Shown: piece after piece, positions 1 to 64,000 of the stretch
Position numbering within the stretch: position 1 is the stretch's first letter
How the letters are laid out: each line of letters starts with the position of its first letter
From: Staphylospora marina
GTDB taxonomy: Bacteria > Bacillota > Bacilli > Thermoactinomycetales > Thermoactinomycetaceae
Assembly: GCF_003856495.1 (NCBI RefSeq)
Contig: NZ_CP034118.1
Coordinates: 1,034,001-1,098,000, forward strand
DNA: 64,000 nucleotides
Direction of reading: 5' to 3'
Notes under the pieces: generated by a model
What the model was told of the DNA's origin: nothing
Database searches by the model: none
What the model saw: the letters and a program-made list of their open reading frames with translations, nothing else
Position numbers and translations under genes: made by a program

Positions 1-17
1 AGGAGTGGCGGGAAATC

Positions 18-659
18 ATGGCCAAACTGCTGTACATCACCGCAAATCCCAAAACACCGGACGAATCGTTCAGCTTGAGATTGGGAGAAGCGTTTTTGAA
101 AACATACCGGGAAGTGGCGCCGGGAGATGAAATCATCAGATTGGATCTTTACAAAACGGATATCCCTCACATTGATGCGGACGTGTTCAGCGGCTGGGGC
201 AAACTCACTCGCGGGGAAGATTTGACGGATGATGAACGTCGCAAGGTGGAGCGGATCAATGAATTGACCGAGCAGTTCATTGAAGCGGACAAAGTGGTCT
301 TTGTCACTCCGATGTGGAACTTTATGTTCCCTCCCATCCTCAAGGCTTACATCGACACGATCGTCATGGCGGGAAAAACGTTCAAGTACACCGAGCAAGG
401 GCCGATCGGTCTCCTGAAGGACCAGGGCAAGAAAGTGGTGCATCTTCAGGCCCGGGGAGGCATTTACTCCGAGGGACCCAGCCGGGAGCTGGAATTTGGT
501 GACCGCTACCTGCGAGCGGTGCTCGCCTTTATGGGAGTCACCGATGTCCGTACCGTGGTCGCGGAGGGAATGGCCTTCACGCCGGATCGGGCCGAAGAAA
601 TCATGGAACGCGCGGAGGCACACGCCCAAGACGTTGCGGTGGAGATGGCCCGTTCCTGA
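18..659 (+). CDS. azoR: FMN-dependent NADH-azoreductase (AzoR family)
   Basis: This 213-residue protein has the flavodoxin-like fold expected of homodimeric FMN-dependent NADH:azo/quinone reductases, which reduce quinones and azo compounds in the cytosol. Visible family marks are the N-terminal ITANPK phosphate-binding region, the PMWNFMFPP motif near residue 100, and [15 protein letters not shown] followed by [10 protein letters not shown] near residue 150. Length matches the family (about 200-211). The ATG lies about 11 bases after AGGAGT at the very start of the window, so the upstream context is not visible. A hairpin terminator follows at 670-701. The physiological substrate is probably a quinone or an electrophile, which is inference. 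Confidence 0.9.
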
Positions 660-669
660 TCACATCAAA

Positions 670-701
670 CGGCCGGAGAAGGAAAACATCCTCTCCGGCC
701 G
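670..701 (+). terminator. Intrinsic terminator, shared by convergent genes
   Basis: The arms CGGCCGGAGA and TCTCCGGCCG surround a loop of about 12 bases and are followed by a T-rich CCTTTCATTT. It sits between the convergent azoR and zinc-ribbon genes and could serve both directions. Confidence 0.75.
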
Positions 702-716
702 CCTTTCATTTCGGAT

Positions 717-977
717 TCAATCTTTTCTTCTCATCCGGGCACAAGCCAGTTCCATTTTGCTTCGGGCAAGTGCCAGGGTTTTCTGCAATTCCAATTGGGG
801 AACAAACGCTTGTTCTTCACCGGCCAATCCACAGTTCGGACAGGATATGATCCGCCGGGCATCCGGGCGGAATCGTTCGGAGGAAAACGTCGAAAGACAT
901 GCGGGACACTCCAGTTCCGGGATTCGAGGCACGGACAAGGTCGATGAACTTGAATCCCGGAGGCTGACTGATTTCAC
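717..977 (-). CDS. Small zinc-ribbon protein, function unknown
   Basis: An 86-residue protein with two CPxC knuckles (Cys24/Cys27 and Cys46/Cys49) spaced as in a zinc ribbon, followed by a helical basic tail. The start is GTG at 977, preceded by AAAAGGAGT with about nine bases of spacing, which is a strong site and the main reason to accept this short gene. It has no obvious operon partner: azoR converges on it and hmgA points away. Zinc ribbons of this size may bind nucleic acid or act as protein adaptors. I do not recognise a named family. Confidence 0.7.
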   Translation of the reverse strand: MKSVSLRDSSSSTLSVPRIPELECPACLSTFSSERFRPDARRIISCPNCGLAGEEQAFVPQLELQKTLALARSKMELACARMRRKD

Positions 978-1321
978 GTTCCAACACTCCTTTTGAGTTT
1001 GCGCAATGTTCTGTGGAAATCTCCTGGATGAGAAGGTGAGTACACTTATTCGTGATCACTCCGTCCGTTTCCTTCCTTTGTTGGAAATTCCATGAATCTT
1101 CGGGGAATCCAAGACGGGGCGGGCTGACCTCTCTTGATTTTCAGGCGGAGAAGCCGAATTCGGCAGGGAGTCCGGTTTCGCGGGGATGACCGGTGTCATC
1201 TGTGCAGCTGTACAGAAAACCATGGCAAGACGGCATTTTTTCTCATAAGGCAAAAAAGGGAGACTTTTGCTAAAATGGTATTGTATCCGTTTGCAAGAAC
1301 CGCGGAACTGGAGGGAACACC
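978..1321. promoter_or_regulatory. Divergent intergenic region; possible extended -10 for hmgA
   Basis: This 344-base gap separates the divergent zinc-ribbon gene and hmgA. I see no convincing gene in it. TGCTAAAAT at 1268-1276 is a good extended -10 about 45 bases before the hmgA ATG, but no clear -35 element accompanies it. The ribosome site GGAGGGA lies just before 1322. Confidence 0.4.
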
Positions 1322-2485
1322 ATGCCTTTTTATCATCGCCTCGGTCAGATTCCACACAAGAGGCACATTCAATTCAGACAGCCGGATGGCAGCCTGTACC
1401 GGGAACAGGTGATGGGTACCAAAGGGTTTTCCGGAAATCAGTCGATTCTTTACCACATCCATCCGCCGACGCAGGTGAGTGAGGCGAAGTTGTTGCGGGA
1501 GTGGGCCGCTCCCGTCGAAGAGGAAGGAGCCAACCGCCACCGGCATTTCTTCACCTTTGATGCCGAACCGGGCGGAGATCCCGTGGACGGTCGGAAGCAT
1601 TGGCTGATCAACGACGATGTGGCCATTGCCACCTGCATGCCGACCGAACCGATGAATTATTTCTTCCGGAACAGTGACGGCGATGAAATCTTGTTCGTCC
1701 ATGAAGGGGAAGGCGTGCTGGAGACGATTTTCGGCGACATTCCGTATCGGCCCGGCGATTACTTGGTCATCCCGGTCGGCACCACGTACCGCCTGGAAAT
1801 GAAAAAGGGACCGACCCGCCTTTTGGTGATCGAGTCGACGGGTGAGATCACGACGCCGAGACGGTATCGCAATGAACACGGTCAATTGATGGAACACAGC
1901 CCGTTCTGTGAGCGGGACATGCGGCCTCCGGAAACGTTGAACCCCCGGAACGAATCGGGACGGTTCGAAGTCCGTGTCAAGGCGCGAAACCGGCTTCATT
2001 CCTACATGTTTGATTTCCATCCGTTCGACGTGGTCGGATGGGACGGATATCTCTTCCCGTATGCGCTGAGCATTCACGACTTTGAACCGATCACCGGGTC
2101 GATTCATCAGCCGCCGCCGGTTCACCAGACCTTCGCCGGTCCCAACTTTGTCGTTTGCTCGTTTGTGCCGAGGATGTACGACTATCATCCGCTGGCGATT
2201 CCGGCGCCGTATTATCACAGCAACGTCAACAGCGATGAAGTGCTGTATTATGTACACGGCAATTTCATGAGCCGCAAGGGCATTCGCGAGGGATCACTCA
2301 CCCTGCATCCGAGCGGCATTCCCCACGGTCCGCACCCGGGCAAGATGGAAGACAGCATCGGCAAGGATCGTACGGAGGAACTGGCGGTGATGGTGGACAC
2401 GTTCCGTCCGCTTCACGTGACCCGGGCGGCACTGGAATTTGAAGATTCGGGGTATATGTACAGCTGGCTTCCCCCGAAGGAGTGA
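1322..2485 (+). CDS. hmgA: Homogentisate 1,2-dioxygenase
   Basis: A 387-residue cupin-type iron dioxygenase that opens the ring of homogentisate to maleylacetoacetate in tyrosine/phenylalanine breakdown. The sequence carries the HmgA-like N-terminus with FSGNQSILYHIHPPT, a first cupin region (HEGEGVLETIFG), and the metal-site segments YYHSNVNSDEVLYYV and HPSGIPHGPHPG, which hold the expected His/Glu ligands. It is shorter than the proteobacterial enzyme (about 440), as in other Gram-positive members. GGAGGGA precedes the ATG by five bases. The flavin reductase gene starts six bases after the stop, so the two form an operon. No fumarylacetoacetase or hydroxyphenylpyruvate dioxygenase gene is in the window. 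Confidence 0.88.
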   Translation: MPFYHRLGQIPHKRHIQFRQPDGSLYREQVMGTKGFSGNQSILYHIHPPTQVSEAKLLREWAAPVEEEGANRHRHFFTFDAEPGGDPVDGRKHWLINDDVAIATCMPTEPMNYFFRNSDGDEILFVHEGEGVLETIFGDIPYRPGDYLVIPVGTTYRLEMKKGPTRLLVIESTGEITTPRRYRNEHGQLMEHSPFCERDMRPPETLNPRNESGRFEVRVKARNRLHSYMFDFHPFDVVGWDGYLFPYALSIHDFEPITGSIHQPPPVHQTFAGPNFVVCSFVPRMYDYHPLAIPAPYYHSNVNSDEVLYYVHGNFMSRKGIREGSLTLHPSGIPHGPHPGKMEDSIGKDRTEELAVMVDTFRPLHVTRAALEFEDSGYMYSWLPPKE

Positions 2486-2491
2486 AGACGA

Positions 2492-3136
2492 GTGATCATC
2501 GATCCGAAGCAGCAGTCAAAGAAGGACAATTACAAGCTCCTGATCGGCAGCGTGCTCCCGAGACCGATTGCCTTTGTCACGTCGCTGGGACCGAACGGGA
2601 CGCTCAATGCCGCTCCGTTCAGTTTTTTCAACGTGGTGGGAACACAGCCGCCGCTTTTGGCGTTCAGCTGCATCCGAAAGCCGGGCGGAGTGATGAAGGA
2701 CACGGCCCGAAACATTCTGGAACACGGAGAGTTTGTCGTTCACGTGGTGGACGGAAACAATGTCGCCATGGTCAATGACACGTCGATCGACTTTCCTCCG
2801 GAAGAAAGCGAGGCGGAAGCCGTCGGATTCACTCCGGTGCCTTCCGAAGCGGTGAAAGTTCCCGGACTGAAAGAGGCCAAGATCCGGATGGAGTGCCGGC
2901 TGTACCGGCATTTCGTGTTGGGCGGAACGGATGAGGAGCCGGACTGTGATCACTTGATCGGTGAAGTGGTGCTTTTCCACATCGACGACGCTCTCTGTGA
3001 CGGCGGCAGAATCGATACCGTCGCCCTCGATCCTGTCGGACGTCTGGCGGGAACGACTTATGTCCGGTTGGGAGAAATGTTTTCGATGCCGCGCCTTTCG
3101 TACGGCGAGTGGCGCGAAAAAACAAACGGGGCGTGA
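2492..3136 (+). CDS. Flavin reductase family protein (FMN-binding split barrel)
   Basis: This 214-residue protein resembles the flavin reductase-like family: LLIGSVLPRPIAFVTSLGPNG, then LNAAPFSFFNVVGTQPPLLAFSC, the typical FMN phosphate and isoalloxazine contact region in residues 15-60. Such proteins reduce or bind FMN and often supply oxygenases. GTG at 2492 follows AAGGAG lying in the last codons of hmgA, so translation is probably coupled. Its likely role is tied to aromatic catabolism because of the shared operon, but homogentisate dioxygenase itself needs no flavin, so the substrate remains open. Confidence 0.8.
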   Translation: MIIDPKQQSKKDNYKLLIGSVLPRPIAFVTSLGPNGTLNAAPFSFFNVVGTQPPLLAFSCIRKPGGVMKDTARNILEHGEFVVHVVDGNNVAMVNDTSIDFPPEESEAEAVGFTPVPSEAVKVPGLKEAKIRMECRLYRHFVLGGTDEEPDCDHLIGEVVLFHIDDALCDGGRIDTVALDPVGRLAGTTYVRLGEMFSMPRLSYGEWREKTNGA

Positions 3137-3224
3137 TACAATCCGGGATGAAATTCCGGGGAAGTTTGCGAGCCCCGTGCGGATCGGTCGGATGCCGATT
3201 TGCTTCCGGATCACGAAAAAAAGA

Positions 3225-3274
3225 GGCGCCCCCGGGAGGCCGCTTTGTTTCGTCTCCCTGGGGCGCCGACGTTC
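3225..3274 (-). terminator. Terminator of typA
   Basis: Read on the minus strand, arms GGCGCCCCAGGGAG and CTCCCGGGGGCGCC are followed by TCTTTTTTTCG (plus-strand A run at 3215-3222). It lies between the convergent flavin reductase and typA genes. A GC-rich repeat followed by seven T at 3294-3300 may stop transcription on the plus strand. Confidence 0.8.
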
Positions 3275-3301
3275 TTCCCGGGGTTTCCCGGGGTTTTTTT
3301 G

Positions 3302-5140
3302 TCAGGAGTTCATGTTTTCGTATTTTTTCTGTTTGGCGTGACGGGCCCGTTCGTTTTTGGCCAGAAATTTTTTGCGCAGCCTGAACGTTTGCGGGGTCAC
3401 TTCGAGCAATTCATCGTCTTTCATGATTTCCAGCGCATCATCGATGGTCAACCGGCGGGGGGTGTCCAGACGGATGGCTTCTTCCGCGGTGGCGCGCCGG
3501 ATGCCTGTCAGGTGTTTTTTCTTGCAAACGTTGACATCCAGATCGTTTTCGCGGATGTGTTCGCCCACGACCATGCCCTCGTACACTTCCGTTCCGGGGG
3601 TGATGTACAACGTTCCCCGTTCCTGGGCGGAATGAAGGGCATAGGCGGTGGCCGTGCCCGTTTCCCAGGCGACCAGGGACCCGAATTCGTGGGATTCGAT
3701 GGGGCCGGCATACGGCTCGTATCCGGCGAACCAGGTGTTCATCAGAGCCTCCCCGCGGGTGGCGGTGAGCAGTCGCAGCCGGAAGCCCAGCAATCCGCGT
3801 GACGGAACTTTGTAGGTGATCCGGAGGTTTCCGCTTTCCAGCACCTGCATGTCCTGCATCTGACCCTTGCGTTTTCCGAGAAGTTCCACGACGGAGCCCT
3901 GATGGTCGGGGCTGACCTCGATCTCCACCATTTCGTACGGCTCCAGTTTTTTGCCGCCCGACTCCTTGTAAATGACTTCGGGCTTGCTCACCTGGAACTC
4001 GTATCCTTCCCGACGCATGGTTTCAATCAGGATGCTCAGATGCAGCTCCCCTCTCCCGGAGACCAGGAAGTTGTCGGCGGAATCCGTGTCTTCCACGCGC
4101 AGAGCCACGTCTTTTTCCGCTTCCCGAAGCAACCGTTCCCGGATTTTCCGGGAAGTGAGATGGGTTCCGTCCCGTCCGGCGAACGGGCTCGTGTTCACGC
4201 CGATCATCATGCGCAGGGTGGGCTCTTCCACTTTGATCGGCGGCAACGTTTCGGGGCATGACGGGTCCGACAGGGTATCGCCGATGCCCGTTTTGCCCAG
4301 TCCGGTGACGGCGATGATGTCTCCGGCGACGGCTTCCTCAACCTCTTTTCGTCCGAGGCCTTCATGGGTGAACACCTGCCCGACCTTCACCTGTCTGGTT
4401 TCCCCGGAAGCCTCGGTGAGCAGCAGCGTCTGGTTGCGGCGCATTTTGCCCCGTTGCAGACGACCGATGACGATTTGCCCTTTGTAATCGTCATATCCGA
4501 GCAGGGTGGCCTGCATCAGGGTCGGTCCTTGGGGATCCACCCGGGGATGGGGAACTTCATTCAAGATGGCTTCGAACAGGGGAATCATGGAATTTTCCAG
4601 CCGGTCCGGTGCGGTGCCGGAAACGCCGGACAGCCCGCTGGCGTAAATCACGGGAAAATCGCATTGTTCGTCCGTGGCCCCCAGGTCGACGAACAGGTCG
4701 AACGTGGTGTCCACCACCCAATCGGGTCGGGCGTTGGGCCGGTCGATTTTGTTGACGACCACGATCACCCGGTGGCCGCGTTCCAGTGCTTTGCGCAAGA
4801 CGAAGCGCGTTTGCGGCATGGGGCCTTCCACGGCGTCCACCAGAAGAAGGGCGCCGTCCACCATGTTCATCACCCGTTCCACTTCTCCGCCGAAGTCGGC
4901 GTGACCGGGCGTATCCACGATGTTGATTTTGACGCCTTGATAGTGAACGGCGGTATTCTTGGACAGAATCGTGATGCCGCGTTCCCGTTCCAGAGCGTTC
5001 GAGTCCAGCACCCGTTCTTCCACCTGCTGGTTCTCGCGGAAAATCCGGCTTTGCCGGAGCAGAGCGTCCACCAGCGTGGTTTTGCCGTGGTCGACGTGCG
5101 CAATGATGGCGATGTTGCGAATTTGTTCCGGTCTCTGCAT
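3302..5140 (-). CDS. typA: Ribosome-associated GTPase TypA/BipA
   Basis: A 612-residue translational GTPase that binds 70S ribosomes and helps 50S assembly and growth under stress. The G domain shows [10 protein letters not shown] near residue 14, [10 protein letters not shown] and NKIDRP. It is followed by the beta-barrel, the two alpha/beta domains ([11 protein letters not shown]) and the TypA-specific C-terminus. Length equals that of the B. subtilis protein when translation begins at ATG 5140, because conservation starts immediately there. The frame stays open to 5308 but that part looks noncoding. AAAGGAGG lies 30 bases before this ATG with a 6-bp hairpin between, see findings. Confidence 0.95.
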
Positions 5141-5249
5141 GTTTGGTCGGGAGTCGTGACGGACTCCTGCCCTCCTTTGTCTGGAATCCACTCTCGAATG
5201 GTACCACAGTCGGCAGGGGATGTGCCAGTGCGGGAGACCAGGGGATTCA

Positions 5250-6506
5250 TCATTGCGAAACCGTGATGTTTCGACGCCGTCCCGTCCACACCCACACCAT
5301 GACGGCAATCGTGGCCGGGAACAGCATCGACCAGCCGGTGAACGGGAGCAGCGCGCCGGTCGCGATCAGGGAAATCCAGCTCATCTTCCGTCCGACGGGG
5401 TCGTCTTTCAGCAACCGGATCCCTGCCGCACACCCGATCAGGTAGGTCAGCAGAAACGAAGCGTTCGGCAGCAACAGAAGGATCTTGAGCGGAATCATTC
5501 CGGTGGCATACAGGGACAGGATCACGAAAAAGCAGGCGGCCAAAAAGAGGATCCCGCCCACCGGCGTTTGCCGGCCGGACAGGGTGGCCAAGCGTTTCGG
5601 AGCGGCTCCGGACTCCGCCAGCGCATAGGCCAACCGGGCTCCGGCGCCTCCATAAGTGATGGAAGTCCCGGTGCAGATCAGAAAGCCGGTGATGCCGGTG
5701 ACGATTTTTCCTCCGGTTCCGAAGATCCGGTCAATGACGTGAACAAGCGATGCATCCGACATGCCGCCGCCGTAACTCGCGGTACCCACCGTGGCCAGAG
5801 CGGTCAGAAAGTACAGCAGTCCCACGATCACGGAAGCGATCACGATGCTTTTGATCATGTCGCGACGGGGATCAACGAATTCCCCTGACAGATGGGAAAC
5901 GGCTTCCCAGCCGATGAAACACCAGAACAGAATGGTCGCGGACTGACCGACGGCCATCCATCCGTTCGGGGCGACCGGTGTGAAATGGGCGGATTCAATG
6001 TGAGGGGCGGATCCGACGATGACCATCAAGAGTACGGCGATGATGGCGGTGACGATCAGGATCTGGACGTTCCCCCCGAGATGCATGCCTCTCCAATGGA
6101 TCAGCAGGGTGATCCCCAGCAACACGGCGGCCAGCAGAATCCGGACACCTTCTCCCAGCCCGAGGGAGGTGCTCAGGTACCCGGCGCCGATCAGGGCGTT
6201 GACCGGTGAACCGATGGCCACGGAGATCAGGAAAAACCAGCCGACGCATGCTCCGGCCCGTTCGCCGAATGTCAGTCGGACAAAATGGGACACACCGCCC
6301 GCATGGGGGTGACGCGTGGACAGCCAACCCATCACCAGGGCCATCGGCAGCATCAGCACAAGCATCACACCCCACGCAAAAAGGGAAGCGGGACCGGCCA
6401 TTTCCGCGGCCAGGCCTGGCACGGCCAGGATGCCGGATCCCATGACGGCTCCAATGTACAAGGCGATCGCCTGCGGCAGGCGAATGGTTTTCGCAAGTGG
6501 TTGCAT
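5250..6506 (-). CDS. APC-family amino-acid exporter, YjeH-like
   Basis: A 418-residue membrane protein with about 12 hydrophobic segments. It opens with the APC-superfamily signature [16 protein letters not shown] in TM1 (residues 19-34) and resembles E. coli YjeH, which exports methionine and branched-chain amino acids. AGGAGAG precedes ATG 6506 by about eight bases. It is transcribed away from the LysR gene at 6635 across a 128-base gap, a common arrangement in which the LysR protein controls the transporter. Substrate assignment is by family resemblance only. Confidence 0.82.
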
Positions 6507-6634
6507 GCGACTCTCTCCTGTCCATTTCGAAATGTTTTTCTGTTACCATGATCTTACTTCAAGGGGTTCTGATCAGTAAAATAGATAGATATAATAGAAA
6601 TGATCGGGAAAATCGATGGGGAGGAGGGCGGACC

Positions 6635-7546
6635 GTGGAATGGAGACATCTTCACACGTTCAAGACCGTGGTGGATGCGGGAGGCATGACGCGGGCGGCA
6701 AAGCAACTCGGATACGCCCAATCCAGCGTGACCGCACAGATCCAGGCTTTGGAAGAGGAATTGGGATTGCCGCTGTTTGACCGGCTGGGCAAAAAAATCG
6801 TGCTGACCGAAGCCGGCAATCGCCTGTATGAATACGCGGTGAAATTGCTGTCGTTGCACGGAGAAGCGCTCGAAGCCGTCCGGTCGGGACGGGAGCCCGC
6901 CGGAACGCTGGTGATCGGGTCTCCGGAATCGCTTGCCGCTTTTCGGCTGCCGCCGATCATCAGGGAGTACAGGCGCCGTTTTCCCCGGGTGAAATTGGTT
7001 CTGGAGCCCGGTTCATGTCAGGAAATGCGGCGGCTCGTGAAAAGCGGGGAACTGGATGTGGCATTCATCATGGAAACGGACATGGAAGACGAGGATCCCG
7101 AATTGGTGGTGGAGCCTCTGGTGACCGAAGAGATGGCTCTCATTGCCCCTCACGGTCATCCGCTAGCCGATTTGCCGGAGGTGAAGGCGGAACACCTGGC
7201 CGGCGAATCCTTTTTGCACACGGAAACGGGCTGCAGTTACCGTGCCCTGTTTGAACGGTATCTGTTGACGCAAGGCATCCGTTCGGAAGAAGGTGCGGAA
7301 TTCTGGAGCATCGAGGCGATCAAAAACTGCGTCCATGCCGGCCTCGGTCTTGCTTGTCTGCCGCTGATCGCCGTGCGCAAAGAGATCGAGGAAGGAAAGC
7401 TGCTGAGGCTGAATTGGGATGATCGCTCTTGCCGGGTCACCACCTTTCTGGTACACAACCGGAAAAAATGGGTGTCGCCGGCTCTGGAGGAATGGATCGG
7501 GATCGTGAGGGAGAACGCGGACCGTTGGACTGATTCGAATGTTTGA
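6635..7546 (+). CDS. LysR-family transcriptional regulator
   Basis: A 303-residue LysR regulator. Residues 1-60 form the winged helix-turn-helix (HLHTFKTVVDAGGMTRAAKQ, then SSVTAQIQALEEELG). The rest is the type 2 periplasmic-binding-like effector domain. GTG 6635 is chosen over an upstream in-frame start because GGAGGAGGG lies seven bases before it and the family alignment starts there. Its divergent neighbour, the YjeH-like exporter, is the probable target, with an amino acid as likely effector. That regulatory link is inferred from gene order. Confidence 0.88.
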   Translation: MEWRHLHTFKTVVDAGGMTRAAKQLGYAQSSVTAQIQALEEELGLPLFDRLGKKIVLTEAGNRLYEYAVKLLSLHGEALEAVRSGREPAGTLVIGSPESLAAFRLPPIIREYRRRFPRVKLVLEPGSCQEMRRLVKSGELDVAFIMETDMEDEDPELVVEPLVTEEMALIAPHGHPLADLPEVKAEHLAGESFLHTETGCSYRALFERYLLTQGIRSEEGAEFWSIEAIKNCVHAGLGLACLPLIAVRKEIEEGKLLRLNWDDRSCRVTTFLVHNRKKWVSPALEEWIGIVRENADRWTDSNV

Positions 7547-7723
7547 TTCCCGTTCGGAACGTTTGTTCTTGTAAAAATCACCCGTCTTTTGTTATGATTT
7601 GGAGGGTTAATGAAACAAGGCGGGGGGTATCCAAATAAAAGAAACAAAAATGTTTCAAAAGTTTATTTTGATTCCGGAAACGATCAGGCGTTTGTTTCCC
7701 GGGATCGGGAGGGATGGGGAGAA

Positions 7724-9508
7724 ATGAGTGTGTTCAAGGATCTTTGGTGGTTCTTTCGCATGGAGAAGCGCGCTTATGCCATCGGGATCCTGGTCCTCCT
7801 GGTGCTTGCGCTGACGCACCTGATCTTCCCGTATGCGGTCAGAGTGGTGATCGACCAAATCGCGGCCGGTACCCTGCAAATGAGTGATCTCGTGTTCTGG
7901 TCGGTGGGTTTGCTGGCGGTCGCCGTTTTCGAATACGGTTTGGGCGTGATTTGGAGGCTGCAACTTTTCGGAGCGGCCAACCGCTTGGGGAGACTTCTCA
8001 GGGACCGTCTGTATCGTCATTACACGAAAATGTCTCCGGCGTTTTATCATCGGCGGAGAACCGGAGATCTGATGGCTCACGCCACCAATGACATTCAGGC
8101 CGTCGTCGGTACGGCGGGTGACGGGGTGCTCACCTTGGTGGACTCGATCATTTCCGGAGGCGTGGTCATCCTCACCATGGTGTGGTTCATCGATTGGCGC
8201 CTGACGCTGGTGGCGCTCATTCCCATGCCGTTCATGGCTTGGGCCACGGGGAAATACGGAGGGATGATCCATCGGCGGTTCATGCTCGCCCAGGAGGCCT
8301 TTTCCCGCTTGAACGACAAGGTACAGGAGAACATTTCCGGGGTGCGGGTGATCAAAGCGTTCGGACAGGAACGGGCCGAGCAGGAGGAATTTGAACGGAT
8401 TCTGGATGACGTCGTGAGGAAAAACGTGGCCGTGGCCAAAGTGGATGCCCTGTTCGACCCGACCATTCAGATCGTGGTGGGCAGTTCGTTCTTTCTCGCC
8501 GTGGCGTACGGTTCGTTTCTTGTGGCCGGCCGTGAACTCTCGCTGGGCGAGCTGACCCAATTCACGATTCTGTTGGGGCAACTGATTTGGCCGATGCTGG
8601 CATTCGGCTGGTTGTTCAACATCGTGGAGAGAGGACGGGCTTCCCACGAGCGGATCCGGAATCTCCTGTCGGTGGAACCGGACATCACGGACAGGGAGGA
8701 TGCTTCGGAAGTGCCGGCCTCCGGCGATATCGAGGTCCGGATCCGGTCTTTCACATACCCCGGGGTGGAGCAGCCGGCGCTGCGCGACATTTTCACCGGG
8801 ATCAAACGGGGGCAAACCCTGGGGATCGTCGGCAAGACCGGCAGCGGCAAGACCACGCTGTTGCGCCTTCTTCTCCGGGAATTTGACGTGACGGACGGGG
8901 AAATCCGGATCGGAGGCAAACCCGTGACCGGTTATCAGCTGGAAGCCTTGCGTCGTTCGATCGGTTATGTGCCCCAGGATCATGTGCTTTTCTCCACCAC
9001 GGTGGGGGAAAACATCGCGTTCGGCAAACCGGATGCCACCCGTGAAGAAATTGAAGAAGCGGCACGGATCGCCTGTGTGCATGACGACATTTTGAACTTT
9101 GAAAAAGGTTATGACACGGTGGTCGGAGAACGGGGAGTCACGCTTTCGGGCGGACAGAAACAGCGGATTTCCATTGCCCGTGCCGTTTTGCTGGATCCTG
9201 AAATTCTGGTGCTGGATGACGCCCTTTCCGCCGTGGACGGACGAACGGAGCATGCCATTTTGACGCGTCTGCGCGAGAACCGGAAGGGAAAAACCACGTT
9301 GATCGCCGCTCACCGGCTCAGCGCGGTGGAGCATGCGGACCTGATCGTGGTGCTGGATGAAGGGCGGATCGTGGCATCGGGCACCCATGCCGAATTGATG
9401 GAGACCAGTCCATGGTATCGGGAAATGGTGGAGAAACAGCAGCTGGAATCGCTGGTGCTGGAAGGAGGTGGGGGAGTTGGTCCTGAAACGTCTCCTCCGG
9501 TATCTTAA
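7724..9508 (+). CDS. Heterodimeric ABC exporter subunit, BmrC/YheI-like (degenerate Walker B)
   Basis: A 594-residue half transporter: six TM helices in residues 1-320, then a nucleotide-binding domain with Walker A GKTGSGKTT, signature LSGGQKQRIS and Walker B ILVLDDALSAVD. The residue after Walker B is Asp where the catalytic Glu normally stands, so this subunit should contribute the Walker motifs of the inactive ATP site, as BmrC does. ATG 7724 follows purine-rich GGGAGGGATGGGGA and leaves out a nonconserved 38-codon extension. The partner gene overlaps its 3' end by 32 bases. Substrate is unknown; B. subtilis BmrCD exports several drugs. Confidence 0.88.
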   Translation: MSVFKDLWWFFRMEKRAYAIGILVLLVLALTHLIFPYAVRVVIDQIAAGTLQMSDLVFWSVGLLAVAVFEYGLGVIWRLQLFGAANRLGRLLRDRLYRHYTKMSPAFYHRRRTGDLMAHATNDIQAVVGTAGDGVLTLVDSIISGGVVILTMVWFIDWRLTLVALIPMPFMAWATGKYGGMIHRRFMLAQEAFSRLNDKVQENISGVRVIKAFGQERAEQEEFERILDDVVRKNVAVAKVDALFDPTIQIVVGSSFFLAVAYGSFLVAGRELSLGELTQFTILLGQLIWPMLAFGWLFNIVERGRASHERIRNLLSVEPDITDREDASEVPASGDIEVRIRSFTYPGVEQPALRDIFTGIKRGQTLGIVGKTGSGKTTLLRLLLREFDVTDGEIRIGGKPVTGYQLEALRRSIGYVPQDHVLFSTTVGENIAFGKPDATREEIEEAARIACVHDDILNFEKGYDTVVGERGVTLSGGQKQRISIARAVLLDPEILVLDDALSAVDGRTEHAILTRLRENRKGKTTLIAAHRLSAVEHADLIVVLDEGRIVASGTHAELMETSPWYREMVEKQQLESLVLEGGGGVGPETSPPVS

Positions 9509-11219
9509 GCCGTACAAGGTCCGGTTTTCCGTTGCGTTCATCGTTTTGCTGATCGCGACCGGCGCCGAACTGGCGGTCGTTCCGCTGGTGAGCCGCTATC
9601 TGGATCATGAGTTGATTCCCGACCGGTTCGATCCGCACGGACTCCTCCGCTTCGGAGCCGTTCTGATGGGACTGGAGCTGACCGCCGCGACGCTTCGCTA
9701 TTGGCAAAATCTCACCTTCCAGGTCATCGCTCTGGACGTGGTGCGCGAAATGCGACGGGAAGTGTTCGCGCGGGTTCAGAGGTTGGCGCTGTCTTTCTTT
9801 GACCGTGTTGCGGACGGATCCCTGGTGTCCCGAATCACCAATGATACGGAAGCGGTCAAGGATTTGTTCATCTATGTGGTTTCTTCCTTTTTGCAAAACA
9901 TTGTGTTCATCTTCGGGGTCGTGGTGGCCATGTTTGTGCTCGATCCCGTTCTCGCTTCCTGGATGCTCCTGTTCCTTCCGGTGATGGGGGGGCTCATGCA
10001 TTTCTATCGCGTGTTCAGCGGCCGGGTGTATCGGGTGATCCGGTCCAAACTGGCCGAGATCAACGCCCGCATCAATGAATCGATCCAGGGAATGAACATC
10101 ATTCAGGCATTGGTGCAGGAGAAACGTCTCCGCCGGGAATTTGCCGAGATGAACGAGGAGCATTATCGCGCGGTCATGCGCAATATCCGGTTGTTCGCCC
10201 TGATGCTGCGACCGGCCAACCACGTGTTGTCCATGGTTGCCATTGTGTTCATCATCAACCGGTTCGGTCTGGAGTCCCTGGAAGGACCGGTCAGCATCGG
10301 CGTGATGTACGGGTTCGTCAATCTGGTCGGCCGAATGTTTGAGCCGGCCAACCAGATCATGATGAGACTCTCCCAGATGCAGCAATCCGTGGTGTCGGCG
10401 GAGCGGGTGTTCGAACTGATCGACAACACCGAATTCGCTCCCGACAAGACCGGAGCGGGAACCCCGGAAATCACCGAAGGACGGATCGAATTTGACAATG
10501 TCAGCTTTTCCTATGACGGAAAAACCGACGTGTTGAAAAACATCTCGTTCACCGTCGAACCCGGACAGACCGTGGCGCTGGTCGGACACACCGGCAGCGG
10601 GAAAAGTTCCATCGTCAACCTGCTGATGCGGTTTTACCGTCCCGGCAAGGGAGAAATCCGGATTGACGGTCATCCGCTGGATCACTTCGAAAACGCGGAG
10701 CTTCGCCGGAAAATGGGGCTGGTGTTGCAAGATCCCTTCCTGTTCCACGGCAGCGTGAAGTCCAACATCCGGATGCACAATGAAGACATCACCGATGAAC
10801 AGGTTCGGGAAGCCGCCCGGTTTGTGCAGGCGGACGAATTCATTTCCCGGTTGCCGGGCGGTTACGACGAGCCGGTGGCCGAGCGGGGCGCCACGTTCTC
10901 CAGCGGTCAACGGCAGTTGATCTCCTTCGCGCGGACCATGGCCATCGGACCGAAGATCCTCATTTTGGATGAAGCCACCGCCAGCGTGGACACCGAAACG
11001 GAGGAGTCCATCCAGGAAGCGCTCGGCAAGATGCGCAAGGGACGGACAACAGTGGCCATCGCGCATCGTCTGTCAACGATCCAGGATGCCGACCTGATCC
11101 TCGTGCTGCACCGAGGAGAAATCGTGGAGCGGGGAACCCATCAGGAACTGTTGGCCAAACAGGGGCTGTATCACAAGATGTACCTGCTTCAGACGGGAGG
11201 AAGCGCAGTCTCTGTCTGA
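9477..11219 (+). CDS. Heterodimeric ABC exporter subunit, BmrD/YheH-like (catalytic Walker B)
   Basis: A 580-residue half transporter with an N-terminal six-helix domain and an ATPase domain carrying Walker A GHTGSGKSS, signature FSSGQRQLIS and Walker B ILILDEATASVD with the catalytic Glu. The signature is noncanonical (SSGQ instead of SGGQ), complementing the canonical signature but missing Glu of its partner. TTG 9477 is preferred to GTG 9468 because AAGGAGG ends directly at 9468 and gives eight bases of spacing to the TTG. Overlap with the upstream gene points to coupled translation and one heterodimer. Confidence 0.88.
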   Translation: MVLKRLLRYLKPYKVRFSVAFIVLLIATGAELAVVPLVSRYLDHELIPDRFDPHGLLRFGAVLMGLELTAATLRYWQNLTFQVIALDVVREMRREVFARVQRLALSFFDRVADGSLVSRITNDTEAVKDLFIYVVSSFLQNIVFIFGVVVAMFVLDPVLASWMLLFLPVMGGLMHFYRVFSGRVYRVIRSKLAEINARINESIQGMNIIQALVQEKRLRREFAEMNEEHYRAVMRNIRLFALMLRPANHVLSMVAIVFIINRFGLESLEGPVSIGVMYGFVNLVGRMFEPANQIMMRLSQMQQSVVSAERVFELIDNTEFAPDKTGAGTPEITEGRIEFDNVSFSYDGKTDVLKNISFTVEPGQTVALVGHTGSGKSSIVNLLMRFYRPGKGEIRIDGHPLDHFENAELRRKMGLVLQDPFLFHGSVKSNIRMHNEDITDEQVREAARFVQADEFISRLPGGYDEPVAERGATFSSGQRQLISFARTMAIGPKILILDEATASVDTETEESIQEALGKMRKGRTTVAIAHRLSTIQDADLILVLHRGEIVERGTHQELLAKQGLYHKMYLLQTGGSAVSV

Positions 11220-11270
11220 GCGGTTGCGGCCGAATCCCTTCCGTGACAAAACACTGAAGTCCTGGTCCGA

Positions 11271-11326
11271 ACATCCCCTTTGATGCGATGCGGAACGAAA
11301 GCCGCGCGTTTCAAGGGGGATTTTTT
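11271..11326 (+). terminator. Probable terminator of the ABC exporter operon
   Basis: Arms ATCCCCTTTGA and TTTCAAGGGGGAT pair with one slip and are followed by six T (11321-11326). It lies between the exporter pair and the promoter of the GntR operon. Confidence 0.65.
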
Positions 11327-11337
11327 CATGCCATCTC

Positions 11338-11404
11338 TTGACAACAACAACGGGAACAGGTAGTGTATGAAGTGTAATATGAGACATAGTACACATCGTA
11401 CACA
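11338..11404 (+). promoter_or_regulatory. Promoter with nested GntR/YtrA-type operator
   Basis: TTGACA (11338-11343), 17 bases, then TAGTGT (11361-11366) form a plausible sigma-A promoter. Over and just after the -10 lie two direct AGTGTA half sites (11362 and 11371, nine bases apart) and two TACACA half sites (11390 and 11399, also nine apart). The inner pair reads AGTGTA-N13-TACACA, one base from the AGTGTA-N13-TACACT operator described for B. subtilis YtrA. The GntR gene begins about 60 bases downstream, so autorepression is likely. Confidence 0.7.
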
Positions 11405-11462
11405 GAGGTGCAAGGCATGACGTTTGCAACCGTTGTCGGACATCTGCGGTGAGGTGAGAGGA

Positions 11463-11903
11463 TTGTGGTTTGACGTTGATCCCCGATCGGATGTCCCGAT
11501 CTACCGGCAGCTGGTCGCCGGAGTGAAGTCGGCGGTGGCGAGGGGGATCCTGCAGCCGGGAGAGAAGCTTCCGTCCGTGCGGGAACTGGCGGGACGCATC
11601 ACCATCAACCCCAATACCATCGCCAAAGCCTACCAGGAGCTTGAACGGGAAGGGATCATTGAAACCCTTCGCGGTCGGGGGACGTTTGTCGCCGATGCCC
11701 TTTCAGGCGATGGTGACGGGGAAGCCAGACGCCGGCAGATTCGCCGGCTGATGGAGCAGGTGTTGGTGGAAGCCCATTATCTGCGGATGGAAGAAGAAGC
11801 GCTGCTCGAATGGCTGGAGGAAATCGTGAGACAGTGGTATGCCGAAAGGAGGAATTCGGGTGCGTCCGGCGATCGAGACCCGAAATCTGACGAAGGCGTT
11901 TGA
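11463..11903 (+). CDS. GntR-family regulator, YtrA subfamily
   Basis: A 146-residue regulator. Residues 10-75 form the GntR winged helix (PIYRQLVAGVKSAVARGILQ, KLPSVRELAG, NPNTIAKAYQELEREGIIE, GRGTFV), and the short helical tail is typical of YtrA-type repressors. Start TTG 11463 is chosen because AGGTGAG stands just before it and conservation begins there; ATG 11424 is in frame but has no ribosome site. The following ATPase start overlaps its end by 44 bases. It probably represses its own operon through the repeat operator at 11362-11404 and may sense cell-envelope stress, as YtrA relatives do. The last point is inference. Confidence 0.85.
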   Translation: MWFDVDPRSDVPIYRQLVAGVKSAVARGILQPGEKLPSVRELAGRITINPNTIAKAYQELEREGIIETLRGRGTFVADALSGDGDGEARRRQIRRLMEQVLVEAHYLRMEEEALLEWLEEIVRQWYAERRNSGASGDRDPKSDEGV

Positions 11904-12773
11904 CGGAGTGACTGCCCTGAACGATGTGAATTTGATTGTTCCGGAAGGGTCCGTTTTCGGACTGGTTGGGCCGAGCGGTGCCGGGAAAACGACGTTGATC
12001 CGTCTGCTGACAGGTGTGTTGCGACCCACGTCGGGAACGGCGCGCCTGTTGGGACGGGATGCTCAGGAAGCGGATGGGGAAATCCGGCAGCAAGTGGGGA
12101 TGGTGCCCGACGATCCGGGTTTGATCCGTTCTTCACCGTCGAAGATCTGCTTCGGTTTTGTTCCCGGCTCTACAGGCACTGGAACGGAAAACGCTGCGAC
12201 GAACTGATGGAGCAATTCCGTCTGCCCCGCGACCGGTCGATCCGGTCTCTGTCCAAAGGGATGAAAACACAGCTGGCGCTGATCATCGCCCTGTCAATCC
12301 GTCCCCGCCTGCTGATACTGGACGAACCGACGGGAGGACTGGATCCGTTGGCGAAAAGCCGGATGTTCAGCCTGATCTTGGAGGAGGTGGCGGAGAACGG
12401 GACCGCCGTGCTCGTTTCTTCGCATCAGCTGGGAGATCTGGAACGGATCATCGACCATGTCGGGTTGTTGGTGAACGGAAAAGGGGCCCGGACTTGGTCG
12501 CTGGATGATCTGAAAGCCGGGGCGAGGAAGATTCAGGCGGTGTTTCCGGACGGATTGCCCGAGGAGCTTCTCCGGATGCCGGAGATCCTGCATGTGGAAA
12601 AACAGGGGAGCGTGTATATCCTTACGACGGGAGGCGGGTTTGAAAAGGTGATGGCCCGCATCCGGGAACATCGACCCGTTCACGTGGAAACGCTCGGTCT
12701 CGGACTTGAGGAATGGTTGATTCGCCAAGTGACAAAGGAGGAATGGACCCGTGCGGCGGCTTCTTCCGAATAA
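11860..12773 (+). pseudogene. ABC transporter ATPase of the GntR operon, interrupted by a -1 frameshift
   Basis: Two frames together give one normal ATPase of about 304 residues. The first part starts at GTG 11860 (AAAGGAGG seven bases before) and carries Walker A GPSGAGKTTL. The second part, in another frame, carries the signature LSKGMK and Walker B LLILDEPTGGLDP. In the second frame from 12120 the sequence reads FDPFFTVEDLLRF, exactly the segment expected after DDPG, so one base is missing in the GGG at 12117-12119 (GGGG would restore DPGFDPFF). Length 914 plus 1 is divisible by three. It could be a real inactivation, phase variation or a sequencing error. The downstream permease is intact. 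Confidence 0.85.
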
Positions 12774-13821
12774 GGCGCTTCTTTGGAGAGAATGGCGACA
12801 AAACCGCTGGTGGATGATCGGTTTGTTTTGGCTCATCATCTGGAATCTGGCAGGGTCGACCATGGTGAAAATCGCATCCGGCCGGCTTCCTGAACTGTAT
12901 GAATGGTATATTCTTCGCAGCGGGATCCCGGAGAATCAGGTGTGGTCGGTGGAATGGGCCTCCATGATCAACGGGCGGATGTTTGCCCCGGCGACATGGA
13001 CATTGAGCATGAATCCGATCGAAGGGTTGGCACCTGTTGCCGTATTTTTCTGGGGAGTGTGGATGATCACCCGGGAACGGATGCAGGGCCGTCTGGAGTT
13101 TCTCGTTTCGACTCCGGTCAGTCGAAGGGAAATTGTGGTCGCCAAATTCCTGTTCGGTCTCGTTCCCGTTGTCCTCGGCATGACGGTCAATGGGCTGGTT
13201 GCCGTTTCCGCGGCGTTGGTCAAGCCGGCTGCGTACTCCGTGAGTGCCGTGGGACTCTGGTTTGTATATGTCACTTCCGTTTTGCTCGCCTTGTATGGAG
13301 CCGGTTTCGTGATCGCGGCGGTGACGGGACACTTGGTCTCCGCGGTGGCTCTTTCGGTACTGTACTTGTCTCTGCCGAGTATTTGGGGTGAGCTGTATTA
13401 TATGATTTCGTCCACATTCGGGGATCCCGTGTATGTCACCCTGAAAATCGCGCTGGAATATCTTCAGCCTCTGAGATATCTGGATCTGTATCGGACCGGA
13501 CAGGCGGAGATGTGGTATGCAGGGGCTCTGTTCGCCGCGTTCCTGATTTTCTTTTTCGCGGCCATCCGTCTGTTCGAAGCCGCTCCGATGGAGCGAAACG
13601 GGCAGGTGTTCGTGTTCGGGAATCCCCGAATGTATCGGGAAGTGGTGGCTCCCGCTGTTTTGGCCGGGCTGAGCACGTTTGTGTTCATCAATTGGTTCTG
13701 GCTGGCAACTGATTGGGTGATGCTGCCGGTATTCGGTTTGTTCTGGCTGTTGTGGGGGATGGCGGCGCGGAGATGGGTTCGCCGTCGCATCGGCAAAAAT
13801 CCGGAAGTCCATCATGCGTGA
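12751..13821 (+). CDS. ABC-2-type permease of the GntR operon
   Basis: A 356-residue membrane protein with about eight hydrophobic segments. It opens with a cytosolic LLWREWRQNRWWM typical of ABC-2 permeases and contains the cytosolic ITRERMQGRLEFLVSTPVSR segment found where such permeases contact their ATPase. GTG 12751 has AAAGGAGGA eight bases upstream and overlaps the ATPase end by 23 bases. Its partner ATPase is the frameshifted gene upstream, so in the sequenced strain the system may be inactive. Export of a peptide or lipid-linked antibiotic is the usual role but cannot be shown here. Confidence 0.8.
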   Translation: MRRLLPNKALLWREWRQNRWWMIGLFWLIIWNLAGSTMVKIASGRLPELYEWYILRSGIPENQVWSVEWASMINGRMFAPATWTLSMNPIEGLAPVAVFFWGVWMITRERMQGRLEFLVSTPVSRREIVVAKFLFGLVPVVLGMTVNGLVAVSAALVKPAAYSVSAVGLWFVYVTSVLLALYGAGFVIAAVTGHLVSAVALSVLYLSLPSIWGELYYMISSTFGDPVYVTLKIALEYLQPLRYLDLYRTGQAEMWYAGALFAAFLIFFFAAIRLFEAAPMERNGQVFVFGNPRMYREVVAPAVLAGLSTFVFINWFWLATDWVMLPVFGLFWLLWGMAARRWVRRRIGKNPEVHHA

Positions 13822-13825
13822 GGAT

Positions 13826-13867
13826 CAAAAAAAGACCGGCCGCCCGGGAACGGGCGGGCCGGTCTTT
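13826..13867 (-). terminator. Terminator between convergent ABC operons
   Basis: Arms AAAGACCGGCCGCCCG and CGGGCGGGCCGGTCTTT pair with one bulge. The A run at 13826-13833 gives a U tract on the minus strand, so it fits best as terminator of the minus-strand permease. Confidence 0.8.
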
Positions 13868-13869
13868 GG

Positions 13870-14643
13870 TTATACCGAAACGTCGCGCTTGGCGAATGAA
13901 TACCAAGCCAACCCGAGGAACAGAAGGGCATGGAGCGTCAGAACCACGCCGGACAAGGCGGGACTCATGCCCGGCATCTGCGTATCCGTGAGGTAGGGTT
14001 TCAGATCGAGATGGGCAAAAAAGAGATACTTCAAAAATTCCAATCCCAACAGTTTCATCAACTCCACGGAGATCGGACCCATGACCATCACCACGAGGAC
14101 GATAAACATCGCCATGGAGCCGCTGCGGGTGACGCAGGAGAGCATGAACGACAGCGTGGCGAGGATGAAGGTTTCCAGTGCACTCAGTCCATAGACGGAC
14201 CAGGTCGTGTCCAGCGCTTCCAGCACCCGGTCATCCGGAGATCCGACGGTAAAGAACACCGCGCCGAACAACATCGACAGCACGACCAGAAAGAGCAGAC
14301 AGAACAGGATCAGGAGCAGGACATGGACGTATTTGGCGGCGAGCAGCCGGGTGCGGCTGACCGGACGGATCAGGAGCAGCTTGATCGTACCGAAGCGGAA
14401 CTCCTCCGCGAGTGACCGGCTGGCCACCACAATGGTGATCAGTTTGACCACAAACAACAGGTGTACGGCTTCGGTCATGAAGTCCCACATGGAAGGCTTG
14501 TAGGCGGAATGGACGGAAACGAACTTGTGGAACAGCCCGAGCACAAGCGTCCCGAACGGCAGCAAGCCCAGCAGGAAGATCATGCTCGTCCGGTTGAACA
14601 GCTTCATGTTCTCGTTTTGCAGAAGCCGGATGAATTCAGTCAT
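13870..14643 (-). CDS. ABC-2-type permease, BcrB-like
   Basis: A 257-residue integral membrane protein with about six hydrophobic segments and the usual N-terminal amphipathic start (FIRLLQNENMKLFNRTSM). The cytosolic loop SLAEEFRFGTIKLLLIRPVS is a typical ABC-2 permease feature. It overlaps the upstream ATPase gene by eight bases, so the two make one transporter. Relatives act in bacitracin-type or lantibiotic self-protection and in general stress responses; the substrate is not predictable from sequence. Confidence 0.83.
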   Translation of the reverse strand: MTEFIRLLQNENMKLFNRTSMIFLLGLLPFGTLVLGLFHKFVSVHSAYKPSMWDFMTEAVHLLFVVKLITIVVASRSLAEEFRFGTIKLLLIRPVSRTRLLAAKYVHVLLLILFCLLFLVVLSMLFGAVFFTVGSPDDRVLEALDTTWSVYGLSALETFILATLSFMLSCVTRSGSMAMFIVLVVMVMGPISVELMKLLGLEFLKYLFFAHLDLKPYLTDTQMPGMSPALSGVVLTLHALLFLGLAWYSFAKRDVSV

Positions 14644-15553
14644 TCGACTCGCCTCCCGTCACTTCCAGGTAACGGTCTTCCAAACGTTTGACGTGACGGG
14701 TGATGCCGTAAATCGGGATGCCCGCCTCGGTCAGCCGTTTCACCACTTGGGGAATCTGGTTTCGCAGCAGGAGTGCCTCGAAGCCGTTGTCGTGCAAGGT
14801 GATTTTCCGGTCTTTCAGCTGTTTGGGCAATTTTGGGGGGAGTTTGCCCGTTTCAAAGAACACGGGGATCTCCCGCTCTTCCCCTTGCACGGCGGAAACG
14901 GGTTGAATGTTGACCAGTCTGCCTCGCTGAATGATGGCCACCCGGTCGCACATCAGTTCCATCTCGCTGAGCAGGTGGCTGGAAACGATCACCGCGGTAT
15001 TTTCCGTTTCGGCCAGGTGTCGGAGATAATCGCGCAATTCCCGGATCCCTGCCGGATCCAGACCGTTGGTGGGCTCGTCCAGGATCAGCACGGAAGGCCG
15101 GTGCAGAACGGCTTGAGCCACTCCGAGCCGTTGCCGCATTCCGAGCGACCAGGTCGCCACCGGATCATGTTCCCGTCCGCTGAGTCCGACCATTTCAAGC
15201 ACTTCTTCCATTCTTTCCGGCCCGATGCCGGGAAACATCCGGGCAAAATGAAGCAGGTTCTGATATCCTGTCAAAAAGGGATAAAACTGCGGGTTTTCCA
15301 CAATGGCCCCCACATGGGAAATGGCTTGTTCAAAGCGGGTGGCCACGTTGTGACCGTTGATGATGATCTCCCCTTCGGTGGCGGAGATCAGGCCGGTCAT
15401 CATCCGAATGATCGTGGTTTTGCCCGCCCCGTTCGGACCGAGCAACCCGAAGATTTCTCCGGGATATACATCCATTGACACACGGTCCACGATGGTTTTG
15501 TCTCCGATTCGTTTGCTGACGTTCACCAATTGCACCACGGGACGATTTTTCAA
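14636..15553 (-). CDS. ABC transporter ATPase, BcrA-like
   Basis: A 305-residue ATPase with Walker A GPNGAGKTTIIRM near residue 40, signature WSLGMRQRLGVAQ near 135 and Walker B VLILDEPTNGLDP, plus a C-terminal extension typical of BcrA/LptB-like exporters. The start is TTG 15553 with GGTGAG five bases before it; no better start is in frame. The gene pairs with the permease that overlaps its 3' end. The GntR operon converges on this pair, so two similar ABC-2 systems lie face to face, which may reflect an old duplication. Confidence 0.87.
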   Translation of the reverse strand: MKNRPVVQLVNVSKRIGDKTIVDRVSMDVYPGEIFGLLGPNGAGKTTIIRMMTGLISATEGEIIINGHNVATRFEQAISHVGAIVENPQFYPFLTGYQNLLHFARMFPGIGPERMEEVLEMVGLSGREHDPVATWSLGMRQRLGVAQAVLHRPSVLILDEPTNGLDPAGIRELRDYLRHLAETENTAVIVSSHLLSEMELMCDRVAIIQRGRLVNIQPVSAVQGEEREIPVFFETGKLPPKLPKQLKDRKITLHDNGFEALLLRNQIPQVVKRLTEAGIPIYGITRHVKRLEDRYLEVTGGESND

Positions 15554-15811
15554 GATGTCTCACCGCTTCCTGGGCAAGATGAAATTTCCGTCATTTTTTC
15601 AGTATATGGCTTGTCAGGCCGGATGTCGACCCCGCAGACGGTTTCGTCTCCGCGCGTGGCCGGTTTAAGCGGAGCGGTTCTTGGGGATTCCAGTAAGAAG
15701 GAGCGGGCGGCCCCGGATCACGTCATCGAAGGCCGGAACTTGATGAAGCACATCCTTGCCGGCGGCGGAATCAAACACGATCACCGCCCCGGCTGGTTGG
15801 AGGAGTGTACC

Positions 15812-17140
15812 ATGATTCTCGTCAGACATGATGACAGCCCGATGTACTCGGAATCAGACAAGGAGCGGAGAAAGCCCGGTACTGCCCCGGACGGGACGGA
15901 GGCACGCGATGCGTTTGAAAAAGATTACGGGAGGATCGTGCACAGCGCGGCGTTTCGCCGGCTTCAATCCAAAACCCAGGTGATCGGCACCGGGGTCGGC
16001 GATTTTTACCGCACACGCTTGACGCATTCGATGGAAGTGGCGCAGATCGCCCGTGGCATCGCCATTCATCTGAACCATTCGCATCCGTTGTTCGCCGATG
16101 AGAACAGACTGGACGTCTCTCTGTTGGAAGCGGCTGCTTTGGCGCATGACCTGGGTCATCCTCCGTTCGGCCACCGGGGGGAGCAAGCATTGCACGAATG
16201 CATGGCCGGATACGGCGGATTTGAAGGGAATGCCCATACATTCCGGATCCTCACGCGACTGGAAGGGGACCGTGTGTACGGGCTCAACCTCACGCGGGCG
16301 CTTTTGCTTTCGGTGATGAAATATCCCGTTTTGCTGGACGACGCCATGGAAGGGCGGAAGCCGGACCCGAGGGGGAGGTTGACACCGCCGAAAGCCAGTG
16401 TGTTCGGGGAAGACAGGGAGGCCTTTGAATGGGTGCTCGCGCCCTTCTCCGATGAAGAGAGAGCCTTCCTGACCCGAACGGCCGCGGATCCCGACGGAGG
16501 CCGGGAAACCCTGCACAAATCGCTGGAATGCTCCATCATCGAGCTGGCGGACGACATCGCCTACGGAACGCATGACATGGAAGACGCCATCAATTTGCGG
16601 TTGATTCATCCGAGCCGGTTGACGGAGATGGTTGAGCCGCTGAAGAATCGCTCCGAATGGCCGGAGCTGGGAATGGCGTTCCGGGAACTTCAAGGCATCG
16701 ATCCGGAATCCGACGACCTGAAATACCGGCTGAAGCATGCCATTTCGGGCATCATTTCCACGTTCATCCGCCATGTCGAACCCGTTCCCCTGATGGAAAA
16801 CGCCCGTTCGCCGAGGATCCGGTTCAACGTGACCCTTCCCCTTGAATTGAGGGAACTGCTCGACCGGCTGAAATGGCTGGTGGCGGAAAAAGTCATCTTT
16901 TCCCAACGGGTGCAAATGATGTCCTGGAAAGGAGCCACCATGATCCGTCAGTTGTTTGACGCGTTCATGAACGAGGAACGGCTTCTGACGGAAAATGACA
17001 GGGAGGCGTTTCGCCGCGCTCCGAATGACCGGATTCGCGCCCGGGTGGTCTGTGACTACATCGCCGGCATGACCGATTTATTCGCGCTGCGGATGCATGC
17101 CCGTCTGTTCGGTCAAAGCCGGGGAACTTTCGACATCTGA
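15812..17140 (+). CDS. dgt: HD-domain dNTP triphosphohydrolase
   Basis: A 442-residue protein of the dGTPase family, which cleaves dNTPs to deoxynucleoside and triphosphate and so limits the dNTP pool. Visible marks are RRLQSKTQVIG (residues 49-59), RLTHSMEVAQIARG with metal His72, the HD pair AAALAHDLGHPPFGHRGE (His112-Asp113) and later DDIAYGTHDMEDA. Length is close to B. subtilis YwfO (433). ATG 15812 follows GGAGGAGTGTACC; the frame is open to 15530 but that part is nonconserved. A clean terminator follows. Substrate range is not predictable from sequence. Confidence 0.9.
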   Translation: MILVRHDDSPMYSESDKERRKPGTAPDGTEARDAFEKDYGRIVHSAAFRRLQSKTQVIGTGVGDFYRTRLTHSMEVAQIARGIAIHLNHSHPLFADENRLDVSLLEAAALAHDLGHPPFGHRGEQALHECMAGYGGFEGNAHTFRILTRLEGDRVYGLNLTRALLLSVMKYPVLLDDAMEGRKPDPRGRLTPPKASVFGEDREAFEWVLAPFSDEERAFLTRTAADPDGGRETLHKSLECSIIELADDIAYGTHDMEDAINLRLIHPSRLTEMVEPLKNRSEWPELGMAFRELQGIDPESDDLKYRLKHAISGIISTFIRHVEPVPLMENARSPRIRFNVTLPLELRELLDRLKWLVAEKVIFSQRVQMMSWKGATMIRQLFDAFMNEERLLTENDREAFRRAPNDRIRARVVCDYIAGMTDLFALRMHARLFGQSRGTFDI

Positions 17141-17154
17141 TCCTTCAAAAAACG

Positions 17155-17190
17155 GCCCGGCCCGCCACATTTCCGCGACCGGGCTTTTTT
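17155..17190 (+). terminator. Terminator of dgt
   Basis: Arms GCCCGG (17155-17160) and CCGGGC (17179-17184) are followed by six T. Confidence 0.8.
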
Positions 17191-17228
17191 GTCGACAAAA
17201 TCACGGAAAGTCCGACGGATTCCGGCGG

Positions 17229-17257
17229 TTGCGGCCGGGAAAGGACCGGTGTATAGT
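17229..17257 (+). promoter_or_regulatory. Promoter of the small helical protein gene
   Basis: TTGCGG, 17 bases, TATAGT. It lies about 200 bases before the chosen ATG 17464, giving a long untranslated leader in which I see no recognisable riboswitch. Confidence 0.55.
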
Positions 17258-17463
17258 AGTTGTAAGAATCGGAAGGTTCTGAACGGGGGACGTCAGGTTC
17301 CGGAGTGTTTGCACTCATTTTGCGGAGAAACCGGTCCGTTTTTCTGATCGATGTCCGGAATCTGCGGTTTCCGTCGGAATCGGACCATGTCGGAAAACGG
17401 GAACACGCAACCGAAAAGCGAAGTAAAGAATCCGGAAGAAGTCAGGAACAAGAGGTGGTCGGA

Positions 17464-17811
17464 ATGGTGCCGGAGACGGAAACACGGACACACGAGCTCG
17501 GCGAGATTCTGAAAGTCGTCGACGAGAGTGTCCGCATGCTCAACCATGTATCGTCGGGCGAGGAACAGAAGCTGGCCCGGACCGTGAGTGAGAAAGTGGA
17601 ATGGTCGCTCGACCGGTTGGCCAATCGCGACTGGCTCGAGCTTCACATGCAATTGCATGAACTCGTTTATTACCTTGATTTGGCATGTTTCAGCCTGATG
17701 AATCTGAACGGAGAATCGTTTCACGTGTATTTGCAGGAGGTCAATCAGCGATACCGCACCCTTCTGCGAAAATTGTATGTCATGTACAGCAGGACCGGAA
17801 TCAGGCAGTGA
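17464..17811 (+). CDS. Small helical protein, function unknown
   Basis: A 115-residue, mostly alpha-helical, soluble protein with no signal peptide or cysteine pair; heptad-like stretches run through residues 10-60. ATG 17464 is selected because AGAGGTGGTC just before it matches the ribosome site; an in-frame GTG at 17305 would add 53 low-complexity residues rich in Arg, Ser and Glu with no good ribosome site. It stands alone between two terminators with its own promoter. I do not recognise the family. A regulator or a sporulation or stress factor are possible but unproven. Confidence 0.6.
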   Translation: MVPETETRTHELGEILKVVDESVRMLNHVSSGEEQKLARTVSEKVEWSLDRLANRDWLELHMQLHELVYYLDLACFSLMNLNGESFHVYLQEVNQRYRTLLRKLYVMYSRTGIRQ

Positions 17812-17863
17812 AGAGACCGGGAACAAGCAAACATGCGAGAGCGCGCGGAACCGTGATCAACAA

Positions 17864-17898
17864 AAACCGCTCCCCGAGGGGCGGTTTGTTTTTGTTTT
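17864..17898 (+). terminator. Terminator of the small helical protein gene
   Basis: The stem AAACCGCTCCCC paired with GGGGCGGTTT (one bulge) is followed by GTTTTTGTTTT. Confidence 0.75.
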
Positions 17899-17964
17899 CC
17901 CGGCCGAGTGCCTTTGGGACATGGGGAGAAGGTGCAGGGAATATTGTGGAAGGAAACCTTTTGG

Positions 17965-17994
17965 TTGACGGATGAACGGATGGCTCGGTAAGAT
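17965..17994 (+). promoter_or_regulatory. Promoter of the cystine-binding lipoprotein gene
   Basis: TTGACG, 18 bases, TAAGAT. The ribosome site AGAGGTGA precedes ATG 18053 by about six bases. The same -10 hexamer occurs before the matching permease gene at 24533. Confidence 0.7.
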
Positions 17995-18052
17995 GGATAC
18001 ATAAAACCTGCAATACAAACCTTCTTTCTCGGAATTAAGAGGTGAATCATTC

Positions 18053-18841
18053 ATGTTGCGTTGGAAAACAATCGGGGCATGGCTCGCTTCCGCCGTACTG
18101 GTTTTGTCGCTCGTCGGCTGCAATGTCCAGAAGCAGGGGGATTTGCTGTCCGACATCAAAGAGCGGGGAAGCATCCGGATCGGCACGGAAGGAACCTACA
18201 AGCCGTTCAGTTTTCACGATGAAAAAACCGGCGAGCTGACCGGTTTTGATGTGGAAGTGGCCGAAGAAGTGGCCAAACGTCTGGGCGTGAAAGCCGAGTT
18301 TGTGGAGACTCCGTGGGATTCCATGCTGACCAGTCTGCAAACGAAGAAAATCGACATGGTGGCCAACCAGGTCGGCATCAAGCCGGAACGCAAGGAGAAA
18401 TTCGATTTCTCCAAACCGTACACGGTCTCCTATGCGCAAATCGTGGTGAAAAGCGACAGCACCTCGATCAGCGACATTCAGGACGTCAAAGGCAAGAAAG
18501 CCGGACAAACCCCGACCAGCAATTTCGGAGAAATGGCCCGCCAAGCCGGTGCGGAAATCGTGGCATATGAAGACATGATGAGCGCCATGCGGGATGTGGC
18601 CGCCGGGCGCATCGATTTCAGCATCAACGACCGGTTGGCCATTGCCGAAATGATGAAAGTCTCCAAGCTGCCGCTCAAAACCGTCGGCGAGCCGATGGAC
18701 CGTTCCGAGAGCGCCTTCCCCGTGCCGAAAGGCAATGCGGAACTGATCGCCGAGATCAACAAAGCCCTCGACAGCATGCGTCAGGACGGCACCTTGGCCA
18801 AAATCTCCATGAAATGGTTCGGTGAAGACGTCACGAAATGA
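18053..18841 (+). CDS. tcyA: Amino-acid ABC transporter substrate-binding lipoprotein, TcyA-like
   Basis: A 262-residue extracytoplasmic solute receptor. Residues 1-22 form a lipoprotein signal peptide ending in the lipobox LVGC with Cys23 as lipidation site. The mature part has the polar amino-acid binding fold: GSIRIGTEGTYKPFSFHDE, LTGFDVEVAEEVAKRLG and DMVANQVGIKPERKEKFDFS. Length matches TcyA of B. subtilis (268), which delivers cystine. The matching permease and ATPase are not adjacent but 5.7 kb downstream (24596-26050), with no second binding protein beside them, so this is most likely their receptor. Cystine as ligand is inferred from family. Confidence 0.82.
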   Translation: MLRWKTIGAWLASAVLVLSLVGCNVQKQGDLLSDIKERGSIRIGTEGTYKPFSFHDEKTGELTGFDVEVAEEVAKRLGVKAEFVETPWDSMLTSLQTKKIDMVANQVGIKPERKEKFDFSKPYTVSYAQIVVKSDSTSISDIQDVKGKKAGQTPTSNFGEMARQAGAEIVAYEDMMSAMRDVAAGRIDFSINDRLAIAEMMKVSKLPLKTVGEPMDRSESAFPVPKGNAELIAEINKALDSMRQDGTLAKISMKWFGEDVTK

Positions 18842-18854
18842 TGTTTCGTACGGG

Positions 18855-18888
18855 ATCCCGGACGTTCGCAAAAGAGAACGTCCGGGAT
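18855..18888 (+). terminator. Terminator of tcyA
   Basis: A 13-bp perfect stem ATCCCGGACGTTC / GAACGTCCGGGAT with an 8-base loop, followed by TTGTCATTT. Confidence 0.85.
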
Positions 18889-18921
18889 TTGTCATTTCGG
18901 CCTGCTGTCATACCGGTCCGG

Positions 18922-18951
18922 TTGACGATCCGGAGGGCAATGCATTAAAAT
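18922..18951 (+). promoter_or_regulatory. Promoter of the ABC-F leader transcript
   Basis: TTGACG (18922-18927), 18 bases, TAAAAT (18946-18951). It predicts a transcript start near 18958 and a leader of about 240 bases before the ABC-F gene. Confidence 0.65.
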
Positions 18952-18999
18952 GATGGCATCACATCAAAATTTGTACGGAAAGGAACGGTACTTCGGACA

Positions 19000-19023
19000 A
19001 TGATTCAAGAATCCTGCTTCTGA
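19000..19023 (+). CDS. Possible leader peptide of the ABC-F gene (7 residues)
   Basis: The reading frame MIQESCF begins at ATG 19000 and ends at TGA 19021-19023. AAAGGAA lies 14 bases upstream, which is long but usable. The frame runs into the left arm of the large leader hairpin (19009-19074), so a ribosome stalled on it would change folding of the leader. Leader peptides of this kind control vmlR, msrD and vga-type genes. It is too short to verify by homology, so this remains a structural inference. Confidence 0.4.
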   Translation: MIQESCF

Positions 19024-19200
19024 AGCAAACGTCATCTCGATTTTCGGGAAATTTGCTTTTCCAGAGCAGGATTCGTATGCCCAAAATCCGGTGTACCGTT
19101 TTGTTGTGCCCGTTTGCTCCCGCCGTCCGGGGAACGGGCGATTCGGTCATGGAAATACCTGGGTGACGAATGCCTCTCTGGAAAGACAGGGAGGTTTTTT
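19009..19200 (+). promoter_or_regulatory. Attenuator leader of the ABC-F gene
   Basis: Three hairpins are visible: a long one pairing GAATCCTGCT (19009-19018) and AAGCAAA with TTTGCTT and AGCAGGATTC (19065-19074); a second with arms GCCCGTT and AACGGGC (about 19108-19139); and an intrinsic terminator CCTCTCTG-GAAAGA-CAGGGAGG (19172-19193) followed by TTTTTT directly against ATG 19201. The terminator 3' arm contains the ribosome site AGGGAGG, so the same hairpin would both stop transcription and hide the start. This is the usual architecture for drug-induced attenuation of antibiotic-resistance ABC-F genes. Confidence 0.75.
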
Positions 19201-20811
19201 ATGTTTGTGCTGGAAGCCCGTGGTTTGAAGAAATGGTTCGGAGACCGGATGGTTTTTTCGGTGGATCATTTGCAGATTGAAACCGGTGGGAAGATCGGGG
19301 TGGTCGGTGTCAACGGTGCCGGGAAGACCACGTTGCTCCGTGTGCTGGCCGGGTTCTTGGAACCGGACGAGGGAACGGTGCATGTTCGGGGAACGGTCGC
19401 CTGGATTCCCCAGGAAGATGAGATCGGAAACGGTGGATCAACGCTGAGCGGAGGGGAACGGACAAGACGCAAAATCACGGCCGCTTTGGCGGAGAAACCG
19501 GCGATGCTCATCGCCGACGAACCGACCAGCCATCTGGATCTCGAGTCGACGGAGTGGCTGGAGAAAGAGCTTCGCCGGTTTCCGGGGGCGCTTCTCTTGG
19601 TTTCCCATGACCGGGAGCTCTTGGATGCGGTGTGCGATCGCATCCTGGAAGTGGAGGCCGGGAAGGTTCGCCTGTATCCCGGGAATTACGGTGATTATCT
19701 TCGTCAGAAAGAGGAACGGTTGCAACGGGAGCGCTTCGAATATGAGCGGTACGTGTCGGAGAAGAAACGACTGACGGAAGTGATGCGGGCCAAAAAGCAA
19801 AAAGCCGCTTCAATGAAAAACCCGCCGAAAGGGATGAGTCCGTCCGAAGCGAGATTGATTTCCAACAAGAACAAGGCGAACGCAGCCGTGGCCAAAATGG
19901 AGCGTCAGGCCAAGGCATTGAAAACCCGGATCGAAAAACTGGAGAAAAAGGAAAAGCCGGTGGAACTTCCGGACGTCACGTTTGATCTGCAAGCTTTTCG
20001 GCCGATCGAAGGCAAACATGCCCTTCAACTGGAGCACGTGGGCAAACGGTTCGGAAAGAAGAGGCTCTTAGAGGACTTTTCCTGCAGCCTTCCCACGGGC
20101 AAGAAGGTGGCGCTCCTCGGGAAAAACGGTGCCGGAAAATCGACGTTGCTCCGGATGATCGCCGAACGGGAAGACGGGGTTCATTTGCCGCCTTCCGCCC
20201 GAATCGGATATTTTCATCAGCATTTGGCCGTTTTGGATGAAACCCGTTCGATTCTCGAGAATGTGAAAGAAAACAGTCCGTTTTCCGAAGAACTGATCCG
20301 GACGGTCCTGGCCCGGCTCCTGTTCCGGAGGGAGCAGGTGCACATGCCCGTGCATCTCCTGAGCGGCGGGGAAAAGGTGAAGGTGGCGCTGGCCCGCCTC
20401 TTTCTGAGCGAGGCCAATTTGCTTCTTCTCGACGAACCGACCAACTTTCTGGATCTCCGGAGCCGTCAAGCGTTGGAACAGGTTCTGAAAGCCCATCCCG
20501 GCACCATTGTGTTTGCCTCCCATGACCGGCGGCTCATCCGAAGCCTGGCCGACCAATTGTGGGTGTTGGAAGACGGGATCATCACCGTTTTCGACGGCCG
20601 GTTTGATGAATATGCCGAACGACGGGCAAAGACCGGCCACGTCGGGCGGGCGGAACAACGGGAACGCCTGCTTGCACTGGAGCGGGAATGGACCGAAGTC
20701 CTCGGGCGACTTTCCGTGCCGCAAAAAGGGGATGACCGGGAGGAGCTGGAACGGAGGGCGACGGAACTTCTTGACGAGATCCGCAAGCTGAAACAACGGG
20801 GAAATCTCTGA
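19201..20811 (+). CDS. ABC-F ribosome protection protein, Vga type
   Basis: A 536-residue cytosolic protein with two ATPase domains and no membrane part. Domain 1 is compact: Walker A GVNGAGKTT, only about 13 residues between WIPQ and LSGGERTRRK, then Walker B MLIADEPTSHLDL. The charged interdomain linker at residues 190-260 includes PKGMSPSEARLIS. Domain 2 has GKNGAGKST, LLSGGEKVKVALARLF and LLLLDEPTNFLDL. The compact first domain, linker length and phrases such as ILENV and LIRTVLARL fit the Vga group, which displaces lincosamide, pleuromutilin and streptogramin A drugs from the ribosome. ATG 19201 follows the terminator hairpin directly. Resistance is inferred, not shown. Confidence 0.87.
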   Translation: MFVLEARGLKKWFGDRMVFSVDHLQIETGGKIGVVGVNGAGKTTLLRVLAGFLEPDEGTVHVRGTVAWIPQEDEIGNGGSTLSGGERTRRKITAALAEKPAMLIADEPTSHLDLESTEWLEKELRRFPGALLLVSHDRELLDAVCDRILEVEAGKVRLYPGNYGDYLRQKEERLQRERFEYERYVSEKKRLTEVMRAKKQKAASMKNPPKGMSPSEARLISNKNKANAAVAKMERQAKALKTRIEKLEKKEKPVELPDVTFDLQAFRPIEGKHALQLEHVGKRFGKKRLLEDFSCSLPTGKKVALLGKNGAGKSTLLRMIAEREDGVHLPPSARIGYFHQHLAVLDETRSILENVKENSPFSEELIRTVLARLLFRREQVHMPVHLLSGGEKVKVALARLFLSEANLLLLDEPTNFLDLRSRQALEQVLKAHPGTIVFASHDRRLIRSLADQLWVLEDGIITVFDGRFDEYAERRAKTGHVGRAEQRERLLALEREWTEVLGRLSVPQKGDDREELERRATELLDEIRKLKQRGNL

Positions 20812-20814
20812 ATC

Positions 20815-20867
20815 CGCTCCGCTCAACCGGTCGGGATGATCCGGGGCGCCGCCGGTTGAGCGGAGCG
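20815..20867. repeat. 16-bp perfect inverted repeat after the ABC-F gene
   Basis: Arms CGCTCCGCTCAACCGG (20815-20830) and CCGGTTGAGCGGAGCG (20852-20867) flank a 21-base loop. It sits where a terminator is expected but lacks a T tract. Confidence 0.75.
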
Positions 20868-20968
20868 ATGGTCCGTTTCTTCGTGAGCTCCCCATCCATG
20901 GGCGGATGCATGGGATCTTTGGGAATGTTCAGATATTTATTCCGGGAAACAAAAACTCCCCGACATCT

Positions 20969-20977
20969 GTTACTATG
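20969..20977 (+). promoter_or_regulatory. Candidate extended -10 of zwf
   Basis: TGTTACTAT fits an extended -10 about 110 bases before the zwf start. No convincing -35 is present. The rest of the 20868-21088 gap shows nothing else I can name. Confidence 0.35.
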
Positions 20978-21088
20978 TAGGTTGGACATCGGATGCCGGT
21001 CCATGGATACCGGTATCGGAACGCTCACATACTACCAATTGGAAGAGGATTCCTGAACGGATGGATCGGATGTTGGAGGAGTGAAATC

Positions 21089-22615
21089 ATGTCGACTCGT
21101 TCCCGTACACCGGAGGCATTTTCAATCGTGATCTTCGGGGCCACCGGTGATTTGGCGAAACGCAAATTGTTTCCCGCCCTGTTCGGTCTTTACAAGACCG
21201 GGCTGTTGCCGGAGCATTTTCGGGTGGTGGGCACCGGCAGGACTCCCCGTTCGACGGACGAATTCCGGGAGTCGGTCCGGGCTTCGGTTTCCGAATTCGG
21301 GAGACTGAAGCCGGATTCCAACGCGGAATGGCAAGACTTTGCGGGCCGCTTTTATTATGCGGCGTCCGATGTGAACGACCCCAGGGGATACGGAGAGATC
21401 AGATCAATCATCGAATCTTTTGAAAAAGAGCATGCGCTTCCCGGAAATCGCCTGTTTTACCTGGCGATCAGTCCGGACCTGTTCGGTGCCGTTTCGCGCC
21501 ATTTGCGGGATTCCGGATTGACGGAAACCGCCGGTTGGAAGCGTTTGGTCATCGAGAAGCCCATCGGGCATGACCATGCATCCGCCAAAGCTTTGAACGG
21601 GCAGATCAAACAAACGTTCACGGAGGAAGAAACGTACCGGATCGACCACTATCTCGGCAAACAGATGGTTCAAAACATCGACGTGATCCGCTTTGCCAAT
21701 TCCATGTTTGAACCGCTGTGGAATCATCATTATATCGAATGCGTACAGATCACGGCAAGTGAAATCGTCGGTGTGGAGGAGCGGGCCGGTTTCTATGACC
21801 GGACCGGCGCCCTTCGGGACATGGTGCAGAATCACATGTTGCAGATGCTGATGATGGTGGCCATGGAACCGCCCAGCCGGCTGAAAACGGAAGCGATTCA
21901 CGATGAGAAGATCAAAGTGTTGCGTTCCCTCAGGCGGTACACGGAAGAAGAAGCGGGAGAGCATGTGATTCGCGCCCAGTATCTGGCGGGATCGATCGAA
22001 GGCAAGCAAGTGCCGGGGTACCGCGAGGAAAAAAACGTCCGCTTCGATTCCAACACGGAAACATTCGTGGCAGCCAAGCTGTACGTGGACAACCTGCGAT
22101 GGGCCGGTGTTCCCTTTTATGTGCGCACCGGCAAACGGATGGCGGAAAAAGCCACGGAAATCGTGATCCAGTTCCGCAATGTGCCGAAGAACCTGTATTT
22201 CAACAAACACAACAATCTGAATCCCAACTTGCTGGTGATCTCCATCCAGCCGAACGAAGGGATTCAGATGGTGCTCAATGCCCGCCATCCGGGAGACGAT
22301 TCCCGGATCGTCCCGGTGGCGATGGAGTTCTCCGGGAACTTCGGGAAAAGTGTACCGGAAGCGTATGAATCCCTCATCCACGATGCGATCATCGGGGATC
22401 AGACATTTTTCACCCACTGGGAAGAAGTGTCGCTCGCCTGGAAGTTCATCGACCCCATCCGCCGGGCGTGGGATGCGGACAAGCATCCGCTGTATCACTA
22501 TGCAAGCGGAACTTGGGGACCGCAGGAAGCACACGAATTGCTGGCGCGGGAAGGACATGCCTGGTGGCCCGTGACCGGTCGGCGCGATCACCGGATCATT
22601 CGGGTCGGTCAGTGA
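21089..22615 (+). CDS. zwf: Glucose-6-phosphate 1-dehydrogenase
   Basis: A 508-residue enzyme that oxidises glucose-6-phosphate to 6-phosphogluconolactone with NADP and opens the oxidative pentose phosphate pathway. The N-terminus has the dinucleotide motif FGATGDLAKRKLFPAL. The active-site motif RIDHYLGK, with the catalytic His region, follows VIEKPIGHD near residue 185, and the C-terminal half carries the family beta-sheet domain (WAGVPFYVRTGKRM). Length matches B. subtilis Zwf (489) and relatives. ATG 21089 has GGAGGAGTG six to eight bases upstream; a longer frame from 20993 is nonconserved. No gnd or pgl gene is adjacent. Confidence 0.95.
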   Translation: MSTRSRTPEAFSIVIFGATGDLAKRKLFPALFGLYKTGLLPEHFRVVGTGRTPRSTDEFRESVRASVSEFGRLKPDSNAEWQDFAGRFYYAASDVNDPRGYGEIRSIIESFEKEHALPGNRLFYLAISPDLFGAVSRHLRDSGLTETAGWKRLVIEKPIGHDHASAKALNGQIKQTFTEEETYRIDHYLGKQMVQNIDVIRFANSMFEPLWNHHYIECVQITASEIVGVEERAGFYDRTGALRDMVQNHMLQMLMMVAMEPPSRLKTEAIHDEKIKVLRSLRRYTEEEAGEHVIRAQYLAGSIEGKQVPGYREEKNVRFDSNTETFVAAKLYVDNLRWAGVPFYVRTGKRMAEKATEIVIQFRNVPKNLYFNKHNNLNPNLLVISIQPNEGIQMVLNARHPGDDSRIVPVAMEFSGNFGKSVPEAYESLIHDAIIGDQTFFTHWEEVSLAWKFIDPIRRAWDADKHPLYHYASGTWGPQEAHELLAREGHAWWPVTGRRDHRIIRVGQ

Positions 22616-22676
22616 GTCGCAAAGGCTTCCGGTGCAAGCTGAAAAAAATGAAAACGAACGGGAGAGATGGTTCACC

Positions 22677-23318
22677 ATGAAAATTTATGATGTGTCGATG
22701 CCCATTCACGCAGGCATGCCTGTCTACAAAAACAAGGAGTCCAAGAAACCGGTCATTCGCGTCGTGCAGGACTTTGACACCTCCCCGGCCCGGGAATCGC
22801 GCATCGATTTGGACGTCCACTGCGGAACTCACGTGGATTCGCCGTTGCACATGGTGCCGGGCGGCGGGACGATGGAGACCCTTCCGCTGGAAAATCTGGT
22901 CGGTTCCTGCCTGGTGCTTGACCTGACCGGCGTAAAGGGGGGCATCACCCGGGAGCATCTGGAATCCAAAGAGATTCAAGCCGGTGATTTTGTTCTTCTG
23001 AAAACGCGAAACTCGCAGAACGACGGGTTTGACTTTGAATTCGTGTATCTGGCCGAAGACGGAGCCCGCTGGCTCGTGGAACGGAAGGTGCGCGGCGTGG
23101 GCATCGACGCGCTCGGCATCGAACGCTCGCAGCCGGGGCACCCCACCCACAAAACGCTGTTTGCCGCCGGTGTGATCATCATCGAGGGGCTTCGCTTGGC
23201 CGAAGTGCCGGAAGGTCGCTATTTCATGGTGGCGGCTCCCATCAAACTCCTGGAGACGGAAGCCGCGCCGGCCAGGGTGTTGCTGATCGACGGCCTGACG
23301 GAACAGAAGAAAGGATGA
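22677..23318 (+). CDS. Cyclase-family metal-dependent hydrolase (kynurenine formamidase-like)
   Basis: A 213-residue protein of the cyclase/arylformamidase family. The metal-binding motif HCGTHVDSPLH, with two His and one Asp, is intact near residues 47-57, and further family features are GGITREHLES and GIDALGIERSQPGH. Family members hydrolyse N-formylkynurenine, isatin or other amides and lactones. GGGAGAGA precedes ATG 22677 by nine bases. No kynureninase or tryptophan dioxygenase lies nearby, so the kynurenine role is not supported by context. It starts 62 bases after zwf and ends at its own terminator, so it may be co-transcribed with zwf. Confidence 0.83.
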   Translation: MKIYDVSMPIHAGMPVYKNKESKKPVIRVVQDFDTSPARESRIDLDVHCGTHVDSPLHMVPGGGTMETLPLENLVGSCLVLDLTGVKGGITREHLESKEIQAGDFVLLKTRNSQNDGFDFEFVYLAEDGARWLVERKVRGVGIDALGIERSQPGHPTHKTLFAAGVIIIEGLRLAEVPEGRYFMVAAPIKLLETEAAPARVLLIDGLTEQKKG

Positions 23319-23431
23319 ACCCGGAAGCAGTCGCAAATGGTTGCTGACGTGTTTTCCCGGTTCGTTTCACCGCACGCGCCAATGCTCTTGCACAAAAGGA
23401 CGTCGGGGAAAAGAGAAGGATCGGGGTGACA

Positions 23432-23473
23432 CCGTATCCGGAATCCGGGCAAGGATGCCGGATACGGGTTTTT
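23432..23473 (+). terminator. Terminator of the cyclase-family gene
   Basis: Arms CCGTATCCGG (23432-23441) and CCGGATACGG (23458-23467) are followed by GTTTTTC. Confidence 0.85.
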
Positions 23474-23519
23474 CGCCACTCCTCTGTCAGATGTTTCGAA
23501 ATAAAAGGGAGGTTCAAAC

Positions 23520-24388
23520 ATGGGAGAAATGTTGTCCATGTTGAAGAAGCATTGGTTGCGGATGTCGGTCGTCACCGTTTTGGGGAATCTGCAAGCATCC
23601 TGTTTCAGTGGGCTGTCATCGGGGGTGTGCTCTGGGTGACGGGAATCCGCGAGATTTTGGACTTGTGGGCCGTTTCCGATTCTCCGTGGTTTTGGGTGTT
23701 TGAAGGGATTTTGATCATCTTGTACGGCATCGTTCTTTGGCAAAACGGTTCGTTTCTCGCGGTCCTCTGTATATCGGCAGGTCTGCAAGTTGCCTTCAAA
23801 GAAACTTTTCCTTCGTTTCGCGCATTGATTCGTGGGCTCCCGAAGATCCCGCGCCTGGCGGCTGTGCTGGTGTGGCCCGGTTTGGCGGCAACTCTCCCAG
23901 TGGCCGGTCTGTTGACTTCGACGATTCTTTTGGCGGACGGAAAACTCGCTTTCGGTTTTTCCCTGTTGATCATGTCCGGTGTCTCGTTGGCGGTTCTTTC
24001 CATGGCCTGGTTGCATGTTCCGCTGATTGCCGCTCGTGAACAGACGGGAACCTTCCGGGCGCTGTCCATGTCGTTTCTGCTGTTCCGCAGACATTTTTCC
24101 CAAGTGTTTGTTTCCTCCTTGTGGACACTTCCATTTCTGCTTGCTTACATCGGCTCGACCGCACTCTGGTCCTGTTTTTTATTGTTCATCGTTGCGGACC
24201 CGAGAGGCGATGCCCTGTTCGGAACGTTGCTGTTCGTGGTGGTCCCGCTCGGCTTCTCCCTGAGCCTCGGAGCGGTGCTGCTGGCACCGGCTATGCTTGT
24301 CTTGTGTTACCGGTATGTCCGAGTTCTGCGACCGCTCCTGGTCCAATCCTGTCCCGATGCATATGAACGGGAGGCGGGGGATCGATGA
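23520..24388 (+). pseudogene. Multi-pass membrane protein with a one-base frameshift, function unknown
   Basis: ATG 23520 follows GGGAGGTTCAAAC and begins MGEMLSMLKKHWLRMSVVTV, but this frame stops within 40 codons. The -1 frame continues from about 23585 as ILFQWAVIGGVLWVTGIREI and runs to 24388 with roughly seven hydrophobic segments. The total of 869 bases is one short of a multiple of three, and one extra base in the GGGG at 23582-23585 (or in CC near 23599) restores a single protein of 289 residues. The -1 frame is open upstream to 23426, but that stretch covers the preceding terminator and is not protein-like. The family is unknown to me; the topology suggests a regulator or transporter accessory. 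Confidence 0.72.
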
Positions 24389-24509
24389 CATCTGGAAGCT
24401 CCGATTGTCGGACGGCAGTTTTTCCTGTCCGTTTGCGCGACGCGACGGCGGGAAAAGGTGCCGGTTTTTTTGATATCCCCGTTTCGTTGACGTGACGGGT
24501 GTTTTCTGT

Positions 24510-24538
24510 TTGACACGGAATTTCGCCGGTCGTAAGAT
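24510..24538 (+). promoter_or_regulatory. Strong promoter of the tcyBC-like operon
   Basis: TTGACA, exactly 17 bases, TAAGAT: one base from a perfect sigma-A consensus. The transcript would start near 24545, about 50 bases before the permease start. Confidence 0.8.
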
Positions 24539-24595
24539 AAAAACAATGTTGCATCGTTGAATAAATCCGATTGAAAAAGTCGGGAATGGAGTGTG

Positions 24596-25294
24596 ATGGG
24601 GTCGATGAACTTTTTGACGGACATCCAGTGGGAAAATCTTTTTGACCCCGAATTGGCCGTGAGAGAAGCTCCCTACATTTTGGGGGGGCTCCCGCATGTG
24701 GTTTGGATCAGTCTGCTCACCATGGCGCTCGGCCTGATTCTCGGTTTGATCGTCGCTTTGTGCCGCATGTCGGACCGGGTGTGGCTCCGCGTTCCGGCGC
24801 GCGTCTACATTTCCGTGATCCGCGGAACTCCTCTGCTGGTGCAATTGTTCATTCTGTACTTCGGACTTCCGGTGATCGGAGTGACGCTGACCCCGCTCTT
24901 TGCCGGCATCATCGGACTGGCCCTCAATGTGGGCGGTTATGCGGCGGAAACGATTCGGGGCGCCATTTTGTCGATTCCCCGCGGGCAGTGGGAAGCCGCC
25001 TATTCGCTCAACATGACGACCCGTCAAGCCCTGCGGAGGGTGGTGCTTCCCCAAGCGGCACGGGTGGCTTTGCCGTCTTTGGCCAACACGTTTCTCAGCC
25101 TGGTGAAAGACACCTCTCTCCTGGCCATGATCACCGTGAACGAAATGTTTTACCGGGCAAAAATCATCGGAGGTCGAACCTTCGACTACATGACCGTTTA
25201 CATTGAAGTGGCTTTCTTCTATTGGGTGATCTGCACGCTGCTGGCCATGTTGCAGGAGCGGCTGGAACGACGGTACGGACGCCACACCGCGTGA
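24596..25294 (+). CDS. tcyB: Amino-acid ABC transporter permease, TcyB-like
   Basis: A 232-residue polar amino-acid permease with about five TM helices. The ABC permease (EAA-type) loop GQWEAAYSLNMTTRQALRRV with VVLPQAARVALPSL lies near residues 138-165, and VIRGTPLLVQLFILYFGLP is typical of the HisMQ family. ATG 24596 is preferred over the neighbouring GTG 24593 and ATG 24605 by spacing from TGGAG. Length matches B. subtilis TcyB (234). The ATPase gene follows after 12 bases. The likely receptor is the lipoprotein at 18053. Confidence 0.88.
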   Translation: MGSMNFLTDIQWENLFDPELAVREAPYILGGLPHVVWISLLTMALGLILGLIVALCRMSDRVWLRVPARVYISVIRGTPLLVQLFILYFGLPVIGVTLTPLFAGIIGLALNVGGYAAETIRGAILSIPRGQWEAAYSLNMTTRQALRRVVLPQAARVALPSLANTFLSLVKDTSLLAMITVNEMFYRAKIIGGRTFDYMTVYIEVAFFYWVICTLLAMLQERLERRYGRHTA

Positions 25295-25306
25295 GGAGGA
25301 ACGGAA

Positions 25307-26050
25307 ATGATTGAAGCAAGGGGACTGGTCAAGCGATTCCGTGGACACGAAGTGCTGAAGGGGATTGACTTTGTCGTGGACCGCGGAGAGACCGTTTGCA
25401 TCATCGGTCCGAGCGGCTCCGGCAAGTCGACGTTGCTGCGCTGTCTCAACCTGTTGGAAGTGCCGGATGCGGGCAGCCTGCAAATCGGCGATGTGCGACT
25501 GGACTTTTCGAAAACCGTGGATCCGGGAGCCATCCGCAACCTTCGGGCCAAAACCGGCATGGTGTTTCAGGGCTTCAACCTGTTTCCGCACATGACCGCC
25601 CTGGAAAACGTGATGGAAGGACCCGTCACGGTCAAAAAAATCTCCAAGGAGGAAGCCATCGCCCGCGGAGAAGAACTGCTGCGCAAGGTGGGCCTCCCGG
25701 ACAAACGGGACGCTTATCCGGATCGTCTGTCCGGGGGACAGCAACAACGGGTGGCCATTGCCCGGGCGCTGGCGATGGAGCCGGACGTCCTGTTGTTTGA
25801 CGAACCCACTTCGGCGCTCGATCCCGAGCTGGTCGGAGAAGTGCTCCGCACGATGAAAGAGTTGGCCGCGGAAAAGCAAACCATGGTGATCGTCACCCAT
25901 GAAATGGGCTTTGCCCGGCAAGTGGCCGACCGCATCGTTTTCATCGACGGGGGGCGGATCATCGAACAGGGAACGCCGGATGATGTGTTTCACCGTCCGA
26001 AAGAAGAGCGGACGAAACGATTCTTGGACAAACTTCGGGAAATCGGCTGA
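25307..26050 (+). CDS. tcyC: Amino-acid ABC transporter ATPase, TcyC-like
   Basis: A 247-residue ATPase, the exact length of B. subtilis TcyC. Walker [14 protein letters not shown] (near residue 34), Q-loop [18 protein letters not shown], signature [15 protein letters not shown], Walker [15 protein letters not shown] and the switch His in [10 protein letters not shown] are all intact. GAGGAGGA precedes ATG 25307. It drives uptake of a polar amino acid, probably cystine, with the upstream permease. A terminator closes the operon. Confidence 0.9.
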
Positions 26051-26104
26051 CATTCATTGCTTTGTTTTCGGGAACGGATTTGCACGGTGAAAAAGATTTC
26101 GGAG

Positions 26105-26135
26105 GACTTCTGCCATTCCGGCAGGAGTCTTTTTT
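26105..26135 (+). terminator. Terminator of tcyBC
   Basis: GACTTCTGCC (26105-26114) pairs with GGCAGGAGTC (26120-26129), followed by six T. Confidence 0.85.
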
Positions 26136-26294
26136 GTCGGTGGACCATGGTGCGGTCCACAAGCCTCGGTCCTGATTTTTCCGGTGTCCATAGATGTTCG
26201 GGCCTGTCTGTTTATGTTAACATGGAAGTAAATGAGAACAGGCAAATCCGCATGGCTTCAAGAATAACATACCTTGCAGGGGGAAACCTGACGG

Positions 26295-26831
26295 ATGAGG
26301 TTCAATGAGTACGGGTTTCTGGAACCCGGAGAATATCCCCTGACCTTCTCCGAACTCAGAAATTCGATCCTGGTCACAGGGGAAGGAGATCCCTCTTGGC
26401 CGTGGAACCGTCGTTGGCGAAGCAAATTGGTGGACAATCTGGAAATATGCGTTCGCCAGTTGTGGGCATGCGGAGTGGAAGAGATTTGGATCGACGGGTC
26501 GTTTTGCACCGACAAATACCGGCCCGGAGACATTGACGGATACTTCATTCCTCCGGATCCCGCCGAGGTGTTCAACGGACGGCTCGCGGAGCGGCTCAAC
26601 CGGCTTGATCCTTACCGTTGTTGGGGCTGGGACAAATATCGTCTGGATGCATACGGCAATCTCCAGCTGGAGATGTGGCACCGTTACCGGGTGGAGCTGT
26701 TTCCGCACTGCGTGGGAGTTTACAGCGGCATCGCGGATGAACACGGAAACAACATGAAGTTTGACGAGTTTTTTCGCAGAGACCGGGACCTGTCGGTGCC
26801 GAAAGGCATCGTCAGGCTGGTGAAAGGATGA
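26295..26831 (+). CDS. Nucleotidyltransferase-fold protein, candidate toxin
   Basis: A 178-residue soluble protein. Residues 63-83 read WIDGSFCTDKYRPGDIDGYF, which fits the nucleotidyltransferase signature GS followed by DxD (here DID) that binds metal and NTP. Around it lie a Trp-rich N-terminal part and a C-terminal EMWHRYRVELFPHCVG segment. It starts 12 to 15 bases after a GGGGGA ribosome site and ends six bases before an XRE-type gene. Nucleotidyltransferases next to small DNA-binding proteins often act as toxins that modify tRNA or proteins. Function here is inferred from motif and pairing only. Confidence 0.72.
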   Translation: MRFNEYGFLEPGEYPLTFSELRNSILVTGEGDPSWPWNRRWRSKLVDNLEICVRQLWACGVEEIWIDGSFCTDKYRPGDIDGYFIPPDPAEVFNGRLAERLNRLDPYRCWGWDKYRLDAYGNLQLEMWHRYRVELFPHCVGVYSGIADEHGNNMKFDEFFRRDRDLSVPKGIVRLVKG

Positions 26832-26837
26832 ATCAAC

Positions 26838-27278
26838 ATGATTCGTACGGAACGGGAATATCGGCAAGCGAAGGAGCGCGTGGCCCAGCATGAGAAGCTC
26901 CTTGAGGAACAAACCAAGACCCTCGAATCCATGGGGTTGACGGAAGAGGAGATCGAGCGGGCCTTGTCTCCCGCCCGCTTTTTCGGACAGAAGCTGCGGC
27001 TGGAAGTGGAGGAATATGAACGGTATCGCCGCGGTGACTTCGACATGACCTGCACGTTTGACAACATCGGGCGTCAGTTGGTGGCATTCCGCATCTTCCG
27101 CGGGATTTCCCAAGCGGAATTGGCCCGGAGACTCGGCGTCACACCGCCTCAGGTGTCCCGGGACGAACGAAACGAATACGGCGGGGCCAGCATGGAAAAG
27201 GTGAAACAGGTGCTTCGCGCTTTGGAGATGGACGTGATCCTGGTGCCCAGCGAGGGAAGGCGGGCAGCCGGATCGTAA
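26838..27278 (+). CDS. XRE-family DNA-binding protein with helical N-terminus, candidate antitoxin
   Basis: A 146-residue protein. Residues 1-60 form a charged coiled-coil-like helix region (REYRQAKERVAQHEKLLEEQ), and residues 80-135 a helix-turn-helix (FRIFRGISQAELARRLGV, PPQVSRDERNEYGGASMEKV) with a HigA-like VLRALEMDVILVP tail. It follows the nucleotidyltransferase gene after six bases and is closed by a terminator. The order toxin then antitoxin with a C-terminal HTH resembles HigBA. It would be expected to repress the pair and neutralise the partner; this is inference. Confidence 0.78.
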   Translation: MIRTEREYRQAKERVAQHEKLLEEQTKTLESMGLTEEEIERALSPARFFGQKLRLEVEEYERYRRGDFDMTCTFDNIGRQLVAFRIFRGISQAELARRLGVTPPQVSRDERNEYGGASMEKVKQVLRALEMDVILVPSEGRRAAGS

Positions 27279-27302
27279 GACTTCGTCTGACTGGCTGACA
27301 CG

Positions 27303-27337
27303 GGCCTGCACCCGTTTTCGGGTGCAGGCCGTTTCTT
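27303..27337 (+). terminator. Terminator of the nucleotidyltransferase/XRE pair
   Basis: GGCCTGCACCCG and CGGGTGCAGGCC form a 12-bp perfect stem with a TTTT loop, followed by GTTTCTTT. Confidence 0.85.
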
Positions 27338-27354
27338 TGAAAAAAGCACCGTTT

Positions 27355-28167
27355 TCATCCATCCGTTTTTTCTTTTTCCATGTAGAACAGTCCGGCGTTG
27401 ACCACCGATACTTCGATGCGCGGATGATATTGCAGGATGGTTTCCCTGCGGCGCTGTTCACGCTCCGCTTTCCGGGTTTCGGAAAGTTGTTCTTCCGGAT
27501 AATAGGCCTCGAGGAGTTCCAATTCCTCCCGAAGCCGGTTTTGGGCCTCGTCCGCCCAGGTGAGATCTCCCCGCTCCACTTCATCCTGAATTCTCGCCTC
27601 CAGCTTCCCGACGGCCGTTTCCACCGTGAGACGGGGAGGTGCCACATGGCGTCCGGGCAAAATGGTGGGCGACCAGTTCATGGTTCGGATCCGCCGGTCA
27701 AAATCCGGCAAGATCTTCCCGGTGACCAAATTGATGCCCAATCCGCGGATTTCGTCCCGCTTCCGGTCACAGATGTACGAGATCATGAAGTTCACGCCCA
27801 CCCACGGGATGTACGGCATGGCCCGGCCGGGCTTCCGTGTCTCGGGAATCTGATACAGCCGGACGAAACGGCCCTGCTTCCGCGCCGATTTCAGGATGTT
27901 GGAAAACCGGGGAGTTCCCCAAAACAAATATTCTCCCCTCATTCCTTCCGGAAACGTGTCCGGATCAAAGACGAGGCACAGACGTTGCGGTTGGGGGGGG
28001 AGGTTCATCTTCTCCACGTACATCCAGTAGAATGGCCGGTTCAAAAGATCTTTGTCCGCTTCGATGGTGAGTTGGGTCACCAGGTGGGACGGTGCCGATT
28101 CCAGGATGCGGCAACCCGTCAGCTTAAGGTATCGCTCAGTGAACGATCTGACCGATTGTTGATCCAT
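27355..28167 (-). CDS. yqhG: YqhG-family protein
   Basis: A 270-residue soluble protein matching B. subtilis YqhG, which stands beside the SNF2 helicase YqhH and the glycine cleavage operon. Recognisable parts are SFTERYLKLTGCRILESAPSH at the start, the MNWSPTILPGRHVAPPRLTV segment, and a Glu/Arg-rich helix EEQLSETRKAEREQRRRE. The molecular function is unknown. GGGAGG precedes ATG 28167 by nine bases, and the gene overlaps the end of yqhH by 32 bases, so the two are translationally coupled. Confidence 0.88.
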   Translation of the reverse strand: MDQQSVRSFTERYLKLTGCRILESAPSHLVTQLTIEADKDLLNRPFYWMYVEKMNLPPQPQRLCLVFDPDTFPEGMRGEYLFWGTPRFSNILKSARKQGRFVRLYQIPETRKPGRAMPYIPWVGVNFMISYICDRKRDEIRGLGINLVTGKILPDFDRRIRTMNWSPTILPGRHVAPPRLTVETAVGKLEARIQDEVERGDLTWADEAQNRLREELELLEAYYPEEQLSETRKAEREQRRRETILQYHPRIEVSVVNAGLFYMEKEKTDG

Positions 28168-29872
28168 GCAGCCATTCCTCCCGTTCTTCCGTGGATGTTT
28201 CGACTTCCTCCCTCTTTTTCTGAAAGGTGTCGCCCCATTCTTCCAGCCGTTTGCGAATTTCTTTGTCTTCTCCCGCCTCCAGGAAGATTTTCATCAGGCT
28301 TTGTTCCACCGATCCTCCGTTCTCCATCCGTTCCAGGATCGTTTCCAGTTCTCCGATCACCGATTCAAACAGCCGGATTTTTTCATGCAGCAACCAAATG
28401 ATGTGTTCTTCGATGGTCCCCAACGTGCAGAAGTTGTAGATGTGCACGTCGTTTTTTTGTCCGAGCCGGTGAATGCGACCGATTCGCTGCTCCACCCGCA
28501 TCGGATTCCACGGCATGTCGAAGTTGATCATGTGGTGGCAAAACTGGAGATTGATGCCCTCGCCACCCGCTTCCGTGGCCACCAGCACCTGGGCCCGTTT
28601 CTGGAACAGCTCCATCATCCAGTCTTTCTTGTTCCGGTTGAAGCCTCCCCGGAAAGGCACCGCCTTGATGCCCACCCGGTTGAGTTCGCGGATCAGCATG
28701 TCCTGCGTCGCCCGGTATTCGGTGAACAAAACCACTTTCTCCGGAGACAGTTCCCGGATCAGCCGGACGGCCGCATCCACTTTGGATGACTTGCGGATCG
28801 ATCTCAGCAGCTCCACCAGATGAGCCACTTCCGGTGAGATTTCCTCCCGGCCCTGTTCCCGGCGCTGGAACAGCTTGAAGAGGGTGTGGAACACCGCATC
28901 CCTCGAACTGCAAACCTCTTTTTGCAGAACAAACAAAGACAGGGCGCCGGCCAGGTCGGCTCCCGCCGAGGAACGGTCCCGGATGAACGCGGTGATTCCG
29001 TCGTACAATGCGCGTTCTTCCGGGGAAAGTTCGACGGGGACGGTTTTCACCAACCGCTTTGTGAGATTCAGGTTGCTGTCCTTGCGTCGGTTGCGGATCA
29101 GCACCTTCGAGATTTCCTCCCGGAGAAGATGCTCATTCTTGGCTTGCCGTTTGCCGGCCACATAATCGGTCCGGAACCGGGCTTCGTTCCCCAGAATGCC
29201 CGGTTTGAGCAGGGAAACGAGATTGAACAGCTCTTTCATTTCGTTCTGAACGGGTGTGGCCGTAAGCAGCAGGCAATATTTTTTGCGGATTCCGTTGATG
29301 AATTGCCAACTCTTCGTTTTCCGGTTTTTCAGTTTGTGCGCTTCATCCACGATCAACATGTCGTATTCCCTGGACAAAATGATTTCGCGATGCGGGTCCC
29401 GCTTGGCCGTGTCCAACGATGCGACCAGAATGTCATACTTGTCCCACATCCATGCCTGCTTTTGGGCCATTGCGGGAATCTGAAATTTTTGATTCAATTC
29501 CCTCGTCCACTGAAGCACCAGGGAGGAGGGCACCAGAATCAGCGCTTTTTTCACCAGTCCGCGCAACAAATATTCTTTCAGGATGAGGCCCGCTTCGATG
29601 GTTTTGCCCAGCCCCACTTCATCCGCCAGGATGGCCCGCCCGCGCATTTCGTGGATCACGCGGCTCACGGCGTTGATTTGGTGCGGCAACGGCTCAAACC
29701 CTTGAATTTGTTTCAAACTTTGGATAGATTCAAACGTAGGGACGATTTCCGCTTCCGCCGCTTCGAGAGCAAGTTGAAAACGCTCCCAGCACGACCAGCC
29801 GGTGTCCCGGCGAACACATTCGCTGAACGGTTTCAGCCACTCGCGGTCGAAGCGGATCGGCAAGATGCGCAT
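28136..29872 (-). CDS. yqhH: SNF2-type helicase, YqhH family
   Basis: A 578-residue ATPase of the SNF2/RapA type. Motif I is ADEVGLGKTIEAGL near residue 80, motif II is DEAH in MLIVDEAHKLKN, motif III is LLTATPVQN, and the C-terminal RecA domain has TEAGGEGINLQFCHH and QRIGRIHRLGQ. Such proteins move along double-stranded nucleic acid or remodel complexes; the cellular role of YqhH is not established. ATG 29872 has AAAGGTGG six bases before it; a longer frame to 29938 is rejected. It is divergent from gcvT, as in B. subtilis. Confidence 0.9.
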   Translation of the reverse strand: MRILPIRFDREWLKPFSECVRRDTGWSCWERFQLALEAAEAEIVPTFESIQSLKQIQGFEPLPHQINAVSRVIHEMRGRAILADEVGLGKTIEAGLILKEYLLRGLVKKALILVPSSLVLQWTRELNQKFQIPAMAQKQAWMWDKYDILVASLDTAKRDPHREIILSREYDMLIVDEAHKLKNRKTKSWQFINGIRKKYCLLLTATPVQNEMKELFNLVSLLKPGILGNEARFRTDYVAGKRQAKNEHLLREEISKVLIRNRRKDSNLNLTKRLVKTVPVELSPEERALYDGITAFIRDRSSAGADLAGALSLFVLQKEVCSSRDAVFHTLFKLFQRREQGREEISPEVAHLVELLRSIRKSSKVDAAVRLIRELSPEKVVLFTEYRATQDMLIRELNRVGIKAVPFRGGFNRNKKDWMMELFQKRAQVLVATEAGGEGINLQFCHHMINFDMPWNPMRVEQRIGRIHRLGQKNDVHIYNFCTLGTIEEHIIWLLHEKIRLFESVIGELETILERMENGGSVEQSLMKIFLEAGEDKEIRKRLEEWGDTFQKKREEVETSTEEREEWLHGSTIGQIVH

Positions 29873-30040
29873 GTTGTTCCACCTTTCTTCCTGCCGTATT
29901 TGCCAAGATTTAGTATGAATCGCCTCTTGCCGGAACATGCGTCCTGAAACACGAACTTTTTACATAAAAGCACTCGAAAAAGATCGGGAAATATGGCAGA
30001 ATGATGCTGTGGCAACCTCATATCATTCGCGGTTGAAGGC

Positions 30041-30216
30041 GGGAGGAGAGACCACGAACATGTGGCGCCGAAGGAGCAAGCTCCGGACGGAGTGAATCTC
30101 TCAGGCAAAAGGAGGCCCGCTGGACGCACCTCTGGAGAGAGTCCGGCCGCGACCGGACCACCCAAGGGGCAACCCTGCCACGTGCGGGGGAAACTCTCAG
30201 GTAATGGGGACAGAGT
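30041..30216 (+). ncRNA. Tandem glycine riboswitch
   Basis: Two adjacent aptamers of the glycine class are visible. The first (about 30041-30125) has GGAGGAGAGACC, the paired GGAGCAAGCTCC arm, and CTCTCAGGCAAAAGGA. The second (about 30129-30216) has CTCTGGAGAGAGTCC, the paired GGTCGCGGCCGG-type arm, and CTCTCAGGTAATGGGGACAGAG. The linker is short. Tandem glycine aptamers upstream of gcvT turn expression on when glycine is abundant. The terminator at 30209-30257 shares the end of aptamer 2 and forms the expression platform. Confidence 0.92.
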
Positions 30217-30257
30217 GATCCGCCTATGCTAAGGGGAAAGGGAACTCTGTCTTTTTA
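30209..30257 (+). terminator. Riboswitch-controlled terminator
   Basis: GACAGAGT (30209-30216, the 3' strand of the aptamer 2 base stem) pairs with ACTCTGTC (30244-30251) followed by TTTTTATTT. Glycine binding should hold the first strand in the aptamer and prevent termination. Confidence 0.85.
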
Positions 30258-30278
30258 TTTGTTGCGAGGTGACAGAAG

Positions 30279-31376
30279 ATGGACCAGCTCAAACGCACCC
30301 CCCTGTACGACGTGTACAAGGCCCAGTCCAAGATGATTCCGTTCGGCGGCTGGGAAATGCCGGTTCAATTTTCCGGGATCAAGGAAGAGCATGAAGCGGT
30401 ACGCACCCGTGCCGGGCTTTTCGACGTGTCCCACATGGGAGAAGTGGAAGTGAAGGGACCGGATGCTCTGGCTCTGGTGCAGAAACTGACCACCAACGAC
30501 GCTTCCAAACTTCAGATCGGCGATGCCCAGTATTCGCTGATGTGCCTGCCGGACGGAGGCACGGTGGATGACCTGCTGATCTACCGCACCGGCGAAGACA
30601 CGTATCTGTTGGTGATAAATGCGTCCAACATCGACAAAGATGTGGACTGGATTCAAAAACATGCGGACGGCAACGTGACCGTCCGGAACGTGTCGGCGGA
30701 GATCGGCCAGCTGGCCATTCAGGGACCGCTCGCGGAAAAAGTACTGCAGAAATTGACCGACACGGATCTGTCGGAGATCCGGTTTTTCAAATTCAAACAG
30801 GATGTGGACATGGCCGGCGTGAAGGCGCTGGTTTCCCGGTCCGGGTACACCGGGGAAGACGGGTTTGAATTGTACGTGAAGGCGGAAGACACGCCGAAAT
30901 TGTGGCATGCCATTCTGGAAGCCGGCAAGGAAGAAGGAGTGTTGCCGTGCGGATTGGGTGCCCGCGACACGCTGCGTTTCGAAGCCCGTCTGCCGCTTTA
31001 CGGACAGGAGCTGTCCGAAACGATCACTCCGATCGAGGCCGGACTCGGCTTCGCGGTCAAGCCGGAAAAAGGCGAATTCATCGGTCGTGAAGTTCTGGCA
31101 CGGCAAAAATCCGAAGGTGCTCCGCGCAAGCTGGTCGGCCTGGAAATGATTGACCGCGGAATCCCCCGGCACGGATATACCGTGTACAAAAACGGGGAGA
31201 AAATCGGGGAAGTGACCACCGGCACGCAGTCTCCCACTTTGAAGAAAAACGTGGGACTGGCCCTGATTTCAGCCGAACACGCCCATTTGGACGAAGTCGT
31301 GGAAGTGGAAATTCGCGGAAAGAAACTCAAGGCCAAAATCGTGAAAACGCCGTTCTACAAGCGGCCTGCCCGATGA
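30279..31376 (+). CDS. gcvT: Glycine cleavage system T protein (aminomethyltransferase)
   Basis: A 365-residue enzyme that takes the aminomethyl group from lipoyl-GcvH and transfers it to tetrahydrofolate, releasing ammonia. Family marks include [40 protein letters not shown] and the C-terminal barrel KVGDCVP-like region [17 protein letters not shown]. Length is close to B. subtilis GcvT (362). AGGTGAC precedes ATG 30279. It is the first gene of gcvT-gcvPA-gcvPB and lies behind the glycine riboswitch. GcvH and GcvL are not in the window. Confidence 0.96.
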
Positions 31377-31454
31377 CATGCAAGCCTCGCCCGGGTTTTT
31401 TCCTCCGGGAAAAGCCCGGCAGGCGATCGGATACAGTGGGAGGATGAACCAGTC

Positions 31455-32801
31455 ATGAAATTCCGTTACCTGCCGATGACCGACCGGGACCGGGAAGAAA
31501 TGCTGAAGACGATCGGCGTTTCCTCGGTGGAAGAACTGTTCAGCGAGATTCCGGAAGAAGTCTGTTTCAAGGGCCGGATGAACCTGCCCGAACCGATGTC
31601 CGAACCGCATCTGGTGAAGCACATGGCCCGTCTGGCGGGCAAAAACGCTTCGATGGACCGATATGTGTCATTCCTCGGTGCGGGGGTCTACGAGCACCAC
31701 ATCCCCAGCGTGGTGGGACACGTGATTTCCCGATCCGAATTTTACACGGCTTACACGCCGTACCAACCGGAGATCAGTCAGGGTGAATTGCAGGCCATTT
31801 TTGAATTCCAGACCATGATCTGCGAACTGACCGGCATGGATGTGGCCAACTCGTCCCTCTACGACGGCCATACCGCACTGGCGGAAGCCGCGGCCATGGC
31901 CTCTTCCCAGACCAAACGTCGCAAAATCATCGTATCCCGGGCCGTGCACCCCGAATCGCGCGAGATTTTGCGGACCAACGCGAAGGGGCTCAATCTGGAA
32001 ATCGTCGAAGTTCCGCTGTCCGGCGGGGTGACCGACCTGAAGGCGCTGGAAGAAGCCGTCGGTGACGATGCGGCCGCCGTCATCGTTCAGTACCCCAACT
32101 TCTTCGGACAGATCGAAGACCTGGGGACCATCGGGCAAATCGCTCACACGGCCAAAGCGATGTTCATCGTCAGCAGCAACCCGCTGGCTCTGGGCATTTT
32201 GAAGCCGCCGGCCGCTTTCGGTGCCGACATCGTGGTGGGGGATGCTCAGCCGCTCGGCATTCCCGCGTCGTTCGGTGGTCCGCATTGCGGTTACATGGCC
32301 GTCACCAAAGCGTTGATGCGTCGTCTGCCGGGCCGGATCGTCGGACAAACGGTGGACGAAGACGGTCGCCGCGGCTTCGTGCTGACGCTGCAAGCCCGTG
32401 AGCAGCACATCCGCCGTGACAAAGCAACCTCCAACATCTGTTCCAACCAGGCGCTGATGGCCCTTGCGGCGTCCGTGTACATGTCCGCCATGGGAAAACA
32501 GGGCATGCAGGATGTCGCCCGGCTGAACGTGCAAAAAGCCCATTATGCCAAGAAACGCCTCGGCGAAGTGAAAGGATTGGAGACCGTTTTTGACGGCCCG
32601 TTCTTCAACGAATTCGTGGTGAAACTCAGCCGTCCGGTGAAAGAAGTGAACAAAGCTCTGTTGGATCGGGGAATCATCGGCGGATACGACTTGGGCGTGA
32701 CCTACCCGGAACTGGAAAACCACATGCTGATCGCCGTCACCGAAATGCGTACGAAGGAAGAAATCGACCAGTTGGCTGAGGCATTGGAGGGTCTGCTGTG
32801 A
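31455..32801 (+). CDS. gcvPA: Glycine dehydrogenase (decarboxylating) subunit 1
   Basis: A 448-residue N-terminal half of the PLP-dependent P protein that decarboxylates glycine and passes the aminomethyl group to lipoyl-GcvH. In Firmicutes the P protein is split, and this length equals that of B. subtilis GcvPA. Recognisable parts are [20 protein letters not shown], the glycine-rich PLP-pocket region and [25 protein letters not shown] precedes ATG 31455. The gene overlaps gcvPB by four bases. Confidence 0.96.
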
Positions 32802-34255
32802 ACAAGAACGAAAAAGCGCTGATTTTTGAAATGAGCCAGCCGGGACGTGTGGCATACAGCCTGCCCGAGTCCGATGTTCCCGAAACGGAAGGCATTCCGG
32901 CCGAATTCCTGCGCGAAGTTCCGGCCGAACTTCCGGAGGTTTCCGAACTGGACCTGATGCGTCATTACACCGAACTGTCCCGCCGGAATCACGGGGTGGA
33001 CAACGGGTTTTATCCGCTCGGTTCCTGCACGATGAAGTACAATCCGAAAGTGCACGAGGATGTGGCCCGTTACGCGGGTTTCACCGGAATCCATCCTTAC
33101 CAGTCGGAAGAAACGGTGCAGGGAGCCCTGCAACTGCTGTATGAACTGCAGCAATACCTGGCCGAGATCACCGGCATGGATGCCGTCACCCTGCAGCCGG
33201 CCGCCGGCGCGCACGGAGAATGGACCGGTCTGATGATGATTCGCGCCTACCATGAAAGCCGCGGCGAAACCAAACGGGACAAAGTGATCGTGCCCGACTC
33301 CGCGCACGGCACCAACCCGGCCAGCGCCACCGTCGCCGGATTCAAAACGATCACCATCCCGTCCAATGAACGCGGCCTGGTGGATGTGGAAGAGCTGAAA
33401 AAGGTGCTGGGAGACGACACCGCCGCCCTCATGCTGACCAACCCGAACACGCTCGGTCTGTTTGAGGAAGAAATCAAAACGATCGCCGATCTCGTTCACG
33501 AAGCCGGCGGACTCCTGTACTATGACGGCGCCAACGCCAATGCGATCCTCGGCATCGCCCGCCCGGGGGACATGGGCTTTGACGTGGTTCATCTCAATCT
33601 GCACAAAACGTTCACGACGCCTCACGGCGGCGGCGGTCCGGGAGCCGGACCGGTCGGCGTGAAGAAAGAGCTGGTTCCCTTCCTGCCCACCCCGCACGTG
33701 GAGAAACGGGAGGACGGCACGTACTTCCTGAACCGGGACATCCCCAACTCCATCGGCCGGGTCAAAAGTTATTACGGCAACTTCGGAATTCTGGTTCGCG
33801 CTTACGCCTACATCCGCACCATGGGTCCGGACGGCCTGCGCAAAGTGTCCGAGGATGCCGTGCTGAACGCCAACTACATGATGCGCCGCCTGGAGCCGTA
33901 TTTCGATCTGCCGTACAAACAGCACTGCAAACACGAATTCGTCCTGTCCGGAAAAAGGCAGAAGAAACTGGGCGTCCGCACGCTGGACATGGCCAAGCGC
34001 CTGCTCGACTTCGGTTTCCATCCGCCGACCATCTACTTCCCGCTCATCGTGGAAGAGTGCCTGATGATCGAGCCCACGGAAACCGAGAGCAAGGAAACCC
34101 TCGACCGCTTCATCGACGTGATGATTCAAATCGCGAAGGAAGCGGAAGAGCAACCGGAAATCGTTCAGGAAGCTCCGCACAACACCGTGATCAAGCGCCT
34201 CGACGAAGTGACCGCCGCCCGCAAACCGGTCCTGCGTTGGGAGAAAAAAGCCTGA
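32798..34255 (+). CDS. gcvPB: Glycine dehydrogenase (decarboxylating) subunit 2
   Basis: A 485-residue C-terminal half of the P protein. The PLP-binding Lys lies in [18 protein letters not shown] (near residue 270), preceded by [21 protein letters not shown] near residue 75 and [13 protein letters not shown] are further family marks. GTG 32798 overlaps the gcvPA stop (GTGA), giving coupled translation and equal amounts of both subunits. A strong terminator follows and ends the riboswitch operon. Confidence 0.96.
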
Positions 34256-34272
34256 TCCGGAATGCAGAGAAC

Positions 34273-34312
34273 AAAAAGCCCCGTCGGATGAATCGGTCCG
34301 ACGGGGCTTTTT
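34273..34312 (+). terminator. Terminator of the gcv operon
   Basis: The stem AAAAAGCCCCGTCGGA / TCCGACGGGGCTTTTT with an 8-base loop runs into TTTTTCTTTT. Confidence 0.9.
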
Positions 34313-34429
34313 CTTTTGAGCGATTGCGCGTGAGCAGTCGTGCGTTTTCAATTTTTTTGAAATCAGAAGGGATCCGCCGGCGTCCAATGGGACATAAGCC
34401 ATCCGACAGTTGTGAAGGGAGAGATCAAG

Positions 34430-34987
34430 ATGTCCGTCATCGCCGGGAAAATCCGGTTCCTGTCCCGCTTTCTGACCTGCCCCCGGGAGGTGGGGAGCAT
34501 CACGCCGAGTTCCGGATTTTTGGTAAATGCGATCTGTAAAACGGTTTTTTGGAACCGGGTGGAACTCGTTGTTGAACTGGGAGCGGGAACGGGGGTTGTG
34601 ACGGCGGAAATTGCAAGAAATTTGAAGCCGGGGGCAAAAGCCGTGATCTTTGAAAAGGATGCGGTGTTCAGCAGGCAGTTGAAACGGGATTTTCCCTTGT
34701 TCACCCATTGCCGGGATGCGATGCGTTTGACCGAAGAACTGGAGACACACGGAATCCGGGAGGCGGACTGCATCATCTCCTGTTTGCCGATGGCCAATTT
34801 TTCCACTGAACAACGGGTGGAATTGTTGGACCATGTAAAGAAGGTGCTGAAACCGGACGGAATGTTTGTGCAGTATCAATATTCGTTGCAGATGAAAAAA
34901 ACGCTGAAATCCAGGTTCAAGGTGGTTCACACGCATTTTGTTCCCCTCAACCTTCCCCCGGCTTTCGTTCATGTGTGTCAGGATTGA
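34430..34987 (+). CDS. Phospholipid N-methyltransferase-like SAM methyltransferase
   Basis: A 185-residue class I methyltransferase. The N-terminal FLTCPREVGSITPSSGFLV is typical of phospholipid methyltransferases and rRNA-type relatives, followed by the SAM motif VVELGAGTGVVTAEI (near residue 47) and ADCIISCLPMANF as motif IV. Relatives methylate phosphatidylethanolamine at the membrane. AAGGGAGAG precedes ATG 34430; the in-frame GTG at 34412 is less likely. No other lipid gene is adjacent except the DedA-family gene 50 bases downstream, which may share its transcript. Confidence 0.78.
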   Translation: MSVIAGKIRFLSRFLTCPREVGSITPSSGFLVNAICKTVFWNRVELVVELGAGTGVVTAEIARNLKPGAKAVIFEKDAVFSRQLKRDFPLFTHCRDAMRLTEELETHGIREADCIISCLPMANFSTEQRVELLDHVKKVLKPDGMFVQYQYSLQMKKTLKSRFKVVHTHFVPLNLPPAFVHVCQD

Positions 34988-35037
34988 ACGGGAGGAGCGA
35001 AGATTGACGACCAAGTCAGACAGAGAGGGTTGACGGC

Positions 35038-35652
35038 ATGAGTGCAGCTGAGCTCGTGGAGTGGGTGGAGGGTTACGGATATGCGGCCCTGTTTTTCGCT
35101 CTGTGGCTGGGCATCGTGGGGATGCCGGTTCCGGATGAAGTGATTGTCATGACGGGAGGTCTGGTTTCCTCATTTGGCTTGCTGGAGCCGTTCGGGGCAT
35201 TTGCGGTCACGTACATGGGGGTCGTTTCCGGACTGTCGATCGGATATGCATTGGGCAGGTGGTGGGGGAGTGACTGGGTGAATCGCCTTGGAAAGAAGGA
35301 AAAGTGGAATCGGGCGCTCCTTCGCTCGGAACGGCTGATGAACAGGTATGGAAGTCTGGCGCTCTGTTTCAGTTACTTTCTGCCGGTGGTGCGGCACATA
35401 TTGCCGTATTTGGCGGGCATCCACCGGATGTCTCCGGTCAGGTACGCGGCCTTTTCCTTCGGTGCCGGTTTGGTTTGGACCGGAATCTACTTTTTCATCG
35501 GAGCGGAGTTCGGGGAGTGGATCGATCCGGCGTCCCGAATCAGCCGTCAGGGAGGTTGGTTGGCTTTGGCTTCTTTGATCATCATCGGACTGGCAGTCAA
35601 GGCAGTCCAACGGAAAAGGGACAAAAACACGAAACCGGACAGGGGACTGTAA
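35038..35652 (+). CDS. DedA-family membrane protein
   Basis: A 204-residue membrane protein with about five hydrophobic segments. It carries the DedA marks GMPVPDEVIVMTGG near residue 28, YALGRWWGSDW, and the re-entrant FSYFLPVVRHILPYLAGI near residue 110. DedA proteins include the undecaprenyl-phosphate and phosphatidylethanolamine flippases, which return lipid carriers to the cytosolic side. The ribosome site GAGGG is moderate. It probably forms an operon with the methyltransferase upstream, which suggests a lipid role for both. Confidence 0.85.
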   Translation: MSAAELVEWVEGYGYAALFFALWLGIVGMPVPDEVIVMTGGLVSSFGLLEPFGAFAVTYMGVVSGLSIGYALGRWWGSDWVNRLGKKEKWNRALLRSERLMNRYGSLALCFSYFLPVVRHILPYLAGIHRMSPVRYAAFSFGAGLVWTGIYFFIGAEFGEWIDPASRISRQGGWLALASLIIIGLAVKAVQRKRDKNTKPDRGL

Positions 35653-35680
35653 GGTCGATCCGATCAGATCCCTCGTTTCA

Positions 35681-35715
35681 AACCCCCGGTTCTATGGGAG
35701 AACCGGGGGTTTTTC
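35681..35715. terminator. Bidirectional terminator between DedA and LysE genes
   Basis: AACCCCCGGTTC and GAACCGGGGGTT form a 12-bp perfect stem, followed by TTTTT on the plus strand. Confidence 0.8.
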
Positions 35716-35731
35716 ATGGACACGGGTTCAT

Positions 35732-36361
35732 TCAGGACGAGATGATCTCAATCACCAATTCCCGGCCGATCCACACGGCCACTCCCCAGATGATGAGAGC
35801 GGACAGCCGGTTGACCCGCCGCAGCCAAATGCCTCCCCCGTCCAGGGACCGGATCAGGGCACCGGCGATGGACAACCCGAAAAACCAGATCCAGGAAACG
35901 GCGACGCAGGTCAGCGTGAAAGCGATGCGTTCCGCACCGTCGTATTGGAGAGAACTGGTGCCGATCACGCCGATCGTGTCCAAGATGGCATGAGGGTTCA
36001 GCAGGGAGACCGACAAGGCAAATCCCACTTGCCGGGCGGGAGGCAGCGGACCGGTGCCGGTGTCCGAGCCGGGATCCGGGGAAGAGCGCCAGATGTTCCA
36101 TCCCATGTACAACAAGAAGAAAAAACCGGCGGTGAACAGAGACCATTTCACCCAGGCTACGTTCAACACGACAATCGAGATACCGGCGACGGCGAGCGTG
36201 ATCAGCAGCGTGTCACAGAGCGAGGCCGTCAGAACCGCGGGGAGGGAACGAATCCAACGAGGCTGCAAGGCCCCTTGGTTGAACACGAACACGTTTTGTA
36301 CGCCCAAGGGGAGGATCAACCCCAGGGCAAGGATCCATCCGTGAATGATCGCTTCCGTCAT
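35732..36361 (-). CDS. LysE/ArgO-type amino-acid exporter
   Basis: A 209-residue transporter with about six TM helices. The N-terminal GLILPLGVQNVFVFNQGAL is the LysE family signature, and VSLLNPHAILDTIGVIGTSS carries the conserved NPHA. Members export lysine, arginine or similar amino acids. AAAGGA lies about 14 bases before ATG 36361. It stands alone and converges with the DedA gene. No riboswitch or regulator gene is beside it. Confidence 0.87.
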   Translation of the reverse strand: MTEAIIHGWILALGLILPLGVQNVFVFNQGALQPRWIRSLPAVLTASLCDTLLITLAVAGISIVVLNVAWVKWSLFTAGFFFLLYMGWNIWRSSPDPGSDTGTGPLPPARQVGFALSVSLLNPHAILDTIGVIGTSSLQYDGAERIAFTLTCVAVSWIWFFGLSIAGALIRSLDGGGIWLRRVNRLSALIIWGVAVWIGRELVIEIISS

Positions 36362-36587
36362 GCCGCAAATTCATCCTTTCCGTTCATGATTTTCGTTGAA
36401 CGGTTGCTCCATGAAAAGCCACATTCTCCAACGAACGGTTGAGCCGCTGGCTCGGTTTCATGAGAGTTCCACTAACAGCCGGCCTGCCTTGTCCGGATCC
36501 CGTATCGGCGGAACCGGGAAATACTCCACATCTCTTTGCGGACAGACATGACACAGGCAATTATATGAACCATTGAACAAATTATTA

Positions 36588-36593
36588 TATAAT
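36588..36593 (+). promoter_or_regulatory. Perfect -10 hexamer before the chromate transporter gene
   Basis: TATAAT lies in an AT-rich stretch about 36 bases before ATG 36630. No good -35 is present at 17 bases. The rest of the 36362-36629 gap shows nothing I can name. Confidence 0.5.
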
Positions 36594-36629
36594 AGTAGAT
36601 GAATTCAGCAAAGAAGGTGCGTTTTTGTC

Positions 36630-37247
36630 ATGGGCTCAGACAGCAAAGTGCTCAGGGATTTGTTCGTCTCCTTTTTCCGGATCAGTCCGGTGACCTTTGG
36701 CGGTGGCTATGCCATGCTTCCTTTGATTGAGCGGGAGGTGATCGTCCGGAGAAAATGGATGGACGAAGAGTCCCTGAAGGAAACGTTGGCGCTTTGCGAA
36801 TCCGTTCCCGGGGCCGTCGGCATCAACGCGGCGATTCTGGTCGGGTTCCGGGTGGCCGGTCTGCCGGGGGCGTTGGTATCTTTGGCGGGAGTCACGTTGC
36901 CCGCTTTTTTGATTGTCCTCGCAATGGTGGCATTGTTTTTCCGGATTCGGAACCAACCATGGTTGGACGGTGCGATGACGGGGATTCGGGCGGCGGTGGT
37001 GGCGCTGATTGTTTGTGCGGCCGTGCGTGCGGGAAAGCGGGCCCTGACAAGCAAAGCGGCTTGGGGTTTGGCGGGAGCCGCGTTTTTTGCATTGGCGGTG
37101 CTGGGAATCAGCCCGTTTTTTGTGTTGCTATCGGGGCTGGCGACCGGGTTGGTGTACTCCTTGGCGGGCATTCGCCGATCGGCAGGCCGAAATCCGGAAC
37201 GCTCCCGGAGCGGGGGAGACGGTCGGGGAGCGAGGAAGTCGGCCTGA
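36630..37247 (+). CDS. Chromate transporter, short (half-size) subunit 1
   Basis: A 205-residue membrane protein of the short-chain ChrA family. The family motif FGGGYAMLPLIEREVI (residues 23-38) and CESVPGAVGINAAILVG are present, followed by three to four TM helices. Short ChrA proteins work as heterodimeric pairs that pump chromate out by proton exchange. The Gly/Arg/Ser-rich tail after residue 180 looks disordered. The second half gene begins 179 bases downstream, beyond a hairpin terminator. Confidence 0.87.
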   Translation: MGSDSKVLRDLFVSFFRISPVTFGGGYAMLPLIEREVIVRRKWMDEESLKETLALCESVPGAVGINAAILVGFRVAGLPGALVSLAGVTLPAFLIVLAMVALFFRIRNQPWLDGAMTGIRAAVVALIVCAAVRAGKRALTSKAAWGLAGAAFFALAVLGISPFFVLLSGLATGLVYSLAGIRRSAGRNPERSRSGGDGRGARKSA

Positions 37248-37259
37248 AACCGGTTGAGT

Positions 37260-37284
37260 CGGGCCATCGCGGGCCCGTTTTTTT
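37260..37284 (+). terminator. Terminator-like hairpin between the chromate transporter halves
   Basis: CGGGCC (37260-37265) pairs with GGCCCG (37272-37277), followed by seven T (37278-37284). It would reduce read-through into the second half gene. Confidence 0.75.
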
Positions 37285-37425
37285 CGGATGACCCGCCCGG
37301 TGCGGGAAGAATCGGTCCGGGCGATCTCTTCCGGACGTGCCCATCATCTCCTCAAAAATGCGGGGAATCAGTTTGCTTCATCGCCTCGTGACATGGCCGG
37401 AAAGCGGAACGGGAGGAACGATGAC

Positions 37426-37962
37426 ATGTTGCAAGAGCTCTTTTTTACCTTCTTCAAAATCGGATTTCTTTCGTTCGGCGGAGGCTATGCCATGATTCCC
37501 GTCCTGGAACATGAAGCCGTCGCGCATGGATGGACCACGACCGCGGAGTTCAGCGAATGGATCGCCGTCGCTGGAATGGCTCCGGGACCGATCGCACTGA
37601 ATGCGGCGGTCAGTATCGGCTACCATCAGGCGGGCTTGGCGGGTGCGCTTGTCTCTCTGTTGGGGATGGTGCTTCCCTCCCTGTCGGTGGCCTTCGCCCT
37701 GTCGGCGGTGCTGGTTCGGATCGGTCGGCATCCCGTCTGGAAAAAAACGTTGCAGCACCTCATGCCTGTCATTGTCGGCTTGATCCTCTTTGCTGCTTGG
37801 CGGTTTGCCGTTTCCAACTTTTCTTCCGTCAAGTGGGAACAGGGATGGATGTTGTTGCTGATATTTGCCGCTTCGCTGACGGGCCTGATCCGGTACCGGC
37901 TTCATCCCGCTCTTGTCATCCTGGGAGCCGGAATCGTGGGAGCGGCCTTTTTGGGGGATTGA
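37426..37962 (+). CDS. Chromate transporter, short (half-size) subunit 2
   Basis: A 178-residue partner of the preceding protein, with the motif SFGGGYAMIPVLEHEAV (residues 16-32) and VAGMAPGPIALNAAVSIGY. ATG 37426 follows GGGAGGA with nine bases of spacing; a longer frame from 37288 begins in the terminator region and is not used. Together the two half proteins should make one ChrA-type antiporter, as with YwrA/YwrB of B. subtilis. Confidence 0.88.
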   Translation: MLQELFFTFFKIGFLSFGGGYAMIPVLEHEAVAHGWTTTAEFSEWIAVAGMAPGPIALNAAVSIGYHQAGLAGALVSLLGMVLPSLSVAFALSAVLVRIGRHPVWKKTLQHLMPVIVGLILFAAWRFAVSNFSSVKWEQGWMLLLIFAASLTGLIRYRLHPALVILGAGIVGAAFLGD

Positions 37963-38169
37963 CATGGGAAGACAATGCGACAATCGTATATTTGCTGCAT
38001 AAATGAAATTGTTGATGAATTAGATGTTGTTTCATGATAAAATAAATCCAATTTTACAAAATTTGTTTCGGAGGAGATGCCTGGTGATGGTACGGATTGT
38101 GCCCCTTCAAACGGTCGGAAAGAGCGGAAAGAGATTCGGATCCATATCTTTCGGAACGGGAGATGAACG

Positions 38170-39372
38170 ATGTCGATCGCAAAACGAAACATCCGTGCCC
38201 TGACTTGGGCAAATTTGCTTGGTGGCGTCAATTTTCTCGAACCGGTGGTGACTCTGTTTTATTTGCACCGGGGGTTTTCGCAGACGGAGATTTTCTTCGT
38301 GCTTCTCAGCTTCAGCGTGTCGATGGCGGTGTTTGAAGTTCCGTCGGGAGCGTTTGCGGACCGGTTCGGGGCAAAAATCTCGTTTCTGGCCGGAACGTTT
38401 GCCCGGTTGCTTTCGGTGATCTGTCTGGCCGTGCCCGAGCCGGCATTCGTCATACTCAGCCAAATTTTGTCCGCGCTGTCTTTTTCGTTCTTTTCCGGTT
38501 CGGACGAAGCCTTGATATATGAATCGCTCAAGGCGGAAGGCCGGGAAAAAGAAATGGCCGGCGTGATGGGCAAGATCCAGGCGGCATCGCTTGCTCCGAT
38601 GGCGTTGGCCATGTTGGTGGGGGCATGGCTGGCCGGCGGTCTTCGCGAGGAAGACTTTCTGGTGCTCATCGCGCTTCGCACGGTTTGTGTGCTGGGGCAG
38701 TTCGTGTTCGTGCTGAGGGTCGTCGAACCTCCCCATCTGGCTGCGTATCGGGATCACCCCTGGAAACACGTCCGGCGGGGGATGCGGGAGATCTTGCAAT
38801 CGCCGGGACTGTTGCTTCTGTTCGCCAACGTGACGGTGATCTTCATCACCACGTACATCTTCACCACGTTTGAACAGCCGTGGCTGAAGAATCTCGGGGT
38901 GCCGGTCAGCGTTCTGGGAGTCATTGCGGCGGCAGGTCTTCTGCTGTCGGCGTGGGCGGCCCGGATGGTGGACGTTTTGCTCAAGCTTCGTTCGGCGAAA
39001 TTCTGGCTTTGGGTGACCGGCTTGGGCATTGTGTGCTCGCATCTGTTGATCGTGGGCTTGGCGGGAAGCGCGGTGGCGGCCATCGCCGCCGGATTCCTGC
39101 TCCGGGCTTGCCGGGCGGTGCGCAATCCGGTCAGTTCCCAGATGTTCAATGAATACATCTCGTCGGGAAGCCGGGCAACGGCCCTGTCTTTGCTCAGCGT
39201 GGCAGACTCGGTGTTCGATCTGGTGTTGGTCTTGACGCTGACGGGCATTTCGGTCTGGGGCTTGCCCGCGGTGTTCCTCGGTTGCGCGGGCCTCGCCCTG
39301 TGCGGGTTGTTCCTTCCGGCCCGGTCGGCGGAAGAGGAACGGGCATCCTTGAAGCTGAGTCGGGATGCATGA
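38170..39372 (+). CDS. Major facilitator superfamily transporter
   Basis: A 400-residue protein with about 12 TM helices. The cytosolic loop motif between TM2 and TM3 is GAFADRFGAK (near residue 61). It resembles drug or metabolite exporters of the MFS DHA type; the substrate is unknown. GGGAGATGA precedes ATG 38170. The 38060-38160 leader contains a strong AGGAGG-type site at about 38071 with two short frames (29 and 38 codons), which may be chance. The gene is monocistronic and is followed by an SDR gene with its own promoter. Confidence 0.82.
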   Translation: MSIAKRNIRALTWANLLGGVNFLEPVVTLFYLHRGFSQTEIFFVLLSFSVSMAVFEVPSGAFADRFGAKISFLAGTFARLLSVICLAVPEPAFVILSQILSALSFSFFSGSDEALIYESLKAEGREKEMAGVMGKIQAASLAPMALAMLVGAWLAGGLREEDFLVLIALRTVCVLGQFVFVLRVVEPPHLAAYRDHPWKHVRRGMREILQSPGLLLLFANVTVIFITTYIFTTFEQPWLKNLGVPVSVLGVIAAAGLLLSAWAARMVDVLLKLRSAKFWLWVTGLGIVCSHLLIVGLAGSAVAAIAAGFLLRACRAVRNPVSSQMFNEYISSGSRATALSLLSVADSVFDLVLVLTLTGISVWGLPAVFLGCAGLALCGLFLPARSAEEERASLKLSRDA

Positions 39373-39483
39373 TGAAAGGTGGAGGGAGTCTCTTCCGGGG
39401 GCTTCCTCCTTGTTTTCTTTTCCGGATGTTCGGTCGGTGCGGCTGGGCCGAGTCCATGGGACGCGGAAGAAACTTATTTCTTG

Positions 39484-39512
39484 TTGACAGAATCGTGGGA
39501 ACAGGTTACGTT
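39484..39512 (+). promoter_or_regulatory. Promoter of the FadH-like gene
   Basis: TTGACA (39484-39489), 17 bases, TACGTT (39507-39512). Transcription would begin near 39519, so ATG 39521 would lie at the transcript start; this favours TTG 39560 as the real start. Confidence 0.6.
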
Positions 39513-39559
39513 GAAAATGAATGGTCAATTTTCTAAATAATTCGGAAGGAGCGGGGAGA

Positions 39560-40327
39560 TTGCAGGGGAAAACCGTGATCGTCACCGGTGGCAGCAGCGG
39601 AATGGGCAAAGCGATCGCCACCCGTCTGTTCCGGGAGGGAGCGAATGTCGTCATCTCCGGGCGCAATGCGGAAAGACTGGAGGCGACCCGCGATGAACTG
39701 GAACGGATCGGCGGCGGAAAGGTACTCACGGTGCAGATGGACGTTCGGGAACCGGACCAGGTGGAGGACATGGTTCGCAAAGCCAAGGAGACGTTCGGAC
39801 GGATCGACGCATTGGTCAACAACGCGGCCGGCAATTTTGTCGTTCCTGCCGAACAACTCTCCCGGAACGGATGGCATGCGGTGATCAACATCGTGCTGAA
39901 CGGAACCTGGTATTGCACCCAAACGGTTGCGAAAGATTGGCTCGCTTCCGGTCAGGGGGGGTCCATCCTGAACATCGTCGCCACCTATGCATGGACGGGA
40001 GCCGCCGGTGTCGTTCACTCCGCCGCCGCCAAAGCGGGAGTGCTCGCCATGAGTCAGACGCTTGCCGTGGAGTGGGGAGATCGGGGCATTCGCGTCAATT
40101 GCATCGCGCCGGGACCGATTGAGCGGACGGGCGGGGCGGACAAGCTGATCGCCGACGAACGGGCCCGGAAGGCCGTGGAACGGGCGGTTCCGATGAAGCG
40201 ATTCGGCACGCCGGAGGAGGTGGCGGCGCTGGCCCGTTTCCTGCTGTCGGAGGAAGCCGCTTACATCAACGGAGAGTGCGTCACCATGGACGGGGGCATG
40301 TGGCTGACCGCCCACCGCTTCCTCTGA
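39560..40327 (+). CDS. fadH: SDR oxidoreductase, 2,4-dienoyl-CoA reductase-like (YkuF/FadH)
   Basis: A 255-residue short-chain dehydrogenase closely resembling B. subtilis YkuF, which reduces 2,4-dienoyl-CoA with NADPH during breakdown of unsaturated fatty acids. It starts with the cofactor motif TVIVTGGSSGMGKAIA and has the NNAAGNFVVPAEQLS segment, the atypical active-site region VVHSAAAKAGVLAMSQTLAV and PGPIERTGGADKL. TTG 39560 is chosen: AAGGAG lies eight bases before, conservation begins exactly there, and the promoter is too close to ATG 39521. No other beta-oxidation gene is near. Confidence 0.87.
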   Translation: MQGKTVIVTGGSSGMGKAIATRLFREGANVVISGRNAERLEATRDELERIGGGKVLTVQMDVREPDQVEDMVRKAKETFGRIDALVNNAAGNFVVPAEQLSRNGWHAVINIVLNGTWYCTQTVAKDWLASGQGGSILNIVATYAWTGAAGVVHSAAAKAGVLAMSQTLAVEWGDRGIRVNCIAPGPIERTGGADKLIADERARKAVERAVPMKRFGTPEEVAALARFLLSEEAAYINGECVTMDGGMWLTAHRFL

Positions 40328-40429
40328 GTGATGGTTTTTCAAGGAGTCCCGATGGGGCGCATTGCAAAGGACGAAGAGAAGTCTTTTCATTCATCGGGTA
40401 AGCCATTATGATAGGAATGTCAACCATCA

Positions 40430-40490
40430 AGCGAAAGAGATTCCGGACTTTCCGAAAGAGGTCCGGGCAACGGTCCGGATCTCTTTCGCT
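40430..40490. repeat. Inverted repeat with a duplicated left arm before glcT
   Basis: Left arm 1 (40430-40447, AGCGAAAGAGATTCCGGA) and left arm 2 (40452-40466, CCGAAAGAGGTCCGG) can each pair with the single right arm TCCGGATCTCTTTCGCT (40474-40490). No T tract follows. It lies between the FadH-like gene and glcT, so it could be a terminator without U tract, an operator or a switching leader. Confidence 0.6.
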
Positions 40491-40535
40491 GACAACCGGC
40501 ATCCAAGGCGGCATGGATCGAAGAGGTGACGAAAT

Positions 40536-41375
40536 GTGGAGCGGTCGTACCGGATTTCCAAGGTGTTGAACAACAACGTGGTCATCGCCGAACACCCGGA
40601 GAAGGGAGAGGTGGTGCTCATCGGCAAGGGGCTCGGCTTCGGCCGCAAGCCCGGCGGGGAAATCGGACCGGAAGCGGTGGACAAGTGTTTTGTGCTGGCT
40701 GACCGGAAAGAACAGGAACAGTACAAGGAACTGCTCCGGCAGGTGGACGAGCGGGTGGTGGAGGTGATGAACGAGGCGATCGATCTGATTCAGAAGCGCT
40801 TCGGGACACCGCTCGGGGAACATATCCACGTGGCCTTGACCGACCACATCGCCTTTGCGCTCAAGCGGCTGGAGAAGGGCATCGATTTCCGGAATCCGTT
40901 TCTCCTGGAGACGGAGGCTTTGTACGAACGGGAATACAAAGTGGCGGAAGAAGTGGTGGACCTGATCCGCCGGAAACTGGGGGTCCGGTTGCCGGAGGGG
41001 GAGACGGGGTTCATCGCCGTTCACATCCACAGTTCTTTGACTCGCCGGAAGCTGGCGGAGATCCGCCGGCATTCACAGCTGATTCAACGGTTGACGGAGT
41101 TGGCGGAAGAGACCCTCGGAGTGAACATCGACCGGAAAAGCGTCTCCTATTTGCGCCTGTTGACCCACCTGCGCTGCGCCATCGAGCGGACGTTGTCCGG
41201 AGAAGAAGTGAGTGAACCCGAAGGTTTCTCCGAGCTCTTGCGCAACCAGTATCCGTTGTGTTACAATCTTGCGTGGAAAATGGCGAAAGTAATGGAACGG
41301 GCCTTGGAGAAGCGGGTCCATCCGGCGGAGGTCGGCTATTTGACGTTGCATCTCCTCAGACTTTCGCATCCGTAA
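40536..41375 (+). CDS. glcT: Transcription antiterminator GlcT (BglG family)
   Basis: A 279-residue RNA-binding antiterminator. Residues 1-60 are the CAT domain that binds the RAT hairpin (SYRISKVLNNNVVIAEHP, GKGLGFGRKPG). PRD1 covers about 65-170, with His in GEHIHVALTDHIAFAL and AVHIHSS. PRD2 covers about 175-279, with LTHLRCAIER and GYLTLHLLRL. It is phosphorylated and silenced by the glucose permease when glucose is absent and prevents termination before ptsG when glucose is present. GTG 40536 has GAGGTGAC seven bases upstream. The target RAT lies 31 bases after its stop. Confidence 0.93.
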   Translation: MERSYRISKVLNNNVVIAEHPEKGEVVLIGKGLGFGRKPGGEIGPEAVDKCFVLADRKEQEQYKELLRQVDERVVEVMNEAIDLIQKRFGTPLGEHIHVALTDHIAFALKRLEKGIDFRNPFLLETEALYEREYKVAEEVVDLIRRKLGVRLPEGETGFIAVHIHSSLTRRKLAEIRRHSQLIQRLTELAEETLGVNIDRKSVSYLRLLTHLRCAIERTLSGEEVSEPEGFSELLRNQYPLCYNLAWKMAKVMERALEKRVHPAEVGYLTLHLLRLSHP

Positions 41376-41405
41376 AACTTCATCAGGGGTCGGTCGTCCC
41401 GCTTT

Positions 41406-41435
41406 CACGTGTTACTGATTCGATCAGGCATGAGT
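41406..41435 (+). promoter_or_regulatory. RAT (ribonucleic antiterminator) for GlcT
   Basis: The hairpin-forming segment CACGTGTTACTGATTCGATC followed by AGGCATGAGTG matches the RAT known before B. subtilis ptsG. Bound GlcT would stabilise it and keep GGCATGAG (41427-41434) from pairing with the terminator's distal arm. Confidence 0.9.
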
Positions 41436-41533
41436 GAAAAAAGGCGACGATGGTGATTGCTGGAAAGGGTTGTTTGTACCCTTTTTGCAAGCGTTTCCAT
41501 CCGTCTTTTTTTGCTCATGCCTGTTTTTGTTTC
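41427..41533 (+). terminator. GlcT-controlled terminator before ptsG
   Basis: GGCATGAG plus the following A-rich segment up to ACGATGG (41427-41452) pairs with CCATCCGTC, seven T, and GCTCATGCC ending at 41521, followed by TGTTTTTGTTT. A smaller hairpin (AAAGGGT / ACCCTTT, 41463-41485) caps it. The 3' part of the RAT is its first strand, so RAT and terminator exclude each other. Confidence 0.85.
41486..41499. promoter_or_regulatory. cre-like site in the ptsG leader
   Basis: TGCAAGCGTTTCCA agrees with the catabolite-responsive element TGWAANCGNTNWCA at 12 of 14 positions. It lies inside the terminator loop region, downstream of any likely promoter, where CcpA could act as a roadblock. Chance occurrence is possible. 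Confidence 0.4.
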
Positions 41534-41593
41534 GGTCACGCGTGTTTGCCGGAACGGTCTGATCCGGACAATCGGGTAAAGGAGGAAGTCATC

Positions 41594-43540
41594 ATGTTCA
41601 AGCGGATGTTCGGAACGCTGCAGCAAGCCGGCAAGGCTCTCATGCTTCCGGTCGCCATGTTGCCCGCCGCCGGTCTGCTCCTGGCCATCGGGAACAAAAC
41701 GCAAATCGGCATCATGGAGCAGGCGGGAGGTGTCGTGTTCGCCAACCTGGCCCTTCTCTTCGCCGTCGGGGTGGCCATCGGACTGACCCAGGGCGAAGGG
41801 ACCGCCGGTTTGGCCGCCGTGGTTGGTTTGCTGGTGATGAACGCCACCATGGGTGAAATGGCCAAATTGTTCAAGGTGGAAACGGTACAGGTGTTGGGAA
41901 TCGACACCCTGCAGACCGGGGTGTTCGGCGGAATCCTCATCGGGGTGACGGCGGCCTTGTTGTACCGGAGATTCCACGCCATCGAACTTCCGCCGTTTCT
42001 CGGCTTCTTCGGCGGAAAACGCTTCGTGCCGATCGTGACGGCTGCCACCGCTTTTCTGCTCGGTGTGGCATTCTTCTACATCTGGCCGCCGATCCAAAAG
42101 CAGATTGACGTGTTTTCGCATTTTGTCACCACGCAGAACACGGCGTTGGCCGCGTTCATCTTCGGGGTGATTGAACGTTCCCTGATTCCGTTCGGACTTC
42201 ATCATATCTTCTACTCGCCGTTCTGGTTCGAGTTCGGGACTTACACCACTTCCGCCGGCGAAATCATCAAAGGGGACCTCAATCGTTTCATGCAAGGGGA
42301 TCCCACGGCCGGCACGTTCATGAGCGGGAAGTTTCCTTTCATGATGTTCGGTCTGCCTGCCGCGGCGCTGGCCATGTGGCAGGAAGCCCGTCCGGAGCGT
42401 CGCAAAGTGGTCGGCGGCATCATGTTGTCCGCTGCACTGACCTCGTTTTTGACGGGAATCACCGAACCGATCGAGTTCACGTTCCTGTTCGTCGCTCCGC
42501 TGTTGTACGCGGTGCATTGCGTGTTTGCCGGGCTTTCCTTCATGTTGATGGACATCCTCGGAGTGAAGGCGGGCATGACGTTTTCCGGCGGAATCATCGA
42601 CCTGATCATGTTCTGGGAAAAAGATACCAATCCGTGGCTCATCATTCCGGTTGGACTGGTATTCGCCGTGATTTACTATTTCGGGTTCCGGTTTGCCATC
42701 CGAAAATGGAATCTGAAAACACCGGGCCGTGAAGACGAAGAGGAACACTCGGAACAAACGTCCGGAAACATGGGCCAACTGGCCGCTGACGTTCTTTCGG
42801 CTTTGGGCGGCAAAGAAAACATCACGGCGCTGGATGCCTGCATCACCCGTTTGCGCGTTTCGGTCGGCGATGTGGGCAAAGTCAACAAGGAAGAGCTGAA
42901 GAAACTGGGTGCTGCAGGCGTTCTGGAAATGGGCAATCACCTGCAAATCATTTTCGGTCCCAAATCCGATCTGATCCGGGAACAGATGAAACGGATCATG
43001 AGCGGACAGGCACCTGTCCGGGTTCCGGAAGAGGAGTCCGATCAGAAAGACGCGCAATCTCCGAATGAAGCGGAGTTTCCCGCGGGAGAAATCGCGTCGC
43101 CGATGACCGGTAAACTTCTTTCGCTGGAACGGGTGGAGGACGCGGTGTTTTCACAAAAGCTGATGGGTGACGGTTTTGCCGTGGATCCCGAAGACGGGAA
43201 AGTGGTCTCTCCGGTGGACGGCACGGTGGTCAATCTGTTCCCGACCGGACATGCCATCGGACTGCGCACGGCGGAGGGCCATGAAGTGCTGATTCACGTC
43301 GGGATTGACACGGTCAAACTGGAAGGCAAAGGGTTCAAAACGTTTGTGGGCGAAGGGGACACCGTCACCCGGGGGCAAACGCTGATCGAAGCGGATTTGG
43401 AGTTCCTTCGCGAGCATGCTCCCTCCGTGGTCACCCCGGTGGTGTTCACCAATCTGGACAAAGGTCTCTCCGTCAACATTCTCAAAGAACAGGCTCAAGC
43501 CGGAGAGACGAACGTGATTTCCGTCACGCGCCAATCATGA
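41594..43540 (+). CDS. ptsG: Glucose-specific phosphotransferase system EIICBA
   Basis: A 648-residue permease that takes up glucose and phosphorylates it. EIIC spans residues 1-375 with about ten TM segments and GITEPIEF at 288-295. EIIB spans about 395-475 with phospho-Cys416 in [15 protein letters not shown] spans about 495-648 with His553 in TGHAIG and phospho-His568 in LIHVGIDTV. Start ATG 41594 has AAAGGAGGA before it; the frame is open through the terminator leader but that part is not coding. It is controlled by GlcT and followed by a terminator. Unlike in B. subtilis, ptsH and ptsI do not follow. Confidence 0.95.
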
Positions 43541-43572
43541 ATCATCCGTTTCATGTTTGAAGGTTGAAAGAA

Positions 43573-43642
43573 CCGCCGCATCCCGGCACGACGGCAAGTG
43601 GATCTTGCCGCTCTCAACCGGCCCGGGACGCGGCGGCTTTTT
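43573..43642 (+). terminator. Terminator of ptsG
   Basis: CCGCCGCATCCCGG (43573-43586) pairs with CCGGGACGCGGCGG (43623-43636), followed by CTTTTTATTT. It overlaps the stop of the convergent ZIP gene. Confidence 0.8.
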
Positions 43643-44753
43643 ATTTCACCGTGACGGTTTGTTCGGATTGAATCGTTTTTCCCCGATGGACGTAAGGGGC
43701 GTGGGCGCTGTCGACCAGTTCCGCGCGAATCACATGGGTTCCCGGCTCCAGGCGGATGCGCGCGGTGGTGTCGAACAGTCTGGCGATTTTTTTGCCGTCG
43801 ACATACAGATGCGCATGTCCTTCCCCGAAGAGCGGTTCGCGTCCGGGTTGCTCGGGAACAAACCGGAAATGGCGGGTGTGAAGCACGATCAGGCAGTGAC
43901 CGCCCGGTTCCGGAATGACTTCCAGATGAACTTCCGGGGCGGGAACATTTTCCGGGACTTGCACGGGAGTGACGGCATGATGCTGATGCCCGCCATCCGA
44001 ATGAAAGGAACGGGAACCGGAAGCCGTGTGCCCGTCCGCGACCCAGATGCCGAGCATGACCAGGAACACTCCGATGACGGTGCCCAGGAACAGCCGGATC
44101 ATGCGAAACGAAAACGGTCGATCTGCCGTTGATGCCCATTCGGCGTGAAAGACACGGAGGAGGATGCCCGCGGCCAGTCCCAGCACAAACGGGGAGCCCC
44201 GTTCGTGCCATTCCGGTGACAGAACGAATGCTCCGGCCAGCAGGCTGCCCAGCACCACCCCCACACCCGGTACGGCGGACGCCGCCAGTGTGACCCAACG
44301 ACCTTTGGTTGCCGTCAGTGTCGCGGCCACTGCTCCCTCCGGCAATTTGTGCACAAACAAACCGACCGCCGCGGCGAGGCCGGTCATGGCCCCGAGATGA
44401 TGTCCGCTCCCCACCGCCATGCCTTCAAACACGCTGTGCAACCCCAATCCGACGATGGCGGTCCAAGTGACTGCCCCTGAACGTTTCTTCTCCGTTTGTG
44501 TCTGTCCGCGGCGGCGGGTCATCCATGCCAGCATCAATCCGGTGATCGTTCCCGCCAACGTCAGCGGAACGGATTCGGACAGGGCATGGGGAAGCATTCC
44601 CGCGAGTGCCACGGCGACCAGAAGTCCGGCGCAGATCAGGGAAAAGGTGGATCGTCCGATGGAAGCATGACGGTTGCGCCCCCAGACGACAAGCGCTCCG
44701 CCGACCAGAGAGCCCGCCGCCGCCAGCAGGTTCCAGTTCAGGTATTCGTTCAA
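43641..44753 (-). CDS. ZIP-family metal transporter with a C-terminal extracytoplasmic domain
   Basis: A 370-residue protein. Residues 1-240 form about eight TM helices of a ZIP transporter with metal-site motifs HSVFEGMAVG (106-115) and HKLPEGAVAA (135-144). A His-rich linker (241-260: GHTASG, HSDGGHQHH) leads into a soluble beta-domain (275-370) with HAHLYVDGKKIARLF and THVIRAELVDSAHAPYVHRG, a pattern seen in small copper or metal-handling domains. The start is TTG 44753, with a GGGGGG run seven bases before; an upstream frame to 44906 is nonconserved. Likely substrates are Zn, Mn or Fe; direction and partner are unknown. Confidence 0.8.
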   Translation of the reverse strand: MNEYLNWNLLAAAGSLVGGALVVWGRNRHASIGRSTFSLICAGLLVAVALAGMLPHALSESVPLTLAGTITGLMLAWMTRRRGQTQTEKKRSGAVTWTAIVGLGLHSVFEGMAVGSGHHLGAMTGLAAAVGLFVHKLPEGAVAATLTATKGRWVTLAASAVPGVGVVLGSLLAGAFVLSPEWHERGSPFVLGLAAGILLRVFHAEWASTADRPFSFRMIRLFLGTVIGVFLVMLGIWVADGHTASGSRSFHSDGGHQHHAVTPVQVPENVPAPEVHLEVIPEPGGHCLIVLHTRHFRFVPEQPGREPLFGEGHAHLYVDGKKIARLFDTTARIRLEPGTHVIRAELVDSAHAPYVHRGKTIQSEQTVTVK

Positions 44754-44922
44754 AGCATCGCCCCCCAGATGATCATGGTCCTTAACAATGTATGGGGAAG
44801 AAGATCGCCGAATGATGGCTTGTTCGGGCGATTTTTTGATGATTTGGAATCCTTTTCCTGAATCGGAAAACAGGGTAATCTGATGGTGAGGACATTTTGG
44901 CAACATCTCGAGGGGGGATGAA

Positions 44923-46632
44923 ATGAAACGGAAGGTTCTCCGGTCGCTTTGTATTCTGGGTTCCGTCCTGACCGCCGTCGCTTGTACGCAGGCACAACCG
45001 GCGTCGCCGGAGCAACAGCTCCTGGAACGGATGTCACTCGAAGAAAAGATCGGTCAGATGATGATGGTCGGTTTCCGCGGTGAAACCCCCACCGAAGACG
45101 CACGAAAACTGGTTCAGGACATGAAAGCGGGATCCGTCATTCTGTTTTCCAATGCCGGAAACATCAAACATCCGCTTCAGACCGCCCGCCTGACCAACGG
45201 ATTGCAACGCATGGCGGAGCAGACCCGGCTGAAGATTCCCCTCATCGTGTCCGTCGACCAGGAAGGGGGCTCGGTGGCGCGTTTGACGGAGGGATTCACC
45301 GAAACGGCCGGAAACATGTCTCTCGGAGCCGTGGCGGACGAGAAAAGGACGGAGCGGGATGCGGGCATGATCGCCGAAGAGTTGGCGGCCGTGGGCATCA
45401 ACATGAATCTGGCCCCGGTGTTGGACGTAAACGTGAATCCGGACAATCCCGTGATCGGAACGCGCTCGTTCGGAGAAGATCCGCAATTGGTGGCCCGATT
45501 GGGCGAAGCGTTTGTCCGTGCGCATCAAAAGAGGGGAGTGGTGCCCACCGTCAAGCATTTTCCCGGCCACGGGGATACTCATGTCGATTCGCATTTGGGA
45601 TTGCCGGTGATTCCGAAGAGCCGGGAAGAGTTTGAGCGGGTGGAGCTGGTGCCGTTCAAGCGCGCCATCGAGGCAGGCGTGGATGTGATCATGACCGCAC
45701 ACATCCACGTTCCTTCGTTGGATCCCACTCCCGACTTGCCGGCCACCCTTTCAAAACCGATTCTTACCGGGCTCCTGCGTGAGAAGTTGGGGTTTGAGGG
45801 CGTGATCGTCACGGACAGCATGACCATGGCGGGAGTGTCGGGAACCTTCGGGGGAGTGCCCCAAGCCGCGGTGAAAGCGGTGGAAGCGGGGGCGGACATC
45901 ATTTTGTTGCCGCCGTTTTCTTCCACGAAGGAACCTTTTGAAGTCCGGGACGCAATTTTGGAGGCCGTCCGTTCCGGCGAGATTTCCGAAGAGCGGATTG
46001 ACCGTTCCGTGTTGAGGATTCTCCGGTTGAAGCAAAAATACGCTCTGGACAAACGCCGGTATGTGGAGGAGACCGGGGTGGCCGAACGGACGGGAACCGA
46101 CAAGAACCGGCAACAGGCGCTTGACACCGCCCGACGGGCCGTCACGTTGCTGAAAAACGACGGAAATCTGCTGCCGCTTCATTTGTCTTCCGGGCAAAAG
46201 GTGGGCATCATCACCCCGTATTCCCTGATCGGGAAGGTGAAGGCTCACCACTTTCGGGTGGAAGAGCTGACGGTGGAACGGCGGGATCTGACAGACGCGG
46301 AACGGAACGACATCTTGCGATGGGCAAAGGACAAGGATCTGCTGATCGTGGGCACGCACAACGCCGACCGTCAGCCGCGGATGGCCCGTTTGGTGCGCGA
46401 GCTCCAAAATGCGGGCAAACCGGTGGCGGTGGTCGCGTTCGGAAATCCGTATGATATCCGGGCGTTTCCCGGAGTGGATGCCTATCTCGCCGTGTACGGA
46501 TTTCGGCAAGTGCATCTTCAGGCGGCCGTGGACACCCTCTTCGGACGGAACAATCCTTCGGGACGTCTGCCGGTGACGGTGCCCGATCTGTATCCGGCGG
46601 GTTCGGGTCTCGGGTATACCGGAACAAAATGA
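44923..46632 (+). CDS. nagZ: Beta-N-acetylhexosaminidase lipoprotein (NagZ, GH3)
   Basis: A 569-residue cell-surface enzyme that removes N-acetylglucosamine from muropeptides in wall recycling. A lipoprotein signal ends at VAC with Cys21. The GH3 barrel has VSVDQEGGSVARLT, the acid/base Asp-His loop KHFPGHGDTHVDSHLG and the nucleophile Asp in VIVTDSMTM. A second alpha/beta domain follows after residue 395 (ARRAVTLLKNDGNLLPL), as in B. subtilis NagZ/YbbD (642). AGGGGGGA precedes ATG 44923. No amiE, murP or murQ partner is near. Confidence 0.92.
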   Translation: MKRKVLRSLCILGSVLTAVACTQAQPASPEQQLLERMSLEEKIGQMMMVGFRGETPTEDARKLVQDMKAGSVILFSNAGNIKHPLQTARLTNGLQRMAEQTRLKIPLIVSVDQEGGSVARLTEGFTETAGNMSLGAVADEKRTERDAGMIAEELAAVGINMNLAPVLDVNVNPDNPVIGTRSFGEDPQLVARLGEAFVRAHQKRGVVPTVKHFPGHGDTHVDSHLGLPVIPKSREEFERVELVPFKRAIEAGVDVIMTAHIHVPSLDPTPDLPATLSKPILTGLLREKLGFEGVIVTDSMTMAGVSGTFGGVPQAAVKAVEAGADIILLPPFSSTKEPFEVRDAILEAVRSGEISEERIDRSVLRILRLKQKYALDKRRYVEETGVAERTGTDKNRQQALDTARRAVTLLKNDGNLLPLHLSSGQKVGIITPYSLIGKVKAHHFRVEELTVERRDLTDAERNDILRWAKDKDLLIVGTHNADRQPRMARLVRELQNAGKPVAVVAFGNPYDIRAFPGVDAYLAVYGFRQVHLQAAVDTLFGRNNPSGRLPVTVPDLYPAGSGLGYTGTK

Positions 46633-46650
46633 TCGGATGGTATGATGGAG

Positions 46651-46683
46651 ACAGGGTTGCCCGTGAGGACGACCCTGTTTTTT
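46651..46683 (+). terminator. Terminator of nagZ
   Basis: ACAGGGT (46651-46657) pairs with ACCCTGT (46672-46678), followed by TTTTT. Confidence 0.75.
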
Positions 46684-46704
46684 GATGTGCGGGGAGGAGA
46701 TCGG

Positions 46705-47676
46705 ATGCGCGTTTTGGTGACGGGAGGAACGGGATTCCTGGGAAGAAATCTGGTCCATCTGCTGGTGCGGGAAGGGATGGAGGTGACCGTGCTTCACCGG
46801 TCCGGTTCACGGCTGGAAGGACTGCCGGAGGGGGTCCGGTTCCGGCCGGGAGACGTGACGGACCCGAACTCGCTGGAGAAAGTTTGCAGAGGGATGGATC
46901 TGGTGTTTCATGTGGCCGGTGAAGTGACCTGGGGCAAAGCTTTGTCGCAAAGGATGATGGACATCAACGTCCGGGGAGCGGAGAACATGGCGCGCGCTGC
47001 CCTTCGCGCCGGAGTGAAGCGGTTTGTGCTGACCAGCTCCGCGGCGGCCGTCGGCTTTCCGGAGACAGGAGAAGCGGATGAATCGTTTCCGTTCAACGGG
47101 GATCTCCTGAACGTGGAATATGCCAAAGGCAAACGGGGAGGGGAAGAACGGGTTCTGGCGCTCGTGAAGGAAGGTTTGCCGGCGGTGGCGGTCAATCCGA
47201 CGGTGATCATCGGTCCGCGTACGACCGGCTCTTCGCTCGTCAGGTCGGTCATGACGGGGCGCTTGACCATGGCTCCTGACGGCGGCGTCAACATCTGCGA
47301 CGCGGAAGACGTCGCCAAGGGGCATCTGCTGGCGGCCACCCGCGGTGAGGTCGGGGAGCGGTACATATTGGGGGGCACCAATCTCCCGCTCCGGGATTTT
47401 TTTCAACGGGTTGCCGACACGGCCGGAACCGGCACACGGATCCGGAGGGTGCCGGCCTGGTTGGCAAAAGCGGCGGCCGTGGCCGGGGAAGCCGCGTCAT
47501 TCATTACCCGCAAGGATCCGGGATTCCCATGGGATCTTGCCAAATTGATCGGTCGGAACATTTACTATTCGTCGGAAAAAGCGGTGCGGGAACTCGGATA
47601 CTCCATCACCCCGCCGGAAGAAGCGATTCGCAAGGCCGTGGAATGGGAAATGCGGAGAAGGAGAGGCACATCCTGA
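46705..47676 (+). CDS. Extended SDR: NAD-dependent epimerase / dihydroflavonol reductase-like
   Basis: A 323-residue extended short-chain dehydrogenase. It has the Rossmann motif VLVTGGTGFLGRNLV at the N-terminus, VFHVAGEVTWG near residue 71, the Ser of LTSSAAAVG, and YAKGK as catalytic YxxxK. It resembles HpnA or dihydroflavonol-reductase-like proteins; the substrate is unknown. GGGGAGGAGAT lies six bases before ATG 46705; an upstream in-frame start at 46642 crosses the nagZ terminator and is rejected. The next gene follows after 93 bases. Confidence 0.85.
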   Translation: MRVLVTGGTGFLGRNLVHLLVREGMEVTVLHRSGSRLEGLPEGVRFRPGDVTDPNSLEKVCRGMDLVFHVAGEVTWGKALSQRMMDINVRGAENMARAALRAGVKRFVLTSSAAAVGFPETGEADESFPFNGDLLNVEYAKGKRGGEERVLALVKEGLPAVAVNPTVIIGPRTTGSSLVRSVMTGRLTMAPDGGVNICDAEDVAKGHLLAATRGEVGERYILGGTNLPLRDFFQRVADTAGTGTRIRRVPAWLAKAAAVAGEAASFITRKDPGFPWDLAKLIGRNIYYSSEKAVRELGYSITPPEEAIRKAVEWEMRRRRGTS

Positions 47677-47769
47677 CCGTTTGCTCACATGCCATTTTAC
47701 GCTTCGGGCGTCTTGACCCTCCGGAAAAACTGCCGTATCGTGGCAGTAACGAAAGCGAGGGATCACTGG

Positions 47770-48366
47770 ATGAAGGAGGAGATTCGGCGGCTGCTGGTGC
47801 AGATCCTGGAAAACCAGCAGCATATCCTGGAGAGGTTGAACTCCTTGGAACGAAGGCTATTTGCCGAAGAATCCGTTCGACCGGCAACGGAACGCGCCGG
47901 TTCGGACGATTCGTTGAAGGATTCGGCGCAGTCCGGGCAATCGCCGGGAGATCGCTTGTGGGCGCAAGTCCTTGAGCGGATGTCCGGACGCATTTCCGAA
48001 GAAAGTTTGGAAATGTGGCTGAAACCGCTTGCCGTTTGCGGAGTGGACGGGGAAAGTCTGGATTTGCTGGGGCCGGATCGTTTCAGCGCCGAATGGGTCG
48101 CTTCGCGTTACGGAAAGATGATGGAGGAGTCACTGCCCGAGGGGGACATTTGCCGCATCCGCGTCGGTTGGAAGGATGAAACCGGGGACATTCGGTGGGC
48201 GGAATCGGGAGAAGGGGACGCGGTGATCCGCAAACTGTTGGGAGAAGCGGAAGAAGCACTCGAGAGTTTGCGCGAACCGTGGGAAGACTTGGGGATGTTC
48301 GCCAATCCGGATGATGAACCGGACGGAAAGAAAGCCGGGATGAAGCAGGAGAAAACGGATCCTTGA
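47770..48366 (+). CDS. Stand-alone DnaA N-terminal (domain I) protein with coiled coil
   Basis: A 198-residue soluble protein. Residues 2-32 form a coiled coil (EEIRRLLVQILENQQHILER), 33-60 a polar linker, and 62-132 resemble DnaA domain I: LWAQVLERMSGRISEESLEM, WLKPLAVCG, then GPDRFSAEWVASRYGKMMEE, matching the family W-x-P and FxxxW positions. There is no AAA+ or DNA-binding part, so it is not an initiator. DnaA domain I self-associates and binds DnaB, DnaD or SirA, so this protein could bind DnaA or its partners. That is inference. The chosen ATG has GAGGGA nine bases upstream. The C-terminal tail is acidic and then basic. Confidence 0.75.
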   Translation: MKEEIRRLLVQILENQQHILERLNSLERRLFAEESVRPATERAGSDDSLKDSAQSGQSPGDRLWAQVLERMSGRISEESLEMWLKPLAVCGVDGESLDLLGPDRFSAEWVASRYGKMMEESLPEGDICRIRVGWKDETGDIRWAESGEGDAVIRKLLGEAEEALESLREPWEDLGMFANPDDEPDGKKAGMKQEKTDP

Positions 48367-48433
48367 ACGTTGAAGGATCGCTCACGGAGAGTCATGGGCC
48401 GTGCATGATTCCGGTCGGCGGGGGCGAAGCGGT

Positions 48434-49162
48434 TCACTTCGCCCCGAAATCACCGAATTTCATCCACGGATCGGTTTGGGGAGGAAATGACACAAACGTC
48501 ATTTCCTCTTTTTTCACGGGATGGGGAAGCGTCAGCCTGTGGGCCCACAGAGCCAGTTGTTGGCCGGGTTTGTTTCGGGCGGTTCCGTACTTTTGGTCTC
48601 CGTGGAGCGGATGTCCGATCTCGGAAAACTGGACGCGGATCTGGTGGGATCGTCCCGTCTCCAACCGGATCCGCATGAGACTGAGCGGGCCGCAAACCGC
48701 AAGACGCTCGAAATGCAGGACGGCCTCCTTGGCACCGCGGTGCCCGGCCGGGACCACGAAAACCCGGTTTCTTTTTTGGTCTTTCCACAGGTGATGCTTC
48801 AGCGTTCCCGCCGAGGGCGCCTTCCCGTGGACGACGGCCAGGTACACCTTGTCCACCGCCTGTTTTTCCCGGAAGGAGTCCGACAGGCGGGATGCCGCCT
48901 TGGACGTTTTGGCAAACACCATGACGCCTCCGGTGGGGCGGTCGAGTCTGTGAACCAGACCGAGGAATACATTCCCCGGCTTTTGATACCGCACTTTCAA
49001 ATCTTTCTTCAACAAGGAAAGCAAATCCTCATCGCCGGACGCATCGGCCTGAACCGGAAGATTGACGGGTTTTTCCACCACCAGCAGGTGGTTGTCTTCA
49101 TGAAGGATCCGGATGGCCGGACGGGTCTGTGTGTACATCTTGATTTCGTCCTCTCGGGTCAT
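48434..49162 (-). CDS. RluA-family pseudouridine synthase
   Basis: A 242-residue RNA-modifying enzyme. The catalytic motif LVHRLDRPTGGVMVFAKTS carries the conserved Asp, followed by VYLAVVHG, LETGRSHQIRVQFSEIGHPL and GDQKYG, all typical of RluA members that isomerise uridines in rRNA or tRNA. There is no S4 domain; the protein starts almost at the core. ATG 49162 has GAGGAG five bases before and is preferred over an earlier in-frame start at 49186, which would overlap the endonuclease gene. It lies 20 bases downstream of the endonuclease V stop and is probably co-transcribed. Confidence 0.88.
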   Translation of the reverse strand: MTREDEIKMYTQTRPAIRILHEDNHLLVVEKPVNLPVQADASGDEDLLSLLKKDLKVRYQKPGNVFLGLVHRLDRPTGGVMVFAKTSKAASRLSDSFREKQAVDKVYLAVVHGKAPSAGTLKHHLWKDQKRNRVFVVPAGHRGAKEAVLHFERLAVCGPLSLMRIRLETGRSHQIRVQFSEIGHPLHGDQKYGTARNKPGQQLALWAHRLTLPHPVKKEEMTFVSFPPQTDPWMKFGDFGAK

Positions 49163-49182
49163 GGTTCTCCTCAAAGGATACC

Positions 49183-49878
49183 TCAAGATCGGGCGTCATG
49201 ACCAGTTTGTGACCGGAGCATGGTCCGAACCAGCCTGTCCGCCCGGCGGGTGGTTTCCGGAAGCCGGAAACGCGGGGTCAGCCTCAGGACCCACTCACGG
49301 GCCGTTTCCAGGGAAACGAGGTGCCCGATGGAAACACAGACCGGTTTGATGCCCGTTTGTGTCCTCAGCAAACATCCGACCACTTCGCCCCGGTCCACGA
49401 GCGGAGAAGAATCTCCGCGCATGGGCCCCGGTTCTTCCCCTTCGCCGGTCAGTCGGGTTTTTCCGCATCCGATGGCCGGGATGTCAAACATCACGCCGAG
49501 GTGGCAGGCCAGTCCGAATCGTCGGGGATGGGCCCGGCCTTGACCGTCGCACACCACCAGGTCGGGTCGAAGGTTCAGCCGCTCGAACGCCCGAATGACG
49601 GGAGGAAGCTCCCGAAACGAAAAGAGTCCGGGGATATAGGGAAAGCGGGCTTGATCCTCCACCACGGCTGAGTCAACGGTTTCCAGCGTGACGGCATCCA
49701 GAACGACCACGGCCGCCACCAATCGGTCTGACCGGTTGTCGTAAGCCACGTCCACTCCCGCCACCCGTTTCACCTCTTTCAGCCGGTCTTCCCGAATCAC
49801 CCGTTTCGCCCACTCCGTTTGCAGCCTGACCGCTTCCTCTTCCGTCAGAACCCACGGATGCCGCAGGACCGGTTTCAT
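49183..49878 (-). CDS. nfi: Endonuclease V (deoxyinosine 3'-endonuclease)
   Basis: A 231-residue DNA repair enzyme that cuts near deoxyinosine. The RNase H-like core has AGVDVAYD with the first catalytic Asp, YIPGLFSFRELPP with the Glu and the PYIP-type damage-sensing wedge, and DLVVCDGQGRAHPRRFGLA with the third acid. GCLLRTQTGIKPVCVSIGH holds the late conserved motif. ATG 49878 is chosen because GGGAGG lies seven bases before it; the earlier in-frame ATG 49932 has no ribosome site and lies on a TATAAAAT-like promoter. It is probably first of a two-gene operon with the RluA gene. Confidence 0.9.
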   Translation of the reverse strand: MKPVLRHPWVLTEEEAVRLQTEWAKRVIREDRLKEVKRVAGVDVAYDNRSDRLVAAVVVLDAVTLETVDSAVVEDQARFPYIPGLFSFRELPPVIRAFERLNLRPDLVVCDGQGRAHPRRFGLACHLGVMFDIPAIGCGKTRLTGEGEEPGPMRGDSSPLVDRGEVVGCLLRTQTGIKPVCVSIGHLVSLETAREWVLRLTPRFRLPETTRRADRLVRTMLRSQTGHDARS

Positions 49879-50082
49879 TTGAACGCCTCCCGGGACTTTC
49901 GGATCATTCAACTGTTCTTTGTTGTCGTTCATGATACAATTTTATATCAGAATCTGTGAGATGGTTGTAAGATTCGCCGGAGTTTCTTTCCGTTTCACAA
50001 GTGACTGAGCGAATGGACGCACGGGGAACGGATCCGGCATGTTTGGCTTGCACAACCGAAACTGCCACCGGAGGACCGACAC

Positions 50083-51492
50083 ATGGCGCACACAAAGAGA
50101 GATCACGGGAGGATTGAACGGGAGAAGGAGCCCGAACTCTGCCGGGTCGGCAAGAAGTTGGCGGAGATTCTCAAGGATCGACGGACGGCGGAGTGGGCGT
50201 TCGGCATGTATAAAGAGACGGCAGGGCGATTGGGGATCACATCCGCAGCGGATGAACGCTTTGCCGTCACGATGCGTTCGGATCTTGCCCGCATCCATTT
50301 CAATTTCTGTTCGTGGCTGACGGTCGGTATCGGACGCAGGGAAGACGGTCAGATGACGGTCCGTCTCCCGCTGATCCGGGGGAAATTGGGAGAGTTCGCG
50401 GACAAACCGGAGATCCGGGAAGATTACGTTCACAAGTCGGATTCCGAAGTCGGGAGCTATTCGTTTCAAATGGCCGATTTTCATGCCTTTCGAGATGAGA
50501 TTCTGGCCTTGTTCGACCTTACGTTGAAGCGTATGGTGCGGCGATTTTCCGGAGTGACCCGATCGCCGTATCGCCGGCGGCACCAGGAGCTGCTGGGCAG
50601 GGCTCTTTTTGACAGGGCGATTCGGGATGAATTATTGGCTTGTGCGTTTGAGGGAAAACGGCCGGTTTCCGGGCGGAATGTCCGGGCATTGGCGGATGAG
50701 ACGGGTTTTCGACCGGAAGAACTGGAACTGTGGCTGAACGCGTTGGAACGGAAAGGGCAGTTGATTTTTTATGGTCCGCCGGGGACGGGAAAATCGTGGT
50801 TGGCGGAGAAACTGGCGGAATGGGTCGCCGGAAAGAACGGCTTGGTCAAACGGCTTCAATTTCATCCCGGATTTTCCTATGAAGACTTCATCCAAGGGAT
50901 TCGGCCTGTCAGCGGCGGGGACGGCAAACCGGTCTATCGGCTGGAACCCGGTCATTTTCTCCGGTTTTGCAGGGAAGCGGAAGCAAAGTCGGGGAAGGCG
51001 GTGCTGATCATTGACGAAATCAACCGCGCCGCGCCGGCCGGAGTGTTCGGGGAACTGCTGCTGGCGCTTGAACGCCGGGAAGAGGAGATTCCGCTTGCGG
51101 CAGGGGGAGTGATTCGGGTGCCCGGAAACGTCCGGATCATCGGGACGATGAACACGGCAGACCGGGCCGTGGCGCTCATGGATCATGCGATCCGTCGCCG
51201 GTTTGCGTTTGTCCGGGTGAATCCCCGTTTTGACGTGCTGGAAAGGTATCATCGGCTTCGCGGAAACCGGATCCGAGGTCTGGTTCAAGTATTGGAGGAA
51301 ATCAATCGGCAGATTGCCGAACCGGACATGGAGCTCGGCACTTCTTTCTTTTTCACCCCGGATTTGTCGGGAGAATTGGAGGGGATCTGGAGAACGGAAG
51401 TGGAGCCGTACCTTGAAGAATTGTTTGCCGGCAACCCGGAGGTTTGGGAGACCTGGCGGTGGGACCGGGTGAAAGGGAGACTTCGGTCATGA
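50083..51492 (+). CDS. mcrB: McrB-type AAA+ GTPase subunit of a type IV restriction system
   Basis: A 469-residue protein. The C-terminal AAA+ domain (about 222-430) has Walker A FYGPPGTGKSWL (Walker A at 231-238), Walker B LIIDEINRA and the McrB signature GTMNTADRAVALMD, which in McrB senses GTP and drives translocation. Residues 1-160 form a separate alpha/beta domain that should recognise modified DNA; I cannot match it to the McrB, LlaJI or ThaN-type readers by eye. GGAGG precedes ATG 50083 by nine bases. The mcrC gene overlaps its stop by four bases, so the two form an operon. Confidence 0.88.
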   Translation: MAHTKRDHGRIEREKEPELCRVGKKLAEILKDRRTAEWAFGMYKETAGRLGITSAADERFAVTMRSDLARIHFNFCSWLTVGIGRREDGQMTVRLPLIRGKLGEFADKPEIREDYVHKSDSEVGSYSFQMADFHAFRDEILALFDLTLKRMVRRFSGVTRSPYRRRHQELLGRALFDRAIRDELLACAFEGKRPVSGRNVRALADETGFRPEELELWLNALERKGQLIFYGPPGTGKSWLAEKLAEWVAGKNGLVKRLQFHPGFSYEDFIQGIRPVSGGDGKPVYRLEPGHFLRFCREAEAKSGKAVLIIDEINRAAPAGVFGELLLALERREEEIPLAAGGVIRVPGNVRIIGTMNTADRAVALMDHAIRRRFAFVRVNPRFDVLERYHRLRGNRIRGLVQVLEEINRQIAEPDMELGTSFFFTPDLSGELEGIWRTEVEPYLEELFAGNPEVWETWRWDRVKGRLRS

Positions 51493-52718
51493 ACGGTTGG
51501 TTGGAGCTGAAAGAGTTTGAACCCACCCGTGTGGAGTCCGGGCGTTTGTCGATGGATGAAGGAATGTGGCTTCATCGTCGCTTCGGCAAGCAATTGAAGG
51601 TGGACTTTCCCGGTCCGGCCACGGAGGGATGCTGGCGGTTGACTCCCAAGGGATGGGTCGGTGTCATCCCGATGGGAAAGCGGGGAGGCATCCGGATTTC
51701 TCCGCGCTTTCCGGTGCAAAATCTGTTTCTCATGCTGGGGATCGCATGTCGTTTCGGCGGTGTCTGCATCATGGACGGACGGATCCGGGCGGACAATGCG
51801 GAAGGATGGGTCGATCGGTTGATCGGGTGGCTGGCCGATCGGGTGGCGGAACGGATCCGGAGGGGGCCCGTCCAGGAGTTTCGCACGGAAGAAAACACCT
51901 TGCCGGTGGTTCGGGGTAAACTCCTGACGGAAAAGTGGATCGCCCGTCCGCATCCGGACCGGATCCCGTGCCGCTTTCGGGTCATTGATGCCGACTGTGA
52001 CGACAACCGGTTGTTGCTTTGGACCTTGCACCGGGTCTTGCGCGCCCGGCTGCCGCTCCAATCGGAGACAACGGCCAACGTGACCAGGGCGTACCGGATG
52101 TTGTCCCGGTTTGTCACGTTGCGTCCGGTGAACGTGCACGTCCGGAACGCAAAGGCGTATCATCCCCGATACGGGGAGTATGAGGGATTGCACACGCTTT
52201 GCCGGCTGGTGCTCGAGGGGTTGCTTCCGGGACACGGTTGCGGAACGGGAGAAGCGATCCCGTTTCTGGTGGACATGTCCCGGCTGTTTGAGATGTTTGT
52301 GGCTGAATGGTTGAAAATGTCCGCTCCCGATCAATTGGAGATTCGCTCCCAGGAGCGGGTTCGGCCGGCCGGAACGGGGCGCATCCGCTTCAGGGCCGAT
52401 CTGGTGGCCGTGGATCGCCGGACGGGTCGACCGGTGTCGGTGATGGATACCAAGTACAAATCGGTTCAATCCCTGTCCGCCCGGGATGTCGCCCAGGTGG
52501 TGGCGTACGCGTTGTCGTTGGGAACCCGGGAAGCGGTGCTGGTCACTCCCGGCGGCGGCGAGGAACTGGATGAAGAGATCGGCGGCATTCGGGTCCGCGC
52601 GTTGGTGTTTGATGTGGCCCAAGACCCGGAAGCCGCGGGGAAGGCTTTTTTGCGGGCGTGGTTGGAGGGTGGAAGCCGTGCTACAATGAGAAGGTCATCT
52701 CATCAAACCGGAGCGTGA
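51489..52718 (+). CDS. mcrC: McrC-type nuclease subunit
   Basis: A 409-residue partner of McrB. The C-terminal PD-(D/E)xK nuclease shows RIRFRADLVAVDRRTGRP then SVMDTKYKS, giving the catalytic Asp...Asp-x-Lys. The middle contains VRGKLLTEKWIARPHPDRIP and the central McrC-type region (DCDDNRLLLWTLHRVLRARL). The N-terminal part should stimulate McrB GTPase. ATG 51489 overlaps the mcrB stop (ATGA) and AAGGGAGA lies about nine bases before. Together they should cut DNA with a modified base, whose identity is unknown. Confidence 0.88.
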   Translation: MNGWLELKEFEPTRVESGRLSMDEGMWLHRRFGKQLKVDFPGPATEGCWRLTPKGWVGVIPMGKRGGIRISPRFPVQNLFLMLGIACRFGGVCIMDGRIRADNAEGWVDRLIGWLADRVAERIRRGPVQEFRTEENTLPVVRGKLLTEKWIARPHPDRIPCRFRVIDADCDDNRLLLWTLHRVLRARLPLQSETTANVTRAYRMLSRFVTLRPVNVHVRNAKAYHPRYGEYEGLHTLCRLVLEGLLPGHGCGTGEAIPFLVDMSRLFEMFVAEWLKMSAPDQLEIRSQERVRPAGTGRIRFRADLVAVDRRTGRPVSVMDTKYKSVQSLSARDVAQVVAYALSLGTREAVLVTPGGGEELDEEIGGIRVRALVFDVAQDPEAAGKAFLRAWLEGGSRATMRRSSHQTGA

Positions 52719-52723
52719 ATCGT

Positions 52724-53539
52724 ATGCAATCCTGGCGCTTTTTGCCGTATCGCGTCCATACGCCGGCCGAGAACATGGCCATTGACGAAGCCATCCTGCA
52801 CGTGCACCGGGAAGGTCGGGTGCCTCCGACCGTCCGTTTTTACGGCTGGAATCCGGCGACGTTGAGCATCGGGTATTTCCAGCGGGTGGACAAGGAAGTG
52901 GTTCTGGAGCGGATCCGCTCACGGGGGTTGGGGTTTGTCCGGCGCATGACCGGCGGAAGGGCCGTCCTCCATGACAAGGAATTGACCTACAGCGTGGTGG
53001 TTTCGGAAGATCATCCGCTGATGCCTCCCACCGTGAGCGAGTCCTACCGGGTGATCAGCCAGGCTTTGCTCGAAGGATATCGTCTGCTCGGACTCAAGGC
53101 CGAGCTTTCGTTGCCCGAATCCGGCCGCAGGGAAGCGGCGTCGGCGGCATGCTTTGATTCTCCGTCCGATTATGAGTTGGTCATCGAGGGCCGGAAAGCG
53201 GCGGGGAGCGCGCAAACCCGGCAACGCGGAGTCATTCTCCAGCACGGGTCCGTTTTGGTGGATCTGGATGAGGACCTTCTGTTTGATGTTCTCCGTTTTC
53301 CGAATGAACAGGTGAAAGAACGGCTGAAACGGAGCTTTTCCGAAAAAGCGGTGGCCATCAACCAGCTGCGGTCGCCCGGAGCATCCATGGAAGAAGTGAT
53401 CAAGGCGTTTTTCGAGGGATTCGAGCGGGGAATGGGCATCCGGCTGGAGCCCGGAGAACTGACGGAGGAAGAACGGGAAGTGGCGGACCGGCTGGTTCGG
53501 GAGAAATACGGTACCGACGATTGGAACCGAAAGAAATGA
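52724..53539 (+). CDS. lipM: Octanoyl-[GcvH]:protein octanoyltransferase / lipoate ligase-like LipM
   Basis: A 271-residue enzyme that moves octanoate from acyl carrier protein to GcvH, starting lipoate synthesis. It has the biotin/lipoate ligase fold (PAENMAIDEAIL, PTVRFYGWNPATLSIGYFQ, RRMTGGRAVLHDKELTYS). Catalytic Cys143 lies in SAACFDSPSDYELVIEGRKA, and Lys158 follows in GRKAAGS, as in B. subtilis LipM. ATG 52724 has GGAG ten bases upstream; the longer frame from 52658 is rejected. A TACAAT at 52682 within mcrC may be its promoter. Its role links to the gcv operon 18 kb upstream. Confidence 0.9.
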   Translation: MQSWRFLPYRVHTPAENMAIDEAILHVHREGRVPPTVRFYGWNPATLSIGYFQRVDKEVVLERIRSRGLGFVRRMTGGRAVLHDKELTYSVVVSEDHPLMPPTVSESYRVISQALLEGYRLLGLKAELSLPESGRREAASAACFDSPSDYELVIEGRKAAGSAQTRQRGVILQHGSVLVDLDEDLLFDVLRFPNEQVKERLKRSFSEKAVAINQLRSPGASMEEVIKAFFEGFERGMGIRLEPGELTEEEREVADRLVREKYGTDDWNRKK

Positions 53540-53638
53540 TCGGCGGAAGGTTGCCGAAACGGAATCCGTTTTGCTAGAATCGGCTTTGTCATTCCATCCG
53601 GGACGGCCTCCGGCCGCCCCCGACGGCAGGTGAAATCC

Positions 53639-54382
53639 TTGAAAAACCTTCACGGAAAAACGGCCATCGTCACCGGCGCATCCAGCGGAATCGGCGAAGC
53701 CACCGCTCTGGCGTTGGCTGACGCCGGCGTCGACGTGGCGATCACGGCCCGGCGGGCGGACCGGCTGAAGCGGCTCGCCGACCGCATTCGCCGCGAAACA
53801 GGTGTGAGGACGCTGGAGATTCCCGCCGACGTGACGGACAAAGAGGCCATGGTTCGATTGGCGTCCCAGGTGAAAAGCGAATGGGGACGCATCGACATTC
53901 TTGTCAACAACGCCGGCGTGATGCTGCTCTCGTTTCTGGAGAAAAACAAAGTGGAAGAATGGGAGCGCATGGTGGATGTGAACATCAAGGGAGTCCTGTA
54001 CGGAATTCACGCCGTCTTGCCCGTGATGCTTGAACAGGGAAGCGGGCACATCGTCAACATTTCTTCCGACGCCGGCCACGAAGTGTTCCCGTCATCTTCG
54101 GTGTATTCGGCCACAAAATTTGCCGTGCGCGCCATTTCCGCGGGAATCGCCCAGGAACTGACGCCCAAGGGGATTCGCGTCACCAACGTGTCACCCGGTG
54201 CGGTGGCCACCGAATTGGTGTCCCACGTGACGGACCGGGACGTGCTCGACATGTTTGCGCAATCTCCCGTCGTCCTGATGCAACCCGATGATATCGCACG
54301 GGCGGTGGTGTATGCGGTTTCCCAGCCGGAGCATGTCAACGTGAACGAAATGATGATCCGCCCTTCCAACATCCGCCGATGA
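53639..54382 (+). CDS. Classical SDR oxidoreductase (YdfG-like)
   Basis: A 247-residue short-chain dehydrogenase. The cofactor motif TAIVTGASSGIGEA begins at residue 7, and NNAG near residue 90, Ser in IVNISSDAGHEVF, and the active-site YSATKFAV follow. The family reduces small 3-hydroxy or keto compounds; the substrate is unknown. TTG 53639 is favoured because AGGTGA lies just before; GTG 53630 is an alternative. It is followed by a clear terminator and stands alone behind lipM. Confidence 0.83.
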   Translation: MKNLHGKTAIVTGASSGIGEATALALADAGVDVAITARRADRLKRLADRIRRETGVRTLEIPADVTDKEAMVRLASQVKSEWGRIDILVNNAGVMLLSFLEKNKVEEWERMVDVNIKGVLYGIHAVLPVMLEQGSGHIVNISSDAGHEVFPSSSVYSATKFAVRAISAGIAQELTPKGIRVTNVSPGAVATELVSHVTDRDVLDMFAQSPVVLMQPDDIARAVVYAVSQPEHVNVNEMMIRPSNIRR

Positions 54383-54397
54383 AACGCCGCGGAATGA

Positions 54398-54429
54398 ACC
54401 CGGAACCCGTCATGCGGTTCCGGGTTTTT
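54398..54429 (+). terminator. Terminator of the YdfG-like gene
   Basis: AACCCGGAACC (54398-54408) pairs with GGTTCCGGGTT (54416-54426), followed by TTT. Confidence 0.85.
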
Positions 54430-54675
54430 CCCTTCTGGATGAAACAGGGTGAGAGTTGTGTGAAAGAATTTGAAATCCATTCACTTTTCCGACCAATATT
54501 CATTGATTTTCGTGGTTGGGAACGTTATGATGTAGATATGGATCGTATTATGGGAATTGTTGCATAAATGTGACGGGAACGATGCATGACACGGAAACGG
54601 GGCTTGTTGGTTCATGGATTTGTCAAAAATTTTTTCCGTTTTTGTGTATTTGCGCTGTTCGGGCCCCGTGATCGC

Positions 54676-54703
54676 TTGATTTTTCCGGTTCTTGTGATAG
54701 CAT
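54676..54703 (+). promoter_or_regulatory. Probable promoter of the pseudokinase gene
   Basis: TTGATT, 16 bases, TAGCAT with an extended TG at 54695-54696. It lies about 80 bases before the TTG start of the next gene. The remainder of the 54430-54784 gap is AT-richer than its neighbours and shows no gene I can support; a 62-codon frame across the terminator is rejected. Confidence 0.5.
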
Positions 54704-54784
54704 AGAGATGCCGGTACTTATGACTCCATAATTTGTCAATTCATCGGTATTCTTTCAATTTTCTACAAGGTTAGGGGAACGCTG

Positions 54785-56584
54785 TTGAAACACGAAACTC
54801 AAGGAAAAAGTCGCTTTTATGAGAGATTTCAGGTGGAAGATGTCATCAACTTCTTCTCCGGCCAGCTTCTTCAGGCGAAATCTCCGGACGGGGCACAAGT
54901 GTTTCTCCAAGCGATCAAGGTGCGTCGCCGGCCTCTTCCCAAAGGATTTCAGGATGCGTTGCGGAAGCTGCAACATCCGAACCTGGCGCCGATCCTTGAT
55001 GTCATGGAGGAAGAAGATCAAATCATCCTTGTACATCCCCCGTTCTCCGGTGACCCCCTGCCTTTGATTGTGAACAAGGAACGGACGATGGATCCCGACA
55101 ACGCCGTTCGCATTGTCCACAATTGCCTGAGAACGCTTCAGGATCTGGAACGCCTGCCGTTGCCGCTCAGTGCCACGCTCGACCCCAAAAACATTTTGCT
55201 CGTGGGTCACAAACCGCTTTTGCTCTTCTATTATGTCAAGGACTCCAAACAGTCCACTTTTGACGAAAAGTGGCGTGAGCTCTTGTTCTACCTGGTGACG
55301 GGGCAAGCTCCGATCGGCGGGCTGAAACAATGCGAGAAATTGTTGGATGAGAAAAAGATCCCTTCCCGGGTGGCCCGACTGGCTCTTCAATGCCTGGACC
55401 GGAAGTTCAGTCTGGGACAGATCACCCATTCCGTGGGCAGATACGTGGCCAGCCGATCCAGAGAGGAAGGAGGCGAATCCGGGCGTAAGGGACGTTCCCG
55501 CAAAACGCTTTACACCGCGATCGGTGTGGCGGCCGCCGCTTTGGTGCTGGTCACCTTGTCCGTTTCTTCCCAGATCGGCTTGGGGGAAGCCTACAACCAA
55601 TGGGCCGGAGAAAGGGAAGTCCGACTCAGGGACGGGGAAATCGTCGACCAATTTACATTCACCAAACACAAGGAATGGTTCACGCTTCCCTACACTTTCA
55701 AGGACGTGACCAACATCCGGGGCGATTTCACCTTGAAAACGCTGAACGGCTTCACCGGTTATGTGGAAACCAAGGACAGGCAGTCCGTGTTCGGGTTTTA
55801 CGTGAAAAAAGAAACCGGCATCGTTTCTTTGTTTTACTACATGAAAGGCAAGATGTACCCGATCGGGGAGTCCGGCGAGCAGTTCCGGATCAAGCCCGGG
55901 AAGAAATACACTTTTGAAGTGATCTACATTCCGGGTGAACCGGTGCGCATCTCCATCCAGGAGTACGGGGAAGGAGAGCGGTATGTGGCCGTCGGAACGA
56001 CGCACATGAACGGTGAACTGACCATGCGTTTCCGGGGAGAAGAAGGGGCCACTCTCTATTTCCCGCAAATGACCAGCACCGACAGGCAGGCTCTGGAACA
56101 GACGTTCCTGAACGGGCAGCCGTGGCGGATCGGATACGGACAGGGAATCATCCGTCCGGATGACGAGTACATCACCCGTCTCTCGGTGTATCCGAACACG
56201 CAAATCCGCATCAATGCCGCGGAATCCGACCGGTTCGCGTTCATCCCGCCGGAAAAGGGAAATCCTCTGCAGTTGAATCTGCAGGGCGTCGACAACAGCA
56301 TGTACCGGTTGGTTTGGCAGAAAAATGAGAAAAAGCTGGTCCTCTACCTGTTGGAGCAGAAACTGGTCGAGACTCCCGTCAATTGGGAGCCCAAAAAAGA
56401 CAAACCCATTCTGGTCACGTTCACTCCCGATCAGCTGGACAAGCTGAGCGTTACGGTCTCCCAGGATTCCAATCAAACGGAAATCAAGTACACCAATCCG
56501 AACGGACCCGTTGCCATCCGGGAAGTTTCGATGATTCACGAAAAGGGATTGGAACTGGTGGGGGTCAAGACGTCAGGGGAGTGA
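54785..56584 (+). CDS. Membrane-anchored pseudokinase with extracytoplasmic jelly-roll-like region
   Basis: A 599-residue protein with three parts. Residues 20-215 follow the protein-kinase outline: AIK at 43-45, HPNLAPILDVMEEEDQIILV at 64-83, and the catalytic-loop equivalent TLDPKNILLV at 131-140, where the catalytic Asp is replaced by Thr and the Lys by Asp; the DFG position reads LLFYY. It should not phosphorylate. RKGRSRK (234-240) precedes one TM helix (241-261), placing the C-terminus outside. Residues 275-599 are beta-rich with a jelly-roll look (GRIG-like FTGYVETKDRQSVFGFYV, MRFRGEEGATLYFPQM). TTG 54785 has GGGGAA seven bases upstream. Function unknown; a sensor or wall-associated signalling role is inference. 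Confidence 0.72.
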   Translation: MKHETQGKSRFYERFQVEDVINFFSGQLLQAKSPDGAQVFLQAIKVRRRPLPKGFQDALRKLQHPNLAPILDVMEEEDQIILVHPPFSGDPLPLIVNKERTMDPDNAVRIVHNCLRTLQDLERLPLPLSATLDPKNILLVGHKPLLLFYYVKDSKQSTFDEKWRELLFYLVTGQAPIGGLKQCEKLLDEKKIPSRVARLALQCLDRKFSLGQITHSVGRYVASRSREEGGESGRKGRSRKTLYTAIGVAAAALVLVTLSVSSQIGLGEAYNQWAGEREVRLRDGEIVDQFTFTKHKEWFTLPYTFKDVTNIRGDFTLKTLNGFTGYVETKDRQSVFGFYVKKETGIVSLFYYMKGKMYPIGESGEQFRIKPGKKYTFEVIYIPGEPVRISIQEYGEGERYVAVGTTHMNGELTMRFRGEEGATLYFPQMTSTDRQALEQTFLNGQPWRIGYGQGIIRPDDEYITRLSVYPNTQIRINAAESDRFAFIPPEKGNPLQLNLQGVDNSMYRLVWQKNEKKLVLYLLEQKLVETPVNWEPKKDKPILVTFTPDQLDKLSVTVSQDSNQTEIKYTNPNGPVAIREVSMIHEKGLELVGVKTSGE

Positions 56585-56593
56585 GAAACAAAA

Positions 56594-56620
56594 CGGCCGC
56601 GATACGCGGCCTGTTTTTTT
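56594..56620 (+). terminator. Terminator of the pseudokinase gene
   Basis: GGCCGCG and CGCGGCC flank ATA and are followed by TGTTTTTTT. Confidence 0.85.
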
Positions 56621-56673
56621 GGGGACCGACTGCCTGATGATCCGGTTTTCGGGGAGCGGCATGCGGTGCTTAA

Positions 56674-56707
56674 GGAAAAAACGACGACCCGCCTTTGGAG
56701 GCGGGTC
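56674..56707 (-). terminator. Terminator of dat
   Basis: GACCCGCCT and AGGCGGGTC pair around a four-base loop; the A run at 56674-56681 gives the U tract on the minus strand. Confidence 0.85.
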
Positions 56708-56712
56708 GGTGA

Positions 56713-57543
56713 TCAGATGCCGATCTTCCGGACAAACCCTTCTTGCAACCGCCGGGTGATCGGGCCCGGCCGGCCTGTTCCGACGGGGGTTCCGTCAATT
56801 TCAACGATCGGGCAGATCTCCATGGTGGTGCTGGTCAGGAAGACCTCCTCGCATTGTTTCAGTTCTTCTTCGGCAAGAGCTTCTTCCCGGACGGGAATTC
56901 CCGATTCCCTGGCGACGTCCAACGTGATTTTTCGCGTGATCCCGTGCAGGATCAGATGATCGGCAGGGTGTGTGTACAAGGTTCCCGCTTTGACGCCGAA
57001 AATGTTGGTGGAGCTTCCTTCCGTGACAAATCCGTCCCGGATCAGAATGGCTTCGTGAGCTCCCCGTTCCACCGCCTGTTGCTTGGCAAGGACGGCTCCC
57101 AGAAGATTCAAGCTTTTGATGTCGCAACGCAGCCAACGGATGTCTTGGGTGGTGATGGCCCGCACTCCGTTTTCCAACTCCCGGACGGGGCGACCGGACG
57201 GCTGGGTGTATGCGACCAATTGCGCCTTGATGTCAGGGGGAAAAGCGTGATTTCGCGGAGCGACTCCACGACTCACCTGCAAATACAGGTTGCCGTCACG
57301 CATCCCTTCGACCTCGAGCAGCCGGAGAAGCAATTCACGGATTTTGGAGACGGGTTCCGGCAAGCGGAGCCGAATGGCGGCGGCGCTTTTCTCCAACCGT
57401 TCCAAGTGTTCTTGCATGCAAAAGGGCTTCCCGGCATAGACGCGGATCACCTCATACACGCCGTCCCCGAATTGGTAGGCGCGGTCTTCGATGTCAATCT
57501 GCACTTCATCCCGTTTTAAAATGCGATCGCCGTAGAGAATCAT
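56713..57543 (-). CDS. dat: D-amino-acid transaminase
   Basis: A 276-residue PLP enzyme of fold type IV, making D-glutamate and other D-amino acids for the wall from D-alanine. It matches the Bacillus enzyme closely: EDRAYQFGDGVYEVIRVY, DIRWLRCDIKSLNLLGAVLA with the PLP Lys, and TEGSSTNIFGVKAGTLYTHP. The start is likely ATG 57543, because AAAGGA lies eight bases before it; ATG 57552 would leave no spacing. It lies downstream of the SGNH gene on the same strand, 150 bases apart. Confidence 0.9.
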   Translation of the reverse strand: MILYGDRILKRDEVQIDIEDRAYQFGDGVYEVIRVYAGKPFCMQEHLERLEKSAAAIRLRLPEPVSKIRELLLRLLEVEGMRDGNLYLQVSRGVAPRNHAFPPDIKAQLVAYTQPSGRPVRELENGVRAITTQDIRWLRCDIKSLNLLGAVLAKQQAVERGAHEAILIRDGFVTEGSSTNIFGVKAGTLYTHPADHLILHGITRKITLDVARESGIPVREEALAEEELKQCEEVFLTSTTMEICPIVEIDGTPVGTGRPGPITRRLQEGFVRKIGI

Positions 57544-57693
57544 TTCTTTCATCCTTTCCGTCCCGGTATACTTCCAGTGTGACGGATCAAAAGCAAAAGC
57601 TCAATCGGATTTTGGAATGATCATCGCTGTCAGGATTCCCGGTGCTCCGTCCGTTTTTTTTGATCAAGAGAATCCGCCGTTGTAGAATGAATG

Positions 57694-58353
57694 TTACAGC
57701 TGTTCTTTCCCGATGTTTTTCCGAAATGCGTCGGCGATCGCCCGGTGTCCCGAAGGACCGGGGTGGATGGGCATTCGGGGAGACCGGAGCAAGTCGCGGA
57801 GCCTTCCCGTCCGGTACCCGTCGATCAGCCAAGGCTCGCGACCGGCAAAAATGCCGTGAATGTCAATCACGGGAACGCGGAATGACGCGGAACGGGTTTC
57901 GATGAGACGGTTGATCCGCGAAACGTAATGATTGGCCAGAGGTTCCTCGGGGAACGGATTATACAGGTTGAACACGTAGACGGGGCCCGCGGTTTCGCCG
58001 GTCAGTTTCCGGAGAATTTCCGTATAACAGAAGGAAAAGTGGTACAAAGCCTGTTCAAACACCGCTTCATGGCCGAACAGCAGGAATTTGAACCAGGCGA
58101 ACAAAAGGTCGTTTCCTCCGATCAGGAGGGTCGAGAGACGGGCTTCGCGGAGAAAACGGGCGGCCCGGGGGGATCCGAGGGCCCGGGCCAGGTTCTTGCA
58201 GCGCCAACCGCTGCGGCAGATTCGGACCGGATCAAGGTGTTTTTCGTCGGCCTCCAACATTCGGTGGATTCGGTCCACATACCCTTGCCCGGGCGGAGCG
58301 CCCACTCCTGCCGTGACGGAATCTCCGAGCGCAAGCCAGTATCGGTTTCCCAT
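57694..58353 (-). CDS. SGNH/GDSL-family hydrolase
   Basis: A 219-residue esterase-fold enzyme. Block I is LALGDSVTAGVGAPPGQGY (nucleophile Ser at residue 11), block III is LLIGGNDLLF with Asn, and block V is IHPGPSGHRAIADA with the catalytic His. There is no signal peptide. Substrates of this family are acyl esters. ATG 58353 has AAAGGAGG nine bases before; the frame stays open to 58536 but that part is nonconserved. It is divergent from the phosphoesterase gene at 58478. Confidence 0.85.
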   Translation of the reverse strand: MGNRYWLALGDSVTAGVGAPPGQGYVDRIHRMLEADEKHLDPVRICRSGWRCKNLARALGSPRAARFLREARLSTLLIGGNDLLFAWFKFLLFGHEAVFEQALYHFSFCYTEILRKLTGETAGPVYVFNLYNPFPEEPLANHYVSRINRLIETRSASFRVPVIDIHGIFAGREPWLIDGYRTGRLRDLLRSPRMPIHPGPSGHRAIADAFRKNIGKEQL

Positions 58354-58477
58354 CGCTTGCGCCCTCCTTTCCCGGAACGTTTGATTCATTCTATGAACGG
58401 GGAAAACCGCCGGACAGGGCGTGAGGTCGCAAGCCCCGGGCCGGATTCTTCGACAAAGAGACGGATGTAAGGATGGG

Positions 58478-59215
58478 ATGAAATTGGCCATTTTTGCATT
58501 GAGTGATTTGCACCTTTCATTCAAACGACCCGTCACGCTTTATGACATTGATCATGAACGGGATGTGGACAAGCCGATGGATGTGTTCGGATGGACCCGG
58601 CATTATGACCGGATCCGTGACAGCTGGCTCAGGGTTGTGGGGCCGGATGACACCGTGCTCATCCCGGGAGACATCAGCTGGGCGATGCGCATGGAAACGG
58701 CGATGAACGATTTCGGCTGGATTGCCGGTCTTCCAGGAAAGAAAGTATTGTCTCCGGGGAATCACTGCTATTATTACAGCAGCAAAAAGAAGCTTCGGGA
58801 GATGCTCCCCGAAGGCATGACGTGGATCGATGCGGATCATGTCGAGGTGGAAGGAAAGGTGATTGCCGGAACCCGGGGATGGACACTTCCGGGTGACCCG
58901 TTCTTCAAAGAAGAAGAGGACCGGAAGATTTACCTCCGACAGGTGGGACGGCTCCGCATCGCGCTGGAGTCGGCGGTCCGCGAGCATCCGGGGCGCGAGA
59001 TCATCGTGATGCTTCATTTTCCTCCGCTCACCCGCAGCTGCACGGAATCCGGATTCATGGATGTCATGAAGGAGTTCGGAGTCTCCCTGTGCGTATACGG
59101 GCACATGCACGGCAAAGCGGCGGAGGAAGCCATCCAGGGAGTGACCGAAGGCGTGGAACTCAAGTTGGTGGCTTGCGATCATCTGGACTTTTGTCCGGTC
59201 AAAATCAGGGATTGA
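58478..59215 (+). CDS. Calcineurin-like metallophosphoesterase
   Basis: A 245-residue dinuclear metal phosphohydrolase. Motifs are ALSDLHLSF (Asp, His), IPGDISWAM (Asp), SPGNHCYYY (Asn, His), VMLHFPP (His) and VYGHMHG (two His), so the metal ligands look complete. The residue after GNH is Cys instead of the commoner Asp, which in other families helps catalysis. Family relatives act on small phosphodiesters or nucleotides; the substrate is unknown. ATG 58478 follows TAAGGA with five bases of spacing; the frame from 58421 is rejected. Confidence 0.84.
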   Translation: MKLAIFALSDLHLSFKRPVTLYDIDHERDVDKPMDVFGWTRHYDRIRDSWLRVVGPDDTVLIPGDISWAMRMETAMNDFGWIAGLPGKKVLSPGNHCYYYSSKKKLREMLPEGMTWIDADHVEVEGKVIAGTRGWTLPGDPFFKEEEDRKIYLRQVGRLRIALESAVREHPGREIIVMLHFPPLTRSCTESGFMDVMKEFGVSLCVYGHMHGKAAEEAIQGVTEGVELKLVACDHLDFCPVKIRD

Positions 59216-59353
59216 ATCGAAAGCCCCCGATGAAACATCAATGCGAGTGACAAAATGTGCGTTTTGTGATCCATGGAGGATGGGCGCCGGCCGTGACGAG
59301 CCGTGTTCCGGAGACATAGGTTGGAACAAGCCGACAAGTGAGGAGGGGGAACG

Positions 59354-59440
59354 ATGAGTGGATGGGGTTACGGCTGGAGGCAATTGCTGATTTTCTTGTT
59401 GGTCATTCCCACGATCTTCGTGTTCGCGTGCGGATGGTGA
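59354..59440 (+). CDS. 28-residue hydrophobic peptide, YjcZ/SscA-like
   Basis: A short gene with a strong GAGGAGGGGG site just before ATG 59354. The peptide starts MSGWGYGWRQ and continues as one hydrophobic helix (LLIFLLVIPTIFVFACGW). The Ser-Gly-Tyr/Trp-Gly start plus a single hydrophobic helix ending in Cys resembles the YjcZ/SscA small sporulation membrane peptides. A terminator at 59543-59584 lies downstream. Assignment is by composition and architecture; such short peptides can be missed or mistaken. Confidence 0.6.
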   Translation: MSGWGYGWRQLLIFLLVIPTIFVFACGW

Positions 59441-59542
59441 AAGAGAAAGGAAACCTTTCGGGGCTTTCCGTATGTGGACGGTCAAGCCGGGAGCGGGTGC
59501 TTTCTCCGGACTGACGGGGAAGCGCTTGCGGACCGGTTGCGC

Positions 59543-59584
59543 AAGGCATCTGGTTTCGAATCTTCCGAAACCGGGGCCTTTTTT
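59543..59584 (+). terminator. Terminator after the small peptide gene
   Basis: The stem AAGGCATCTGGTTTCG pairs with CCGAAACCGGGGCC (imperfect near the base), followed by TTTTTT. Confidence 0.75.
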
Positions 59585-59663
59585 GTTGTCCGCGCCCCGT
59601 TGAAGCGGTCCGGCGGATGATCACAGTCACCGGACCGAAGGAAGCCGGAAGGGGCGGGAAACA

Positions 59664-59978
59664 TCACCGATAATACGGATTGTTGTCGTAAGGACGGTTT
59701 TCGTACGGCTCCTCTTCGAGAGCGCTCGCGATTTGTTCCCTGAGCATCCGGTTTTCCTCCCGGAGCTGCTGAACGTCGTACAGGAGTTGCTCAAGAAGGT
59801 GTTCGATGTTGACCAGGTGTTCGGACGGACCGAACGGCATGTTCTTGGTAATGCTTTCAAACTCTATGTAATCTTTGATGATTTGGTCAAGAAATTCATT
59901 CACTTCATCCACGTCATAACCGCGTACGGAACGCTTGAATTCCTTGCTGTGTATTTCGCGGGCGGTCAGTCGGGGCAT
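59664..59978 (-). CDS. DivIVA/GpsB-type domain protein
   Basis: A 104-residue protein. Residues 1-35 form the lipid-binding DivIVA core (LTAREIHSKEFKRSVRGYDVDEVNEFLDQII), and the rest is a coiled coil (LEQLLYDVQQLREENRMLRE) with a Tyr/Asn/Pro-rich tail. GpsB- and DivIVA-like proteins sit at the septum and guide wall synthesis or chromosome attachment. Length (98 in B. subtilis GpsB) fits GpsB better than DivIVA (164). GGAGGAG lies before ATG 59978. No division gene is adjacent. Confidence 0.85.
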   Translation of the reverse strand: MPRLTAREIHSKEFKRSVRGYDVDEVNEFLDQIIKDYIEFESITKNMPFGPSEHLVNIEHLLEQLLYDVQQLREENRMLREQIASALEEEPYENRPYDNNPYYR

Positions 59979-60080
59979 GCCTACTCCTCCCTGTGTCCGG
60001 TTTGCTCATATATTTCAGTATACTTGTTCAAGTCTGAATGGTAAATACTCCGTTTCCTGTACTTTCCGCCCGCTACAGGT

Positions 60081-61616
60081 TCACACTTCCAGTTCGACCC
60101 GGCCCGTGACGGCTTTCACCAGCTCACCCGAGGTCAGCAGTTCCGTCGCCGCCTGAATGTCCGCATGTCCTTCCCGGTCATGTTCAAGGGGAGGTACCAC
60201 ACGTCGCAACAGGCGCCAAGCGCATTCCGTACCGATCCCCGATTGACCGGTCCTGAATTCAAGTGCCTGTCCTGCGCACAGATATTCGATGGCCAGCACG
60301 CGTTCGCTATTCCGGATGATTCTCATGCATTTGCGGGCGCTGATGGACCCCATGCTGACATGGTCCTCCTGATTGGCGGAGGACGGAATGGAGTCCACCG
60401 ATGCCGGATGGCAGAGGCTTTTGTTCTCCGAGACGAGGGATGCGGCGGTATACTGCATGATCATGTAGCCGGACTCCAGTCCGCTGTTTTTGCTCAGAAA
60501 AGGAGGCAAGCCGCTGAGTGTCGGATTGACGAGACGTTCGGTCCTGCGCTCCGAGATGTTGGCGATTTCGGACATGGCCATGGCCAGGTAATCGGAGGCC
60601 AGTGCGAGCGGCTGTCCGTGGAAATTCCCTCCGGAAATGACTTCGTCTTCATCGGCGAAGATCAAAGGATTGTCAGTGGCGGCGTTCATTTCCGCAAGCA
60701 CGATTTCCCTTACGTGACGGAACGCGTCCTTGGAGGCGCCGTGAACCTGGGGAATGCAACGAAGGCTGTACGCATCCTGAACCCTTTTTTCGCCCGGTTC
60801 CGTGACGCGCAGGCTCCCCTTGAGAAGTTTCAACAGGTTGGAAGCGGTGACGATTTGCCCCCGATGTCCGCGTGCCAGGTGCAAACGGGGATGGCATGCG
60901 TGAGGGATTCCTTCCAAGGCTTCCATGGTCATGGCGGAAATGATGTCCGCGGCCAGCAGCAATTGGCGTGCCCGGATCACGGCATGGGCCATCAGGCTGC
61001 ACATCATCTGGGTTCCGTTGATCAGTGCAAGCCCTTCCTTCGCTTCCAGCTCAAGAGGAACCAACCCCAACTCGCGAAGCACACGGGCGGCCGGTTTTTT
61101 CACACCTTTGTGCATGACTTCTCCCAGTCCCAGAAGCGGAAGGCACATATGGGCCAACGGCGCGAGATCTCCGCTTGCTCCCAGTGACCCCTGCGAGGGG
61201 ACGATCGGATGAACTTCTTCATTGAGCAGTTCCGCCATCATCCGGACGGTGGAGGGACGCACGCCGGAGAAACCTTTCGCCAGGGCGTTGATCCTGAGCA
61301 GCATCATTCCGCGTACCACCTCTTCCGGAAGAGGCTCTCCCGTTCCGCACGCATGGCTGATGATCAGATTTCGCTGAAGTCTCCGGGTTTCTTCCGGCGG
61401 GATCACCGTGTCGCACAGTTTGCCGAATCCCGTGTTCACCCCGTAAACGGTCCGGTTTTCCAGGATGAGGTGTTGCACGTAGCGGGAGGACTCCTCCATG
61501 CGGAGCAGTGCTTCGTCCGACAGGGCGACTTTGGCGCGGCCGTGCACCACGCGATCAAAATCGTCAAAACCGAGTTGACTTCCGGTCAACACGACGGTGG
61601 CATTTTTCGTCATCAT
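60081..61616 (-). CDS. hutH: Histidine ammonia-lyase
   Basis: A 511-residue enzyme that converts histidine to urocanate and ammonia. The self-formed MIO cofactor arises from Ala147-Ser148-Gly149 in SQGSLGASGDLAPLAHMCL. RMMAELLN, NGTQMMCSL, and QEDHVSMGS are further family marks. Length fits B. subtilis HutH (508). ATG 61616 has AAAAGGGGA about ten bases before; the frame stays open to 61778, but that part is not protein-like. No hutU, hutI or hutG follows, so it is an orphan in this window. The leader carries an inverted repeat at 61653-61691. Confidence 0.94.
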   Translation of the reverse strand: MMTKNATVVLTGSQLGFDDFDRVVHGRAKVALSDEALLRMEESSRYVQHLILENRTVYGVNTGFGKLCDTVIPPEETRRLQRNLIISHACGTGEPLPEEVVRGMMLLRINALAKGFSGVRPSTVRMMAELLNEEVHPIVPSQGSLGASGDLAPLAHMCLPLLGLGEVMHKGVKKPAARVLRELGLVPLELEAKEGLALINGTQMMCSLMAHAVIRARQLLLAADIISAMTMEALEGIPHACHPRLHLARGHRGQIVTASNLLKLLKGSLRVTEPGEKRVQDAYSLRCIPQVHGASKDAFRHVREIVLAEMNAATDNPLIFADEDEVISGGNFHGQPLALASDYLAMAMSEIANISERRTERLVNPTLSGLPPFLSKNSGLESGYMIMQYTAASLVSENKSLCHPASVDSIPSSANQEDHVSMGSISARKCMRIIRNSERVLAIEYLCAGQALEFRTGQSGIGTECAWRLLRRVVPPLEHDREGHADIQAATELLTSGELVKAVTGRVELEV

Positions 61617-61652
61617 GACACGCTTTCCCCTTTTATTGGAGTAGAGAACGAG

Positions 61653-61691
61653 AGAAGGGAGGAATCGGAACCAAGCCCGACCCTCCCTTCT
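61653..61691 (-). repeat. Inverted repeat in the hutH leader
   Basis: AGAAGGGAGG (61653-61662) and CCTCCCTTCT (61682-61691) form a 10-bp perfect repeat around a 19-base loop. On the plus strand it is followed by TTTAG-rich sequence, on the minus strand by CTCTCGTTCTC. It could be a regulatory hairpin for hutH or a plus-strand terminator. Confidence 0.55.
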
Positions 61692-61848
61692 TTTAGACTT
61701 TTCATTTATCTGATTAATGATTCTATTATATTCCCGTGCATAAAAAAAGTCGACGCCTCTTTTCAGGGGTGCCCTCACCCCGCTGACGCCGTTCGAGTAG
61801 TCTGGAGAAACGGTTCAAACCGAACGGAACGGGGAAGGAGGACCCATC

Positions 61849-62298
61849 ATGCCTTGTTCCTACCGGAATCTTTTGAAAAACAGCGGATTTACCCGCGGAC
61901 TTGCTCCTTGGACCGGATCGGGGATCATGCGGATTCACAATCCGCTCCGTGAAGGAGATTGGGCCGTTCTGATGAACAGCCCGGGGGATATCCTCAAACA
62001 GATCGTGCAAGGACCGTTCGAAACCGGCTGTGCTTATTACCTGTATTTTCGCGCCCTGAACCTTTCCGGGCCGGGCGCCGAATTTTTCGCCACGGTGGCG
62101 TGGCTGGACGCGGGAAAACGCATCATCCGTTCCACCCCTCTGCAAATCCTGCCACCTCGTACCGGAAACAAATGGTATTCGTATTTCAGCATCGTGCCGC
62201 CGCCTCCCCGAAGGGCTGCCTATGCGTCCGTGTCGTTTTATCATCGTGCCGGAGCGGTATTGGTCGATTACATCCGTCTCTCTTCACACGACATCTGA
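61849..62298 (+). CDS. Single-domain surface-type protein, NTTRR-F1-like
   Basis: A 149-residue protein with no clear signal peptide. It begins NLLKNSGFTRGLAPWTG, then ILKQIVQGPFETGCAYYLYF and SYFSIVPPPPRRAAYASVSF, and ends VDYIRLSS. This order matches the NTTRR-F1-type carbohydrate-binding-like domain found in spore-coat or exosporium-associated proteins of Bacillales. GGAAGGAGGA precedes ATG 61849. Most known copies are fused to repeats; this one is alone. Function (sugar or surface binding) is inference. Confidence 0.68.
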   Translation: MPCSYRNLLKNSGFTRGLAPWTGSGIMRIHNPLREGDWAVLMNSPGDILKQIVQGPFETGCAYYLYFRALNLSGPGAEFFATVAWLDAGKRIIRSTPLQILPPRTGNKWYSYFSIVPPPPRRAAYASVSFYHRAGAVLVDYIRLSSHDI

Positions 62299-62374
62299 CA
62301 CGCCCGGTGTGGTTTCGGCTGAGGCAAATGTTTGTCGGAAACGAACCGGAAGCCATGAGTGGACATCTCCCGAC

Positions 62375-62403
62375 GCACGCGGACAGCCGCGTGCGCGTTT
62401 TTT
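62375..62403 (+). terminator. Terminator of the NTTRR-F1-like gene
   Basis: GCACGCGG (62375-62382) pairs with CCGCGTGC (62387-62394), followed by GCGTTTTTT. In the rest of the 62299-62633 gap only a possible -10 (TATACT, 62468-62473) for mntR is seen. Confidence 0.8.
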
Positions 62404-62633
62404 CGGGATGCGGCGCGTTCTTGCCGGGAATCAAAGATTTTCAGTAGAAATAAAGGGGCAAATCCGGTATACTTTAACATGCCAAAGATCACGGATGGAA
62501 AGGTTTCATTCGTGTCAAAGAACCCGAAGCCGGTTCCGTGGGCGGATGCGCATTTTCGTCACGTTGTGCCGGACATTCGCAGGCGGAAATCGGGAGTCTC
62601 CAAGATTTTTTGCGGTGACAGGGGGGAGGAACC

Positions 62634-63068
62634 ATGCCGACGCCGAGCATGGAAGATTATTTGGAGAACATCTACAAATTGATCGAACAAAAAGGGTATG
62701 CACGGGTTTCCGACATTGCGGAAGCATTGGAAGTGCACCCCTCCTCGGTCACCAAAATGGTTCAAAAACTGGATCAGAACAAGTATTTGGTTTACGAGAA
62801 GTATCGCGGGCTGGTTCTCACCCCCAAGGGCAAGAAAATCGGCAAACGCCTTGTGGACCGGCACCATCTTCTCGAACAGTTTCTGCGGCTGATCGGTGTG
62901 AGCGAAGAAAAGATTTACCAGGATGTGGAGGGGATTGAGCACCATCTTTCCTGGGATTCCATCACCGCCATCGAAAATCTGGTTCAACTTCTGGAAAATG
63001 AACCTCAACTGGTAAAGAGGCTTCACTCAATGAAAGAAGCGGAAGAACAGGAAGTGGATCTCCCCTGA
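62634..63068 (+). CDS. mntR: Manganese-responsive regulator MntR
   Basis: A 144-residue DtxR-family repressor, close to the B. subtilis length of 142. The N-terminal winged helix has [17 protein letters not shown] and [20 protein letters not shown]. The metal-site residues expected for MntR are visible: Asp8 and Glu11 in MEDYLENIY, His77 in [11 protein letters not shown], and EGIEHH with Glu99, Glu102 and His103-type ligands. With manganese bound it represses Mn uptake genes and activates Mn efflux. GGGGGGAGGA precedes ATG 62634. It is followed by yqhO, as in B. subtilis. Confidence 0.93.
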
Positions 63069-63069
63069 C

Positions 63070-63102
63070 CGGGTTTCGGACCGTTCATCGGTCCGAAACC
63101 CG
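63070..63102. repeat. Perfect 14-bp palindromic hairpin after mntR
   Basis: CGGGTTTCGGACCG and CGGTCCGAAACCCG flank TTCAT. It begins next to the mntR stop and has no T tract in either direction. Confidence 0.8.
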
Positions 63103-63232
63103 CACCGGGTCACCGGCCGATCCCCGGAACGAAAAATCGGATTTTTCCGAATTCGAAAAGGGAAAAAACATCCTGATCCCCGCGACACCCGAATACAATG
63201 GGTGAAGCAGGATGTACAGGGAGGGGATTGTG

Positions 63233-64000
63233 ATGTGGGCAGATGCCGTGTTTGAAGGCGGCGGAGTGAAAGGGATCGGTTTGGTCGGCGCGCTCAGCGT
63301 GGCGGAAGAGCGGGGGTATCGGTGGAAAAAGGTCGCCGGCACGTCTGCCGGCGCGATGATCGCATCATTGGTGGCCGCCGGCTATACCGCCCGGGAACTG
63401 GTCGATCTGATGATGGAGAAACACTTCGTCGATTTCCTGCCTCGCACCGGGCTGCTCCGGATTCCGTATGCCGGACCGCTCATTCGTCTCTGGGTGAAAA
63501 AAGGCATTTTTTCCGGAAACCAACTGGAACGATGGATGGAAGACCTGTTGGCGGCCAAGGGTGTCCGAACATTCGGAGATTTGCCCGAGGACAGAGAACT
63601 TGCCATCATCGCCACGGACATTTCGAGAGGCCAGTTGCTCGTACTGCCGGGAGATCTGGAGGCTTACGGTCATGATCCGAAATCCTTTCCGATTGCCCGG
63701 GCGGTTCGGATGAGCACGTCCATCCCCTATCTGTTTGAACCGGTGAAATTAAGGCACAAACCTTCGGGAACCAACTGTCTGATCGTGGACGGCGGCGTTT
63801 TGAGCAATTACCCGGTCTGGTTGTTTGACCGGGAAGTACCGCGGTGGCCCACGTTCGGATTCAGACTGGTGTCGGACGTGCATGAACAGGTGACCGAAAT
63901 CGAAGGTCCGCTCACGATGTTGAAATCCATTCTGTTCACGATGATGGATGCACACGACAACCGGCATGTCCGTGAACAGGATCAGGTCCGGACCATCAAG
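63233..64000 (+). CDS. yqhO: Patatin-like phospholipase YqhO, 3' end beyond the window
   Basis: The first 256 residues of a patatin-family lipase; the frame is open at the last base of the window. The oxyanion hole VFEGGGVKGIGLVGAL starts near residue 6, the nucleophile lies in VAGTSAGAMI (near residue 38) and the catalytic Asp in VDGGVLSNYPV (near residue 183). The catalytic Ser-Asp pair is thus intact. GGGAGGGG lies seven bases before ATG 63233. It follows mntR as in B. subtilis, where its role is not established. A lipid or acyl hydrolase function is inferred from the family. Confidence 0.9.
   Translation, partial: MWADAVFEGGGVKGIGLVGALSVAEERGYRWKKVAGTSAGAMIASLVAAGYTARELVDLMMEKHFVDFLPRTGLLRIPYAGPLIRLWVKKGIFSGNQLERWMEDLLAAKGVRTFGDLPEDRELAIIATDISRGQLLVLPGDLEAYGHDPKSFPIARAVRMSTSIPYLFEPVKLRHKPSGTNCLIVDGGVLSNYPVWLFDREVPRWPTFGFRLVSDVHEQVTEIEGPLTMLKSILFTMMDAHDNRHVREQDQVRTIK

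Follow-up and report, generated by a model that had tools for sequence, protein, structure and literature searches.

A single-pass membrane pseudokinase with a predicted tandem jelly-roll ectodomain in Staphylospora marina and its relatives

Bacterial pseudokinases are still described as largely unexplored experimentally in PMC12599244, which together with PMC9600267 is the source of the background on known systems given here. Firmicutes are known to have a transmembrane pseudokinase in EssB/YukC (PMC12599244); it is reported to work as a secretion scaffold without binding ATP (PMC9600267; PMC12599244), and the ectodomain of YukC is helical (PMC9600267). The MviN/Rv3910 module is characterized by the loss of all three catalytic motifs, a deletion in the activation loop and a transmembrane region on the C-terminal side, and in M. 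tuberculosis it also includes a carbohydrate-binding domain (PMC12599244). In the same source, the MviN pseudokinase, with its motifs lost, is reported not to bind ATP, it dimerises much as active bacterial kinases do, and its tail recruits FhaA once phosphorylated by PknB (PMC12599244). SelO and SidJ are cited as precedents of a kinase fold with new transferase chemistry (PMC12599244).

The gene analysed here lies in a stretch of 64,000 nucleotides from Staphylospora marina (the window; contig NZ_CP034118.1, positions 1,034,001 to 1,098,000), where the open reading frame called by the original prediction is present and the observation as a whole was borne out. The features of the locus, by position in the window, are as follows.

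54676..54703, + strand: conserved promoter-like element TTGATTTTT-N13-TAGCAT, of the general form TTG[AC]TTTTT-N13/14-TAG[CG]AT
54768..54779, + strand: ribosome-binding stretch AGGTTAGGGGAA upstream of the TTG start; 7 of 20 family genes have the form AGGTTAGGGGNAA
54785..56584, + strand: whole gene with a TTG start, 599 aa, predicted single-pass membrane pseudokinase with a tandem jelly-roll ectodomain
54812..55471, + strand: predicted cytosolic pseudokinase domain, residues 10-229 (model, VIA and hhalign)
55169..55192, + strand: SATLDPKN, residues 129-136, aligned at the HRDxKPxN place; Asp replaced by Thr131, Lys by Asp133, Asn136 kept
55226..55234, + strand: FYY, residues 148-150, aligned at the place of the DFG region, without the Asp and followed by the deletion of most of the activation segment
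55508..55564, + strand: predicted transmembrane helix, residues 242-260 (mean hydropathy 2.19 and a positive-inside flank)
55637..56077, + strand: predicted first jelly roll, residues 285-431 (VIA and single-domain Foldseek matches)
56117..56560, + strand: predicted second jelly roll, residues 445-592 (structure models and long Foldseek matches)
56595..56611, + strand: terminator-like hairpin followed by a T run (hairpin scan)

The inner part of the protein, residues 10-229, is predicted to adopt a bilobal kinase fold, for which VIA gave Z scores of 14-16 to kinases (up to 16.4, with an rmsd of 4.2 over 210 residues), the MviN/Rv3910 domain (3otv, 3oun, 3uqc) scoring 14.4-14.8 and thus being tied with active kinases. 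In the full-length model, the pLDDT of this domain ranges from 77 to 96 per block of ten residues, except for residues 151-160 (65) and 221-230 (72). Profile-profile comparison by hhalign with 38 kinase ORFs taken from the order and the phylum returned a probability of 98.1% over 163 columns (query residues 57-220), and the profile of the 27-member family found kinases among solved structures at E 5.8e-6, with the eukaryotic kinases Snf1 and DAPK at the top of the ranking, followed by StkP and PknB. For the 599-aa protein, the single kinase match in Pfam, PF00069 at E 0.0039 over residues 58-121, falls short of the cut-off, NCBIfam and PADLOC yielded weak kinase-type matches alone, of which the best PADLOC defence-kinase match had E 2.3e-4 over residues 58-119, and above cut-off neither Pfam nor NCBIfam has a match for the family. 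The protein-kinase outline that had been read in the N-terminal region was recovered as a fold in the model.

The catalytic Asp, the catalytic-loop Lys and the DFG Asp have been lost from this fold in every one of the 27 family members aligned. In the profile-profile alignment, S129-A130-T131-L132-D133-P134-K135-N136 is placed onto HRDxKPxN, and the replacement of the catalytic Asp by Thr131 and of the catalytic-loop Lys by Asp133, together with the loss of DFG, which had been proposed from the single sequence, is found both in this alignment and in that of the 27 family rows (window included). The column of the HRD Asp holds T in 22 rows and D in 0, that of the catalytic-loop Lys holds D in 26 rows and E in the remaining one, and that of the DFG Asp is empty in 27/27, while the catalytic Asn is kept in 25/27, including Asn136 of the window protein. 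All three of HRD Asp, catalytic-loop Lys and DFG Asp are present in each of the 38 reference kinase ORFs, which were chosen by kinase similarity. Most of the activation segment is missing as well, the distance from DFG to SPE being 29 residues in the PASTA kinase of the same genome. The occurrence of orthologues with an intact HRD/DFG set, named beforehand as evidence against the assignment, amounts to 0 of 27 aligned members, and the structure models, with a kinase fold in residues 10-229 and jelly rolls outside, gave no contrary result either. The alignments and the model hence support the assignment of the inner domain as a pseudokinase.

The only hydrophobic stretch, residues 242-260, is preceded by 7 K/R in 20 residues and followed by 2 in 20, in agreement with the single, positive-inside transmembrane helix that had been claimed; the helix spans residues 244-263 in the full-length model, at low confidence. 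A comparable stretch, located between residues 232 and 278 and with a mean hydropathy of 1.7 or more, is present in 25 of 27 family rows, and of the remaining two, one has a weak stretch (1.48) and the other, a copy with one jelly roll, has none. The full-length model reached a mean pLDDT of 84.1 and a pTM of 0.54, its confident parts being linked via a poor stretch around the membrane.

Predicted alone, the ectodomain is all-beta at a pLDDT of 92.9 and a pTM of 0.89, and it is divided into two jelly rolls (residues 285-431 and 445-592), by which the beta-rich, jelly-roll-like outer region of the original prediction is retained in its nature and corrected in number to two in tandem on the basis of the models, Foldseek and VIA. 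The first jelly roll gave VIA Z scores up to 15.1, with 148 residues superposed at an rmsd of 2.8, whereas the second, barely tested by VIA, is apparent from the models and from the long Foldseek matches. Galectin-9 and laminin LG pairs occupy the top Foldseek ranks, these pairs not being rigidly superposable (rmsd 14-23), and single-domain matches are better, namely galectin LEC-6 with a TMt of 0.70 and Bacillus subtilis CBM66 with a TMt of 0.52-0.57, the latter being the first bacterial rows as judged from titles. The outer domains thus have their fold in common with the jelly rolls of galectins, laminin G and CBM66, among which sugar binding is frequent; they differ from them in sequence, with 8-19% identity in the rows listed, and in having no Pfam domain over the cut-off. 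We infer that the jelly rolls bind sugar; the fold alone shows no function, and LG-type folds bind proteins too. Taken as a whole, the interpretation of a pseudokinase with a single transmembrane helix and a jelly-roll region outside was upheld by alignment, structure prediction and structure search, and its description as unusual in Firmicutes was not.

The latter description is overstated, since EssB/YukC is listed for this phylum in PMC12599244 and full-length members of the present family were found by profile search in 30 of 42 genomes of the order. The named hosts (22 loci) include, among others, Laceyella, Thermoactinomyces, Lihuaxuella, Paenactinomyces, Hazenella, Kroppenstedtia, Melghirimyces, Marininema, Paludifilum, Baia and Seinonella. 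A profile of the ectodomain alone led to the same 30 genomes, and all its 45 places fell within loci matched by the whole-family profile; within the 42 order genomes, the ectodomain was found solely joined to the pseudokinase of the family. The family is absent from the other 12 genomes, and it is therefore dispensable there. Outside the order, 63 of 397 genomes of the phylum matched at E 1e-5, with the matches confined to residues 56-144, and seven of these loci, upon examination, proved to be kinases that retain the catalytic residues. In the open-licence literature, which was the scope of the search as opposed to subscription papers, no report of a lectin-type membrane pseudokinase class was found among the papers listed.

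Several genomes carry two adjacent copies, some of which have one jelly roll or an internal stop; the internal stops observed in G029:C3:14166-15929 and G035:C8:122354-123667 by profile search suggest the decay of some tandem copies. A short relative of 271 residues in Paludifilum (L092:10004-10816) consists of the pseudokinase part alone. Of 41 ORFs, 38 were aligned (L044 lost two split ORFs from the set, and L064 a fragment at a contig end) and 21 entered alignment A1; alignment A2 comprised the window protein and 26 of 29 ORFs (without L092 and the two split ORFs of L084), and alignment A3 was built without the two copies having one jelly roll.

No other region of the protein is as well conserved as the kinase-like part. 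The identity of this part to that of the window protein is 30-72% (26 members), compared with 18-46% (26) for the first and 14-40% (24) for the second jelly roll, and dN was lower in the kinase part than in the ectodomain in all six pairs computed (0.12 vs 0.33; 0.08 vs 0.33; 0.05 vs 0.32; 0 vs 0.016; 0.006 vs 0.035; 0.19 vs 0.55). Synonymous change is saturated or almost so in four of the six pairs, and in the two usable ones the kinase part has dN/dS values of 0 and about 0.02 and the ectodomain values of about 0.06 and about 0.08, which indicates purifying selection on both parts, stronger on the kinase part. A decaying relic is ruled out, because the kinase-like part, as the most conserved region, is maintained.

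With respect to expression, the gene had been claimed to have its own promoter and terminator. The promoter-like element TTG[AC]TTTTT-N13/14-TAG[CG]AT precedes 14 of 20 family genes, that of the window among them (some of the hosts being close relatives of one another), with a total of 17 matches on both strands of the 952 kb of the 20 sequences; terminator-like hairpins in the region number 4 against a shuffle mean of 3.4 and are not in excess. A generic sigma-70 scan did not pick up the element at 54676-54703. The ribosome-binding stretch of the window departs from AGGTTAGGGGNAA at its last base, and close relatives share a conserved AGGTTAGGGG stretch and the TTG start. A version of the promoter-like pattern with fixed trailing bases gave 7 sites in 7 of the 42 order genomes, against 2 for the reversed-pattern control; 3 of the 7 lie at family genes by position and none in the present genome (G000), as the window sequence departs from the pattern at the trailing bases. 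No shared regulon emerged from this search of 42 genomes, and a search for structured RNA in the leader returned one match at chance level (E 0.93).

The five window neighbours assigned by Pfam, with their recurrence over 21 loci, are a lipoyl ligase (15), a short-chain dehydrogenase (12), a class-IV aminotransferase (18), a GDSL lipase (9) and a metallophosphoesterase (17), which are of housekeeping type and indicate no pathway. Repair genes of yprA/yprB type flank or separate the pseudokinase copies at 7 of 21 loci (L032, L033, L039, L040, L041, L043 and L044). At L032, Pfam assigned an MrfA Zn-binding domain to the helicase and RNase_H_2 to the partner gene, which is presumably YprB, and at L040 the pseudokinase ORF and the yprA/yprB-type ORF overlap by 4 bases. 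Little weight was given to a function deduced from these neighbours, since 14 of 21 loci are without them in the compared stretch.

The reading that we favour, with a probability of about 0.6, is that of a catalytically dead, receptor-like or scaffold member of the protein-kinase fold, with lectin-type jelly rolls outside and partner docking inside; it builds on the computed folds and topology, on the uniform disappearance of the catalytic residues, on the tighter constraint found for the pseudokinase and on the distribution over the order. The ligand of the two jelly rolls would be a glycan or glycopolymer from the envelope of the cell itself, or else some other ligand at the surface, and the single helix would span the membrane and join them to the pseudokinase, which would dock a cytosolic or membrane partner. 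The state outside would then set partner binding inside, with no phosphoryl transfer by the pseudokinase protein. Signalling across the membrane would follow from such an arrangement, and the partner would probably belong to envelope control. By analogy, the non-catalytic transmembrane pseudokinases EssB/YukC and MviN, as presented in PMC12599244 and PMC9600267, may serve as precedents. Against a catalytically dead protein, K45 may be a true beta3 Lys: the place is filled by K45 in the sequence alignment (Lys in 13/27 rows) or, alternatively, by Q42 (Gln in 25/27).

One kinase above the Pfam cut-off is encoded in the genome, and it carries a PASTA domain, so the protein might instead be an allosteric regulator of this kinase, with the pseudokinase pairing with the kinase domain and tuning it in response to the ligand of the jelly rolls. 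The dimerisation of the MviN pseudokinase in the manner of active bacterial kinases, as given in PMC12599244, points in the same direction. We consider such a regulator unlikely: a kinase match at E 1e-10 is found in 41 of the 42 order genomes, whether the family is present or absent (the miss being a 67% complete genome), so that co-occurrence carries no signal.

A second related pseudokinase family, referred to as family B, is encoded in the genome at G000:C1:349704-350411 and is present in 37 of the 42 order genomes, in one of them as a fragment. Its N-terminal domain matches the jelly-roll pseudokinase family at 99.7% over 211 columns and has a similar loop (LxDPRN or LxHPxN); it differs in lacking any match to the ectodomain profile and in a C-terminal part that, in the copies read, looks like coiled coil or low complexity by eye and from weak Pfam matches. 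In a tree of 50 rows, which included 14 of the 38 kinase ORFs, the jelly-roll pseudokinase family, family B and the kinases each fall on one side of a branch (97/93, 99/98 and 100/100, respectively), and the tree, being unrooted, does not show sister relations among the three. Strict co-occurrence of the two pseudokinase families is ruled out by the counts over 42 genomes: both occur in 27, the jelly-roll family alone in 3, family B alone in 10 (one fragment) and neither in 2. The genome also holds one YukC/EssB match over the cut-off, its only one (L103, G000:C1:529394-529888), and with it the 2.75-Mb genome carries three kinds of pseudokinase beside one kinase over the cut-off.

The order has a filamentous, spore-forming habit, and the gene of family B, divergent from a class-III aminotransferase gene, is itself followed by two spo0M genes (L055:9609-12575; G000:C1 about 349608-352574); family B has one or more spo0M-cluster genes nearby in 15 of the 19 loci compared, with Pfam run for L055. 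Family B may perhaps be the better lead for sporulation. This adjacency of a related family, and the presence of two tandem lectin-type domains, would suit a protein that is mainly a surface anchor or morphogenesis factor, in which the jelly rolls would grip the glycan of the envelope, the pseudokinase serving just to tie the protein to a cytosolic complex with no signal being passed. Such a role seems doubtful to us, as the spo0M link belongs to family B rather than to the jelly-roll family, and conservation is higher in the cytosolic part than at the surface, the opposite of what is expected of a plain adhesin.

The former active-site region is kept in an altered form, with Q42 in 25/27, H84 in 26/27, T131 in 22/27, D133 in 26/27, P134 in 27/27, N136 in 25/27 and F148 in 27/27 rows, and this conservation, the possible beta3 position of K45 in the window protein and the precedents of SelO and SidJ (PMC12599244) would fit a repurposed pocket that binds a nucleotide or another ligand or carries out new transferase chemistry. 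A pocket of this kind is improbable, however, because the glycine-rich loop is lost (N22 and S25 stand at two Gly positions, where the commonest letters of the family are without Gly), helix C is short in the model (residues 55-60) with F55 in place of its Glu, the DFG Asp is missing, and MviN and YukC, which have lost the same motifs, do not bind ATP as reported in PMC12599244 and PMC9600267.

Membership in a type VII secretion system as an EssB/YukC-like subunit is highly improbable in spite of the same order of parts (pseudokinase, transmembrane helix, extracellular domain), a profile match to EssB of 56% over 194 columns with 1 of 9 EssB matched at E 0.0016, and a match of family B to EssB at 96% over 66 columns, since PF10140 is absent from the matches to the protein up to E 5, the only YukC match of the genome lies elsewhere (G000:C1:529394), YukC occurs in 10 of 41 order genomes as against 30 of 42 for the jelly-roll pseudokinase family, and jelly rolls take the place of a helical ectodomain.

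The receptor-like family described here, which is without earlier characterisation, combines a dead domain under tighter constraint than the surface part with a layout that is directly testable. In a wider and speculative picture, to which we give rather little credence as a whole, an order of Firmicutes would have evolved, independently of the Actinobacteria, a stand-alone transmembrane lectin-pseudokinase receptor that senses a glycan of the envelope and, with no phosphorylation, governs wall growth or sporulation. It would parallel the MurJ-joined pseudokinase and carbohydrate-binding module of mycobacteria and act alongside a second, related pseudokinase linked to Spo0M. If the ligand is a wall glycan, the layout that serves cell-wall control in mycobacteria would have a counterpart in another phylum, in the form of a separate receptor.

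Among known systems, the PASTA kinases (PrkC/Stk1/PknB) share the cytosolic kinase fold, the single transmembrane helix and the extracellular domains; they differ in having intact catalytic residues and PASTA repeats, whereas the window protein has neither, is without PASTA among its Pfam matches up to E 5 and carries jelly rolls outside. EssB/YukC is alike in the order of pseudokinase, single transmembrane helix and extracellular domain, with weak profile similarity, and differs by its helices outside in contrast to the all-beta jelly rolls of the window protein. Membership in EssB/YukC was ruled out by profile (no PF10140 among the Pfam matches up to E 5), ectodomain and neighbours (no type VII secretion genes among the five window neighbours tested by Pfam), and a distant kinship is possible, against which the lack of an EssB structure among the 50 VIA matches listed is no evidence.

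The MviN module, also treated as ActPs3, is compared by fold and layout, and the fold match does not separate ActPs3 from active kinases. The carbohydrate-binding domain of MviN is located outside the membrane. Likeness extends to the deletion in the activation loop, the C-terminal transmembrane helix and the loss of HRD and DFG in 27/27 rows, while for the third motif the beta3 Lys place of the window protein is ambiguous (K45 or Q42). PF00498 (FHA) is absent from the genome at E 0.01, a result to be read with the facts that divergent FHA domains can escape the profile and that the Bacillus subtilis control was also without a match, and a phospho-dependent partner of the MviN type is thus not evident. 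MviN contains the MurJ flippase in the same protein and belongs to Actinobacteria, whereas the window protein starts at the pseudokinase, has one transmembrane helix and two jelly rolls and comes from another phylum; lacking the flippase, it is not MviN, and its layout resembles that of the mycobacterial MviN module minus the flippase.
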